Part shown: positions 1-64,000 of the stretch, one piece after another | How positions within the stretch are numbered: position 1 is the stretch's first letter | Layout: every line of letters starts with the position of its first letter | From: Helicostylum pulchrum | Lineage: Eukaryota; Mucoromycota; Mucoromycetes; Mucorales; Mucoraceae | Direction: 5' to 3' | DNA length: 64,000 nucleotides | Assembly (NCBI GenBank): GCA_025677825.1 | Contig: JAIXMO010000035.1 | Span: forward strand, 124,001 to 188,000 | Program-made: the position numbers and the translations under genes | The notes under the pieces: generated by a model | Database searches by the model: none | Told to the model about the DNA's origin: nothing | What the model saw: the letters and a program-made list of their open reading frames with translations, nothing else

Positions 1-2
1 CA

Positions 3-1679
3 ACTCATACTACAAACCCGTTACCTGTTTCTTCTTCTTCTACTACTACTACTACTACTACTAGTAATAGTAATGCAGCTATCATAATGAACCCAACACT
101 AGCATCAGAAACAAATAACTTTTTATCGTCTTTTCATACAAACAACCATAGTGATTTATTAATAGCAAATGATGCGCAACATATGACAATGAACTTACCG
201 ATGGCAGGTGGTATAAGTTCCAGAGCTGATATTGATCGAGAGCAGCTAGAGAAATTGTCACATACTAAATCACATCACAATCACCATTACCAAAACCATT
301 ACCAAAACCAACAACAACAACAGCAACAACAACAACAACTACAACAACAGCAACAACAGCAACATCACCAACAGCAACAAAATATTCAACAACAAAACAT
401 TCAACAACAAAACATTCAACAACAAAATATACAGCAACAAAACATACAACAGCAACAGCAACAACAACAACAGTTGCAATTACAACATCAACAAATGTTG
501 CTTCAAAAACAACAATTAAATCAACTTCAACTTCAACAACAACAACCAAATTCATATTATACAAAGAGAACTGAAAGTGGATTTAATGGACAGCAACAAC
601 AACCTTTAAATGACCCGTGTTATTACTACAAGAACAATCAAGGTCAAAAGAGGTCGTGTCAATCACAACAACAACAACAACAGATGTATAATCAATTTGA
701 CTATAGTATCACCCAACCCGCTTTAAAACGACAAAGGTCCAATACCGCTATTTCATACGATGTGTATCCGACCGCCACTAAGTCCAACAACCAAACAGAT
801 GGTGGTGTAGTAATGGAAGGGTCTCATCATGAGAGGTCAAAGAGTGTCGCTGCTGAATTGATTGAACTTGATTCGACCAGTGACGAATTCATGTACAATA
901 TGTGGATGCTAGAAGGAGCTACACCTACACCTACAGAAGAGATATACGATAACCGTCAACAATTAAAATCACATCCTTCGTACAATAACAACATGTCGTT
1001 TCTCTCACCACAACCACCGCCTCAACCAGCACAACCAGCACCACCTCCACCAGCACCGCCTCAACAAGAACTAAATAACAACAATGGAGTTACCAAACTA
1101 CCTTTACCACAAATATCCAAACAAACCTCGATGCTTTCAAAAAGATGGTTAACTTCAGCGCAAGCACAAAAGACGAACAATATCTTTTTCCACAGCGAAG
1201 TTCAAACACTGCACTACCAAACACCGCCACTTGTGAATTTCGATACCAATACGTCGTTCCCGATGGTGGGCCTCAACGTGATTCAAGAAGTGGACCAAAA
1301 TACAAACAATAATTTGATGTACTCGACAAGTCATCGCGCAAGTATTATTTCTGATCACAGTGGCAGCAGTAGTACCGGTGGAAGTGGACATCATTTATTA
1401 AGCGCTAATAACGTAGTTAATTCGTCATCCGCTTCAACGGAAGAAACAACTGATGCGGTGGCGGTATGGGCGTCTACAGCAGTCTCGTTTCCAAAGATGA
1501 ATAGCAGCAGGCAGTATAATAATTCAACGACAGCATCAAATAGTAGTAGTTTGGATGAAAGTAGTGATAGAGTACCGCCACCGTTGTATCAACAACAACA
1601 AGGGACCTCAAATAATTCTGGAACTGTTCATTGGATAAATTCGGAGAAAGTAGGCGATGAAGAATATTGGGTTGATTGA
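3..1679 (+). CDS. Gln/Asn-rich low-complexity protein, 5'-truncated by the window edge
   Basis: The reading frame is already open at base 3 and stays open to a TGA at 1677-1679, so the first ATG in the window (87) is probably internal and the true start lies upstream. The N-terminal third is Ser/Thr then Gln/His-rich, with polyQ tracts and a five-fold NIQQQ repeat. A Pro-rich stretch sits near 1000-1065. The C-terminal half is Ser/Asn-rich but less repetitive, with segments such as SKRWLTSAQAQKTNN that look like ordinary coding sequence. No DNA-binding or enzymatic domain is visible. Gln-rich disordered regions of this kind are common in fungal transcription regulators, but that is only an inference. 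The product is not recognised. Confidence 0.7.
   Translation, partial: THTTNPLPVSSSSTTTTTTTSNSNAAIIMNPTLASETNNFLSSFHTNNHSDLLIANDAQHMTMNLPMAGGISSRADIDREQLEKLSHTKSHHNHHYQNHYQNQQQQQQQQQQLQQQQQQQHHQQQQNIQQQNIQQQNIQQQNIQQQNIQQQQQQQQQLQLQHQQMLLQKQQLNQLQLQQQQPNSYYTKRTESGFNGQQQQPLNDPCYYYKNNQGQKRSCQSQQQQQQMYNQFDYSITQPALKRQRSNTAISYDVYPTATKSNNQTDGGVVMEGSHHERSKSVAAELIELDSTSDEFMYNMWMLEGATPTPTEEIYDNRQQLKSHPSYNNNMSFLSPQPPPQPAQPAPPPPAPPQQELNNNNGVTKLPLPQISKQTSMLSKRWLTSAQAQKTNNIFFHSEVQTLHYQTPPLVNFDTNTSFPMVGLNVIQEVDQNTNNNLMYSTSHRASIISDHSGSSSTGGSGHHLLSANNVVNSSSASTEETTDAVAVWASTAVSFPKMNSSRQYNNSTTASNSSSLDESSDRVPPPLYQQQQGTSNNSGTVHWINSEKVGDEEYWVD
381..455 (+). repeat. 15-bp tandem repeat coding for NIQQQ, five units
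   Basis: Five consecutive in-frame 15-bp units (381-395, 396-410, 411-425, 426-440, 441-455) encode N-I-Q-Q-Q. They sit inside a longer CAA/CAG tract (about 307-480). Synonymous differences between units (AAT/AAC, ATT/ATA, CAA/CAG) suggest the array is not entirely new. Confidence 0.9.
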
Positions 1680-1963
1680 AGTTTCTCTTATTATTACACT
1701 ACTACTATTTTTTCTCTATTATATACGCATATAACTTTATAGTACTTCTATAAAGACTATTTTTTTATTTTTATTATGCAACTATTGTGTAGTTCGGCGT
1801 TTTTTTCTTTCTTTTTCCAGTTTGGTCATGTTTAAAAAAATTAGGTCACTACTGTCGGAGCTATAATTTTTTATTTCATCATACTTTTCTTACAAACACA
1901 ACTTTTTTTTTTTTTTCCCTCTTTTTTCTTCTTCTTCTTCATTAAATAAATAATAATATTAAA
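1680..1963. other. Intergenic region, no gene seen
   Basis: T-rich DNA between the Gln-rich ORF and the next plus-strand gene. It contains runs of T and CTT repeats typical of 3' UTR and promoter DNA in this window. No ORF or RNA gene is supported. Confidence 0.6.
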
Positions 1964-2763
1964 ATGCTCAAGAATTGCTGTTTTTGTATTAACCTTCGGT
2001 AATAATAAACAATAAGAGATGAACTTTTTACTTTTTTAAATGAGTTTAAAGAAAAACTAACAAACTATTATCTTTTTTTTACTAGTACTGCGACATTAGT
2101 CTTGGCAGCGTTAGGTGCAGTAACTAATCTTTACAGTGCCATGACTTTAACTGTTTTATTCGACGAAATTGATGAAGCAGCTACTTCTGCCATGCTTGGT
2201 ATCACTGCTTACTCTTATCTTTCCGGTTTTGCTTGTTTAGCAGGTATTTTTGGTGTCTTAAAGGTAAAACACATTAAAACGTAAAACAACAATTACAAAA
2301 CTAAACATAATTTTTTTTTTACGTGTATAAATAGAATAATGTTAAACAGCTTAGTTTATTCTCTCGCTTCTATTGGGTTGACTTGGGGTTACACACCATG
2401 TTCTCAATTGCTAGTGCTGTAATGCTTTTCAGTCTTCGTACTGAAGTTTGTAACCAAGTTGTCAGTGAAGCCAAGGATGAAGAGTTTGATATGGACTTAT
2501 GTGAAAGTGTTTATATTGCCAGTGCATGGTTTGTTACTTTAGCCATGGCAATCAATATGCTTTTGAAACTTCATTTCGCTTTTGCTATTCATGCTTACAC
2601 AAACTCTGCTAAGCAAGCTGAGCAAGAAGAAGAGTCCATGGATCAAGTCCTTGTCGTCGCTCCTTATCCTATTGCTCACATCTCTACCAAAGATGTTAAG
2701 GATCAACCCATCTATGTAGCTGGTCAAGAGTTTGTTCCTGATGAAAAGAAGCAACAAGTATAA
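1964..2763 (+). CDS. Four-TM integral membrane protein, three exons, 208 aa
   Basis: Exons 1964-1998, 2086-2263 and 2350-2763 join in frame (GT...AG introns of 87 and 86 nt) to give 208 residues. The short first exon encodes MLKNCCFCINLR, which precedes the first membrane segment. Four hydrophobic segments follow: TATLVLAALGAVTNLYSAM, AMLGITAYSYLSGFACLAG, the LGLHTMFSIASAVMLFSL region and SAWFVTLAMAINMLLKLHF. A polar acidic C-terminal tail follows (KQAEQEEESMDQ, ending DEKKQQV). The CC-x-C-x-NLR start resembles the N-terminus of a tetraspan membrane-protein type in early-diverging fungi, but I cannot name the family. The Cys cluster could be lipidated. The gene converges with the minus-strand PX-PH gene, 106 bp away. 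Confidence 0.8.
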
Positions 2764-2869
2764 ATTTAACTTTTTTACGTCCTCCTCCTCCCTTTTTTTT
2801 TCATTTATTCCTCCTATTTGTAACTAATAAAATGAAAATAGTGTGTAGCTTCAATTATATGTATTTTAT

Positions 2870-4124
2870 TTAAGAGTTGTATGAATAATCTTCTTTTTTA
2901 GCAAGCCGCTTTAGAATGTTACTACTAGTACCAGCAGGTGTAGTAGAGCCTAATGATTGCATTACTTTGATTATTGCGTCTGCCCATCCGTCACGCTCTT
3001 CGTCATTGTAAGCACAAAGTGAATGTCGGTTAAACTGCTTCGAGGTGACCAGTTCATTAATCGTTAATGCGTGACGATAATCAGTAGTGATTGTGTCATC
3101 TTTTGCTTGACGACCCACAAGTGCATCTCTCAATTCAATTACACCTTTACGATCACCACCTTTCTTTTTATAGTGTTAGACATACACAAAGGAAACGATT
3201 GTACTAGTAACTTACAAAATGGTAATAGTCAAGTGAAGAGCTATTCAATATAAAATACCGGGCTTTCCATTTTCCAAACAACTTGCCTTCTTTTCTCGAT
3301 AAATAACCTTCTTTAATGGCGGCAGCTGAGTTAAATCGCTTTTACAAAAGTGCATGAATAAGCGGGTTTATTTTTTTTTCTAAGTGTCCCTTGTTTTTTC
3401 TTACCTTTGCTTTTTTGTTTGATAATTCTAAAAAGTTGTATAAAATAACTATATCTTTTAACTTTTGAAGTGAGGCGAGAATACATTTAAAGTACAATTC
3501 CAATTGAATCTAAAAGAAAAAAACTTGTTTAAATAAAGTTTTTAATTAAGGTAATTTTTTATTAAAGTACTTTTGTTTGGTCAATCATTAAAGGCGCATG
3601 ACTGGAAAATATAGTTTCAGAAGGCAAGTGTTCACCATCATATCCTTGTAATCTTAACTAGTAAAATAGAGTAAGTATAAAAAGACAAAACAACAACAAA
3701 AAAAAAGGTAAATAACACTTGCTAGCGTATCAAGTTGAGCAAAGTCAGAATACGTCTTTAAAGTAAAAGATATCTCTTTAAATCTATCATTGATTAAATT
3801 TTCTTTATTGTTTCGAACCAACAATCGAGTAGATAACGAGCGAGTAAGAATTGCTTTTTTACCACTTTTCCCAAAATGTGTAATGCCAATACCCACAACA
3901 GCAACACGTACATTATACAATACGTCCTCTCTTTTTGCAACTAGTGTAGAAGCATCACAGCTTTCTACGTTATCTTTTGTAACCTCAACTTTTGTCATTC
4001 GCAAAAACTGAAATGAAGGTAATACTGAAAAGGTTTCTTCTTTTTTTTGCTCAACGTAATTATGTGTGCTACATTAAAAGAAATTAATTATGTGCGTAAA
4101 GGGTCATTCTACACACCCGGCCAT
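2870..4124 (-). CDS. PX-PH domain protein, Bem3-like but lacking a RhoGAP domain
   Basis: Spliced by eye from the minus strand: 4124-4117, 4068-3717, 3657-3571, 3509-3405, 3338-3216, 3163-2870. All joins keep frame and give 322 residues. A PX domain spans roughly residues 25-190 and includes the FKEISFTLKTYSDFAQL core (the R/K-x-Y-S-D-F phosphoinositide pocket), LRLQGYDGEHLPSE and IQLELYFKCILASL. A PH domain follows, from KEGYLSRKEGKLFGKWKARY to the terminal helix NDEERDGWADAIIKVMQSLG. PX then PH is the order seen in the fungal Cdc42/Rho GAP Bem3, but the protein stops about 20 residues after the PH domain, with no room for a GAP domain. The 5' end is the weakest part: the 8-nt first exon (ATGGCCGG) and the unusual GTTATT donor at 3716 need transcript support. 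Likely role is membrane-targeted adaptor at polarity sites. Confidence 0.7.
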
Positions 4125-5216
4125 AAAAATCCTAAAACCAAAAGTCTAAATATGGTTAGTATACACGAGGCGTTAATATGTTTTCGGGGCGTGGATTTTG
4201 AGGGGAGGGGGGAAGAAGATTTCATATAAAAAATAGGTAAAAAAATATTTGAAAAATAAAAATAAATCCAGTAACAGGGAAGCTTCATATTTGAATGATA
4301 GCATTAGTAAATAATACACTATGATGAAGAAAGGAAACTTTGTTAAGAGCGAAAATGAGTTATACTGATAAGATGTTACATTATACTTACTTGTTGAATG
4401 ATATAACCATTTACAAATGTTGATACTGCTTAAAGTAAAAAGTATAAAGTTTGGGGAGATTATTAAAAGTGTAAAACAACAGATAATATAATAGTAGTAA
4501 GAGTAGTGAGCACCAGACTGTTTAGTAGTCAACTGAAATGGAACTTATTTATTAGATTACGCGAAGTGGTATTAAAACGTCTAGTCTTCACGAAGGAGTT
4601 ATCAAACAATGTTATCAAAACAAGGAGATACTCAAGCAAAGTGATAGAGAGAGAGAGGGAAATACAATAATTCGTATAAAGTAAAGGCTTAGATAAAATA
4701 ATAGTTTTAGACCTCTTGGAGTGTATATCAGCAGTGAATCTTTAGAGAGGTGGCTAGAAAATGTAATTTAATACAATTAGTAGTAGCCAAACAATGAAAG
4801 ATAAAATAAAGGGATATGGATAAAACCAAATAAGTGAACGCTAAGATATTTTAGATCTAGGTAAGTTAAAAAAGAAAGAAACAAAAAGGTATTTATGCTA
4901 ATGACTCGAGTTTGTGTGACAAGAGTCAGGGAAGTTAATTGTGATGTAACAATGTATATTTATGTGTGTTAGGCTTTAACATGATTTCACTTACAAATAA
5001 CACTTATCGAGACGTAAGTGTCAAAGATGTATATTCTAGTGAATAACGCATAAATGTTTTTTATTGTTTAGAGTAAATATGTACCTGGCTGTTTGTGAAT
5101 AATAATAATAATAAAAGAGAAACATGAAATAAAAAAAAAATGGACGTTTATATTTTTTATAATTTCCAAGTAAAAATACTCTAATTTTACGACGTAAAAA
5201 ACATTACGAAACAGCC
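4125..5216. other. Gene-poor AT-rich intergenic region
   Basis: About 1.1 kb upstream of the PX-PH gene. A minus-strand open frame at 4173-4532 has only Phe/Tyr/Ile-rich low-complexity content expected by chance in AT-rich DNA. A short AAT run occurs near 5099-5112. No convincing gene or RNA. Confidence 0.55.
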
Positions 5217-5306
5217 ATGACGAATTTAGATGGTGGTGCTTTTAGTTCTGTTATAAAAGCAAAGGATCAAGAAGTAGGCGAACTGATTCATAATAATGAA
5301 ACCATG
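5217..5306 (+). CDS. Possible first exon encoding an N-terminal 'GGAFSSVIKAKDQEVGELI' segment
   Basis: An ATG at 5217 opens about 30 codons (MTNLDGGAFSSVIKAKDQ...) that look like real protein rather than chance sequence, ending at ACCAT|GTAAGT, a consensus donor. No acceptor downstream joins it cleanly: the one at about 5599 leads to a stop within a few codons. It may be the amino-terminal remnant of the broken gene at 6098-7490. Between 5307 and 6097 I see no coding sequence except a short direct repeat of a CTCTTGCTCTT-like unit near 5752-5800. Confidence 0.35.
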
Positions 5307-6097
5307 TAAGTTTGTAATTATTATGCATTTACTATCAAGTTTCTTATATAATGATTTAAAAAATCCTGGGCAAAAAAAAAAAAAAACTGATATTCTAAAT
5401 GTTGTCAGCTACTACCTATAAAAAACAAAAATAAAAAAAAAGTACTTTCTTTTCTTCTTTAATTTTTTCTTTCTCATAATTAACTGGCAATTATATCTCT
5501 GTATCAAGCAAGAAGAAAAAGAAGAGGGAAGTATTAGTTTCATACATAAAAAGGGTAGTTTTCATATATAATACTCAGTCTTATTTATTTATTTTTAGAA
5601 ATACACTGTTCTGATAATCAAGATGGCTACTGAAATGAAAAAAAAGAAGGTTTCCTCTTGGTAAAGTATCTGTCATTATTTATGATAAAACCAATTTCAA
5701 GGTATGAACTTTTTATTATATTTCTTCAAAGTATGTTGAAACTCTTTATGTACTCTTGCTCTTTAGGCACTCTTGCTCTTCTTGGGCTCTTGCTCTTCTG
5801 GTACTTTTTGCTTTATTTGAAATTCTTTGGTCTGCTTGGATCTTTGAGTGGTGCTAGTAATATTTTTATAGCTTTTGGTGTCAACTGGTGTGGTTACATC
5901 TCAAGCTGATGCTATTCTTCTGTTATCTTTTCCTCTTGTGCTATTTTTTTTTTTTACTCTCGAAAGGTTTTTTTAAGAGGTTTTTAAAATTGTTCGTTTA
6001 CTATTATTTATCACAAAGGTAAAATAATGATAAATAAATATTGATATAGTTAGTATTTTTGATTAATTTTTTTTTTACCATCTATTTTACGATGTAG

Positions 6098-7490
6098 TCT
6101 GATTATACTGCAAGTTCCCTTAATTCAAATACATGGCCTATGCTACAAAGAATGCTATATATTGTTACAGGTATGATATCTAAATATAAATTTTACGCAG
6201 GTTTAAGCTCTGTAAAAAGCCCACCATTTACATTTTATTTTTATCACTCTCAGACGGAATTTATCTATTGTAAAAAGTACAACAAAAAAAATTGAAGACT
6301 TAGAAACATTTGAATTTTGTTGGAGTGTCAAGGGAAATGGGCCATTTATTGTTTCCCTAAACAGAATCCGCAGCGATCCTTTAGGTTACAAAATATATCC
6401 AAATAGCAATCCACCTAGTGAACAATCACTCGTAAAGAAGAGAAAAAATATTGAACTTGTTACTAAAGAACAAGTTAAGCAATTTCTGAATGAAGCGTTT
6501 TGCTCAAAAAAACATGAAAATAGCGTCTTATACTCTCAGCAAACACTGGCAACCAGAGATGTGTATACAGTTGTAAAAATGTACACATTGGTTTTTAATT
6601 CAAATACAGCCCAATCATTTGCTACTTGATGTTGCAACACGAAAGTAGATTTTTTAAGGAAAAAAAGGGAAAGCATGTTACTGGAGGGTTATCTGTCTTG
6701 CATGAAACATATTATGGTAAACAAAAGAAAATAAAAAGAAAGAAACTTCTAACCTTTTTATTTGTAGATGAACTCGTGGACTCCATTACTAACTACCTCC
6801 TGTGGTGAAATCACCACATAAAATAAATATAATTAATATAATCGATGGTTCATCGATTATAAAACATAACGTAAGTAAAATAACACTGGATCTAGTAAAG
6901 CAAGACCTTCAGTCTATAAGAGTCATTAAATCCAATCCAAGTGTAACAATCAATCACAATAGTGTGACCATAATTAAAATTAGTATAAAGAACAAACGAG
7001 AGTTTGCACCTTTAATCTTATTCCTACTGTTTTATTAATTTTTCCGTGTCAAATTCTAAAAGTATTTTTCCACACCTCCCAAGATACCAAGTCTCTCTGA
7101 AAACACTTGCACGTGATGGGATGGAGCTTGTGGGTTACGCCCGCAAGTCTCCAACCGACGACAACATTGAAAATAACACTCGATTGATACAATCAATGGT
7201 TGAAAATTTAAAGGAACGATCTTTTGTACAAGAGTATACGTATTTATATCAAGTTGGGCTTCTATACCTTTTGCAGAGCGTGATTTGAAAGCTGATAGCA
7301 AAGTAATGGAAAGCTTTGAAAAGAATTTTAAATAAACTAGTACTTTTTATTTGTAAAAATTGTTTGGTTTTCAGAATATAAATGATATGTTTGAGAATTT
7401 TCACGAATTCTTTCGATTGAGACCAAAACAGGTTCAGTCGGTTTATGTTGTAGCAGATTTCGATATTTCCAAAATTTTCCATTTTTATTT
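6098..7490 (+). pseudogene. Multi-frame relic of a repeated-family gene with a recombinase-like segment
   Basis: Good protein-like sequence runs through this stretch but changes frame several times. Segments in order: SDYTASSLNSNTWPMLQ (6098), an exon after the TCTCAG acceptor near 6256 containing KSTTKKIEDLETFEFCW and NRIRSDPLGYKIYPNSN, then KKGKHVTGGLSVLHETYY (about 6670), IIDGSSIIKHN (about 6840), IFPHLPRYQVSLKTLARDG and MELVGYARKSPTDDNIENN (7083-7180), then after a frame change ASIPFAERDLKADSKVMESF (about 7257) and VQSVYVVADFDISK (about 7440). VGYARKSPTDD followed by 'Q-SMVENLKERS' and an 'FAERDLK' block has the rhythm of a serine-recombinase catalytic domain (Y-A-R-x-S...; R-D-L), but the catalytic Ser is not secure. 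I recall similar multi-copy ORFs in Mucorales genomes. At least three frame changes and internal stops argue for a pseudogene. Confidence 0.6.
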
Positions 7491-7755
7491 TTTTTTGCAC
7501 TTTTCAAGGTTTTCTTTATTATAATCTACATAAAAAAGCATACATATTGCTTGGTTTCTTAATATTTCCATGGTGAAAAGCCAAATTTATTTTTAAATGT
7601 GTTTACGCTCACGACTGTAAGCTAAAAAAGAAACGTATGCAGTGTATATTAAAAAAACAGTTCCCTTTTTTTTTATTAAGCAACCAATCATGCAGTTTTT
7701 TTTTCCAAGCAGTGAAAAGCATGTTTACACGCTAAAAAAAAAGGAGTTATTTATA
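7491..7755. other. Intergenic region, no gene seen
   Basis: AT-rich DNA between the relic gene and the GNA1 promoter, with several A/T homopolymers. Nothing coding. Confidence 0.5.
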
Positions 7756-7871
7756 TTCCGCGGGCCAAGCTAAAAATAGTTTTTTCCTTTTTCCAAGTGT
7801 ACATAACTTTAGGGATTATTCGATTCCGCGGAATTCAGTGATAAAAATACACTTTATTGTTTTCCGCGGAA
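7756..7871 (+). promoter_or_regulatory. Three TTCCGCGG(AA) motifs upstream of GNA1
   Basis: TTCCGCGG at 7756-7763 and the perfect 10-bp palindrome TTCCGCGGAA at 7824-7833 and 7862-7871 lie within 206 bp upstream of the GNA1 start. In such AT-rich DNA, three CCGCGG cores in 116 bp are striking. Adjacent inverted CCG/CGG half sites are typical of fungal Zn2Cys6 regulators, so a shared binding site is plausible. The bound factor is unknown. Confidence 0.5.
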
Positions 7872-7961
7872 AAAAAAAAGATAGAAACGTATAAAAAGAG
7901 AGGGTCTTTTATTACAGCAGCAGCAAAAACAACACCCTTTTTCTCTCTTGTATTATCACAG

Positions 7962-8519
7962 ATGCTTCATTTCTTTAACACTGAATCCATTTTCTTTGAA
8001 GATAGTTTATTCGAAGATAAATACCTTTCGCCTGAAGTACAAGCCAATTTACATGAAGGATACAGACTTTTCCCACTTCGATCCAACGACTTCGAAAGAG
8101 GATACCTTGACGTTCTTTCTGTCTTGACCGAAGTCGGTGCCCACTCCATTGATACCTGGAACGCTCAATTTCAATTCATGAAGAAGCATAATGATACGTA
8201 CTTTACAATTACCATCATGGACGAAACTACAAACCGTGTCGCTGCTACTGGTACTATCTTGATCGAACACAAGTTTGTCCATAAAAACGGTCTCGTCGGT
8301 CATATTGAAGACATTGCTGTGGATTCTTCGCATCAAGGAAAGAAGCTGGGCATTAGAATCATTGAGGCTTTGAAATTCATTGGTCAAGCTACAGGTTGTT
8401 ACAAGGTAATTTTGGACTGTGCCAGTAAGAACATTCCGTTTTATGAAAAGTGCGGGTTCGCACCAAAGGAAAGTCAAATGGCTTGGTATATTCCTCCTCA
8501 AGAAAAATCTCACTTGTAA
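7962..8519 (+). CDS. GNA1: Glucosamine 6-phosphate N-acetyltransferase
   Basis: Single exon, 185 residues from the ATG at 7962. GNAT-fold enzyme that acetylates glucosamine-6-phosphate with acetyl-CoA, the second step from fructose-6-phosphate to UDP-GlcNAc (chitin, N-glycans, GPI anchors). The acetyl-CoA binding block GHIEDIAVDSSHQGKKLG (R/Q-x-x-G-x-G/A-type loop) and the C-terminal CYKVILDCASKNIPFYEKCG are diagnostic of Gna1. The N-terminal extension (LHFFNTESIFFEDSLFED) makes it slightly longer than yeast Gna1 (159 aa). The frame remains open upstream but the next methionine-equivalent codons are not ATG, so 7962 is preferred. It converges with the ROM2-like gene, 96 bp away. TTCCGCGGAA motifs lie upstream. 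Confidence 0.95.
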   Translation: MLHFFNTESIFFEDSLFEDKYLSPEVQANLHEGYRLFPLRSNDFERGYLDVLSVLTEVGAHSIDTWNAQFQFMKKHNDTYFTITIMDETTNRVAATGTILIEHKFVHKNGLVGHIEDIAVDSSHQGKKLGIRIIEALKFIGQATGCYKVILDCASKNIPFYEKCGFAPKESQMAWYIPPQEKSHL

Positions 8520-8615
8520 GGCACACATAATAGAATTCTAAATCATATAACTACATCCTTTTTTTTATTATTATTTTACAATTATATACCCCCCTCCCCT
8601 CCCCTTTAATAAAAA

Positions 8616-11600
8616 CTATATAAATTTGCGTACATTATTACTACGTCGTGGGTTAAGTTTTAAATAAAAGATGGATTGAATTTCAGGTCTTTGCGTGTGT
8701 GTCATACAGCCTTGTATCACTGTTGTGTCGTTCAGTGTTTGGAAATACGTTAATCGAATTTGATCTCCAGGAATAACTTGTACAAGATCACCCTATGTAA
8801 AAAAAAAAAAAAAGACAAATTAGTCCCCCTCTTTCTTTCTTTATTAGAAATAAAGCTTACTGTGTCTACATGATGTATTTCAATAAACTGTGGGTCAAAC
8901 GCAATAATGTATGGGTACTGAAACACTATATTTTCCGGGTTTCCTTCCCATTCACACAACAAAGGCAGCCTAAAAAGAAATAAAATCAGTATATGTTCAC
9001 ACTTGTATACACTTCCTCGGTGCAATTTTACTTTTGTGGACCACGATGAACCAAAGACCCGTTTCGATTATTGACATAAAAGCAAAACTTATTATAGCAA
9101 AGCAGAAACTTATCATGAACACGGTACATGGCCAAAGGTTTAATGGATTCCGCTTGCCGATGCACAAAATTAAACTGTGGATCTCCTTTATCCGGAATAT
9201 CTCTTCCTCCCACGCTTAAATTCTCTGGGTCTATAATTTCAAATCCGCGTTCACACACAATCAACATTTTGCTTTTCAAAAAATGAACATAACTAGCTTC
9301 TGCTCCAACATAAAATTCCTAAAATAATAAAATTCATTTACTATCCCATTCTCTTTCTCTATTTTTACCTTTTACCTTGTATTTTTTAAACCAAGAATGA
9401 TTTGACCTACTACTCAATAAAAATCCAGTCTTTTGTGTAATATACTTTTGGTTTTTACGATCTCGTAAATCGTACAGAGGCTCTAAACAAGTGAAAATAC
9501 TCATGGTGTTCTTCTTCTTTTTAAACAGCACGAGGTCTCGGTTATTACAAAACCCTACTTGGAAAAATTGAATATGTTGGCCTAATTCCTGTCCGAGTCT
9601 TACTGGTGCTTTTCCGTTGGTAGCTGGCGAAACCAATAAATCCAAAGGATACGCCTTTAAAGTTTTATCTATATACACTTTTAGTATCACCTCCCTTTTT
9701 TTTAAATCGTATATATTTTACCTGCTAAAACCAACAAGATATGATACTTTTCTAAAACTGCTAATTGCGTTACGTTTTCACAAGACAATACTTTCCGTGT
9801 ATTAAGCACATGTAAACTCTTGAAATAAACGCCTGTATCTGTTCCCACCGCAATATGTGCTTCATTATTTATGGTATCTAACAAAAATTGTTATTTTTTT
9901 TTAAAAAAAATAATCCCCCCCCCTTTCAAACTTACAAAATGGAACTGTACAATTGACTTTGCCTTGCTTTGTTGAAGTATTAGCAGCCGCCACAGTTCGA
10001 AAAGACGTATCGTCCAACGTAATGACTTCATACACATCTTCTCCGGTCCTCTTTTTCAGTGAAGCCTTTGCTTCTTCAATAGCAGATATCCATTTCTGTC
10101 TTTCCTCCAACAAGCAAGAAAACGAATACATTCCGCCTCGTTTACCCAAGTGGTAAAACGTCAGTGGCACTAACCCGTACGGAAACGATAGAGAAGATAC
10201 GTGCAGGTACCCAGCTGTTGTATTGGATAGTAAACTTCGTGCTGTTGAAGAAGCATTATGCGACACTGTATCGCCGGTGACAACATGCAGCATCTGAAGC
10301 GGGATAGGGCGTCTCCAAACCCGATAAACCTCTACCGAATGAGCTACTACTGCTACGTTATTATTCGTCGATTTCCGAACTTTGGTCATCAATAACAAAT
10401 GATCGAAAAGAAAAGTTCGTATATCTGATTTCTCCGTGACTTCGATTCCATTACTACGTCGCTTAATATCTCCCTGATAGTACAGTCTTCGATGCGGATC
10501 AGTTAACTCTAAATTTTGAAACTCGCCCTGTTTAAACGTAATCTTATCATTGATTTCCAAAATCTGAACTCGTTTCTTAAACACTTCGGCTAACGTATCT
10601 GATTGCGAGGCAACTTTTTTAACCATGTCCGAGCACCGTGTTAAATACGTATGATCAGGATGGTCTTTATCGGTCTTTTTTAAAACGGCTTCTATCAGTA
10701 GCGGGTACCTTTGCATTCGGGTAACCGGGTTCAACAAGAAATGTCGAAACGGTAATCGTCTCATCCGTTTGGTTTTTTCAACTTGCACCATGAACCTTTC
10801 AAAATCCGGGTTGTTCCGTTGCTCCTCCTTCACCAAGTACTCGGCTAGCGAAACGCGAGGACAGTACTGCGAGAACGGGTTTTCAAAATACGCTACATGT
10901 TGAATCAACGTATCGCCCACCATGGACACAAACTCACTTTCTCTTTGCAGCCCAAGCAAGTCATTTAGCAACGCACTACTGACCTCTACCAACTCTTTAC
11001 AGTTGCCAAACACTTCCTTTATAAATTCTTCTCGTTTCTTGACGGAGGGAATGATATTGCTTTTCGCAAGCAGTGGATTGACAATGGCTTCAACAAGTGT
11101 GTCCAAATCCTTTTTATATACTCGTTCGGAATAGATGAGCTCGTTGATCGCTTCTTGTCGAGCGATTTCTCGTTTGGAGAGGCTGCGTAAAAGTTCTTTG
11201 GGGGCACGTTGAGCCCAAGCCAGTTGAGAGTCGGTGTTGTTGTTGTTATTATTGGATGGTGATGGTGGTAGTGATAGTAGTTGTTGGTCGGAAGGTGGAC
11301 GGCTGAGACTGCTGATGGTTGGAGTATCGACTACATTAAAGTCAGATACAAATACTTCGAATTTGTTAGGACATCGTGTTGAGTAACATCCACCTTGACC
11401 TGGTACACACGTATAACTGTAACACTCTAATAAACTTGTTAATATACCTGCTGGTACCTCATTTTCCGTCATGTCTTCTTGTAGCGTATAATACTCGTCT
11501 GGCGAATTAAACACAATGTCTTGAATAATCGATTTTTGTGAATAGTGTACAGGTTCAAAGAGCCTAGCTCTCATTAACGTACTAGCAATTAATACACAGT

Positions 11601-12116
11601 AAGCTTCAGGAATACCCTCTAACAAATCTGACAACATTTTCTAAATAAAAAGTAATTTAATGAAAAATGAAAGTAAAAAAAAAAAAAAAAAAAAAAAAAG
11701 AGAGCAAACTTACAATGGCTTCTTGCCCAGTAAATGATTCTGGATACTCATTGGCACAAAACAAATCTCTTACGTTTTCTAAAGCACGTACACGATTTAA
11801 AAATGCTCTGCCCAACACAGACAGATACGCATACGCAGACGGGATTTGTGTGATTGTCGGCGAAGATAAATGTGTATCTTCCCAAAAACGGTTTATACGT
11901 GAACTAGCAGAAGAAGATCTGCTAGGTGGATCGTATATGATCTGTGGAGTTCTAGCTAAATAAGTATTTACATAATCGGAATGGTTGTATTGACCATAGC
12001 TTTGAAAACTAGGTTCCACAAGTGTGGCGGATGAAGCCGATTGTGTACCCGGTGGCTGATAAAATGATGGGTTCTATTATATACATTTTTTTTTAAAAAA
12101 ATAATTCCTTTTTTTT

Positions 12117-12156
<40 letters not shown>

Positions 12157-12370
12157 TGTGTGTGTATTTCCTTACGTGAGTTCTATGAATTGTATGCGAT
12201 CGATATGTTGTATGAGGAGTTCCTCTTTGAGGTTGTTGTAACGAATAAGCTCTGGTGGGGGTATTCTCTTGACTTAGTTCAGCAATGTAAGTGTCAACAT
12301 CGCACATAAGTTCGGCTAACCCTGCGTCTAAAATGTAAGTGTCTTTGTCTTTTTCAGCATTCGACGACAT
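8616..12370 (-). CDS. ROM2: Rho guanine-nucleotide exchange factor, Rom1/Rom2 family (DEP-DH-PH-CNH)
   Basis: Eight exons join in frame: 12370-12176, 12073-11714, 11640-9936, 9877-9722, 9677-9376, 9318-9032, 8969-8861, 8792-8616, giving 1,096 residues, close to the family norm. After a polar N-terminus come a DEP domain (about 150-250, including RALENVRDLFCANEYPESF and EAYCVLIASTLMRARLFEPV), a DH/RhoGEF domain (about 344-531: ELIYSERVYKKDLDTLVEAI; the FLLNPVTRMQRYPLLIEAVL helix), a PH domain (about 545-700) and a C-terminal CNH beta-propeller (about 750-1085: IAVGTDTGVYFKSL, GFEIIDPENL). Known role: activation of Rho1 in the cell-wall integrity pathway, downstream of wall sensors and PI(4,5)P2. 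Introns are 55-104 nt; the first holds a TG microsatellite. Gene symbol is by family; paralogue identity is not resolved. Confidence 0.93.
12119..12166. repeat. (TG)n microsatellite in ROM2 intron 1
   Basis: About 22 TG units with one TA interruption near 12149, wholly within the first intron of the minus-strand RhoGEF, immediately after its donor (GTAAGG at 12175). Read on the coding strand it is (CA)n. Confidence 0.9.
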
Positions 12371-12633
12371 GTTTCGTTTTTTTTATGAGCGCATACAATA
12401 AGAGATAAACTACAAAAAAACGAGAGTGGGATAAAACCAAAAAAAAAAAATGTCTCGTGACTGTTACGATGAAAGCTGCTGGAAAAAAAAGAGGGGATTA
12501 ATGCAAAAAAAAAAGAACCATATTGAAAGGGAAACATTCTTCATGAAAACAGGTTTATCAAAAAAAAAAAAAAAAAAACCCGGTAAAGAGGTATACATAA
12601 TTCACGTGGCTATTTGCTGTGCAACATGATTAT

Positions 12634-12669
<36 letters not shown>

Positions 12670-12989
12670 AGTCTTAAGTATAACACAGGTTTACAAAAAA
12701 GCACTCATTCATTTTCTCCTGATAAGACCGTAAATTGCACATACACACACACACATACACTGCAAAATATACATTACGGGATGTACATATGAAGCAAAAG
12801 ACATGTGAAAGCGCCAATGATACCAGACGATGCTATTTGTTATTAACACTTGCTATTCCAGATTACACACAGGCTATAGTCACGCGACTGAGCATAGCAT
12901 GGTACAAAAAAAGAAAAACAATAATAATAAAAAAAAATGCTTCTTTTCCTTTCTTTTATAAAACCCTTTTCTTTTTTCAGAAAAAAAAT
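12371..12989. promoter_or_regulatory. Divergent promoter region between ROM2 and the BTB gene
   Basis: 619 bp separating two divergent starts. It contains a 31-nt T run (12637-12667), a long A run near 12561-12578 and a short CA run at 12741-12755. The frame of the BTB gene is open upstream to about 12735, but the sequence there is repeat-derived (HIHTHTYT), so translation probably starts at 12990. Confidence 0.5.
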
Positions 12990-14662
12990 ATGAGAAAAAG
13001 AGAACAACAACAACAACAACATTTCTTTTTAGATAGTATATTTGAACCTCCACCACAGTGGAGGACTACAGTAGCTCACAGCAACAACGGTGGTGGTAAC
13101 GCAGGCTACCATGCTCATGCTGCTCATCGATCGCCTATTCATCACCACCTTTCTCTTTCTGAAATTGTATATCAAGATTACAGTAACAATTCCGAGATTC
13201 AAGATGGTAAAGAAGCACTTTTTCTTTTTTTTGTGTTAAATTAAAATTTGCCCTGTTTTTGTTATTAGTTTACCCGATGTATCAAGACCGACGCCAGCTT
13301 CATCAGCGACACTCATTTATCGATTCATCAGGTAGTGGTAGTGATTCCCGGCTACACGGATTTGAAAACAGTTCACTGTCATTGCACACCATATCCACCA
13401 GTGATCAAAACGAAGATCGAAATGAATATGAAGTGCATAATTACGATGATATTGAAGACACCGACAGTGTAGATAAACACGTATTTCAAAGACAAACTGA
13501 TAATGTGAGTATATCCAATTCATTATTTACAGCAGTAGATCATTTAGAGGTGAGCGATCAAGAAGAACAAGATGATGCTAGTTCTACAGAGAATTTACGC
13601 CATGGATATTTACCATTGCAGTATGAAGATCACGAACCAATTGATACAATGATAAATAAACTAAACGTACAAACATCCATTGTTTGGGAAGGTACTAACT
13701 ATATATAAGCATGATATAGCTTCTTTTTTTTTCTTAACAAGCAAGTTAGATTATAGACCGCAATATCGATTATTAAATGAATCTTATGACAATGTAAAAA
13801 AAGGCAAGTGCATAACAAACCAGTGCATAATAACAATAATAATGACTTTATTTAATAAATCAGAAGTGTACAAGGAAATATACACTACTATAGAAAAAAT
13901 GCAAGCGTTAGATCACAAGTTTAATAAAACCAAAATTGGATATCAGTTAGAGATGGAGAAAGACTATTTAAGAATGACAGACGAGTTGATTTCACAGTGT
14001 AAAATGCTTACAAAACAAAAGGAATTTGTCTGCGCTACATTAAAGCCAGCGCAACAAGGTAAAAAGAAAAAAAGAAAAAAGCTTACAATAGAAGATATAT
14101 TTATCTTTTTTTTTTTTTACTAGAAGCAACAAAATTCATCAATGAAAAAGTTCGATTAAATATTGGAGGAAATATGTTTGAAGTAAGTATATTTTTAATG
14201 AGTATTGAAATAGGCACTTATTGCTTTGTTTTAGACCTCTCAAAGCACACTTGGACGTGACACAAATAGCTTATTGGCTACAATGTTTTCTGGGAGACAC
14301 CCAATTTCAGCTGAATCAGATGGATCTTACTTTATAGATCGTGACCCATCTCACTTTCGACTCGTATTGAATTATCTAAGAGATTTAAGGGTACCTAATT
14401 CTTTTTTTTTCTGCTGCAAAAGTACTAATTAAACAATTGTAATAGATTCCTCCTACTGTTCTTCAAGATGTCAAGATGTAAGTTTTAAAAATTCTTATCA
14501 CTGCACAAAGTATATTCTAATTTTTTTTTTCTTCTGTAGTCGACAAGAATTACTACAAGAAGTAAATGTTAATTAAACTTTCTTTTTTTACACAAATACT
14601 AACATATATAAATTTAGGCAAAATATTATCGTATTGATGGATTAATCCATATTTTACAATAG
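12990..14662 (+). CDS. BTB/POZ (T1-type, KCTD-like) protein with Q/H/N-rich N-terminus
   Basis: The clear part of the model: exon 1 ends at GATG|GT near 13205, exon 2 starts VYPMYQDRRQLHQRHS, a coiled-coil exon (YKEIYTTIEKMQALDHK) follows, then a T1-type BTB domain at the C-terminus: VRLNIGGNMFETSQSTLG, FSGRHPISAESDGSYFIDRD, PSHFRLVLNYLRDL, IPPTVLQDVK, RQELLQEVNAKYYRIDGL. The I-G-G-x-x-F start and D-R-D-x-x-x-F-x-x-x-L-x-Y-L-R core are diagnostic of potassium-channel T1/KCTD folds, which oligomerise and often serve as Cullin-3 adaptors. Tiny exons interrupt the BTB domain (14447-14477 and 14539-14567 regions). The intron after exon 3 is GC-AG (13804-13863). The exon 2/3 junction (about 13670-13746) is uncertain: only phase-0 donors at AAC|GTACAA or ATT|GTTTGG fit. 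Confidence 0.8.
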
Positions 14663-14799
14663 CAAAAAAAGCTCTTGTGCAACAACAAAAAATAATTCAC
14701 ATACCACTCCGCCTTAAAAAAAAAATCTTTTATACCACAATCCCCCCATTAAAACTCTCTTTTTTTTCCCCTTTTTCTTTTACATACAAATATATTTTG

Positions 14800-14808
14800 A
14801 TGAAATGA
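14800..14808 (+). promoter_or_regulatory. Minimal uORF overlapping the next start codon
   Basis: ATG AAA TGA at 14800-14808: the stop overlaps the ATG of the main frame (14805-14807) as ATGA. The first AUG on a leader reaching this far would therefore translate two codons and terminate on top of the real start. Confidence 0.5.
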
Positions 14809-16482
14809 GATTGCTTCAAAGACCAACCTTATTTATTATATTAACTGGTTTAATATACGGAGTCTTTTCTCAAAACCATTTCACCACCAAAGTCGAAACT
14901 GGTACATAAATAAATATATCACCTGTAATAAAAATCCCCATCTAATATATCTAATATAGATCCAAGTACCGGGTTCAGCGTACAATACTTTGATACTTAC
15001 AAAGTACTTAGGAACTTAATAACCAATCAATCCTACGCACTAGTATGCTGTGATAGTTCACTTGACGATTTTAAAACTGGATACGATGCTGTTGTAAATA
15101 CTCCATTAACCAATGTCGGTGTTGATACCGAGTTAGAATCTTTACCATTTTTCGAAGTAAGCCATCTATTTTTTTTTCGCATCTCATCTATTTTGTTATT
15201 GACTGTTATAACCAAGTTGTTAGGATTAAAAGATGTAATTAAATCAGCAAAACCAAGTGCCAATGTGACCTCTCCCTGTTTTCCCGATATCACAGATGGT
15301 CCCGCTAATTCTAGTATGGTCATTGATACAATCTTTACCAGAAAAGCTGTAAATGGTGTTGTGGGTGTTAATCCTCAAAATATTAGTATTTCTGCTGGCA
15401 GTAATGAATTAACACCTCTTCAGGTAAAAAAAAAAAAAAAAAATTGCTGTAAAAGGGAAATTTAAATATATGGACCCTGATCGATTTTTATTTTATATTT
15501 GCTTAGCAATCAGCATGGATTATTTTTGTCGCTCATTTCTTTGAAAAAGAATCTGACGGCCAAAAAATTTACGAACTTGTCAAACAAATGTACGACTGTC
15601 ATAAAAAGAATTTGGCTAAATCTGGTAGTAAGAGTATTGCATGGACTACATATGATGCAGTAGGTAAAGCCTGGACAATTCGCTCTGATAAGTATCTTCA
15701 AACACTGGTACATGATGCAGGTAAACCAAAACCCCCCTTTAGTTTAAAACATAATACTAACTAACTATATAAAAAGGTATGAAGTTAATCGCTCCAAATA
15801 ATCAATCCACCATCTTTCAAAATACAACAGAGTTCCACAGCGCTCTTTCTAAAGTCGATTTCGTAATTGATGATACACCAGCCGCCAACTTTAAAAAAGA
15901 TTTTGCCTATACCGATTGGCTTAAAGCAAGTGATTATAAACCAAATAACGCTGCTTCTTTTATCGCTTTGAAAAATGTATTCCGTACCGATTTATTGATC
16001 AATGCTGATGGATACTCTGGTAATTTATACTATAAGATATATATATATAAAAAAAACTAAAAAATGGGGTTTTTATAGACTGGCCTATTCGTCATTCTGC
16101 TAGAGCAGATCTTGCTATTTCAGATGTCATTCATATGGTTTACAATACCTATGAACCTTCATATAACATGAGTTGGCTTCGTACATTTGCTCAAATGAAG
16201 AAACCTGGTTTTGTATCCGACGTAACCTATCCTAGTTGTATTAATCCTGTTCCTAGAATCAATACAAATATCTGTAACATGGGTGCATTTAAACCAAACA
16301 GTACAGATCTCAATACTATCAATACAGCTACAAGTAGTAAAGGTTTATCTACTGGTGGTATCGTCGGAGTTTCAATAGGTGTCATCATTGGTATTGCTGC
16401 ATTAGTTGCGTTTGGTGTATTCAAGTACAAGAGAAGAGGAAAACCCGTTGAGGGTACATTCGTTAAAATGAATGATATTTAA
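14805..16482 (+). CDS. Secreted type I membrane protein, periplasmic-binding-protein-like (siderophore/metal-binding fold) ectodomain
   Basis: Multi-exon gene (introns at about 14902-14959, 15156-15211, 15424-15507, 15721-15778 and 16022-16079). The N-terminus is a signal peptide (LFIILTGLIYGVFSQ). The ectodomain has blocks such as GVDTELESLPFFELLGLKDV, VTSPCFPDITDGPANSS and KSGSKSIAWTTYDAVGKAW. It has several N-glycosylation sequons. Near the C-terminus are a Cys-rich segment (INTNICNMG), a Ser/Thr linker, one TM helix (GGIVGVSIGVIIGIAALVAF) and a basic tail KYKRRGKP. 'LPFFELLGLKDVIK' resembles the substrate-binding lobes of ABC-type ferric-siderophore binding proteins (TroA/FepB-like), which some fungi carry as membrane-anchored surface proteins. 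The family assignment is an inference; the topology is directly visible. Converges with the RhoGAP gene. Confidence 0.7.
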
Positions 16483-16671
16483 ATACTTATAACATCCACC
16501 CACTATTTTTTTTATTACACACACACAATAATATATATATACACACACATCTTTTTTTTGTTCTTATGTATATAAACATATATACGATCAAAATTATTAT
16601 TAAGATTAGGATTTTAGACCATAAATACTTTTTTTTTTTTTTTTGGTTTTTTGCGTACAAATTTTTTTTTT

Positions 16672-19026
16672 TTATGTTTTGAGAATACCGGTAACTTTAG
16701 TACTATCAAGATCATAAATACACTGTTGAGGATCAACAATCATTTCGTTAATTAAAGTCCTCAGGAACGCTTGCTCGTACTTTGAATTTTCAAATACAGT
16801 TGTTAAACTTTCAGAAGGGCACCTTAAAAAGTTGGGAGCAAAGACCATGGCCAAGTTATTGACGTTCATTAGGGTATGTTTGATAATGGAAGGATCGGTA
16901 AATTCCTACAATAAAAAAAAAAAAAGTCAGCACATACACATATACTCGTAAATTGATTGTTTACCTGCAAGAAACTAATGGTAAATAATGCAATACGTCG
17001 ATTGGTATCAGGTAATCCGTTAATAATAGCAATGGCTTTTTCTGCATCTTCAGCATAGCGAATACAATCGTCATAATTTTCACAAGTGATAATTGGATCA
17101 GCCAAGTCTCGTAACCAGTATTTTAATAAAGATGCAGGTACATTTGGATCTGTTATACCTGTAGCATCGTAATTACCATTTTCTATTCGAACCCGCTAAA
17201 AAAAAGAAGCAGCCAATATAAACAAAATGCAGGAAATTATATATATTTATTATGGCAAACTTACCAAATCCGTAACAGCGTCCGCATCACCAGGTACACG
17301 AAATATACCTTCTGATAATTGACCATTTGTTTCTCTTACGGTTTCAGCCAAGAATGGAACAATTTTGGGGATTTGTAAATTAGGGTCCAGTGTATGTTGT
17401 AATTGCATAATGAATGGTAATGATTCACCAAATACAGAAGGTTTAAACGGTGCTTCCTAATATAAGTCTAGTGTTATTATAGAAATTTATTTTCCCTTTC
17501 ACTAAGTACTTACTTTGGCGCGATAGATTTCTGCACTAGTCAATACTTTTCCTTTTGATCCACGAATACAAACACGTTTTAATTTAGTAGAAACGTGTTG
17601 ACTCATAATATCAACATGGTTTTCAGATACTCTGTGGTTTTGTTGAACAAAATCTGTTAAGTAAGCTTCAAGATTTTTGGACGGGGGAAAAGTGACACTG
17701 ATAATGCATAAAATTTCCCAACCTTTTCTAATGCTCTCCCTATTTTTTAAAAAAGAATAATGAAATTAGTAACTAACAAAAAAAAAAAAATTCATGCAAT
17801 TAACTTACCCACTGGGGTTATCATGAAGTTGCTTACATATTTGAACATAAATTTCATCACGCATCTGACCTTTTGTAATACCACAAGTTAAAATAGTTTG
17901 TAAATCGTCAATTTCGTTCCAATGGCGAGGACGTTGTCTATCACCCATCACCATTTGAATCATTTTAAAGCACCTTAAAGCATCTTTATATAAATCTTTG
18001 TTTAGCATAATAAGTGGTTGTTTAATTGAATCTCTTGTCCATTTTAACATTTCGTTCATTGGTACTCTTCTTCGAAATAATCCTCGTTTATGAGTAGAAA
18101 AGTATTTATGAGCAAATCCATCGATAGCAAATCGATTAATTTCTTGTTGTAAACCAACAGGTAATACAGGCCTATTAAAAAGATAATTATTATTTTGTTT
18201 TTTGTAAGATTTATAATCAACAACTTACTTGCGAATAGTTGTGCCTGGAGAAATATTTGATTCACAATCAATTTGATTTAATGGGTGCATTGCAACCGCA
18301 GCCTCTATTAGTAATAATAAATAGGTTAACATTTTGAGTTATAAAAAAAAAAAAAAAAAAAAAAAAAAGAGGGAAAAAAAGAAAATAAACTAACCAGGAT
18401 TATTCATTGGAGCACTGACAGATATAGAGTATCTGCTGGCTGCAGGGGAAGAAGTACCTGATGATCGTGAAACCAAATTTTTGAATGGATTTGTACTACC
18501 ACTGGTAGAAGATTTACTGGTTCTAGTAAAACTAGAGAAAGCAGAAAAATGGGAACCTCTTCTTGACCTATTATTTGATTGAATATCACTAATAGGCTCC
18601 TATTATTTGTTAAATTTAAATAAATCAAGAAAAAATTTTAATAACTAACTTTCAAGGAGTAATAGTTATTGTATTTATATAAATATATACCTTTTGATTT
18701 ATAGAAGAACAGAAACTTTGCTTTCTTGAAGGCACGGTTTTTTTAACTCCAAGTCCAAAATTAAATAATAAACTAGTTGCATTGGTTGGACTACTATCAT
18801 TACTTTGTGGAATTGGTAATACTGATGATAATGATGTACCTTCTACTGCTTGATCTATTGTATGAATACTACCTCCGTCTGATGTAGATCTTGTATGTTG
18901 ACGTATCGAATTAGTAGTATCCGTATGAATAGACAAATCAAGAGACTTGCTATTTCGTTTGGATACTGGATAAATTGGTATTGACTCGGTTGTAATCACT
19001 GTCGTTTCCTTAATTACCATTGCCAT
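16672..19026 (-). CDS. MyTH4-RhoGAP protein (ARHGAP39-like Rho GTPase-activating protein)
   Basis: Multi-exon minus-strand gene from ATG at 19026 to TAA at 16672. A Ser/Thr-rich N-terminus (SLDLSIHTDTTNSIRQH; TRTSKSSTSGSTNPFKN) is followed by a MyTH4 domain near 18059-17640 (MLKWTRDSIKQPLIMLNK, GITKGQMRDEIYVQICKQLH, GWEILCIISVTFPPSKNLEA) and a C-terminal RhoGAP domain (IPKIVPFLAETVRETNG, EGIFRVPGDADAV with the catalytic arginine in G-I-F-R, PASLLKYWLRDLADPII, NVNNLAMVFAPNFLRCP). MyTH4 plus RhoGAP is the ARHGAP39/Vilse arrangement; fungal members exist. Expected role: GTP hydrolysis on Rho/Rac/Cdc42 at the cortex, with MyTH4 binding microtubules or motors. Divergent from the S6-type kinase. 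Confidence 0.88.
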
Positions 19027-19466
19027 TTGTTGTTACTTTATAAAAAAAAGTTAAAAAAGAAACAAAAAGAAAAAAAAAAGAAGAAGAGAAAAAAGAAAAT
19101 AAAATAAAAAGCTTGTTGTATATTTATACATGGTAAAATGACGTTTTTGTATCTGTGGGTTTCAACCAATTTGAGATCTTTGCACGTGTATCATAGTAAA
19201 ACTGTTTTTACCACCAATCAACTATATAATTTCTATCTTTTTTTTTTTCTTTTTTTTTTTAATTGCACAACAGACCAACCACTTCATCTATCAAATACAT
19301 ATGTCAAGGGCTATTAGGTGACACTATTGCTGTTAATTACACGTGTAATTTAAACTGTTTACAGCTTGAATTTTTCTCCCTTTTTTTATCTTTATTTTTT
19401 TTTATTTTTACCCTCACCTCTTTTTTTTTTTTATCTTTTTTATAAGCAATTTTTAAAAAACAAAAA
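19027..19466. promoter_or_regulatory. Divergent promoter region between RhoGAP and AGC kinase
   Basis: 440 bp with T/C-rich strands and A-rich runs on the RhoGAP side. No ORF or RNA gene. Confidence 0.45.
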
Positions 19467-21148
<1,682 letters not shown>

Positions 21149-21155
21149 ATCCTTT

Positions 21156-21158
<3 letters not shown>

Positions 21159-21188
<30 letters not shown>
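21159..21188. repeat. (CA)15 microsatellite in kinase 3' flank
   Basis: Perfect CA dinucleotide run starting 10 bp after the kinase stop codon, probably in the 3' UTR. A T26 run follows near 21250-21270. Confidence 0.9.
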
Positions 21189-21198
<10 letters not shown>

Positions 21199-21475
21199 AT
21201 TCAAAATCAGGAGGTAAAAACTTAGAAAAACCTTTAGTGTCAATAAACTTTTTTTTTTTTTTTTTTTTTTGGCTGATCAAATTTAGTATCATTCGAGTTT
21301 AAGGCACACTGAATACTTTTTTAATAAGTGCGAGTGATGTATGAAATACGCGGCCCAGACAAACTTTCTTTTTCAAAAAGTGGCACGCATGATTTGAAAC
21401 GCCGTATATTATTTTTACTTTTTTTTTTTCTTTCACTTTTTTTCACTTTTTTTTTTTTTTTTACCTTTTTGAACC

Positions 21476-21630
21476 ATGTCAGATAGCAGTAAACGAAGAA
21501 AAGTCGAGTATACTTGTCAGTACTGCGATAAATCTTATAAAAAACCTAGTAGATTAGCTGAGCACGAACGAACACATACTGGCGAGGTAGAAAAAAAAAA
21601 AAGTTTCTAGTTGAGATCGATTGTTTATTC

Positions 21631-21661
<31 letters not shown>

Positions 21662-22827
21662 CTTTTAATAGCGACCATTCAAATGTACTCACGTTGGTTG
21701 TGATAAAGCATACTTTAGATCGAGTCATTTAACAGCTCATGAACGTATACATTTGAACATAAAAGACTTTTGTTGCTCGTTTGATGACTGTACTGCTGCT
21801 TTTTCTACTAAACAACATTTATTACGACACGAAAAGATACATATCTCTCCTGTTATTAAGGTAATTTTTTTTTTATATTATATTACATACAGTTTTTTTT
21901 TTACTAGTTACTTATGAAAAAAAAAAAAGTGTGAGTTTCCCGGATGTAATGCAGAGTTTACCAAGAGGTTTCAATTACGTTGGCATAAAGCTTCTCATGA
22001 AAGGAGTGCACACCCTTGTCCTGTTTGTCAAACTGTATTTGATTCTTTACCTGCTCTAGAAAAGCATAAAGACAGAGTTCATGAGAGTAAGTAAAAGGTT
22101 TATATAATTAGAATCCTATATTGAACAATATTACATAGATCCTGTTACCTATAATTGTAGTATATGTCAAAATATATTTGCTAAATGGACCGAGTTAAGA
22201 AAACACGTACAAACAGATCATCCTATCCAGTGCACCTTGTGTAAAAAAGTTTATTCAAAGACATTTAATCTAAAGCAACATATTAAAGAAAAGCATATAG
22301 AAGAAGAAACTATACCCTGTGATTGGCCTGGATGTGAATCCGTGCTTCAAACGGTAAGCAATACACTTTATTATACTTATTGTTATTGCTCATGTGTAAT
22401 CAATCATATTCTACCTTAGAAACGAAGTTTTAAAATGCATGTGGCATTAGTGCATGAACAAGATACCCGGTTCAAGTGCGAGATATGTAATAAAGGCTTT
22501 CCTTATAAATCTATACTAGATAGACATAAAGGATCACACACACCTGTAAGTTAAAAGCACTATCTCTCTCTCTCTCTCTCTTTCTTGAAAAAGAAACTAA
22601 TTACTCTTTTAAAGAAATCTAAATCAGCTTCACCTAGACCTAAAAAATCAATCATAGAACAATTGACGGGATTTAATCATTACACAAAAAACGAAAAATT
22701 TGAGTGCCCTTTCCCTCAGTGTCTATTCAAGTTTACAAATTCCCATTTATTACGTCGTCATATAGAAGGAAAAAAGCATGTAGAAGATGTCAAATTATTT
22801 GAACAAAGTCGGGTAACTCCACCCTAA
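21476..22827 (+). CDS. Transcription factor IIIA, nine C2H2 zinc fingers
   Basis: Starts MSDSSKRRKVEYTCQYCDKS and continues through nine C2H2 fingers with short TFIIIA-type linkers: GCDKAYFRSSHLTAHERIH, DDCTAAFSTKQHLLRHEKIH, GCNAEFTKRFQLRWHKASH, CPVCQTVFDSLPALEKH and others. The last finger (CPFPQCLFKFTNSHLLRRH) is separated from finger eight by a spacer containing KSIIEQLTGFNHYTKNEKF, a feature of fungal TFIIIA. Known role: binds the 5S rRNA gene internal control region and 5S RNA, recruiting TFIIIC/TFIIIB for Pol III. At least six introns. The stop codon (22825-22827) lies 14 bp from the stop of the convergent roadblock gene. Confidence 0.88.
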
Positions 22828-22841
22828 AATAAAAAAATATG

Positions 22842-22913
22842 TTATTGTTGCATAACTTCGGTGGGATTTTGAACTACAATTAATAAATAATCGTGATCTA
22901 ATGGTCATGCTGA

Positions 22914-22951
<38 letters not shown>

Positions 22952-23333
22952 CGGGTTTGTTACCTGGTGCAATCATGATTTCGTGTTTCTTGGTTCGTAC
23001 TCTTAAAAAGGTTAAATCATTCTAAAAAAAAAAAAGTGTTAATCACAAAAGGGAATAGAAGAAGAAAAAAAAAAGAGATTTACTTGATCATCTAGAGTGG
23101 CTACAGTTGTACGCGTTTGTTCAACAAGAGCAGAAATCAATTGACCATACTTTTTAGTTAATTCTTGGTCTAAAGTAGAACGAATAGCTTGACCTTCATT
23201 GTTTAAAATAACTACAGCTTTTACACCTTTTCTTGCTGAAATACGTTTTAAAGTTTCATCTACGTCAATTGTCTAAGTTGAAAAAGAGAGTAAGGAAACA
23301 TGGTATTAATGACTGGCGTAAAAATATTACCAT
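22842..23333 (-). CDS. Dynein light chain, roadblock/LC7 type
   Basis: Four exons: 23333-23331 (the ATG alone), 23274-23084, 23021-22964, 22897-22842; all joins keep frame, giving about 101 residues, the family's normal length. Sequence: TIDVDETLKRISARKGVKA, ALVEQTRTTVATLDDQ, NDLTFLRVRTKKHEIMIAP and DHDYLLIVVQNPTEVMQQ. These match cytoplasmic dynein roadblock light chains, which dimerise on the dynein intermediate chain. Without the last splice the frame would read into a poly-Tyr tract encoded by the (TTA)n microsatellite, so the splice at CCAG|GTAAC is required for the conserved C-terminus. Confidence 0.93.
22919..22950. repeat. (AAT)n microsatellite inside roadblock intron 3
   Basis: A run of AAT/ATA trinucleotides wholly inside the 66-nt last intron (22963-22898) of the roadblock gene. 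It makes up about half of that intron. Confidence 0.9.
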
Positions 23334-23416
23334 TTTGTTTTATACAAAAAAAAAGAAGAAAATATAAATAAATGATAAAATGATTTTTTTATTTTTTAAA
23401 ATAATATATATGGTAT

Positions 23417-25522
23417 TTAAAGAATTACAGTGTAGCTTTCGCTCCAACCTAATTCTGGGACAGGAGGAGTAGCTTGTTTTTTCAACATATTTACAACATT
23501 GAGTTTGTTTGTGTTTTCGTTAGTGTCGTCAGGACGAGGTCTTTTCATATCAGATGCAAATTTAACATTTTTTCCATCAACATGTACATCAACCAAGTTT
23601 TTCCAGTGATCCGGTAATGGTTCCTTATAAGGCCGACGAATTCTATCCAGCAAATTATCAAGTACTTTAAAGTTATTTTGATCTCGAATAAATGTTTGAT
23701 GTGTTTTATCCTTCAAGTGCTATACAAAAAAAAAAAAGGTTAATTCACATATTCTACTCTAATAATATGTTAATTACTATTACTATTACCTCTTCTAGTT
23801 TCTCAAAGTGACAATTACAATTTTCACAATATCGCATATCTTTTTTCCTCTCCTTTTCTTTTCGTGCACGAGTTTCCTTATCTTTAATAACTTGTTTTTG
23901 CATCTTTTGATGTTCGTTTTGTGTTACATTCTCTACCATACGTTTATCTAATCGATTTACACTTTCCCCTGGTGTTAATCGTTTATCATTTTGCATGGTA
24001 GTGGATACAGATTGTGTATTATTTGTACATGATTGTTGATATCCAGAAGCACGTAAGCTATATTGAGATTCTGTATTAATTTTACCAGCAATAGGTGTAG
24101 CTGGAGGAGTTGTGATTTGAGCTGAAGCATTTGTGATTTGAATTGAAGCATTTGCGGTTTGAATTAAAGTATTTGTAACAGCAGGTGGCAGTGATGGAAG
24201 AGGTAATGGTACTGTTGCTGCTGTTGGTGCTGGTGCTGGTGCTGTTGCTGATGGTGCTGCTAATGCCGCTGCTACTGCTGCTGCTGTTGGTGCTGTTGGT
24301 GCTGTTGCTGCTGCTGCTGCTTCTGGTGCTGCTGGTGCTGCTTCTGTTGCCAGTGATGGTGGTGGTGGTGGTGGTGGTAAAATTTCTTTTTTAACAGGTG
24401 GCGCACGTTTACCGAAAGGTGATCTACCTGGTGGGGTTATTTTTAAGAAAGGCCAAGGATAGTCTGCAGACTTCTTTTTAGATATTGTATCAGTATAGGC
24501 TCTAGTCACTACAGGTCGATGTATTTGGCTTGCATCTTCAATCAAGAGATAACGGCCAGTATATGCAACAAAATGAGGTCGCCTTGAGTGAGTCTCATTG
24601 TTTACTCCTGTTGATGGTCCAAAGAGCTTTTCTTCTTGGTATACTTTTCCTAATGCCTTTTTTTCCAATACTTGTTTATTCTTCTTTTTGAAAGGTGACA
24701 CCTTCATAAAATAATCCACTGTTTTTAACATGACTGTAACAGGGGAAAATTAAATATAAAAGGCATTTATGTATATTTTTATTTTATTTTCATTTACCTT
24801 CCATACTCCATAAGATTATACCCCAAGATAAAGCATTTTCAACAATTGAATCTCTTGGTTGAAACTCTGCTGAGGCCTATTACATATGCATTAGTATAAA
24901 GCAACGGTTATTTATTTGTTGTCAAAAGTAAGTACCCTTTTATATTTTTGTTTACTAGGAAAAGAGTTTTATTTATGGATTAGTTGATACGTGCATGCTC
25001 AGGGAAATTAATTTACTTACTTTGTATCACTATAAGATCGCAACATATTTTCTTGAATTGGTATATTCTTTGTAGTAATAAGATGAGTACATTTCTTTGA
25101 AAAGAACTTTTCTTGCGTCTAGGAAAAAAGCTTTCTTTTTTAGTAAACCAAAAAAAAAAAAAAAGCTACAAAAAAAAACTTACAGCTCCTAATAATACAA
25201 TGGCTCTTTCAATACTTGCAGTTGCACTTGGTTCCAAACTATCCAAATAAAATACACATTGTGTAAACTCTTTCTTTTTAGCGCTTAATTCAGCATCCGA
25301 TAAATGAACAGTAGTGGTGAGATGCTTATTAGTTTCCTCTGAAGCACTATGAGCGTTCTCCTTGTCCTTTAATCCAGCTTGAAGTTTTAATTTTTGTTGG
25401 AGTTCTAGTTCACGTGCTGCTGAACGAGCTTGCTGACCATCGTTCTTTCTCCATATTTTATTACTATTGCTGATCAAATTATTGTTGGATATATTAGTTA
25501 ATTGATTCTTTCCAAAAGACAT
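23417..25522 (-). CDS. DBF4: Dbf4-type regulatory subunit of Cdc7 kinase
   Basis: Five or six exons on the minus strand, ATG at 25522, stop at 23417. The three Dbf4 landmarks appear in order: motif N/BRCT-like (FTQCVFYLDSLEPSATASIE, KKCTHLITTKNIP, then SIVENALSWGIILWSME), motif M (DYPWPFLKITPPGRSPFGKR) and a C-terminal CCHH motif C (RYCENCNCHFEKLEEHLKD with the downstream His pair in KTHQTF). Dbf4 binds and activates Cdc7 for Mcm2-7 phosphorylation at origins. Between motifs M and C is an Ala/Pro-rich low-complexity region encoded by GCT/GCA repeats (about 24200-24370). About 600 residues. Confidence 0.9.
24205..24368 (-). repeat. Ala/Pro trinucleotide-rich tract in DBF4
   Basis: Imperfect GCN repeats on the coding strand give runs such as EAAAAATAPTAPTAAAVAAA followed by a run of prolines. 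The antisense strand reads as poly-Leu/Val and is not a gene. Confidence 0.85.
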
Positions 25523-26292
25523 TTTTTGCTTTTATATAGTATGAATGGGCAAAGTCTCTTTTTTTTTTCTTCTTTTTTTTAAATGCTAGGAAAAAAAAAT
25601 AAAAATTAGAGCTATGTGGATAAATAAAAATATTTAAGGTGGACTGTCGAAAAAATTAAAAAGCGGGGTTTTTTTATTTACACGCGCGTACTTGTTGGTG
25701 TGGTACGTGCAGATACGCCTCTGTAAAAAGTTACTAAAGTTCTGTAAGAGCTTTATTTTCAAATAATTATATTAGATCTTTCTTGTCAAGTATAATAATT
25801 CTTTTATTTTTTTCTTGGAGGGAAATTATAAATATACCGAAGGGCATATTATGTATTATATGATGTGGCCAGTACGGTGTTACTAGTATTAAAAAAAATT
25901 GGATTCTGCACCTGAGTATTACCAGAACAAAAAAAAATCCTGAAATAATCTAACCGGGAATAATTAGGTAAAGGCAAAAGTTATGTCGAACAGCTGGATA
26001 CACTTCCATAAGTTTGAAGAGTTTATTTTTAAAGAAAATCGGGTGTTAATGTGGTTCGGTTTACTTGAAAAGTCGAGTAAGTTATTGATATTTACTTAAC
26101 AAGCTCCAGTTCAGGAACAACATTTATCACATTTAAGAAAAGTAAGACATATACATTGCCGTTATAAAAAAACTCTTTGCTGTCAATAGGTGTCAGTATT
26201 TACTCACACATGAATTCACAGTTAAAGAAAAAAAAAGAAATGTTTCGTTTATTTGGCTTGGTCGCAAATAATAACTAAAGATTTTGTGAATA
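25523..26292. other. Flank of the C2H2 array, no intact gene
   Basis: Contains sequence repeated at 28590-28990 (shared CTTTCTTGTCAAGTATAAT, then similar blocks near AGGAACAAC/AGAACAAAA and CACATGAATTCACAG). This is the downstream flank unit of the tandem array. No coding sequence. Confidence 0.5.
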
Positions 26293-26994
26293 TTATAAAA
26301 TTTGTATACCTACGATACGAATTGATTCTATTTTAATTAATCTGTCGATACTTTCTTGATACACGAGTATATGAAACTCTGTTCCGTCTTCTGTTTTAAG
26401 TATGGTTGGTTTCCAACCCATAACTAAACACAACAGTAAAATCCTTTTTTGTTGGGCTTCCGAACGATTTAAAGCGTTCGTTGTCTTTAGTACACTTATA
26501 TCGTAATCAGATAGACGTGTATTTGGGGTTGATGAAGAGCTAGAGTCTTGCTTATGTTCAAGCGAGGTATTCTTTTATCGGATAGCCTTACGGTTACAGG
26601 CGTACCTTCATTGTTACTGTCAGAGTCGCCAATTGTGTTGTCAGTGCTGTCGGCGTTGTCCGCTTCGGAACATGACCGTCATCTCTTTTCGGAGACAGAC
26701 GAGCAGTGTCCGTTATTCTTGTTAATGAGATGTCGGTTAAACGTAGTGGGTGTACTAAGTTTACTATCGCATCTGGGACAGGCAAACTTGCTATCAGTTC
26801 TGCTAATAGAGAGTGTTTCTATTTTATTTATTTTGAGTGAAAAAGTCGCGTCTTGAAGAAGAAAAGTAAATGTTCTTTCCCTTACCGTTATCAAGGTTCA
26901 CTTTTACCAATTCGACGTGAACATCGTGATTGCGATTTGATAACTTTCTTACAGATTCAAAAGTAAGATTACAAGTATTACAGCGAGGTCTCAT
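26293..26994 (-). pseudogene. C2H2 array copy A, broken
   Basis: Exon 1 encodes CNTCNLTFESVRKLSNRNHD; compared with copy B the first zinc-ligand His is replaced by Arg. Exon 2 begins ETLSISRTDSKFACPRCDSK and reaches SVSEKR followed by an in-frame TGA where copy B continues with KRSE. A frame change follows near 26560; then the conserved C-terminus returns (LSDYDISVLKTTNALNRSEA, PTILKTEDGTEFHILVYQES). One nonsense codon plus one frameshift make it a pseudogene. Confidence 0.7.
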
Positions 26995-27011
26995 ATAGCG
27001 AAATGGATAAA

Positions 27012-27658
27012 GTTAAGGAGAAAAAGAAGGTTTTTGAAGGCCGTATTATGGTAAATTTTTTTTAAAAAAAAGCAGCGTGATACACTTTCCCTTTTTAAAG
27101 CTACTAAAATTTGAGTTTGACTTCTTGATTTCTACAAGACGTAATATATTCAAGGAAAAATTCGATAACAAGCTCTAATCCAGGAACAGTATCAATATGT
27201 TTTCAGATAAGAAGATATATGCATTGTTGTCGAAAGTCTTCGCTCTTAATGCGCATCAGTACTTATTAGCCGGGCGTATAGTCCAAAACAGTTCATAAGA
27301 ATGGCAGAGGATTTTCCCACTATAGTTTCTCCTACAAAGAGTGAAGAGACAACATATCTAATCTGCGAGAAAAAAGACCTAGCCTTTCGTTTGTACTATC
27401 GGTTATTGATTTTGATAGTTCCACATATCCATAGGCAGATATTTAATTACAAAAGAAGATAAAGTATTACTACTTGTAATCGTATACTTATCTGTTGCCG
27501 CTTTATTTGACCAGCAGTGGCTGATCAACTAGAATATCTTGCATAGTTATTATCTACGGAGTAATGACGGTGATATCTTAGAAGTCGACTCTACTCATAG
27601 TATACATTGTTTTTACATGTAGATGCGCGAGTGTAAGATATAATATCCTTTTGAAAGA
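27012..27658. other. Intergenic spacer of the C2H2 array
   Basis: Repeat-derived spacer between copies A and B. It shares a 'TCGCTCTTAATGCGCATCAGT' type block (27238-27258) with the flanks of the other copies. No gene seen. Confidence 0.5.
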
Positions 27659-27663
27659 TGTAC

Positions 27664-27726
27664 AATAGCGGCTCTATTTAAGGGTGGGTTTTTTGGTAAT
27701 TTTTTTCCTTAAATAGAGTCGCTACT
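27664..27726. mobile_element. 63-bp hairpin insertion flanked by GTAC (MITE-like)
   Basis: Arms AATAGCGGCTCTATTTAAGG and its near-perfect inverted copy CCTTAAATAGAGTCGCTACT (18/20 paired) surround a 23-nt T-rich loop. GTAC occurs on both sides (27660-27663 and 27727-27730). Related sequence at about 52373-52398 reads TTTGAAAGACGTACACATAT with no insertion, so this looks like an insertion with a 4-bp target duplication. Confidence 0.6.
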
Positions 27727-27855
27727 GTACACATATTATATTTCGAAATACTTGCACATGAATTCATGGCTAAAAAGGAAGCTAAAAAAGAAAAGAAAAA
27801 AAGGACGATGATTTTATTTAATCATGATTTATTTAGCTTGATCGCAAATAAAAAT

Positions 27856-28494
27856 TTAAACTGGTTGTAACCATACACCACGACCTGGTTGATCTGTAAC
27901 AAGTTTATAGATAGTTTTTTGATTGGTGAGCATATAAATCTTTTCGCCACTTTCTGTTTTTAATATGATCGGTTTCACACCCATAATTAGAACCATCACC
28001 AAAATACCTTTCTGGTGAGCTTTTGAACGATCCATAACACCTGTTGCCATTAATACACTTCTATCGTAATCAGTTAATAGATATCCGTTTGATTCTGATA
28101 AAGAGCTAGGTCCGTGTCCATTTACAGACGTATCGCCGCCATCATCACTATTATTGTTGTTGTCGGTGTCGTCCACTTCAGACCGTTTTCTCTTGTTGGA
28201 GACAGGCGAGCAGCGTCCGTTATGCTTGTTTATTAGATGGCGGTTAAACGTTGTGGGAGTACTAAGTTTACTAGGGCATTTGGGGCAATCAAACCTCCCA
28301 TCGACTCTACTAATAGAAAGAGTCTCTATTTTGAATGAGAAAAAAAAACGCGAGAAAAAAAAAATGCAAATGTTCTTTCTCTTACCATTAAGACTCACTT
28401 TTACCAAGTCGACGTGAATGTCATAATTGTGGTTTGATAATTCTGTTACGGAGTCAAAAGTAAGATTACAGATATCGCAACTAAGAGGACTCAT
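27856..28494 (-). CDS. Two-finger C2H2 protein, array copy B (intact)
   Basis: Exons 28494-28386 and 28325-27856 around a 60-nt intron. Finger 1: CDICNLTFDSVTELSNHNYD followed by IH. Finger 2: CPKCPSKLSTPTTFNRHLIN followed by KH. Then a basic KRKRSE patch (possible nuclear signal), an acidic/Asn linker, and a conserved C-terminal module: LLTDYDRSVLMATGVMDRS, GVKPIILKTESGEKIYMLTN, ending GRGVWLQPV. The intron length is a multiple of three and the frame stays open through it, so retained-intron mRNA would also be translated. DNA or nucleic-acid binding is likely; the function is unknown. It is the only intact member of the three. Confidence 0.75.
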   Translation of the reverse strand: MSPLSCDICNLTFDSVTELSNHNYDIHVDLVKVSLNGKRKNICIFFFSRFFFSFKIETLSISRVDGRFDCPKCPSKLSTPTTFNRHLINKHNGRCSPVSNKRKRSEVDDTDNNNNSDDGGDTSVNGHGPSSLSESNGYLLTDYDRSVLMATGVMDRSKAHQKGILVMVLIMGVKPIILKTESGEKIYMLTNQKTIYKLVTDQPGRGVWLQPV

Positions 28495-28551
28495 ACTACG
28501 AAACAGAAAAAAAGTTAAAGCGAAAAAGAGGGCTTTAGAAAGCCGTGGCAT

Positions 28552-29075
28552 AATTTTTTTTTAAGACAGCATGATACAGTACACTTTCCTTTTTAAGGCT
28601 GAGTCTTATTTTCTGACAATAATTATGCAATATCAAATCTTTCTTGTCAAGTATAATATAATCCCATCGCTTCGGAAGATTCTGTATTATATTATGTGAC
28701 TAATACGGCCTTTGTTACCTTTGCTTTGGACTCATCGCAATTGACATTGTTCGCATTACCAGGAAAAAAATCCCGAATAATCTCACCTGGAATAAAGATC
28801 AAACAGATGGGTCGTTCGATTTATTTAAGGATTATCAGGGGGAAAATCGAGCAAGTCACTGATAACCAACTCCTATTCTAGAACAAAATCTGTCAGCTTT
28901 GGGATAAGGTGCGTTGCTACTACAAAAAGTATTTGCTCATAATGGGCATCAATACTTACACGCACATAAATTCACAGATAAAAAAAAGAGAAAACAAAAG
29001 AAAAAAGTCGACTCACTGCTAAAGAAAAATATATTACAATTATTTAGCTTGGTCGCAAATAAAGCGATGTGAAAT
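28552..29075. other. Spacer repeat of the C2H2 array
   Basis: Homologous to the 25.75-26.25 kb flank. A short plus-strand open frame at 28696-28881 has no recognisable content. No gene supported. Confidence 0.5.
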
Positions 29076-29714
29076 TTATGCTGGTCGTATCCATATACCG
29101 CCTGTTGGTGGATCTGCCATTATTCGATCGATAGTTGCTTGATAGGTAAATAAACGATATTCTTTTCCGTTATCTGTTTTAAATATGATCGGTTTCAAAT
29201 CCTCAGTTTCTGAACGATTTGTAGCGCCAGTTATCATCAGGACGCTTTTATCGTAAGCGTTTGCTGCCGATAAAGAACTAGAGTCGCATCCATCCACGTT
29301 CGGTTGAGGGGTTTGTTTCTGGTCTGTCTCTTTCTTTGTAGACACAGCGTAGTTATCCTCGATGTTTTTATCAGTACCGTCAATTATATTGTCGTTGCTG
29401 TCGGCGCTGTCCATTTGGGAATATGACTGTTTTATATTGTTGGTGATAGACAAGCAGCCTTTAATATGGTTCGTTCTGTGACGAAACAAAAGTTTAGAGA
29501 GTTTTAAATCGACTGGGACATCTATTACAAGTGTAACCGGCAGCAATACTTTCTATTTTATATTTAGTGTCTTAAAAAGAAGTGAATGCTTTTTTTTCTT
29601 ACCGTAATCACGATTCGAATTTACCGAGTCGACATGAACAGAGCACTTGTGATTTGATAACGACATTGCTTCTCTAAAACTAAGATAACAAAGATCGCAT
29701 TGAAAATGACTCAT
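29076..29714 (-). pseudogene. C2H2 array copy C, frameshifted within finger 2
   Basis: Exon 1 encodes CDLCYLSFREAMSLSNHKCS then VH (finger 1 intact). After the intron, ESIAAGYTCNRCPSRFKTL hits a stop, but the rest of the finger (KLLFRHRTNH) and the C-terminal module (AYDKSVLMITGATNRSE, KPIIFKTDNGKEYRLFTYQ, GGIWIRPA) continue one frame over. A single-base indel at about 29500 explains this. Either a pseudogene or a sequence error. Confidence 0.65.
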
Positions 29715-29907
29715 AATATTAAACGGTAAAAGTTAAGAAAGTTACATAACGGTGTTTTTTTTAAAAAAAAGGTAGTGTGACACTCTTTTCCCTTTTTAAC
29801 ACTTTTTTTAAGGTAACAAATCATACAAAGAAGGGCGTTTTTTATCATGTTTTTTATTTTTACAGGAACACCTTTTTCTTTCTTTTTTAATATTTTCAAT
29901 GATTAAT

Positions 29908-30047
29908 TTAACTGCTTCCAGAAGCTACAGAAGGCTTCTTCTTCTTCTCGGCTTCTTCTTCCTTTTCCTTCTCAATCTCAGCAACAACACTTTCAACTTC
30001 TTCTTGTTCTAAACGCTACATAATTTAAAAAATATCAATTACACGAT

Positions 30048-30082
<35 letters not shown>

Positions 30083-31039
30083 ATATATGTTTACCTTGAC
30101 AGTGCTATCAGATGTCATGACGGCAATTTCAATATTTTTAGCACCAGTTTGAACAACTTCTAATAAAGACTTGATGGCTAACTTGATAGTTTCATTCTCA
30201 TTCATTTCATCCTTATAATTCTTTTCTAAAAATTCACGAACAGTCTTGGAACTTCTACCGATAGCATTGGCCTAAAAAAAATATATGTTTAAGTTTCTCT
30301 CTCTCGCCTATAATTTGCATTAAAACTCTCTCTCTTTTTTTTTTTTTTTTTTACCTTCCAAGCAGTATAAATACCAGAGGGCTCAGTTGTATATAACTTG
30401 GGTTGCTTGTTGTCAAAACCAACAATTAATGTGGAAATACCAAAGGGGCGAACACCACCACTTTGAGTATATTTCTAATGAAAAGAAAGGGCTTATATAA
30501 GTATTTCCTTTGTATTTTTCATTGCTTTTTTCTTCTTCTTCTCTCTCTTACTTGTTGTACTTGAGCAATATGGCGCGTAATATATTCAACAGATGCAGGA
30601 TCCTCTACAGTTAAACGATGACTTTGACATTCAGTTCTAGCCTTATTAATTAAAACACGGGCGTCAGCAGTTAAACCTAAACTAAAAGAGTTAGTTATCT
30701 AAAGAAAAGAAAAGAAAAGAAAAAAAAAGGAGAAACTTACCGGCAAAGGCCATGCAAATATGATCATCAAGCATACAAATCTTGCGAACAGTTCTAGCAT
30801 CTTGTAATTTTAAAACAGACTTCTTTTCAACACCGAGAACAACGACGTTTTGTCCACGTACACCAACCTATATATGTGTATAGAGTATAAGTATACAACA
30901 AGAAAAAAAAAAAACGGTTGTCGAATAATAAACTACATACAGCACAGGTACCCTTTCTAACAGCTTCAGAAGCGTACTCTACTTGAAATAAATGACCATC
31001 AGGTGAAAAGACGGTTAAAGCACGATCGTATCCAGACAT
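29908..31039 (-). CDS. PRE6: 20S proteasome subunit alpha-4 (PSMA7/Pre6)
   Basis: Starts [19 protein letters not shown], the alpha-subunit N-terminal signature, then [15 protein letters not shown]. Later exons carry [73 protein letters not shown] and [20 protein letters not shown], ending in a charged Glu/Lys tail ([18 protein letters not shown]). This agrees with the alpha-4 paralogue specifically. Alpha subunits are non-catalytic and form the gated outer ring. About five introns of typical size, one with a long A run (30051-30079). Lies tandem with SSL2 on the minus strand. Confidence 0.95.
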
Positions 31040-31254
31040 GTTGAACTAGTTTTTAAAAATATAAAAAAAAAGTAAAAATAAAAAAGGGATATAAAAAAAG
31101 TAAGATATACGAACAAAAAAAAAAAGATTAATACGCGTCCTTCGACGCTTTTAACAACGTCATCACCTTTCCACTTTAAATAGCGGAGTCTTTTTCGAAT
31201 TGATTGGTTAAAAGCATTTTTTATTTTAATATGAATCATGTACTTTACTACGTT

Positions 31255-31398
31255 TTAAAAGAATGGATGTATATTTCGAGGTCTTAACGGCCTGGAGATG
31301 TTATAAATGGTAAAGGCATCTGCTGGTTCATAGTATATATCGAGTAAGCAGAGGATAAAGGCTAGTACTATAAGATTGAGTCGAAAAAGAGAAAGCAT
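31255..31398 (-). CDS. Possible 47-residue secreted peptide
   Basis: ATG at 31398 opens MLSLFRLNLIVLAFILCLLD, an almost ideal signal sequence, followed by a short mature part (YYEPADAFTIYNISRPLRPR...) with no cysteines. It lies between the SSL2 3' end and the proteasome 5' end, so it could be chance or part of an unrecognised spliced gene. No homologue is known to me. Confidence 0.35.
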   Translation of the reverse strand: MLSLFRLNLIVLAFILCLLDIYYEPADAFTIYNISRPLRPRNIHPFF

Positions 31399-31561
31399 TT
31401 TTATAGATTTATAGTTAAGTAGGTGCAGAAGAGAATCCGAGTATTTATATACAAATATAAAAGACAATAGAAACAGTACACGTTATTTTTTAATTATGGT
31501 TCCTTTGTTTTATTGTTATGATAATGAGATGTTTTTTTTTTGTATGTATATATATATATGT

Positions 31562-34246
31562 TTACTTTCTACCCATAAATTTCTTGAAGAGGTTATGATG
31601 TTCTTTGGGAGGTGCACCGCCGTTACCACGACCACGGCCAGAGAATTGACCACCTGAATTACGATTATATTCAAGGTAAGCCATATTATCACCACCGGCT
31701 AATGTTTTGGTACTAGTAACTTGTCTCTTTACCAAACCAGAAGTACGATTTTTGGCGGCGACCTTACGATCAGTGATTTTACCAACATCATCGACATTAA
31801 TCAATTCTTCGTCTCTCAAGTCAGTATCATTAGTTAATAATACAGCCTTTAAGAGATCCATTTGTTCTTGATGAGTTCTAAAGACAATACTGGGATCTGT
31901 GTCCATACCTTCCAAGTTTGTAATTACTTTAAAAGCATAACCTTGATCGATTAAAAACTGTTGACGTTTAGTAGAATAATACATTTCTTGAGTATCACGA
32001 GAAACAAGAGAATAAAAGAAAGCGTTGAAACCTTCATCATTACGTCTTTTTGCTCTCAAGATACGACCTAAACGTTGAGCTTCTTGACGTCTAGAACCAT
32101 AATGCGAAGAGATTTGAATTAAACAAGTGGCTTCAGGTAAATCGATACTCGTATCACCAACTTTTGATAAGAAGATGGTACTGACCGCAGGATTGTATTG
32201 GAAATTCTGTAAAATACGCATACGTTCTTGTTGACCCGTACCACCATAAATATAAGGTTTTCCTAATTTCTTTGCATATTCAATCAATGCATAAACATTA
32301 TCAGAAAACACAATAATCTTATCACCACGTCTTTCATGGTATCCGATTAAATATTGACAAGCTTGGAATTTCTTTGGATTCATGACATAAAGTAATGTAC
32401 GCTTACGAGAATTTTCATACAAATATTCCTTGTAAAATTCGGGTGTCATTGGGCACCATACTTCTGCACACTGAACATTAGCAATATGACCACGACTAGC
32501 CAAATCCATCCAATTCGCTTCATATAATTTAGGTCCAATCAAGAAATTAAGATCATCAATCTTTTCATCTTCACGTACTAAAGTAGCTGTTAAACCTAAT
32601 TTTGCATGTGCTGCAATTGTAGTAACTACTGTACGGAACATATTGGCTGGTACAACATGGACTTCATCTAAAAGTAAGAAACCCCATTCTCTCGATTCCA
32701 AAAACTCCATCATTTTTTGTGCATCATAAGAACGTTTACGCTTATTAGCTACCATAGAATAAGTGGAGATAACAATACCTGAAGCACCAGAAAACTTTTC
32801 TTTACAATCTGACGTGAATACTGCTACTTGATTCTCTTTAACACTACTCCACTGTAAAAATTGTTGTTTCCACTGCATTACAGATACAGAAGATGTACAC
32901 AATACAAGACAACTCTTTTTAATAGTACATGCTGCTGTAATACCAACTAAAGTTTTACCTGCACCACAAGGCAACACAATAATACCAGATCTAGCACGAC
33001 CATTACCAAACATTTTAGAAAGACTCTTTTCTTGATAAGGACGAATCGTTGTGGTGGGCTTAAGATCGATTTCAAGATTTGCGTTAAGTGTATCGTTACG
33101 GAAATCATATTCTTCCAACATTGGATAATCAATATCATTACATCTCTTTTTAATATTTTCAACATGCTCTGCTGCAATTTCAAATGAATGCACTTGTTCA
33201 CCACCAAAATCATCTTCTTCGTCCTCTTTATCAATACCTACAACTGCACCAAAATACTTTGCTTCTTCTTTTTTACGTTCCTCTTCTTCAGCAGTTAATT
33301 CCTTAATCTTTTCGATGCTACCTTCGTCTACTTCTTTGATTTTAGCAATACCAGGTATATTTAAATCTTTACCAGTAGGTTTAGAAGTGGTTAAAAGAGC
33401 AGAGGCACCAGCTGGAGCACTAGTGATTAAATCATTTTCATCACGAACGATACGTCCTGAATTAATAACAGGATCCTTTAACAACATTTGCAATGTCTCT
33501 GGATGAGAAGATTCGACGAAATAACGATTGTGCTTCAAGACAAGTTTTACTTTACCGTAAGATAATGTACACTGTCTAATAAATTGTGTGATTGAATCAG
33601 GAACAGGTACTTTACAAAGACGATTCAGAACCTCAATAATATCTTCTGTTTCTAAACCAACAGATACAGCAGCATAAAGTGAATAAGGTGTTAACTTGTA
33701 TTCATGAATATGTGCAGGACTAAAAAAAAATGTTACTTTTTCTATTTTGCAGAGTTTTTTTTTTTTTTTTTTTTTTTTTTGCCATTACCGGCTAACAGGC
33801 TCACTAATCGCAACCAAGAAATCTTGTGCTTGTTCTGCAATAGGTGAAAAGCCTTCAAGAATAATATGACCATCTTCTGGACTGATCCATAAAGGTCTCG
33901 AAGCATGATCTTTCTTTAATGGTAAGTTGGTATAATCTTCACGACCAAAGATGTGTGAAATAAAGTCGGATTTGTTGGTTTCAAGTTCTGTGTTTTTTAA
34001 AGAGTTTATTTCAAGATTGGCATTCTTTGGAACTAAGGGAAAATGCGAGTTAAAAAAAAACTGGTGTATAGTATGTGTATATGTTTATACCATAAAGCTT
34101 TGATTGTAAAGTATCGTCTAATTGAATATCACTGTCTTCTTCATCACTGTTAATTTCTATAGGTTATTTATGAGTTATCAAAAAGAGTTTATTATCTACT
34201 GTAGATTTTTTTAAAAAAAACTACCATCGATTCTTCTTTTGTTCAT
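31562..34246 (-). CDS. SSL2: TFIIH helicase XPB/Ssl2 (ERCC3)
   Basis: Four exons: a small first exon MNKRRID (ATG at 34246), an acidic exon ([19 protein letters not shown]), an exon with [20 protein letters not shown], and the long exon from about 33720 to the stop at 31562. Superfamily 2 helicase motifs: [43 protein letters not shown] (containing the XPB-specific R-E-D), [26 protein letters not shown] is the ATP-dependent translocase of TFIIH for promoter opening and nucleotide excision repair. The C-terminus is Gly/Arg-rich ([14 protein letters not shown]). About 815 residues, consistent with the family. One intron holds a T-rich run on the plus strand (33755-33780). Confidence 0.96.
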
Positions 34247-34392
34247 TATATTTGCTAAAAGAAGGGAAGGAAGGAAAATAAAATAAAAAGGACCGCAGTT
34301 CATTTTTATATGTTTTAAAAATCATTTCAGTCACAAAAAGTTCGGTGCGGTGTTTTTAGTTAATGCCCGTTAGCTATCTGTTCATGCCAATA

Positions 34393-35850
34393 TTAAATAT
34401 TTATACCATTGGATTTAGAAACGGTTATCAGACCTAAAAACCGATTGTAACATCGGTGATAAGAGTCTTCTATCAAACAGTCTGGTGAACCAAGCATCCA
34501 CTTATCGTGTTCGTTTTCATGTTGTAGCTGCTTTTCTTGAACTTGTTTTGATTGGTGTTGGTAATTAAAATAATACTCACACGTACTTCCTGGATGATAA
34601 TCAATCGAAAGGTCTGAAGATATATATTACTCTTGTTTTTGTGGCAGTGACGGCTGTTGTTGAACCTTCGCTGATAAATGCTCTTTTTCTTTTTGTTGTT
34701 GTGCCTCTGATGTAGTACAATAATTATCATTATGCACTGCACTTAAAAAATGCTTTCTGTTGTTTGTTAGCTTTCTTGCGTGTAAGTACATAAAAATGAT
34801 TAAATAGATCACATGAGTAAAAGTGACCACCCCATTTTATCAACCTATCTTTTTTTTTAGAGCAGATAAATATTTTTTCCTTTACAAAGAAACTTGCATC
34901 TTGTATTCATGGTATTCTTTGTTTTATTTATATCTATACAAAAGTATACTGCTCTTCCTAAAGCAACTGTCGGGCATAAGCTAGCAAAAGGTCATGATAT
35001 CCGCTATGTGCTACTTTTTATTTTGGTTCTTATTATAAAGATATGGACCTCAAAAAAATGTCAGGGATTTGCTTTTTGCTTCATTCAAATCAAGACGCAC
35101 CTTCTAGGAATCTACTATTGTTTAAATATATATACCAACTCTTCTTGTGATGTTCGAGTTTAGAAATACACAATAGCTTCCTGAACCAAGTGAAAAGTAA
35201 ATCAAGTGTTACCTGGAACACATTCATTAGCGATATGCGCGTTAATATAATACTTTCCGCTTTCAAAAACGTTTCGCCTGATGTCCACCGTTTGATTTGG
35301 AAGTAATCTTTTAAAACTGGCATCAAAAAATTATATTTAACTTTAGATAGTACCCATATCGATAATTGGGACAATCTATTAGAGACAAGAACCAATGAAG
35401 GAGTAGCTCCAAACAAATCATGTAATACCACTGCATATCCTTCTTGTTGGTAAGGTGGTAACGTTGAAGCTTTTACTACCTGCTTACATCGCCAGTAACG
35501 GGAAGGTGCCTGTCCTGCTGGTGGTTTCGTATTTGATACTACTTCTCGTAGTTTGAGTCCGACTCTGTGGTTTGGTGACGATGCTGTGGTTTGCGGTTTT
35601 TCTGCCGCGGAAAAAGTTGAAGATAGCGTTGGTGCTGTTGCCTTTTGTGGTAGTGGAACTATTGTTGCTGCTGGTGTGGCTTTCCTTTTTTCTGCCTGCG
35701 GTTAGCCTATTGTTACTGTTGTTCCCGGTATCGGCCAAAGATCCTTGCTTGGTTGAGGAGATGGAGATTGGTGTCGTTGATAATAATACTGAAGAAATCA
35801 ACAACCTCTGTCTCAGGCTTTCATCGCTTACAATAGCCGCTCAACTTTGT
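34393..35850 (-). pseudogene. Interrupted unrecognised gene
   Basis: Protein-like sequence in several pieces. The 5' part is Ser/Asn/Thr-rich (STTKGNSTNAIFNFFRGRK), then one frame over comes APSRYWRCKQVVKASTLPPY, EGYAVVLHDLFGATPSLVLV and TSGETFLKAESIILTRISLM ending at MNVFQ|GTAACA (35210). After an inserted repeat (34812-35090) the 3' part reads LSAKVQQQPSLPQKQE, then an in-frame TAA (34627-34629), then SSDLSIDYHPGSTCEYYFNY and KWMLGSPDCLIEDSYHRCYN to a stop at 34393. The frame shift, the nonsense codon and the repeat suggest a decayed gene. The family is not recognised. Confidence 0.5.
34812..35090 (+). repeat. Dispersed repeat, copy 1 (second copy inverted at 54.5-54.9 kb)
   Basis: Aligns to the reverse complement of 54530-54900: shared blocks include GTAAAAGTGACCACCCCATT (one difference), CCTAAAGCAACTGTCGGGCA versus CCTAAAGCAATCGCCGGGTA, ATAAGCTAGCAAAAGGTCAT, TCTTATTATAAAG and GGATTTGCTTTTTGCTTCAT. 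Identity by eye is about 80%, with a size difference in the 5' half. Confidence 0.75.
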
Positions 35851-36449
35851 GAGGATATGTAAATGTACTGTGCGAAGTTTAACTTTTACGAATAAACAAA
35901 CCGCTTCTAAGGATAATACACGATAAGGGTTATTTACTTGGGCTAGTTATTTTTTATTATGGACCACTGTGGTGTCACGGATTTAACTTTGCAGACACCA
36001 GAATATTTTATCTTAAATACCCTGTGAACACACCTTCCTGATCTTTAAAAAATAAAGTTAAGTACCTATCAAAATTTTCCCGAGATTCGTGTTACATGTA
36101 GGCTTATGAACAAAAAAAAAGTATAAACTGGGCTTAAATGCAAAATAACTAACCTTTATTTTTATTTAAAAAAAGTACATTGTAATTGCCATGTAGATAG
36201 AATGCTGTCAGTTTAAATTTATACCTGGTATTTAGTTTATAAAAAATGACAAATACAGCCATTGTGTAAAAATAAGCGGTAAAGTAATACAATTTATTTG
36301 TACATTGTACTCATAAAGTGAAACGATGATCACAGGCTATTGGTTACGGATTTTAAATACCCAGAAAAAAAGTTTTAACTGTAAAAAGACTTTTTTTTTT
36401 TCCTTTCTTTCTTTCATATATATTTCTTTACCCTTTCCTTTATAACTAC

Positions 36450-36481
<32 letters not shown>

Positions 36482-36483
36482 TA
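35851..36483. other. Intergenic region upstream of the nucleotide-sugar transporter
   Basis: AT-rich with no supported gene. Ends in an ATA/AAT run (about 36452-36482) that abuts the ATG of the transporter. Confidence 0.5.
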
Positions 36484-37664
36484 ATGTCAGTGTATCAACA
36501 ATCACGGCGGACGTTTGGTAACAAGAGTGTTTTACCTACTTCAAACGACACAGACTCAAAAAACGCAAGTAAGTAAAAAAAAAAAAAAAAAGGGAAAAAA
36601 AAAGGACCGTTCAGGTCATCTCATCATCTAGTTACTTACATACTTTTTGATTAGGTCAAGCAGTTCTTTTCGGTTTAAGTCGAAAGCAGTTGTCACTGAT
36701 TGTGTTGGTAGTTCAAAATAGTACACTTGTATTGATGATGAGGTATTCACGCATTGTGCAAAAACCGGGACAAACCATGTATATTGCTTCAACAGCAGTG
36801 TTTTTAGCAGAGGTATTAAAAATTGTTGCATGTCTATTAGTCATGCGACATCAACAAGGTACCTGGGATAGGTTTAGTACAATGGTTAGAAGAGAAATAT
36901 TAGGGAAACCTAGCGAAACACTCAAAATGCTTATTCCATCTGGTCTTTACGCACTTCAAAATAATTTATTATATGTTGCATTAAGTAATTTAGAGGCAGC
37001 AACATTTCAAGTAACTTATCAAATGAAAATCATGTCAACAGCTATATTCAGTGTTGCTTTACTGGGAAGAAGTTTAACTCGAGATAAATGGTTAGCTTTG
37101 TTACTATTAATGATTGGTGTCACACTTGTTCAATCTCAAAGTATGTCGTCTTCTAGTACAACATCGAAAGTGGAAGATATTTTATTGGCACCTCAAAATC
37201 CTTTTATTGGTTTAATGGCAGTTATTACAAGTTGTATTTCGTCAGGTTTTGCTGGTTGTTATTTCGAAAAGATTTTAAAGACATCAGATACTTCAATGTG
37301 GGTACGTAATATTCAATTGGGAATATCAGGAGCCTTATTTTCGCTGGTCGGGATGCTGGCTTATGATATACAACCTATCATGGAAGGTGGTCTGTTACAA
37401 GGTTACAATTGGCTTACTTGGGTTGTCGTTGCTAATCAAGCATTAGGCGGTTTATTAGTTGCTATAGTTGTAAAATATGCTGATAATATTTTAAAAGGCT
37501 TTGCTACAAGCTTGTCGATCATTGTGTCTGGTGTAATCAGTATTTACTTATTTGGTTTCCAACCTTCTGGTGTCTTTATCGTTGGTGCATTTATTGTCAT
37601 GTCTTCGTCCTACCTCTATGGCCTGGATTTTTCAAAGCGATTTGCTCGTGTAAAACCACTTTAA
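36484..37664 (+). CDS. Nucleotide-sugar transporter, UDP-galactose/UDP-GlcNAc (SLC35A) type
   Basis: Two exons: 36484 to about 36568 (MSVYQQSRRTFGNKSVLPTS...) and about 36656-37664, joined in phase 1. Roughly ten TM helices. SLC35A signatures: LLYVALSNLEAATFQVTYQM, KIMSTAIFSVALLGRSLT, GFAGCYFEKILK, SMWVRNIQLGISGALFSL and VVKYADNILKGFATSLSIIV. These Golgi antiporters import UDP-Gal and/or UDP-GlcNAc in exchange for UMP. Substrate cannot be settled from sequence alone. An ATA microsatellite lies directly upstream. Confidence 0.9.
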
Positions 37665-39181
37665 ACGGAAAAAAAAAAGAGAGAGAGAGAATATACACCC
37701 CACTTTTTTTCTTCTTTTTTTTTTACTTTTTTATAATAATAATACTAAATAATAATAATATATCAAATCCTTTTTTATTCTTCACTACTTTTTTTGTAAA
37801 TAATAATAAAAAAACGCACACATTCATTTATTTTTAGCATCAATTTGTGATACATGGGACAACAGGGAAAAACTTTCATAATCGTTCTACTATTTTTTTT
37901 CACGAAATAGTACCAACTGTTAATTGTGCAACAAACTGTTGATTGCTTATTTACAGCACATGAACCATTGAATTATTCCCATAGCTAATTCTATTAATAC
38001 ACTTTTTTTAATTCATTTTTCTTCTAATCACCATTAATAGACGATGTGCTGTGGAGGCGCGTAGCTTGCACTGACGGTAAAAGGGATCTGTATATTTCCT
38101 ATGAAAGAGACTTTTTTAAAGCAAAAATCTTAACTCTAGAATGGCTGACGTTTGTAACAATATATATTTCAGTAAATATATATAATTATCTCGTCAACTG
38201 TTCAATTTAAGAATGGACTTTCGCGAATTCCAGACACCATTAAATCAAGCGGCTACTATATTGTGTATATGCCCCGAAAGTTGGGATTTAAGACAGAGGT
38301 TGAAACCCTCATAAAAAAAAGCCAGTTTAAAAAAGCACTGGTGGCTTTCATCAGGTGGTTAAGAAACGATTTGGTATACTTCGAAATATGCTATTATTTT
38401 AAAATGTCATGCATTACGTCTTTCAAGCATAACCCCCAAAGTATGTCTTTTAGTAATTAGTCCCCAAAAAAAAGGCTACAAATTAGCGCTGGAAATCAAA
38501 GCGATATATTTCTATATCTGTAATTGGTATTGTTTTGTCAGAGTGATATAGACTAGTTCGTATAGTTGAAGAGGAATTTTTTCATGCAATGTCAGAATAA
38601 AAATGCTTTAATCCAAATAAAAAAGATAAATAATAAAAAATGCTCAGCTTTACCAGTGGAATGATTTGGATACAAACTGTACAATCACCATTTAGCATCA
38701 GAAAATGCTTTGGAGGTTATGTAAGTATTATTGCACGAAGAGTTGGTCAGGGTTTTTGGAATTAGTATCACTTTTACTGGGGTTTCCTAAACTGGACACT
38801 CTTTTTAAATTAATCGCGCTCTCAACCAATTTTTTTGGTTCAGTGCTGATAAAAGTATATATTTCCAACGGCACTTTTTAGAAAGAAGTTTACGTATCAT
38901 ATTTGCATAACCAGTTTAGACCTCTTCGTTATTGTCTTATTGTATTGTAACGCTTTACTATCTTTGGGTTAAAGCGCAAGAACTATACAGGGTACTCGTA
39001 AAAAAAAATGTGTCGGAAAACTTTTTTTTTTGTATGGTACCCGGAAGTAGCCTAAATATCACTGGGAAATAGGTGAATTATACCCAACTCCGATGACTGC
39101 TCGGACATGGAGGTATTAGTTTAATAAGAAAATGTTGGAAAAAAAAAATCTCTTTGTTCATTCCAATTTCTATAACTCAAA
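37665..39181. other. Long intergenic region 5' of EF2
   Basis: About 1.5 kb. A plus-strand open frame near 38210-38460 (TIKSSGYYIVYMPRKLGFKT...) may be a fragment but has no support. Near 39081-39135 a block (TACCCAACT...GAGGTATTAGTTTAATAAGA) resembles 48586-48635, suggesting a small dispersed repeat near the EF2 promoter. Otherwise nothing seen. Confidence 0.45.
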
Positions 39182-41947
39182 ATGGGTACGTATTGACGCC
39201 TTAAGACGATACCATCCATCAAGAACTAAGCATCTAATCGATGGATGTATTATCATTTAAAAAATCATTCAAAAACTAACACTTTTTTTTTATTTTTTTT
39301 ATTTTTTTTTTACTATTTTTTTTTTCTATGACCATTTAGTTGTAAGTATTTGGAATAATTGACAAAACTTAAACATGTATAAAAAAAACATAGACTAATT
39401 CAATATATTTATGTACAGAATTTCACAATTGAAGAAATCCGTACTTTGATGGACAAGGTTACCAATGTGCGTAACATGTCTGTTATTGCTCACGTCGATC
39501 ACGGTAAGTCTACCTTAACCGATTCCCTTGTCTCCAAGGCCGGTATTATCTCTTCCGGTCGTGCTGGTGAGGCCCGTTTCATGGATACCCGTAAGGATGA
39601 ACAAGAACGTGGTATTACTATCAAGTCTACTGCCATTTCTCTTTATTTCCAAATGAGCGACCCCACTGATATTCAAGAAATTAAGAACCAAAAGACCAAC
39701 GGTTCCGCTTTCTTGATTAACTTGATCGATTCCCCTGGTCACGTCGATTTCTCTTCTGAAGTTACCGCTGCCCTTCGTGTTACCGATGGTGCCCTTGTCG
39801 TTGTTGATTGTATTGATGGTGTCTGTGTCCAAACCGAGACTGTCTTGCGTCAAGCTTTGAATGAACGTATTAAGCCCGTTATTTGTCTTAACAAGATGGA
39901 TCGTGCTCTTCTCGAACTCCAATTGGATAAGGAAGAACTTTACAACTCTTTCTCTCGTACTATTGAATCCGTTAACGTCATCATCTCCACCTATGTTGAT
40001 GAAGCTCTCGGTGATGTTCAAGTTTACCCCGAAAAGGGTACCGTTGCTTTTGCTTCCGGTCTTCACGGTTGGGGTTTCACTCTTCGTCAATTCGCTATCC
40101 GTTATGCCAAGAAGTTTGGTGTTGATAGAGAGAAGATGATGGGTAAGCTTTGGGGTGAAAACTACTTCAACCCTAAGACCAAGAAGTGGACCACCAAGTC
40201 TACTGATGCTGAGGGTAAGCAACTCGAACGTGCTTTCAACATGTTCATTTTAGATCCTATCTACCGTGTCTTTGATTCTATCATGAACTTCAAGAAGGAT
40301 CAAACCAAGGTTCTCCTCGAAAAGTTGGAAGTTAACCTTGCTGCTGAAGAGAAAGATTTGGAAGGTAAGGCCCTCCTCAAGGTCGTTATGCGTAAGTTCT
40401 TGCCCGCTGGTGATGCTCTTTTAGAGATGATCTGTATCCATCTTCCCTCTCCCGTTACCTCTCAAGCTTACCGTTGTGGTCAATTGTACGAAGGTCCCGC
40501 TGATGATGAGTGTGCTCGTGGTATTACTGCTTGTGATCCTAACGGTCCTCTTATGTTGTACGTCTCCAAGATGGTTCCCACCTCCGATAAGGGTCGTTTC
40601 TACGCTTTCGGTCGTGTCTTCTCCGGTACCGTTCGTGCTGGTATGAAGGTCAGAATCCAAGGTCCTAACTATGTTCCCGGTTCCAAGACTGATCTTGCTG
40701 TCAAGTCTATCCAACGTACTGTTCTCATGATGGGACGTAATGTTGAAGCCATTGAGGATTGTCCCGCTGGTAACATTATTGGTCTTGTCGGTGTTGATCA
40801 ATTCTTGGTCAAGTCTGGTACCATTACCACCTCTGAAGTTGCTCACAACATGAAGGTCATGAAGTTCTCTGTCTCCCCTGTTGTCCAAGTTGCTGTTGAT
40901 GTTAAGAACGCTAACGATCTCCCTAAGCTCGTTGAAGGTCTTAAGCGTCTCGCTAAGTCCGATCCTTGTGTCTTGTGTTTCACTTCCGACTCTGGTGAAC
41001 ATATTGTTGCCGGTGCTGGTGAACTCCATCTCGAAATTTGTTTGAAGGATTTGGAAGAGGATCACGCTCAAGTTCCTCTTAAGACTGGTGACCCCGTTGT
41101 CCAATACCGTGAAACCGTCACTGCCGAATCTACCATTGACTGTCTTTCCAAGTCTCCTAACAAGCATAACCGTATCTACATGCGTGCTCTTCCTCTCGCT
41201 GATGAACTCGCTGATGAGATTGATGCTGGTAAGATCTCTGCCAAGGATGATTTCAAGCTCCGTGCTCGTGTCTTAGCTGATAAGTACGAATGGGATGTTA
41301 CTGAAGCTCGTAAGATCTGGTGTTTCGGTCCTGACGGTACTGGTCCTAACGTCCTTGTTGATGTTACCAAGCAAGTCCAATACCTCGGTGAAATCAAGGA
41401 TTCTTGTGTTGCTGCTTTCCAATGGGCTACCAAGGAAGGTCCCGTTGCTGAAGAAAACGTCCGTTCCGTTCGTTTCAACATCCTCGATGTCACTCTTCAT
41501 GCTGATGCTATCCATCGTGGTGGTGGACAAATTATCCCCACTTGTCGTCGTGTCATGTACGCTTCTATTCTTACCGCTACCCCCGGTATCCAAGAACCCG
41601 TCTACCTCGTCGAAATCCAATGTCCCGATTCCGCTATCGGTGGTATCTACTCTTGTCTTAACAGACGTCGTGGTCAAGTCTTCTCTGAAGAACAAAAACC
41701 CGGTACCCCCATGGTTGCTGTCAAGGCCTACTTGCCCGTTAACGAATCTTTCGGTTTCACTGCTGATCTTCGTGCCGCTACTGGTGGTCAAGCTTTCCCT
41801 CAAGCTGTCTTCGATCATTGGCAAATCATGCCCGGAAACCCTACCGAACCCGGAAACAAGGTTTACGACATCATTCGTGTCGTCCGTAAGAGAAAGGGTC
41901 TCGTTGAAGATATTCCCGGTCTCGATAAGTACTACGATAAGCTTTAA
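39182..41947 (+). CDS. EFT1: Translation elongation factor 2
   Basis: About 844 residues (yeast 842). The N-terminus [20 protein letters not shown] is assembled from ATGG (39182-39185), a two-base exon TT (39340-39341) and the main exon from 39419. The main exon has the GTPase motifs [26 protein letters not shown] and NKMD, and the diphthamide-loop histidine region [15 protein letters not shown]. It ends LDKYYDKL. Drives ribosomal translocation; ADP-ribosylation target at diphthamide. Codon use is strongly biased (many GGT, GCT, AAG, CGT, TTC/ATC), and GC content is well above neighbouring genes, as expected of a very highly expressed gene; this also creates long antisense open frames that are not genes. 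Confidence 0.97.
39340..39341 (+). other. Two-nucleotide microexon (or recursive splice site) of EF2
   Basis: The sequence ACCATTTAG-TT-GTAAGTAT has a consensus acceptor directly followed by two bases and a consensus donor. Only with these two bases does ATGG join to AATTTCACAATT to give ATG GTT AAT TTC (MVNF), the EF2 N-terminus. Without it the frame is lost. Confidence 0.8.
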
Positions 41948-42337
41948 ATTACTCTTCAGTAAATTAATTGGGAAAAAAAAATGGAATAGTTTTAAGAAAT
42001 CTATTGCCATTTTGTTGTGTTAATAAAAAGATGATATTATTATAAATATGTATACAAATATTGGGTTTTCTTCTACTTTTTTTTTATAATTTTTTGCTCT
42101 TTTTATGTATACCGTATGACGAATTATCTACAAAATGAGTTTGTTGCATGAATTAAAACTAGGAAAAGTACAAAAATTAAGGGTCAATCGTATACCTCAG
42201 TAATAGTTTTTACTTCAAAAGATCGTGATTTTTTTTTCTTTTTTGCAAAAGTAAAAAATCAATATACATGAAAAATAGACTTTATTATTAAATTATTATA
42301 CAGTTATATATTGAATTACATTTCATAGTTATTATTT
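41948..42337. other. Convergent 3' region between EF2 and the propeller-like gene
   Basis: 390 bp of AT-rich DNA with AATAAA-like signals (for example AATAAA within 42020-42029). No gene seen. Confidence 0.5.
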
Positions 42338-44329
42338 CTACCAATGGCTTGCAAAATTAGTGTCTCCCAGCACGTTATGTCGAACATGTGCTGGTACCTT
42401 GCCCCATTTCTCTGACCAAAGTTTTCTCTTTTTTCTCTTTTCAGGAGATTCTTTATCTTTTTTTCTCTTGTTTTTTTGATCTTCCAGTATAGATAAAGCT
42501 TTTTTTCCGGCCATTTTTTCCAGGCTCTGTACATGACGAGAGGATTGTATGAATTCGTAAGCTAGTACCCGTTTCTTGGTAGAGACGTATAAATAAGAAC
42601 CTTCTTTTGACCACTGTAAACCGTTGATTTTAGCCAAAATTCTAAGTTTTCTGTTCTTTTCACCACGAAATGAGATCATAGTGATTTCGTGCCTTGTAAC
42701 GATATTTGTATTTTGATAACAATCAGATATACTAACATATCTATTTGGATCATTTTTAAAGATTGTTTCATCCAAGTTAATAGTATGTATGTAGCCATAT
42801 CTATTTGAAAAGGCCAGGACGCCTTCTTGTTCTGGATGAAATTGAATAGCATAGGTGTAACCTCCAGCATCAATTTTATGCAACATTTCAAATTTGGGTT
42901 GTGTTTTCCATATAAATACAGCATTATGAGTATCAGAAGTATGAGCGAAAAACAAAGAAGATCTACTCCAAGTAAGGTATTGAGAAGAAAAAGTAGGTAT
43001 GGAGGTTGGAATTTTAAGTTTTTGTGGTGTTCCAAATATAAGACGATTTTTTTGTTGGTTGAACGAAACAGATAAATGAAATATGCAAGCATCATCACCT
43101 ACACAAACTAAATGTTGACCGTTTGGACTTACACGAGCATCATTGATAGGCACATGATCGAAGCAACGAATATGATGATTCAAATGACAGGTTGAAATGA
43201 TTGTATTACAGTTACGATGACTAGGTAAATCATAAATTAATATACCAGCATCATTCATACAAGCAATTAAAAAGTAGCTGTAATCTTCTTGTTGATCAGA
43301 ATCAGATTTTTTCCAACGTACAATTTGCACAGAATTTGTCATTAATAGCACATTATCTTTTCCTTTAAATTTAGTTCCCCAAATCTTTACTGGTTTATTT
43401 TCAACCATACAACAATATAATTCGAATTCACCTTCAACACCACCAATAGCCATATAGCCATACTTTTCTGCTAAACATAATGGTTCAAAATCTAAAGCGA
43501 GGTATGCATCTTGAGGAAAGACAACTGGAAATTGTGATCTTTTAATATATTTTGTATAAGGTATAAATTTAGATAAAAAGTTATCGTCAGTGTTATTTGT
43601 TGATAATTCAAGTGAGCACTGTTGTTGTTTTTGTTGTTGCATTGTTGTTGGTTGTTTCGGTAGTGATACAGATGCATGAGTTTCATTAAACTTGATACTA
43701 GAAGAGCTAAACGTATTACCATGATAGTCATTTGTTTCTAACCAGGTAGTGACATTATCAGTATTTGTGTTGACTTTGATATCTATATTAGTATTGTCGT
43801 TAAATTTTCCACATTCTACAATACGATCTCTATAAACAGCATGTAGTTTTTCAGATAATCCATAGTCAGATAATACAAGTGATAGAGCATTAGCAGATTG
43901 GTCGTGATTTGTTGTTGAACTTGAACAAGGTAATTGCTTTGGCCAACCTTTTTCTTTTCTCCAAAAAGTAGAGTTTTTCCAAGGAGCGATTTTATTGAGT
44001 TTATTTAGTTCCTTTTGCCTTTCTTTAATAAAACCAGTTAATCTCATATCGTTTGATTCCCAAGTAAAATCGTTTGTAGAATAAGGATCTTCGTCCCACA
44101 TGTCGAAGCCTTCATGATCTGGAGAAGAACAAGACAATTCGGATGCATCTGAATCAGGGTCTTGTTCGCTTCTGTAATTTGGTTTACGCGGGCCTAAATA
44201 TTCATAGTCAAGAGAATAATCAGATTCCGCTTCTTCGTCTTGCTGTTCTAACGAATTTTCCTCTGTTGCTGCCAAAAACCAATCATTATTATCACTAGAA
44301 ATAGATTGCGATTCCTCATAGTATACCAT
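42338..44329 (-). CDS. Intronless beta-propeller (WD-like) protein, 663 aa, unrecognised
   Basis: Single open frame from ATG at 44329. The N-terminal third is acidic and disordered (EEAESDYSLDYEYLGPR; SDASELSCSSPDHEGFDMWD) with a conserved-looking segment NKIAPWKNSTFWRKEKGWPK. The rest resembles WD-type blades: ARVSPNGQHLVCVGDDACIF, TYAIQFHPEQEGVLAFSNRY, LTWSRSSLFFAHTSDTHNAV and INGLQWSKEGSYLYVSTKKR. The end is basic (KNKRKKDKESPEKRKKRK). 'SP-x-G-x-x-L-x-x-V-G-D' is reminiscent of fungal propeller proteins with a DUF2415-like segment, but I cannot assign it. It is one of the few long genes here without introns. Confidence 0.8.
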   Translation of the reverse strand: MVYYEESQSISSDNNDWFLAATEENSLEQQDEEAESDYSLDYEYLGPRKPNYRSEQDPDSDASELSCSSPDHEGFDMWDEDPYSTNDFTWESNDMRLTGFIKERQKELNKLNKIAPWKNSTFWRKEKGWPKQLPCSSSTTNHDQSANALSLVLSDYGLSEKLHAVYRDRIVECGKFNDNTNIDIKVNTNTDNVTTWLETNDYHGNTFSSSSIKFNETHASVSLPKQPTTMQQQKQQQCSLELSTNNTDDNFLSKFIPYTKYIKRSQFPVVFPQDAYLALDFEPLCLAEKYGYMAIGGVEGEFELYCCMVENKPVKIWGTKFKGKDNVLLMTNSVQIVRWKKSDSDQQEDYSYFLIACMNDAGILIYDLPSHRNCNTIISTCHLNHHIRCFDHVPINDARVSPNGQHLVCVGDDACIFHLSVSFNQQKNRLIFGTPQKLKIPTSIPTFSSQYLTWSRSSLFFAHTSDTHNAVFIWKTQPKFEMLHKIDAGGYTYAIQFHPEQEGVLAFSNRYGYIHTINLDETIFKNDPNRYVSISDCYQNTNIVTRHEITMISFRGEKNRKLRILAKINGLQWSKEGSYLYVSTKKRVLAYEFIQSSRHVQSLEKMAGKKALSILEDQKNKRKKDKESPEKRKKRKLWSEKWGKVPAHVRHNVLGDTNFASHW

Positions 44330-45045
44330 GCTACGAGGATAGTTTTTTTATTTTATTGTTGTAGTTAATACGTATAAATAATTTGTATAAAAGAGAAAAA
44401 AAAAAAAAAAGAGGGGGGGAGGAGGAATAAAGAAGCTATAATTATTGTTCTGAATTCGAAATTGACCTAAAGAAGGAGGAGAGCGGAAGTGAGTAAAGAT
44501 ACACAGGCTTATTTTTTGTACAAGAATAATTTACAGGCTAAATATACCAATATATAATAAACAGAACTCAGCCCCTCTTTTTCTCTCTTCTTTTCCCCTT
44601 ACAACAAAAATACATCCGAGAATCTTGTAATACTCTGCTGGTTTCATCATTAGAGACGATCTCGGATATTGAACATTTTCTTCTGTATCACATGTTTCTT
44701 TTTATATCCAAGAATATTCTAGTAATTCATGGTGATTTTCGTCGTGTTTTAATCTACACTTGATTAGGAATTATTAATAAATTACACGGTCCTATGCACT
44801 GAGAACGATTCTTGTATATCGTGTCTCTCTCTTTTTATATTTTATCCCACCTTAAAACCTTTTTTAATAGGGGAATTCATCATTTCTCCTTGTACATTTA
44901 TTAAATATATGAATGTATGTCTAACTACTTTCACTTGCAGTTACAATATATGTGTAAATAAAAAAATAAAATAAAAAAAGAATTAGCTGTACTTACACAC
45001 CCAGTCACTATTTTTTTTTTTTTTTTTTTTTTTTACCTGTTAAAT
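44330..45045. promoter_or_regulatory. Divergent promoter region between the propeller-like gene and MSH1
   Basis: 716 bp with an 8-bp inverted repeat ATCCGAGA (44614-44621)/TCTCGGAT (44660-44667) and a T26 run directly upstream of MSH1. No ORF. No tRNA or snoRNA could be supported. Confidence 0.45.
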
Positions 45046-47862
45046 ATGTTTCGTATTTTAAGTAAAACTTTTACTACCAGGAACTTGACATGGCCAAGAA
45101 CATTCATTACCACTACACCTCTAAATAAACGAGTATCTAAAATAAACCTAAGTGAACTAGTATTAGAAACTGAAACCAGTAAACCAGTTACTCCTCTCGT
45201 AAGAAAAGAGATCTCGACTGGTTCTATTGTATTAGATACTGTGCGCGAATATACAAAAAAGTATCCATTATGTGTACTTTTAGTTCAAGTAGGTGACTTT
45301 TATGAGGTAAGAAGAAAACGTGCATACATTTAAAAAAGAAAATTTTCCCTGATTTTTTTTTGTAGCTGTATGAATCGCATGCAAGTAGATATGCGCCGCA
45401 ACTTGATTTAAAGTTAACCAAGAAATCTATTACTGTAGACACAATAGTCGACTTTGCAGGATTTCCTTTAAGAGCATTAGATAGGTATCTCGATATACTT
45501 GTCAATAGACTTCGTTGTAAAGTAGCTATTTGTGAACAATTTGGTTCTGTATCAAGACAAGATAAATCAGCTCTAGGAATACAACGTAAAATTACTAGAA
45601 TTATTACTCCTGGTACAGTGATAGAAGAGCGCTTTTTGGAGTCTAATCAATATAACTACCTATTATCTGTTTTTCCCAATAAGGATTCTACCATTGGCCT
45701 AGCATGGGTTGATGTTTCTGTAGGGGAATTTGTTATGCAACAAACAACCTTGGATGCATTAAAAGATGATATTGCAAGAATTAGGCCAAGAGAAGTTATT
45801 TTACCTGAATCGATGAAGCCTTCTGATGATCTATTACAACAAGGACTGTTTGATCAAGAAGTATATGACCCTGTCACAAGACTATTGATAGCTGATCCAA
45901 ATATTGCTATCAGTTATGTCGATGATAACCAGTATAATGCTGGTACTGCTGTAAGGACATTACAGAACATGTTTAAGAGTAATGCCCTCGAATTTAGTCA
46001 AATTGAATTAGCTGCAGGAATGGCCTTAATGATGTACGTTAATGAAACACATATCAATAGAAAACCAAAATGGCAAAATCCATCCCGGTTTAGTATGCAT
46101 GATTCAGTCTGTATTGACAGCGCTGCCATGGCGTCACTAGAAATTGTTAAAAGTTTACAAGGTAGAAGAACAGACAGTCTAATAGGCGTATTAGATTGTA
46201 CATCCACAAGTGCTGGCTCAAGATTACTTACACGCTGGATATCTTCTCCATTAACTTGTATTGATAGCATTAGAAATAGGTTAGATATTGTGGAGTATTT
46301 TAAAGACAACACATTCTTGCTGGATGATTTACGAAACCTATTACGTCAAAGCACTGATGCTCAAAGGTCGATACAAAGACTTGCCTTAAAAAGAGGACAA
46401 CATTCCGATTTAATGGAAGTTTGGTATACGTTAGACATCATGAAAAATATTCATGAAAAATTACAACAAACTACTTCTGAACCCACACAAGATCTTGTGA
46501 CATCAATGGATCCACATGAATCATTAGCCCATTATATTCGCGATGCATTCGATCATGAACGAATTCAGGCCAAGGAGATCAAGGATTATGGCTTTGTAAA
46601 TCATGCATTCCATCCTGATTTATTGCAGCTTCATAATCAACTAGATGAATTGGATACTCAACGATTAAACCTTCAAAATGAACTTCGTTTGCTTTGTGGT
46701 AACTCCTTATCACTTATGGCTGATGGTCCGCTTAAGCACATTATTGAAATTAGCTCTAGAAAAGCACCAAATCTTGTAGAAAAGTTTCCTCATGCTATAC
46801 TTTTAAACAGTACAAAGAGTAAAAAAAGGTACCAAGTAAAAGAATGGACTGATATATCTGTTCAACTTGGTTCTATTGAATCACAAATCATTGATATTGA
46901 GAGTCAAGTATTTGACCAGGTTGTAGATAAAGTATTGGATCAAAGTGCAACGATTTTACAAAGCTGCAGAAAATTAGCAGAATTAGATGTACTTACATCT
47001 TTTTCACACCTTGCTCGTCAAAATCGATATGTTCGACCTCGTATGACCCATGCTAATAGAACAATGATTTTAGGTGGAAGACATCCTGTAGTGGAAGCTA
47101 ATTTATCAAGAAAGGGACAGACTTTTGTACGCAATGATTGTGATCTCGGTGCTGATCAGCGAATTTGGCTTTTAACTGGCCCTAACATGGGAGGAAAAAG
47201 CACCTTTTTGCGCCAGCATGTGATTATAGTGTTAATGGCACATATGGGATGCTTCGTACCTGCCGACCGTGCTTGGATTGGGATTACAGATAGAATTTTC
47301 AGTCGTGTTGGTGCAGCTGATAACTTGGCACAGAATCAATCTACTTTTATGGTTGAAATGTCCGAGGTTTCTACCATTCTTAAACAAGCCACAGCTAGAT
47401 CAACTGTCATTATGGATGAGGTGGGAAGGGGTACATCAACTACAGATGGCTTCTCATTAGCTTTTGGTATATTGGATTTCTTACACAACCAAATCAAATG
47501 CCGTACTATCTATGCAACTCATTATCATGAACTGGCCGATACAATGACTGGATATGACAAAATAAAGTGCTATAAGACTAGTATCGAAGAAAACTCTTTG
47601 GGGGGTTTCCGTTTTGTACATAAAGTAGAACCGGGTATTTGCCGACAATCTCATGGATTAAAAGTGGCCCAATTAGCAGGTACGTAACTTACATATGGCA
47701 GGATAATGGTTATATTTATATATTATATACTTTTTTTTAGGTTTGCCAACTCAGGTGATTAAAAAGGCTGAATCTATGTGGAATATTTTACAAAATAGTC
47801 AAGTACCTATCGTACCTCATCTTACAGAACCAAATTATGATGAACAAAAGAGTATTGTATAA
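45046..47862 (+). CDS. MSH1: Mitochondrial MutS homologue Msh1
   Basis: Three exons (about 45046-45306, 45366-47680, 47741-47862), about 900 residues. A basic, Ser/Thr-rich, acid-free presequence (MFRILSKTFTTRNLTWPRTF) predicts mitochondrial import. MutS domain I carries LVQVGDFYELYESHASRYAP, matching the mismatch-contacting F-Y-E motif. The ATPase has Walker A GPNMGGKSTFLRQ, Walker B STVIMDEVGRGTSTTDG, and YATHYHEL. The C-terminus is GLPTQVIKKAESMW. A motif I F-Y-E plus presequence distinguishes Msh1 from nuclear MSH2-6. Role: mtDNA stability and mismatch repair. Confidence 0.95.
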
Positions 47863-49417
47863 GTTCATAAGCCTTGTAGAAGGTGCTCCTTCTTTTTCTT
47901 TCTTTTTTTTTTACTGTACATATTATATTATAAATATTGCAAGTATCGAGAAGAAAAAAATAACATGTAAATATCTTGAATAAACTGCGCAAAAATAATG
48001 TTAAAATATGTATGCAACCAATCCCAGATCATTCACTCTGTATTGCGTTAAACAAGAAGTCCTTCATTCATGCCCGTCTTGCCATGCTCTACCAATGTAT
48101 ATGTTTCACTAGCGCTTGAAGTATATTTGTGTAGATAAATATACTCCTTTTTTTTACATGCAATCGATAGATTCGTTTTTAATTAGGGAGGTTAAAAAAA
48201 AAGGGAAATAAGGTAATGACGATCGCAAGGTAAAGAAAAATAAGTGGGGAAGTAGGAGGATTTTTTTTTTCAAATAGAATATTAGTGATTACATATATAA
48301 GTTACAGTATTCTTCTTTTAGTTTCGCGAAAGGGGGGATTCGCCAGTTACAACTGCAGCTAAGTAGCGCATCAGCGACCGCTTTCCTCATTTTTTCTGTT
48401 GTCTCTGCATACTATATATTTATTAGTTACTGTCATTATAGGATTACTAGGTATATAGCACGCCTGCAATACTATTTACCTGGGCATTTTTGTAGCAATC
48501 ATGGTACTCATCATTTCACTTTTAATAAGATCTATATATTCTGTTAAAACTAAGTACTATGTCTCATATATCCATTGATAAAAAATACCCAACTTTACGA
48601 CCGATGCTGAGGGTATTAATTATATAAGATTATGTACAGTTGTCATTACATCAAGTGGTAACGGTTTCCGCTTCAGAAGAAAAAGAACAAAAATCTATCA
48701 TTGTACGGGATGAGAGAATAGTCATTCCGAATATATATAACTTCCGTAAGATACGTTCCTTACGCTTCCTCCCTCCAGTTTTTCGTAAAAATAGTCAGCA
48801 CAGATACCAGAGATGACTACTTAGCAGTCGTAACAGAAATAGGTGAACCATTGACCCTTACTAGGTGTTAAAACTGTAACATAAACTGCTTTACAACGGA
48901 CAGTTACGTTATCGTTTGTAATTAATTTAGTCATTAACTTTATCTTACAAAACTTACATGAGCGCTACTACAATGCACCTAGATTTATTTGTTCTATTTT
49001 GCGACTCTCTTGTTATTTACCACAGAGATACCGCTTTACATTATCCCTAATTTTAGACCTATTTTATCCTTCTTCATCCTTCTTTTCCTCTTTTTAGCTT
49101 TTTTTTAAAAAAATCTTGCGCACCACTTGGTTACAATATTGACCTTACGCTATTATCCTATATATACTCAAATTTATTTTCTTGCGGTTGTGACTAATAA
49201 AATATAAAACCTTGATTACCACAATAAATACTACATGTCAAAGAGATTAAAAAAAACAGCTTCTTTTTCATTATTATTTTTTAAAAAAAAGTTAGTAGTA
49301 CTTTGGCCTTTACAATAAGGAAAAAAGTTTACAAAGTGAAAGTTTCCCAAAACTAACCACGAGGAGGAACACTAGCTGAAGTCTCATCACGTTCATACAT
49401 ATAAGTACGTGAAAAAA
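47863..49417. other. Gene-poor region
   Basis: About 1.5 kb with no supported gene. Contains the block near 48586 related to 39081 and several A/T runs. Confidence 0.5.
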
Positions 49418-49474
49418 ATATATACATATATATACATATATATACATATATATACACATATACATATATATATA
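49418..49474. repeat. TATACATATA-type microsatellite
   Basis: Tandem ATATATACAT/ATACATATAT units in about 57 bp. Confidence 0.85.
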
Positions 49475-49559
49475 AAAGGATGGTGTCAACGGATAAGTAT
49501 CCACAACAACACAACTACTTAATGATACTATTTTCCTTGGAGAAAACTACCGAGACGAG

Positions 49560-49960
49560 AACCATCAATCCAACCCCCTACGATATCCGCATGGTTAATA
49601 TACCATTACACCCAAGTGTAACTGCACGAACCGCTCGTAAACGAGGACGAGAGAGAAGGAGACAGAACCCACCAACGTAGAATATACTCGCCAGAAATCA
49701 GAATCATTAAAAGTTGGACATTGCTTTTTCAAACCCATTAACATTACTGGCAATATCCAACAAAAGAACGAGTCAATAAACTGCTAAAGTTTTTTTTATC
49801 GGAAGACTGAATACCTCCAACTACGACCCTTTCGATATCCGCATGGTTGTAAGCGCCGTTCCAACCAGGTTGAAAGTCTGCATAATCGCTTGTAAACGAG
49901 GAGAGGAGAAGGAGACAAACAGCTCGTCAGAAACCGCTTTAGCAACCGTTATGTCCTTTT
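49560..49960 (+). repeat. Imperfect direct duplication
   Basis: Two similar blocks: about 49571-49710 and 49812-49945. Shared parts include CGATATCCGCATGGTT, CGTAAACGAGGACGAGAGAG versus TGTAAACGAGGAGAGGAGAA, AAGGAGACA and CTCG(C/T)CAGAAA. Neither has a convincing coding frame. Confidence 0.65.
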
Positions 49961-49992
49961 GCTTTCAAAAGCCAGTACAATTATAAATAGCG

Positions 49993-50990
49993 GTGTTTCA
50001 AAGAGAGGAGAAGAAATTATATCCTAGAGAAATGAAAAAAAGGAATCAGTTTAAAAGCAATAATAAAATAAAAATCACTTACCATTTTTTCATCATATTA
50101 ACAACAACTACAACTGCAACTACTGCAACTGTGGCACCAGTACAAGCACCAACACACACACCAAATCTACCAGCACCACTTCAAACTTATGACCAAATGA
50201 GGTTGAAAAAAGTGGGCAATTGATTTTAAAAAACAGGCCAGAAAAAGGTTAAAGGTTAAAAAAAAATGAAAAATTAATAGCGGGAGTCTTTTTTTTTGTG
50301 CCTGCAAAAAAATGCCCTGCCTGGATTTTTTAATTACGGAGTAGTAGTTTAATGGGTATAAATCACTGCCAAAAAAGTCTTTTCCCACACCAGTTTTTTA
50401 TGTGCATTTGTTACGAAAACAATAAATAGAGATTAGCAGTTCTACTTTTTTATTAAAGAGTTAATCAATAGATAAGGTGGTAAACTGTAAAAATAATACA
50501 ATAAGGCAATAGCAAGAAAAGTGAGCATAGGATCCTGTTTTAAAGGTAGAAAGACCTGGGAAATAAAATTAAAAAAAAGGTTCAAGTAAAAAGTACAACG
50601 GAAAGTAAGATACAAGGGAATTCGGGTACAAAATAAAATAAAGGGTAAATATAAACTAAAAGAGCTTAATTTAAAGGTCTTCTTCTATAAGTTAAGATTA
50701 AATTGTTTACAAAAAGTGAATTACATTTTTATTGTAACTAGTCCCCGCTTTTTTAAACGTTATTGGTTCTGGTGTCCCAAACTTAAATACGATAAAATGG
50801 ATAACGCGTTAGATATTACGGTTTGGGTTACGATTGCAGGTCTTATATACAGAACGCAAAATACGGCTGTCTTGTCTTTGCGTACCTTTTTCTATAATAA
50901 CTAAGCATTATTTTATAGTCATTATGGAATGAACCAGAGTATCTGTTAAAGAATTGTGAGCTACAGTTATTTTCTAAAAAGTCCTCCCCG
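49993..50990. other. Gene-poor stretch with isolated protein-like fragments
   Basis: Short plus-strand frames end LQTYDQMRLKKVGN (about 50223) and contain KRYWFWCPKLKYDKMDNALD (about 50780). The first follows a Thr-rich low-complexity run. Both could be degraded exons. Nothing can be named. Confidence 0.35.
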
Positions 50991-51646
50991 CTATTTATAT
51001 TTACCATAATATTCTTCTTTCATAACATATAATAATCTTATTCTCGTATCCCTCTTGACTTCGTCTTTCTTAAGAAAATTCAAATTATTACTTTCGGCCC
51101 AAATTTCTAACTCTCGAAAGCTTATTTTTGCTAAAGTTGGTGCAAATTTAGCAGTGATTCCATAAATATTTCTATTTGTACTTAATGCCTCGTAGTAAAA
51201 GTGAGGGTATTCAGATTTTTGTTCTTTAAACGCTTGATTAATAAATTCAATAAATTGCGGATATGTTTCCAGTTCAAGTCGACGTCGCTTATGGTCAGGC
51301 TATGAAGTACGTTGCTGTTCATCAGTAGATTCCAAGTTATGTCCAGTTAATCCCGGACTTGTTTTACTTGCGCTGATGCCAAGTTATCTCCAGTTAATTT
51401 CGAACATCTCTCGGTAGCAGCTTCTATTTTTCCATGCACTGGTTCCGAATGTGGATACGTTTTGTAGCTTATAGGGTCACCTAAAATCCTCGTTTTGGAG
51501 ACTGGAATGGGTATATCTTCTGCTTCTTTCCAATATATATCTACGTTATCAAGACTATCGATCTGAGCTGAGTATTTTTCTATATTTTGTTTTGTATATT
51601 CTACATAAAAGAACTTACAAACTGCTAGGTTTCTTATTATGGGCAT
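50991..51646 (-). pseudogene. Repeated-family gene relic ending KEEYYGKYK
   Basis: From ATG at 51646 a frame reads KYSAQIDSLDNVDIYWKEAE and PHSEPVHGKIEAATERCSKL, ends at TAA, then one frame over PGLTGHNLESTDEQQRTS runs to an in-frame TAG, after which the same frame continues DHKRRRLELETYPQFIEFIN, FAPTLAKISFRELEIWAESN, DEVKRDTRIRLLYVMKEEYY and stops at 50991. A second, more degraded copy lies at 54125-54510. No named domain is recognised. Confidence 0.6.
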
Positions 51647-51919
51647 TTTTTAGAAATAGTGGTATTAAACTCGCTCACAGAACAAGAGAGTCGCACAATA
51701 GAACAATGAAGTTTAGGTACACTGTTGGAATCACTCATTTGAATTATTTTAAGAGTAAGATAATATACTTAATGAATCACAAACGATAACGTAACAGTCC
51801 GCCCTAGAGTACAACAACAACAACAACAAAAATGATTAAAATAAAATATTATATTGTCACTTGGAATCAACACCAAAAAAAAAAAAAAAACTTGTACATC
51901 ATTTTTATTATTGAATATA

Positions 51920-52092
51920 TCACAGAGGATCCATGCAACTGAAAAACTTCATAAACTCTTGCTTTGTAAAGGTTTCAAAGTCATCAACATCTTCAATATC
52001 ATAATTAGTTCTTAACTGACGAATATAAACCTCTTCTGTCCAGCAGCAGTATGATAGACATTGTTCCTTAGCGAGTATTTCGTTTACGGGGT
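51920..52092 (-). pseudogene. C-terminal gene fragment
   Basis: A clean frame reads AKEQCLSYCCWTEEVYIRQL, then NYDIEDVDDFETFTKQEF, and stops after CMDPL. Upstream the match continues in another frame (KWVLNEPRKR), implying a frameshift near 52092. Family unknown. Confidence 0.4.
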
Positions 52093-53294
52093 TCGTTTAG
52101 TACCCATTTATAGCCACCTCTTTCTAATAAGTCCACTTAGGAGAAGTATATAAAGGTATCTTTATAGAGCAGATAAAATATTTGAAGACACACGTTGTAA
52201 GAAGAGTTCATTACTCGAGAAAAGCATTTTTTTTTTCGACGACAGAACCAAAAAAAAATGGAGGGTCTTGATATATAGTCAATTTACATAGTCGATTAAA
52301 ACATAAAGGCGAATCCTTACCTTTTATATTTACAGCGGTTGTTTCAGTTTTACCTAATATCATAGAAAAGCTCCTTTGAAAGACGTACACATATTATGTA
52401 AGAGATATTTACTTATGAATTCATTTTTAAAACAAAGAAAAAGAAAAAGGCCGGCTATGTCGCTTCTAAAAAAAACAGATAAATATTTTAAATTAATGAT
52501 AAAATAGGTACATAAATGACACCTCTTGTTTTAGCGAAATTCTCATTTGCTCAATTCTTAAAGGGTCAATCTATAGACGGAGCTTCTGCTGTAAATTAAT
52601 CATCATGTCTCTAGCATTTTTTACTGATTTTTAACAATTGTCAACAACTCTTTGCTTGATGATTTTCTTTTTTTAATCCTCCAAGAAACTATATCAATGT
52701 ATACGCACACGCATAAAAAACAAGAGGCAATAGTTTGAATAAAGAAACATATTTCATCATGTTCTGCTTTCAATGTTTTCAAAACATCAATACTTTCTTT
52801 CAAGAAATGCTATATCTATAAAAAAAATATTAGTATGAATTTGAAATTTAGTCCGTGTAAAACTTACTTATAGTTGATGTTCGCGCAAATGCTTCTTATC
52901 TCTTCTCGTGTGACCATCTCTGACATGTCGTCGTTGGGCCTCCCCCCCCCCCCTTTTCCTCACATCATTTCGAACTTTTTGAAATCGGTCCGAAATGGTA
53001 GAATCATTGGGAGAGGAGGGGGGTTGGGGTTTGGTTCTTCGGTATAACCCCTGTTTTGAACCAGTTTTTTATTTCGTTGGTCTTTGAACAGTCAAATGTA
53101 CGAAGCCTTTTTTTAAAAAAGAATAAAAATTAGTTATGAACTTAGTATTCGATATGATGATGATTACCGAAAGCAGCCCAAACAGAATGGCTTATTACTT
53201 ATTTTTACGTAGGTCAACGTCGTAGACCTAGTACTGCCATGAAAGGTAGTTGTTCTACCGCATTCGGAACAACACAAGCTGCTTCTCTATAATT
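52093..53294. other. Repeat-rich gene-poor region
   Basis: Holds the apparent empty site of the 63-bp hairpin element (about 52373-52398), a flank related to the C2H2-array spacers (ATGAATTCAT block near 52415) and a C12 run near 52941. No gene supported. Confidence 0.5.
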
Positions 53295-54122
53295 TTAAAG
53301 ATTAAATAATAAGAATCTAGTCGCTAAATTATTTAATTCTTTTAGCAAATGATAAACACCTTTGTTCTTTTTACTTTTTCTTATAATACTCTTAAAATAT
53401 ACTTGTTCATTTTCTATGCTTGTGACAAAAAACTTAATTTTAAAGCCATCGATAGTGAACGAAAAAGATCTGTCGATGTTGATTGTGCGTTGTGTTAAAA
53501 CTGCCAATTTGACGATGTCAATCTGTTTGGATTTTGTGGTAGCATTACCAAGTTTGCATTCACCTTAGCCAAGAGATAGGCTTTTATTTACAGTAATAAC
53601 GGCATCTGATCTTTTTGAACAATAGTTCGTCGCAGCTTTGGTTGTCCACCTTAAAAGGATATTTTCTGAGGGATTGGAGAACAAGGAGTTAAGTCATGGA
53701 TGATAACAAGCGCTCCATAGTTCTGATCTCCCAAGCTTGGAAATATCAACTTCCTTCTTGGGTAGAAAATCCAGTATATAGGAAATGCCGTTTAAAAGAT
53801 TCAATTCGTACAATGTGATATCTTTGGCTGACAGAACGAGAATTTGTGCCCTAGCGATTCGTAAATTAAGATTACCATCCAGAATACTAGAAATTAGGTT
53901 CGAAATGGCTAACAATAATGAGTCGGCTATTGTGAAAGTCGAACCAAAATGATTGTATTTGCTAAGTTGGTCAAGTAAAGGCGTACCGAAATGTTGAAGC
54001 AGTGAATGGTGATATTGATCAGTTAAAAAAAACATATTAAAACAAGCAGCTAAATTTGTAATATATTTTTCTGCTGAGGCATCTGAAGTAAGAGCTACAG
54101 TTGTTTTTGGAAACCTCACCAT
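53295..54122 (-). pseudogene. Relic of a multi-copy Mucoromycota-type ORF, two in-frame stops
   Basis: One frame from ATG at 54122 to a stop at 53295 (276 codons) is interrupted only by TGA (53694-53696) and TAA (about 53573). Before the stops: DASAEKYITNLAACFNMFFL, FGTPLLDQLSKYNHFGSTFT. Between them: KAATNYCSKRSDAVITVNKS. After: GECKLGNATTKSKQIDIVKL, TIDGFKIKFFVTSIENEQVY. The 'RxDAVI...GExK' arrangement with following 'VKLAVLTQ' recalls a family I have seen repeatedly in Rhizopus/Mucor-like genomes, some with an R-x-D-A / G-E-x-K pattern like restriction-endonuclease-fold proteins. The fold and the function are inference. Confidence 0.6.
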
Positions 54123-54124
54123 TA

Positions 54125-54510
54125 TTTATATTTACCATGATATTCTATCTTCTTTAATTACAAACACCATCTTACTCTGGTACCCGCCCTTCGCTCAACA
54201 GCTATTAAAAATTTGAAATCGTTATTCTTGCACCAAACAGAGAACTGTTAAGGTATTTTATTTTAAAATACTGACGTGTATTTAGCAATAATTTCGTACA
54301 CATCTTTGATTGAGATGCCCGTCTGTTCGTAGTTTTCTGAATTTTTTGGTTCTTGGGATTTGAAAACTTCATTAATAAATTCGATTACTTGCGGTAAGCT
54401 CGTAATTCAAATCGATGTCGTTTACGACTTGGTGGCTGTTCTTCAGCAGAATATTCGATATTTTTTGAGATTGATGTTTCTTTGAATACGATAGTTTTTA
54501 CAGTTTGAGG
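54125..54510 (-). pseudogene. Degraded paralogue of the 50991-51646 relic
   Basis: Aligns to the other copy: RKRHRFELRA(Y) versus HKRRRLELETY, then after a frame change QVIEFINEVFKSQEPK versus QFIEFINQAFKEQKSE, and the end HGKYK versus YGKYK, with the shared noncoding end ATGGTAAATATAAATA. Several frame changes and stops. The ATG of the 53295-54122 relic lies just downstream on the same strand. Confidence 0.6.
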
Positions 54511-54529
54511 GAACACCAAAGTTTCTAAG

Positions 54530-54905
54530 GTGAGTCTGGATTAGAATGAAACAAAAAGCAAATCCGCAACATTTTTTTTGGGGGTACACGTACCTTTATA
54601 ATAAGAGACAAAAAAAAAGGTAGCCCATAATAATTTAGCGGATCTCATGGCCTTGTGCTAGCTTATACCCGGCGATTGCTTTAGGAGGAACCGCGTCCAT
54701 TTGTACTAAAAAAACGGAAGAATAATAAATGAATATTTAAGATACACGCTCCTTCAAAAAAGTACACATATGAAAAAAAATACTTGCGGGTGGTATGCAT
54801 TGTACTAAAGATAAAGAGGAAGAAAAGTGATTTATCTATTCTAAAAAAAAGACGTCCTGGACTGATAAAATGGGGCGGTCACTTTTACACTTGTTTCATA
54901 CAAAA
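54530..54905 (-). repeat. Dispersed repeat, copy 2 (inverted relative to 34.8-35.1 kb)
   Basis: On the minus strand it carries two TTTAG|TACAA exon-like starts. The second is locally GC-rich and reads MDAVPPKAIAGYKLAQGHEI before a stop. This suggests the repeat captured or derives from the end of a real gene. See copy 1 for the alignment. Confidence 0.7.
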
Positions 54906-55342
54906 AAAGCCCTGTCATTTTTTTCCAGCTGCCTGCTTAAAGTTAACTGTTAACAGTTGTTAATCTTTTTTTTTTTAGATGATTCAATCTTCTTTAAATT
55001 TAGTATTTTTACGGATAAATTTGTGATTATATTTTAAAAGTAAAAAATTTGACTTGATAGCGCATCTTAACGTATTTCGCGCAAGTTCCTTTCTACGTGG
55101 ATAAATCAAGTTGAGTGAGCGCAGGAAATAAAAACCCTCATTTTGTGTGCCACTGTAGTGATTCTGACCAACTCTTAAAAAAAACTTAATCTGCATTAAC
55201 ACAATTGGGTTGGAAAACGGGTAACTGTGACTTTACAAAGTCAGTTGATCGCCTCAAAAGAATTTACTTTACACGTCATCTGCATGAATAAATTTATCCT
55301 CGTCATTTTTTTTAATTCTAGTCTTTTTATCTTTCTTAAACT
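54906..55342. other. Intergenic region upstream of the UBA-UBX-LRR gene
   Basis: AT-rich, T runs near 54965-54977. A minus-strand open frame (54984-55202) has no recognisable content. Confidence 0.45.
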
Positions 55343-58300
55343 ATGACTCTTGTTAACGATAATAACTTGGCTTACTTGTTAAGCTTAGGTTTTGAGCTTG
55401 ATTTATGTAAGCAAGCACTTACAATAAACTCTACACTTGAAAATGCAACAGAATGGTAAAAACACACAAGAAGAAAATAAAACCTCATTTACTCATACTC
55501 CATATACTAGGATCTTGGACCCGACCCACCCGCCCGTATTGAGGCTTTCTCCTCCTAATTTTGCAAGTCCTACAAGTCCTGTTAGTAATACAGATAGATC
55601 TACACCCTATGTTTCAGCAAGTCAACCAAGTACTTTTTCCACGCGCCCCGTAAAATAACGATAATATTCTGTTACTCCTAAACTTTAAATACTAATTATT
55701 ATTTTTTCGGTGTAGGATGCTTTAAAGGAAGCACAAGAAATTAAACTAACACAAAAGAAAAAGTTTGAAGATATTTCCAATGAGTTAAAAAAGGATAAAA
55801 TGATGGAAAGAGAGGCTAGACAGAGAGCATTAGCAGATATCAAAGAAGATAGAGAAAAGAGAAAATTAAAGGCGCAACCTTCTTCCAGCTCAAAATGTTC
55901 ATCTCCTGCTAATTTAACAGAGAGAGAACGAATTCAAGTAAATTTAAAAGAAGAAAAAAAGTTGGATCAAGAACAGAGGAGACGGATCTTGGCTAATATT
56001 AGAAATGATCAAAAAGATAGAAAGTCTAGAGTTTCAGTTTCGTCTTCTGTAGGTAATACTGTATCTTCCTCTTCTTCTTCGTCACAGTCTAAAGAAAAAG
56101 GCCAGGATGCTATTATACAGGTAAGTTTTATTTGTTTATTTAAGTGTAATGTAATTAATTATTTTTTTGTACAGCTTAAATTAACAAATGGATCTACTGT
56201 ACGACAGAAATTTTCTGCATCATCAAAAGTTAGCGAGTTAATTGAGTTTGCCCTGACCAAAGAACGTACAGTTAATAATTCCGTTACCATTGAAAATTTG
56301 TCACTTTTTTGTGTAAGCTAAAATTATATATACAATTTAAATTATTTATCGAACTAAAAAAAATAACGATTTAGGCATTTCCAAGAAAAATGTTTACCAT
56401 TAATAATGGTACGATGAACATGCAAGAAGCAGGTTTTTTACCAAATGTTTCATTAAATGTTTTGGTAGCTTTATCGGTACCCGCCTTACAAGAACATTCA
56501 GACGTATCTCCTATGGATCAAGATGATTTGGATTATTCAGAGGGTTCAGACGAATTGGATGATACAATGGTAAGTAGCAAAAAGAAGGAGCTTGAGAGAT
56601 AAATTATAAATATTCATTTGTGTATGTGTATGTGTATGTGTGTGCTTAGGATTTCGAGCATTTACCGGGACCACCGTTACTCAGTCGTCGACAAAGAGCG
56701 GTAGGAGCCACAACCAGTGGCGGGTATCAACTGTCGGACCCCTCACCCGTTACTGAATGTAAGCTGGACCTTACCTCACGAAAAAAAAAAAAAAAAGAAA
56801 AAAAAAACTTACATATAAAAAATATAGCGCAGGATATTATCATAGAAGAAAATGAAGTGACGGAATCAGATAGAAGATCAAGTGTGCTATCAGCTATAGA
56901 ACAGCGCAGTAATAATACGCCGGCATCAATTGCGCCAGAGAATACCCGAGTTGTTAGACGACGAGACCCAAAGACATTAAAAGATTTATGTACGACCATA
57001 GTAGCCGTTTTACTTACACAACACACTGTTAGCGCCAGTCGTTATTTGAAAAAGTTAGCGTATGTCTCTGCCGATGTAGCGGAACATTTATTATCGTACT
57101 TAGTTACATGTGGTAAATTGAATGTTTCTACTTTAAGAAAATTGGCAGATCACTGGTAAAAAAAAAAGATTATTTTTTTTGCTTTTATTTCTTTAATTTA
57201 ATCTAATTTATATATGTATATAGTTATTTGCAACACGTTATACTTGATTCATATAATTATTGTACAGATTCGTTAATTGAAGATTTAACGAAATCAAACT
57301 CTTCCGTTTCTATTACAAAACTCAGTCTTCGAGGATGTGAATTGATTACAGATGGCGCCATTCGGTCTTTAGAAGGGTTAAAGAATTTAACCTATTTAGA
57401 CTTGAATAATTGCAAGGTTACGGATAAAGGATTAAAATCTATTGAGAGTAAGTGTACTTTATATATATGTATATACACGTATAATTTATTAATCGCATTA
57501 CATATAGAATTGCAGCATCTCGTCTATTTAAATCTATCAAAGACAAAAATTACAAATGCAGGTATATCGTCCATGGTAACAAATGACAAATTTAAACCCG
57601 AATTGCAAGTATTATTATTGGATGGATGTACACGTGTGGATTCTAGTGGTATTATTATCCCTATTGTGAATGGTAAATCTTTCTCATTTTAAAAAAAAAG
57701 ATATACATTATACTTATATTAACCAAATATAGCATTTACAAATCTACTACAATTATCGCTTGGTTATACAACATTCAGTAAACCATTAGAGCAAAAGTTA
57801 ACAAATAGGAATATTAGATTAGAACAACTGGATGTAAATCACACACTTATCAACGATCAAGACTTGATTGGATTCATTTGCCAGTTCAAAAGTCTCGTGG
57901 AATTGAAATTAGGTGGTTGTGAGGCATTAACCACGAGGAGTTTATCCTTTTTACCAAGAGGTAAAGTCATTTCTGTTTTGGTCGTGTAACAGTTACCTAA
58001 ACTCTTTTTTTTTTTAAAAAAAATAATAGAATTATGTAGACTCAAGTATATACAATTCCCTGATCGCGAACATGATTTAAACGATACATTATCAAGATAC
58101 AAAGGTTAGAATAACAAAAAAAGGGCTATATATATAAAAAGAGAGACGATTAACTTTTATTATGATAGATTTACCTATTGAACATTTGGATTTGGCGGGA
58201 TTTTTAAATATAACAGATGAAGGAGCTAAATATATTGCTGAAATGAAACATTTACGCTATCTTAGTTTAGACGGAACCAAAGTAACGGATGAAGGAATTA

Positions 58301-58954
58301 TGCTGTTTAAAAGTATGTACAATGACATATCCCTCCCCCCTCCCCTTTTTTTTTATACTTATATTTCTATCTAGATTTAATTGAACTTGAAAAGCTTTAT
58401 TTGGATCGTACTTTATTAACAGATGTTGCAATTGAAAAGTTAAAAGGTAAAAGTTAAAAATATTTCGTCGCGAAAAAAAAAGATACATATATTCATCAGT
58501 AGGATCTTCAAATTATAGGACTTTCTAAATTAGAAACATTATCATTATGTCGTACTGAAGTGAGTAACGTTGGATTATGTTATTTGGGCGATTTCGAGCA
58601 AACAAGCTTCGCTAGAAATTTGAGAACGTTGAACCTCGCACAATGTATTCATGTTACTGATAAAGGTGTTCACGGATTAGCTGGTAAAAATAAACAAAAA
58701 AAAAAAAAGCTAAAATAAAAACCTGGGCTAAAAACAAAATTACTTTTAGGTATGCAAAATCTCACTAACCTTAATCTGGATCATACAGGCGTGAGCAAAT
58801 CATGTTTGAAATACTTGAAAGGTACTTTTTTCTAAAATATATTTTTCTCTAAACAAAATACTAACGAAAAAAGAATAAAGACTTGAAGAATTTAAACTTG
58901 GTAAGATTGCAGGGTATAGAAAAAGAAGAGGATGATACGATGGATTACGAATAA
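55343..58954 (+). CDS. UBA-UBX-leucine-rich-repeat protein, about 880 aa
   Basis: Sixteen exons with consistent phases from ATG 55343 to TAA 58954. N-terminal UBA (NLAYLLSLGFELDLCKQALT), a Pro/Ser linker, a long charged coiled coil (KMMEREARQRALADIKEDRE; EERKK-like), a UBX domain (LKLTNGSTVRQKFSASSKVS, AFPRKMFT, MNMQEAGFLPNVSLNVLV), an acidic/Ser linker, then about ten cysteine-containing/AMN1-type LRRs (ITKLSLRGCELITDGAIRSL, HLDLAGFLNITDEGAKYIA, LRTLNLAQCIHVTDKGVHGL). UBX domains bind Cdc48/p97 and UBA binds ubiquitin, so it is probably a p97 substrate adaptor with the LRR as client-binding face. The first half resembles UBXN1-type SAKS1 proteins; the LRR fusion is unusual. Eight consecutive LRR introns are phase 1. 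Confidence 0.85.
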
Positions 58955-59123
58955 AGTATTTTTGCACAAAAAGAATTTACTTAATTAGTGTGACTGAAAA
59001 GGTAGATCTCTTCTGTGTACCTGTAATTAATTATAATAAAAAATAAAAAGAATCTATACCTTTCTTTTTCTTTTTTTTTTTATTAAATAATATTTTTTTC
59101 GTAAAAAAAAAAAAAGTTTAGTC

Positions 59124-61141
59124 ATGTCAAAGTACTTTTTTAAAATGTTTGGCACGGTGACAATAGTGCAAGAGGTGTCTCGACCAACATCGCCGACATT
59201 AATGAATGATGAACCTTTACCAATGCCCATTATAGACATTACCAAACCAATATCTATAGTTCGAAAATCGAGTAAACGAAAGCACGGTAGAAAAAATTCG
59301 TTTTATGCATTAAAGCAATTTCGAAAATTCAATAAATTAAAGCAACTGCAACAGTATACCCCTCCTTCTTCATTTATTCAAATCTACAGTAAATCAAAAT
59401 CTCAAAAATTGCTTTGTCTTTGGCCTTTGCCTACAATTACACGTTACGCCATCCTACTATCGCTAATCATCTCTATCCTCACCTTTCTCGGTTTTTTCGA
59501 TTTCACTTGCTCTTCTCCTTCTTATGTCATTCACCATTTGGATATCACGAATTTATTCGTTTCGCCCTTTCTATTTTTTCCTTCCTTCCCCAGTATATTT
59601 ATCTTTTGTTGGAACATATTGATCTTGGGTTTGTTTGAAGAGTCTTTAACTCATATGCTTGGCGGAACAAGAAGGTTTATTATCGTACTTGCCTATATTA
59701 TATTTTCCGTTTGTACCATTAGACAGTGTATTGGTTATATCTTTTCCAAAAGTACTGGCTGGGCTGTACCTTCTTTATTCTTTAGTGATTCATTACACGA
59801 GTGCAGTCAAGGTAAATTTTTTGTAAATATGTATATTTACTACCTACCTAAAAAATATACTAACTCTTCCAAATAAATAAGGACTTGCTCCTTTCTTATT
59901 TGCTCTTGTCGTTATTCAATCTCTCAACATCCAAGATAAATATATTTTAATGTACGGCAGTGAGAACAATAAATTCACCATCAGAAAAGTGACCCTTCAA
60001 ATCCTTATGTGCCTTGTCAATTATACGGTAAAGAACATTTTATGGTGGTCCTTGACAGGACTTTTAACTGGATTCATTGCCATGATTTTTATTCAAACAT
60101 GGTTAGCAAAAGATAAACATTGGGCTCCAGAAGAAATCGAGGACGAAGACGATGAATACGATTTACCGGTCGAAATAACAATGGGTCGTTACCGTCCTTT
60201 ACCTCTTTGGAGAACTTTACACGTTGCGATCAAAAAGGGATTATTGGTGGTGTGTGCCATCTTGCCGGTTCTGTTGATTTGTAATGGACATTACACCAAG
60301 GAAAGACTGATCGATCCTATCAGTTTAAATCAATTATCGTACGATAGATACCTTTTTACGTTTGTTATCATGACAGCTCCTCGCCGAGGAAACCCACCCT
60401 TTCTCTCTCGTACACTAGACTCGTATATCAAAAACTGGCCCGAGGATCCCGAGCCTGGATCTCTGTACGATCGTATCCAGACCATAGTGTATACTCATTT
60501 CACCGCACACGTAGAGTATGACAGAGCCCAAAGATATTTTCAAACTTCGGCACGAGGTCAGCGTTACCTTAAATGGATGCGCGAAGAAGGCGACACCTTG
60601 GATCAACGTAGCCACGTCTCAAAGGCTCTCAGTTTAGCAGCAGATAAATTTCAATCTACTTATATTGCACTTGTTGAAGACGACTTTCCTGTATGTGGAA
60701 CCAAAGAGTGGCGCAAGATCGAGAGTGTAATTTATGCTGCTAATATCGAATCCCCCAATCATTGTGGCGTATTTGTGGGTACAGGAGGAAGTGGGTTGTT
60801 TTTAAAGCCTAAGATTGCTAAATTGGCGTCTGGATTGTTATTGAAATACCCAAACTTGCCTCCCGATATCATCATTCAGCAATGTTTGTTGGGTAATTTG
60901 AACGAGTGTAGAGAGTGTACGCAAACTTTAGTCACAAGTAAAACTTTGCTCATGTATCATATTGGGTATAATACGTCGACCAGTGAAGATAGATCCTATA
61001 AGAAAAATGAATTTCAATGTGGTTGGCGTCATCCTTTCGTAAGTTACATTTTTTTTATATCCTTGTGTTGGTATAGTCGTACTCATTTTTTTTTTTTTTT
61101 TGTATTTTTAGAATGGTGATCCCAATGTTATCACTTTATAA
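59124..61141 (+). CDS. Multipass (rhomboid-like) protein fused to an EDD-type glycosyltransferase-like domain
   Basis: Exons 59124 to about 59811, about 59880-61039 and 61112-61141. The N-terminus is Ser/Lys-rich and cytosolic (RKSSKRKHGRKNSFYALKQF). It is followed by five or six TM segments (TRYAILLSLIISILTFLGFF; FCWNILILGLFEESLTHMLG; RFIIVLAYIIFSVCTIRQCI; ILWWSLTGLLTGFIAMIFI; GLLVVCAILPVLLICNG) whose 'N-x-L-x-L-G-x-F-E-E' plus G-T-R-R-F pattern recalls rhomboid-like pseudoproteases. The lumenal C-terminal half reads FVIMTAPRRGNPPFLSRTLD, STYIALVEDDFPVCG (acidic EDD, metal-binding type) and GTGGSGLFLKPKIAKLASGL, resembling PGAP4/TMEM246-type GPI-glycan transferases. Family placement is inference; topology and EDD motif are direct. 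Start could also be the Met at 59145. Confidence 0.7.
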
Positions 61142-61565
61142 TAGACATACAACTTACTGCTAATACTACCTAATATGTAATACTATAATACCACTACTTA
61201 TTTTTTTTTGCAACTTGCCTTTTCCCTCTCATGTACAATATATATAATACTTAATAAAAACTAATAAGATACGATATGTCACTTACTGATATCGATAACC
61301 ATAATCTATTTTTGTTTTTCTTTCAATTCGAATGAGCACGACGTAAAAAAAAATATTGTATTACGACCAGTAATACTATATCAAAATTGAATTAATCCGC
61401 ATTCTTTTGAATTTGTAAAGAGAGTTACATGTATTCAACAGTTGTTACCTAGTGGTATTACATACTTGGGGCTAAAAGACATTGTTTTGTTTCACCGTCT
61501 TCTTTATTCGATGCTTTGTATAGATATTTAACGTATTGAATGTAAATGAATACTTAAAAGCTTGA

Positions 61566-61600
<35 letters not shown>

Positions 61601-62286
61601 CGGTTTGTATAAACGTACGCGATGCGAAAAAAGGAAACGAAAGAAAAAACAAACTAGTGTTTTTAATCCAATCCACATGACAACTCCAAACAAACGTAAA
61701 CCCCTTAAAAAAGTTAATATAAACAATCGATTATTAGTGTTTTATTTACAAATATAGACGGGTAAACATATCCTGACGTATTCTGTATAAAAGTCGTCAG
61801 AATTTTACAACAAACAGAAGTTCAAATGCACGTAAATTTCCCTTATTTAAAGAACAAATTAAGGTTTCCGATAAGTGAAGGGTGAGGCACAACGCGGCCC
61901 CAAGTTCATTAAACCAGAAACAGTAAATAAGTGAGCATCGATATTTTTAAGCTTTTGGTTTAGAGTGTAAACTTAAAATATGATGAAAAGCCCTACTATT
62001 TTAAATATCTTATACAAGAAGGTTGATCGGTTTAAAGATAAATGAGCTTGCAAAGCTAATTATCTTTGATTTCGGTGGCTCTTTTTTTTTTGTAAGAAAC
62101 TATCTCTAAAAAAAAATGTTGATTTATCATTTTCGTTTCGACTATTTAATCAGTATAAAGAGTGTTTACATTAGCAGTCAAATAGGAGTCATTTCAACAG
62201 GTACATAGAACTGATATACTATTTCCGTACGTTTTTTCTTTATAATTATATACTTTATAATAACTCTAAACCAATATTCGGCAAAC
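61142..62286. other. Gene-poor intergenic region
   Basis: Contains an A30 run (61572-61601) and other homopolymers. Minus-strand open frame there is Phe-rich by virtue of the A run. No gene seen. Confidence 0.5.
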
Positions 62287-62872
62287 ATGTACTTTACATT
62301 GCGCGTAAGTAATTTCGAAAAAGACTACCGTCGCTATTTTTTTTTAAAAAAAAGGAAATCAAATGTTACTAAATTAACTTTATTTTTTGTCAGCCCTATG
62401 TATGGGTCACTTGACGACGATTATAACTTTTCTGTAAATCCAAATATTATAAATAACGTCGAGGGTAGCGAGCATTTCACCTCTACTATTAACGACTGTA
62501 CTAAAAAGCTCAGTGTTCTTTTGCAAGTGGCGCAGACACTGAAAACGAACCGAATGTTGATGGGCTTCTTAACTTGGCTTCTGACGTAGACGCCGTTATA
62601 TATCCTGATAGCATCAGAACTCCAAGTTATACTAATAGTGAGACTTCCTCCTCCGTTAATACTAATGCCGATAAAAAATCCATCATCGAAGAAGATTCTG
62701 AAATGGCTACTAGCGCCAAAGACACCACGGATTCTGACAGTGTTGACAGCTCTAATGATGCTATCGATTATATCGCCAGCTTAAAACCACCGGTTTAAAA
62801 AAGTACACCAAATATGGCTTCAGATACGCTCGTTTTAACTTTGTACTTTCTCCTACTCGCAACGACGATTAG
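62287..62872 (+). pseudogene. Tandem paralogue A, frameshifted
   Basis: Exon 1 MYFTLR| with donor GTAAGT (62305), acceptor TTTTTTGTCAG (about 62393). Exon 2 from ATG 62398: MYGSLDDDYNFSVNPNIINN. Then one frame over ENEPNVDGLLNLASDVDAVI and SIRTPSYTNSETSSSVNTNA to a stop, and a last segment in a third frame, KKYTKYGFRYARFNFVLSPT, to TAG at 62872. It aligns with paralogue B in exon 1, the donor and the start of exon 2 (a TT versus TTT difference shifts the frame). Ser/Thr/Asp-rich; function unknown. Confidence 0.5.
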
Positions 62873-63123
62873 TTATATATTTTAAAATCTAAAAGAATAA
62901 TAAATAAAAAAAGTATTATAGTCTGTAGTTTCTATAAACTTTTGTTTTCGTATCCTAATGAATAAATTTAGATTCCTCGATTATTGGTTTCTACTATTTA
63001 ATTACTGAAGAGAAGATTGCGTCAGTCATTGAACAATAAGTCAGTTTAACTGTATATGAGAAATATATCTACTTTTTTTCGATACATCTTTCTTTGCAAA
63101 AAATACGTCTTGAATCTTTCAAC

Positions 63124-63685
63124 ATGTCTGATAATAGTAGACTCTATACATATAACGCGTAAATAACTTCAAAAAATACGACCATTAATTGTTTTTTTTA
63201 TCAGTGATAACCATGGGTCACTTTGACCAACATAATGACTTTTTTGCTGATCCAAATTTTGCAAAGAATCCTGTTGATCGCCAGAAATTAAGTTTGATTA
63301 TGAATAAAAGTACCGAAGAACTCACTAGTTTTTTGGAATCTCATCCGGCATTCCGCACGAATACTAAAAAGGCTCTACCTGATACCGTTAACCAATCTTC
63401 CTCTGTCAGCAGTAGTATGGATTGTTACGGACACCATGTCCAAGGACGCGCAAAAAGATGTACTAACTCTAAGCCCGCCACCAAAAGTAAAAACTCCTCT
63501 GCCTCGCGTACCAGACTGGTAAAAAAAAACCTATTGTTGAAATAACTACCAATCCTGAAGCCACTACTACGGATTCTGAAATTACCGTCAGTTCTGAAGC
63601 TACTGATAATACCAGTGAAGTAAAGATAAAAATCCAACCCGGGCACGGTATCAAATGTATTTGTATTAACTTTGGTACAGCCTAA
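63124..63685 (+). pseudogene. Tandem paralogue B, frameshift at a poly-A run
   Basis: Exon 1 MSDNSRLYTYN with donor GTAAAT at about 63159, acceptor TTTTTTATCAG at 63204. Exon 2: MGHFDQHNDFFADPNFAKNP, LSLIMNKSTEELTSFLESHP, Ser-rich stretch, then KNSSASRTRLVKK and a stop at 63543-63545. One frame over the sequence continues IVEITTNPEATTTDSEITVS, KIKIQPGHGIKCICINFG and stops at 63685. The change coincides with an A9 run at 63521-63529, so an indel or a base-calling error there is the simplest cause. Function unknown. Confidence 0.5.
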
Positions 63686-64000
63686 CGCAAATCTACAAAA
63701 TAAAAGAAATATCTCCAACTCGATAATAAAACTATTTTTAAAAAAGAAAAGAAAAAAAGCTCTTAGTTTGTAGTTTGTATAATACTTTTTTTCCGTATTG
63801 TCCTTAGATCCCCAGAATGATTTATACTATAAAGTATTTATCGCCGCTAATATATATTTCGGTGATACTATTTTATTTAGTAGTATATATACATCTACTT
63901 TTTATACTATGCAAAAAGGAAAAAACATTTGTGTCCCACCGGAAGGACTTGGTTACACTAGAAAGTTTCCATATAATAAGGGTACAGGCGTAAAAAAAAA
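63686..64000. other. Window-end intergenic DNA
   Basis: AT-rich, no gene seen. Confidence 0.5.

What the first reader, a model, noticed from the sequence alone, without database searches (positions are those of the whole stretch)
39182..39430. EF2 start codon is separated from the body by a 2-nt microexon or recursive splice site
EF2 is almost invariant at its N-terminus (MVNFT-type). Here ATGG|GTACGT, then TTTAG|TT|GTAAGT, then TACAG|AATTTCACAATT are the only consensus sites that yield ATG GTT AAT TTC. A 2-nt exon is below the size normally recognised by exon definition. It implies either stepwise (recursive) removal, where the acceptor is immediately followed by a regenerated donor, or very strong intron definition. 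It is striking in a gene that must be among the most highly expressed in the cell.
Basis: partly seen in the sequence, partly recalled or inferred. Interest (0 to 1): 0.85.

Follow-up and report, generated by a model that had tools for sequence, protein, structure and literature searches.

The report
Two-nucleotide exon in fungal EF2 gene
In a Mucorales mould, the gene for the essential protein-making factor EF2 appears to be read through an exon only two letters long just after its start codon, and the same two-letter exon survives in a second, otherwise diverged copy of the gene.

Summary
Confirmed at DNA level. ATGG (39182-39185), TT (39340-39341) and the 842-codon EF2 body (from 39419) are separated by 154-nt and 77-nt GT-AG introns; joined they read MVNFTIEE. 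After ATGG, TT is the only in-frame AG|n|GT exon of up to 14 nt in either gene copy, and no single intron among those enumerated gives MVNFT. Main support: an EF2 paralog on contig C93 with diverged flanks and introns still has ATGG|GT...CATTTAG|TT|GTAAGTATT...TTTAG|AATTTC. That 18-mer is the longest string the two intron regions share and has two exact matches in 32.2 Mb, these two. Skipping TT gives a stop after five codons in both copies. One gene places the genome at or near Helicostylum pulchrum. I read it as a constitutive 2-nt microexon, not a zero-nt recursive site or stwintron; stepwise intron removal is inferred. One-nt exons are published in plants and Fusarium; this would add a 2-nt case in an essential translation gene and may help explain why 24 of 36 listed Mucoromycotina EF2 records start differently. 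RNA evidence is missing.

The parts
39182..39185 (+). first coding exon ATGG (start codon plus first letter of the Val codon)
   Evidence: AAAATGGGTA is also shared with the C93 paralog
39186..39339 (+). intron 1, 154 nt, GTACGT...CATTTAG
   Evidence: paralog counterpart is 152 nt
39206..39256 (+). predicted hairpin in intron 1 (stem core CATCCA/TGGATG) that also folds in the paralog
   Evidence: -12.6 and -14.6 kcal/mol, 1 of 300 mononucleotide shuffles as stable in each; whole region not significant
39276..39280 (+). candidate branch point CTAAC of intron 1, about 60 nt before its end
   Evidence: paralog has CTAAC about 50 nt before the end
39333..39350 (+). 18-nt block CATTTAGTTGTAAGTATT, identical in both EF2 copies: 3' site, TT exon, donor
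   Evidence: two exact matches in 32.2 Mb
39340..39341 (+). 2-nt microexon TT (letters 2 and 3 of the Val-2 codon)
   Evidence: the only in-frame microexon of up to 14 nt after ATGG in each copy
39342..39418 (+). intron 2, 77 nt, GTAAGT...TACAG
   Evidence: paralog counterpart is 138 nt
39395..39399 (+). candidate branch point CTAAT of intron 2, about 20 nt before its end
   Evidence: paralog has CTAAT at about 24 nt
39419..41947 (+). EF2 body, 842 codons plus TAA, no further intron in this copy

Best explanation
The EF2 gene starts with three coding pieces: ATGG, a constitutive 2-nt internal exon TT, and the 842-codon body, separated by two ordinary GT-AG introns of 154 and 77 nt. Shown by sequence: the sites, the frame, the uniqueness of the solution within the structures enumerated, and the same structure in a paralog whose introns and flanks have otherwise diverged. 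Inferred: both introns are removed by intron definition, one after the other, because the AG of intron 1 lies 2 nt from the GT of intron 2 and both cannot easily be occupied at once. I lean slightly (about 55:45) to intron 2 first, as it has the best donor and a branch point at normal distance. Intron 1 would then join ATGG to TTAATTTC. Also inferred: skipping TT gives MEFHN-stop, so correct inclusion is needed for EF2 to be made from this transcript.
For: Body is EF2, 93% identical to the best listed hit. Both copies have one and the same in-frame microexon, and the joined reading gives MVNFTIEE, the form of 12 of 36 Mucoromycotina and 62 of 84 other listed EF2s (MVNF[ST]). No single GT- or GC-donor intron of 40-500 nt ending at the body, from an ATG within 1.5 kb, gives MV|NFT: 11 such structures in the window copy (one ends in Val, as MCRKTFFFVWYPEV with a GC donor) and 8 in C93 (none ends in Val). 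The paralog bodies differ at 13 of 2,529 sites, all synonymous, while the first 60 nt after the stop match at 23 of 60 (ungapped) and the 5' stretch at 165 of 248 aligned sites, conserved ends included; within that stretch CATTTAGTTGTAAGTATT is intact. It has no other exact match in the genome. Each intron has its own CTAAY branch-point candidate. GTT|GTAAGT after an open frame is also seen at two other loci that look like ordinary donors.
Against: No RNA data. With the three exon letters included, the EF2 donors score at least as high as only 3 of 16 reference donors, and the window acceptors 3 of 16 each (C93: 8 and 1). The reference set is small, 14 of its 16 introns were chosen by a score that rewards GTAAGT and CTRAY, and some may be misplaced, so the rank of GTAAGT (16 of 16) is partly circular. 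Intron 1, at 154 and 152 nt, is longer than all 16 references (59-113 nt), and its CTAAC lies farther from the end (61 and 51) than in the 9 of 14 references that have such a motif (16-42). Only one genome could be examined at DNA level.
Confidence: 0.92

Rival explanations
1. The pair of introns is a [D1,2] stwintron: intron 39186-39339 is removed first and the external donor is G|TTGTAA, so exon 1 is ATG and the protein starts MNFT without Val.
For: It keeps the frame; two listed Mucorales EF2s are annotated MNFT (P0010 Radiomyces, P0024 Chlamydoabsidia).
Against: GTTGTA scores below all 16 reference donors on +1..+6 (on -3..+6 it reaches 1 of 16), whereas GTAAGT three bases on scores at least as high as all 16; the set leans towards GTAAGT by selection. 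It loses Val-2, found in 74 of 120 listed EF2s. The MNFT annotations may themselves be mispredictions.
Confidence: 0.03
2. Translation starts elsewhere: a single intron from another upstream ATG (for example ATG 39034|GTACCC, giving MNFT) or the in-frame Met at 39449, and the TT site is a coincidence.
For: Such structures exist on paper (8 GT-donor ones in the window copy), and 16 of 36 Mucoromycotina records are annotated from an internal Met.
Against: None of the GT-donor single-intron products is the same in the two copies, and none gives MVNFT. A chance site would not be expected to survive intact in a diverged paralog.
Confidence: 0.03
3. The microexon is regulated: inclusion versus skipping (MEFHN-stop) sets EF2 output through nonsense-mediated decay. 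This is an addition to the best explanation rather than an alternative gene structure.
For: Each of the four mis-spliced or unspliced forms translated meets a stop in both copies, after 4-8 residues in the window copy and after 5, 22, 22 and at least 40 in C93.
Against: Any exon near a start codon whose length is not a multiple of 3 does this. No RNA data; no conserved regulatory element beyond the splice block and the hairpin.
Confidence: 0.1

Closest known systems
Single-nucleotide exon of Arabidopsis APC11 (PMC4674806; abstract with introduction, and discussion read)
   Same: Constitutive ultra-small internal exon between two introns, needed for the frame; the authors consider intron definition combined with stepwise removal.
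   Different: 1 nt, plant gene, tested by APC11-GFP constructs in Arabidopsis and rice; here 2 nt, a Mucorales EF2 gene, DNA evidence only.
Single-nucleotide exon of Fusarium CYP621A (PMC12940212; abstract, introduction and discussion read)
   Same: Fungal, found because a conserved motif could not be assembled otherwise; orthologs share it; the same style of argument as here.
   Different: 1 nt, P450 gene, SRA reads confirm it; here 2 nt, at the start codon of an essential translation factor. That paper states that 2-5 bp exons are known in Arabidopsis, Drosophila and humans.
Plant VPS55 and APC11 1-nt microexons (PMC8831610; 12 of 19 passages found were seen)
   Same: Missing from annotations, which leads to shorter or different N-termini; VPS55 has a conserved GTRAGT donor.
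   Different: 1 nt; survey based on RNA-seq in plants.
Stwintrons of filamentous fungi (PMC9024468 and others; search listing and abstract starts only)
   Same: Two introns that must be removed one after the other.
   Different: In a stwintron an internal intron splits a splice motif of the external one; here both introns are complete and two letters between them are kept.

Membership tests
constitutive ultra-small (1-5 nt) microexon | complete 3' and 5' splice sites flanking 1-5 letters that are needed in the protein | tested here: met
   AG|TT|GTAAGT, Val-2 of MVNFT; only solution found in both copies
constitutive ultra-small (1-5 nt) microexon | retained among homologous genes | tested here: met
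   same exon in the diverged C93 paralog; other species could not be read at DNA level (searches found no EF2 DNA)
constitutive ultra-small (1-5 nt) microexon | present in mature mRNA | not testable with these tools
   no transcript data
stwintron | internal intron interrupts a splice motif of the external intron, with no exon between | tested here: not met
   donor GTAAGT and acceptor CATTTAG are both intact; the [D1,2] parse I considered needs donor GTTGTA, which scores below 16 of 16 references on +1..+6
recursive splicing at a zero-nucleotide ratchet point | AG immediately followed by GT, donor rebuilt after the first step | tested here: not met
   AG and GT are separated by TT, which is needed for frame and for Val-2
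recursive splicing at a zero-nucleotide ratchet point | ordered removal with intermediates | not testable with these tools
   needs RNA intermediates or lariats

The most novel reading that the evidence does not exclude
The 2-nt exon is an old, conserved feature of EF2 across Mucorales. It forces two mutually exclusive splicing events in sequence in one of the cell's most used genes, acts as an obligatory gate on EF2 synthesis, and underlies a clade-wide misannotation of the EF2 N-terminus.
Probability: 0.4. Interest if true: 0.65.

Novelty: new member of a known kind. Interest (0 to 1): 0.5.

Why it matters
Sub-3-nt exons test how little exon the spliceosome needs. The published 1-nt cases that I read about lie in genes I would expect to be far less expressed (my inference), whereas EF2 is normally among the most expressed genes (general knowledge), so the reaction would have to be efficient, and two natural copies with different flanking introns (154+77 and 152+138 nt) make it directly testable. 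It may also explain wrong EF2 N-termini in public records and warns that gene models of EF2 in this group can lack the true start.

Tried and rejected
De novo intron finding from codon bias in the window gave no candidates, then nine unreliable ones, so it was dropped. Reference introns were instead read between exon hits of PF00118, PF00004, an EF2-like gene and the C93 EF2 body: 17 junctions, one best candidate each (the first attempt, misread the minus-strand loci), of which 3 low-scoring ones were dropped. Two MSH1 introns were added for (16 in all). The score that chose the 17 rewards likeness to GTAAGT and a CTRAY motif, so ranks based on this set lean that way.

Searches for EF2 DNA of relatives in viral contigs and prokaryote genomes found none; metagenome scans had a cap of zero and were not tried. 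Rfam gave no match in the window at gathering thresholds. The whole 5' region is not unusually structured (z 0.09). A mobile intron was considered: all 12 non-self matches of the 319-nt 5' region lie within query 157-228, which is the T-rich stretch (the C93 paralog was not among them, which fits diverged introns), and the 18-mer is exact only at the two EF2 loci (up to 2 mismatches there were 14 places, against 5 for the reversed control pattern). Another such microexon was considered at 3 of the 12 near matches, those that keep AGTTGTAAGT: two look like ordinary donors (48 and 24 open codons upstream), the third is undecided (22 open codons). The other 9 were not looked at.

Literature searches. 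No title or abstract start listed there names a 2-nt exon in EF2 or in Mucorales (one search listed 8 of 21 papers); '2-nt exon' and 'two-nucleotide exon' gave no papers. Most subscription papers are not in that library, so this is weak evidence of absence from print.

Full report
WHAT IS THERE. The 842-codon frame starting AAT TTC ACA at 39419 is EF2: it is 93% identical to the best listed record, from Benjaminiella poitrasii, and the named hits nearest to it are mostly Mucorales. It lacks a start: the codon before AAT is CAG and the frame upstream to the previous stop has no ATG. The first in-frame Met is at 39449. The usual start is MVNF[ST], seen in 74 of the 120 listed relatives. In the window that start can be assembled as ATGG (39182-39185), TT (39340-39341), body (39419-41947), with introns of 154 and 77 nt bearing GTACGT...CATTTAG and GTAAGT...TACAG.

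IS IT UNIQUE? I enumerated in-frame AG|n|GT exons of up to 14 nt after ATGG and before the body, with no stop and both introns of 40 nt or more: one, TT. Single-intron structures ending at the body, from any ATG within 1.5 kb, with introns of 40-500 nt: 8 with GT and 3 with GC donors. One of the GC ones ends in Val, but as MCRKTFFFVWYPEV; none gives MV before NFT. ATGGT occurs once in that 1.5 kb, at 39034, followed by ACCCG, so no GT or GC donor stands directly after ATGGTN. Structures with longer middle exons or longer introns were not enumerated.

THE PARALOG. The same genome has a second EF2 gene on contig C93, minus strand, body 321017 to 318430 with one extra 62-nt intron after codon 176 of the body. 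The bodies differ at 13 of 2,529 sites, all synonymous third positions, but the first 60 nt after the stop match at 23 of 60 (ungapped) and the introns have different sequence. Upstream of the body it reads ATGG|GTAAAA...CATTTAG|TT|GTAAGTATT...TTTAG|AATTTC, with introns of 152 and 138 nt. Again TT is the only in-frame microexon found, and none of 5 GT plus 3 GC single-intron structures ends in Val. CATTTAGTTGTAAGTATT is the longest string shared by the two intron regions; the next longest are T-rich 11-mers and one 10-mer. In 2,000 shuffled pairs the longest shared string not dominated by one letter reached 16 at most. In 32.2 Mb there are 2 exact matches, these two; 12 more places have 2 mismatches, and the reversed control pattern has 5 places in all. 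Because the body seems to have been homogenised while the 5' introns were not, retention of this block is informative. A DNA search with the window's 5' region did not list the C93 copy at all, in keeping with diverged introns.

CHANCE. An AG|TN|GT exon by itself is not rare (4.9% and 10.4% of shuffles); with a GTRNGT donor it is (0.035% and 0.125%). The weight of the case therefore rests on the paralog and on the protein frame.

SPLICE SITES. Against 16 reference introns of this genome (leave-one-out), intronic GTAAGT scores at least as high as 16 of 16, GTACGT 9 of 16 and GTAAAA 5 of 16. Including the three exon letters, all reach only 3 of 16. Window acceptors reach 3 of 16 each; the C93 ones 8 and 1. 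The set leans towards GTAAGT, because 14 of the 16 were chosen by a score that rewards it. Intron 1 is longer than all 16 references, and its CTAAC lies 61 (window) and 51 (C93) nt from the end, against 16-42 in the 9 of 14 references with such a motif; intron 2 has CTAAT at 21 and 24. A local hairpin in intron 1 (39206-39256) folds in both copies (-12.6 and -14.6 kcal/mol; 1 of 300 mononucleotide shuffles as stable in each). It lies between donor and branch point and might shorten that distance. No compensatory change was shown, and the whole region is not significant.

HOW IT WORKS. Exon definition across 2 nt is not plausible (also argued for the 1-nt exon in PMC4674806, discussion read). 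The AG of intron 1 and the GT of intron 2 are too close to be bound at once, so the introns should go in sequence (inference). Either order leaves complete sites for the second step. I lean weakly to intron 2 first, from donor strength and branch-point distance. Wrong forms end prematurely: skipping gives MEFHN-stop (window) or MEFHY-stop (C93); retaining intron 1 gives MGTY-stop in the window copy and 22 residues in C93; retaining intron 2 gives MVVSIWNN-stop in the window copy and at least 40 residues before a stop in C93.

OTHER SPECIES. No relative's DNA was available. Indirect sign: of the 120 EF2 rows listed (of 7,994), 36 bear names that I place in Mucoromycotina from general knowledge. 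Of these, 12 start MVNFT, 4 M(x)NFT (two MNFT, one MGNFT, one MANFT; some may be genuine), 3 have foreign residues before NFT, 1 starts bare at NFT, and 16 start at an internal Met. Of the 84 other rows 62 start MVNF[ST], 14 start inside and 8 are otherwise different. The rows are cluster representatives from mixed annotation pipelines, and the 84 include unnamed metagenome proteins, so this is suggestive only. It fits a hard-to-predict intron just before AAT in many Mucorales, not necessarily the 2-nt exon.

WHAT IS KNOWN. One-nt exons: Arabidopsis APC11 (PMC4674806, abstract with introduction, and discussion read), plant VPS55 (PMC8831610, passages seen), Fusarium CYP621A (PMC12940212, abstract, introduction and discussion read). 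The last calls itself the first for a fungal gene and says that 2-5 bp exons are known in Arabidopsis, Drosophila and humans. So the kind is known; as far as my searches go, the gene, the lineage and the start-codon position are the new parts. It is not a stwintron or a zero-nt recursive site by their defining features.

VERDICT. Very probably a real 2-nt microexon (0.92), a new member of a known kind.

Noticed in passing
window 39419-41947 versus G000:C93:318430-321017: EF2 bodies of the two copies differ at 13 of 2,529 sites (all synonymous) while introns and flanks diverged, and C93 alone has a 62-nt intron after codon 176 of the body: looks like gene conversion, perhaps through cDNA with intron loss in the window copy, or an intron gain in C93.
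   Followed up: partly
window 39206-39256: A hairpin in intron 1 with stem core CATCCA/TGGATG folds in both EF2 copies; it may shorten the donor to branch-point distance.
   Followed up: partly
EF2 protein records P0006, P0010, P0015, P0017, P0018, P0021, P0024, P0028 and 16 truncated ones: 24 of 36 listed Mucoromycotina EF2 records do not start MVNFT; P0028 (Umbelopsis) reads ...IVNFT, which would fit ATAG|TTAATTTC read through, that is, a TT joined to the body there.
   Followed up: no
window 45046-47859: MSH1-like MutS gene; protein nearly identical (100%, 99.6% in the long tblastn piece) to Helicostylum pulchrum HPULCUR_004296, which suggests that species or a close relative.
   Followed up: partly
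L062 (C85:6600-9600) and L063 (C114:774300-777300): Open frames apparently ending in ...GTT|GTAAGT in a Bud32-like and an NTF2-like gene (names recalled), the same donor context as after the TT exon.
   Followed up: no
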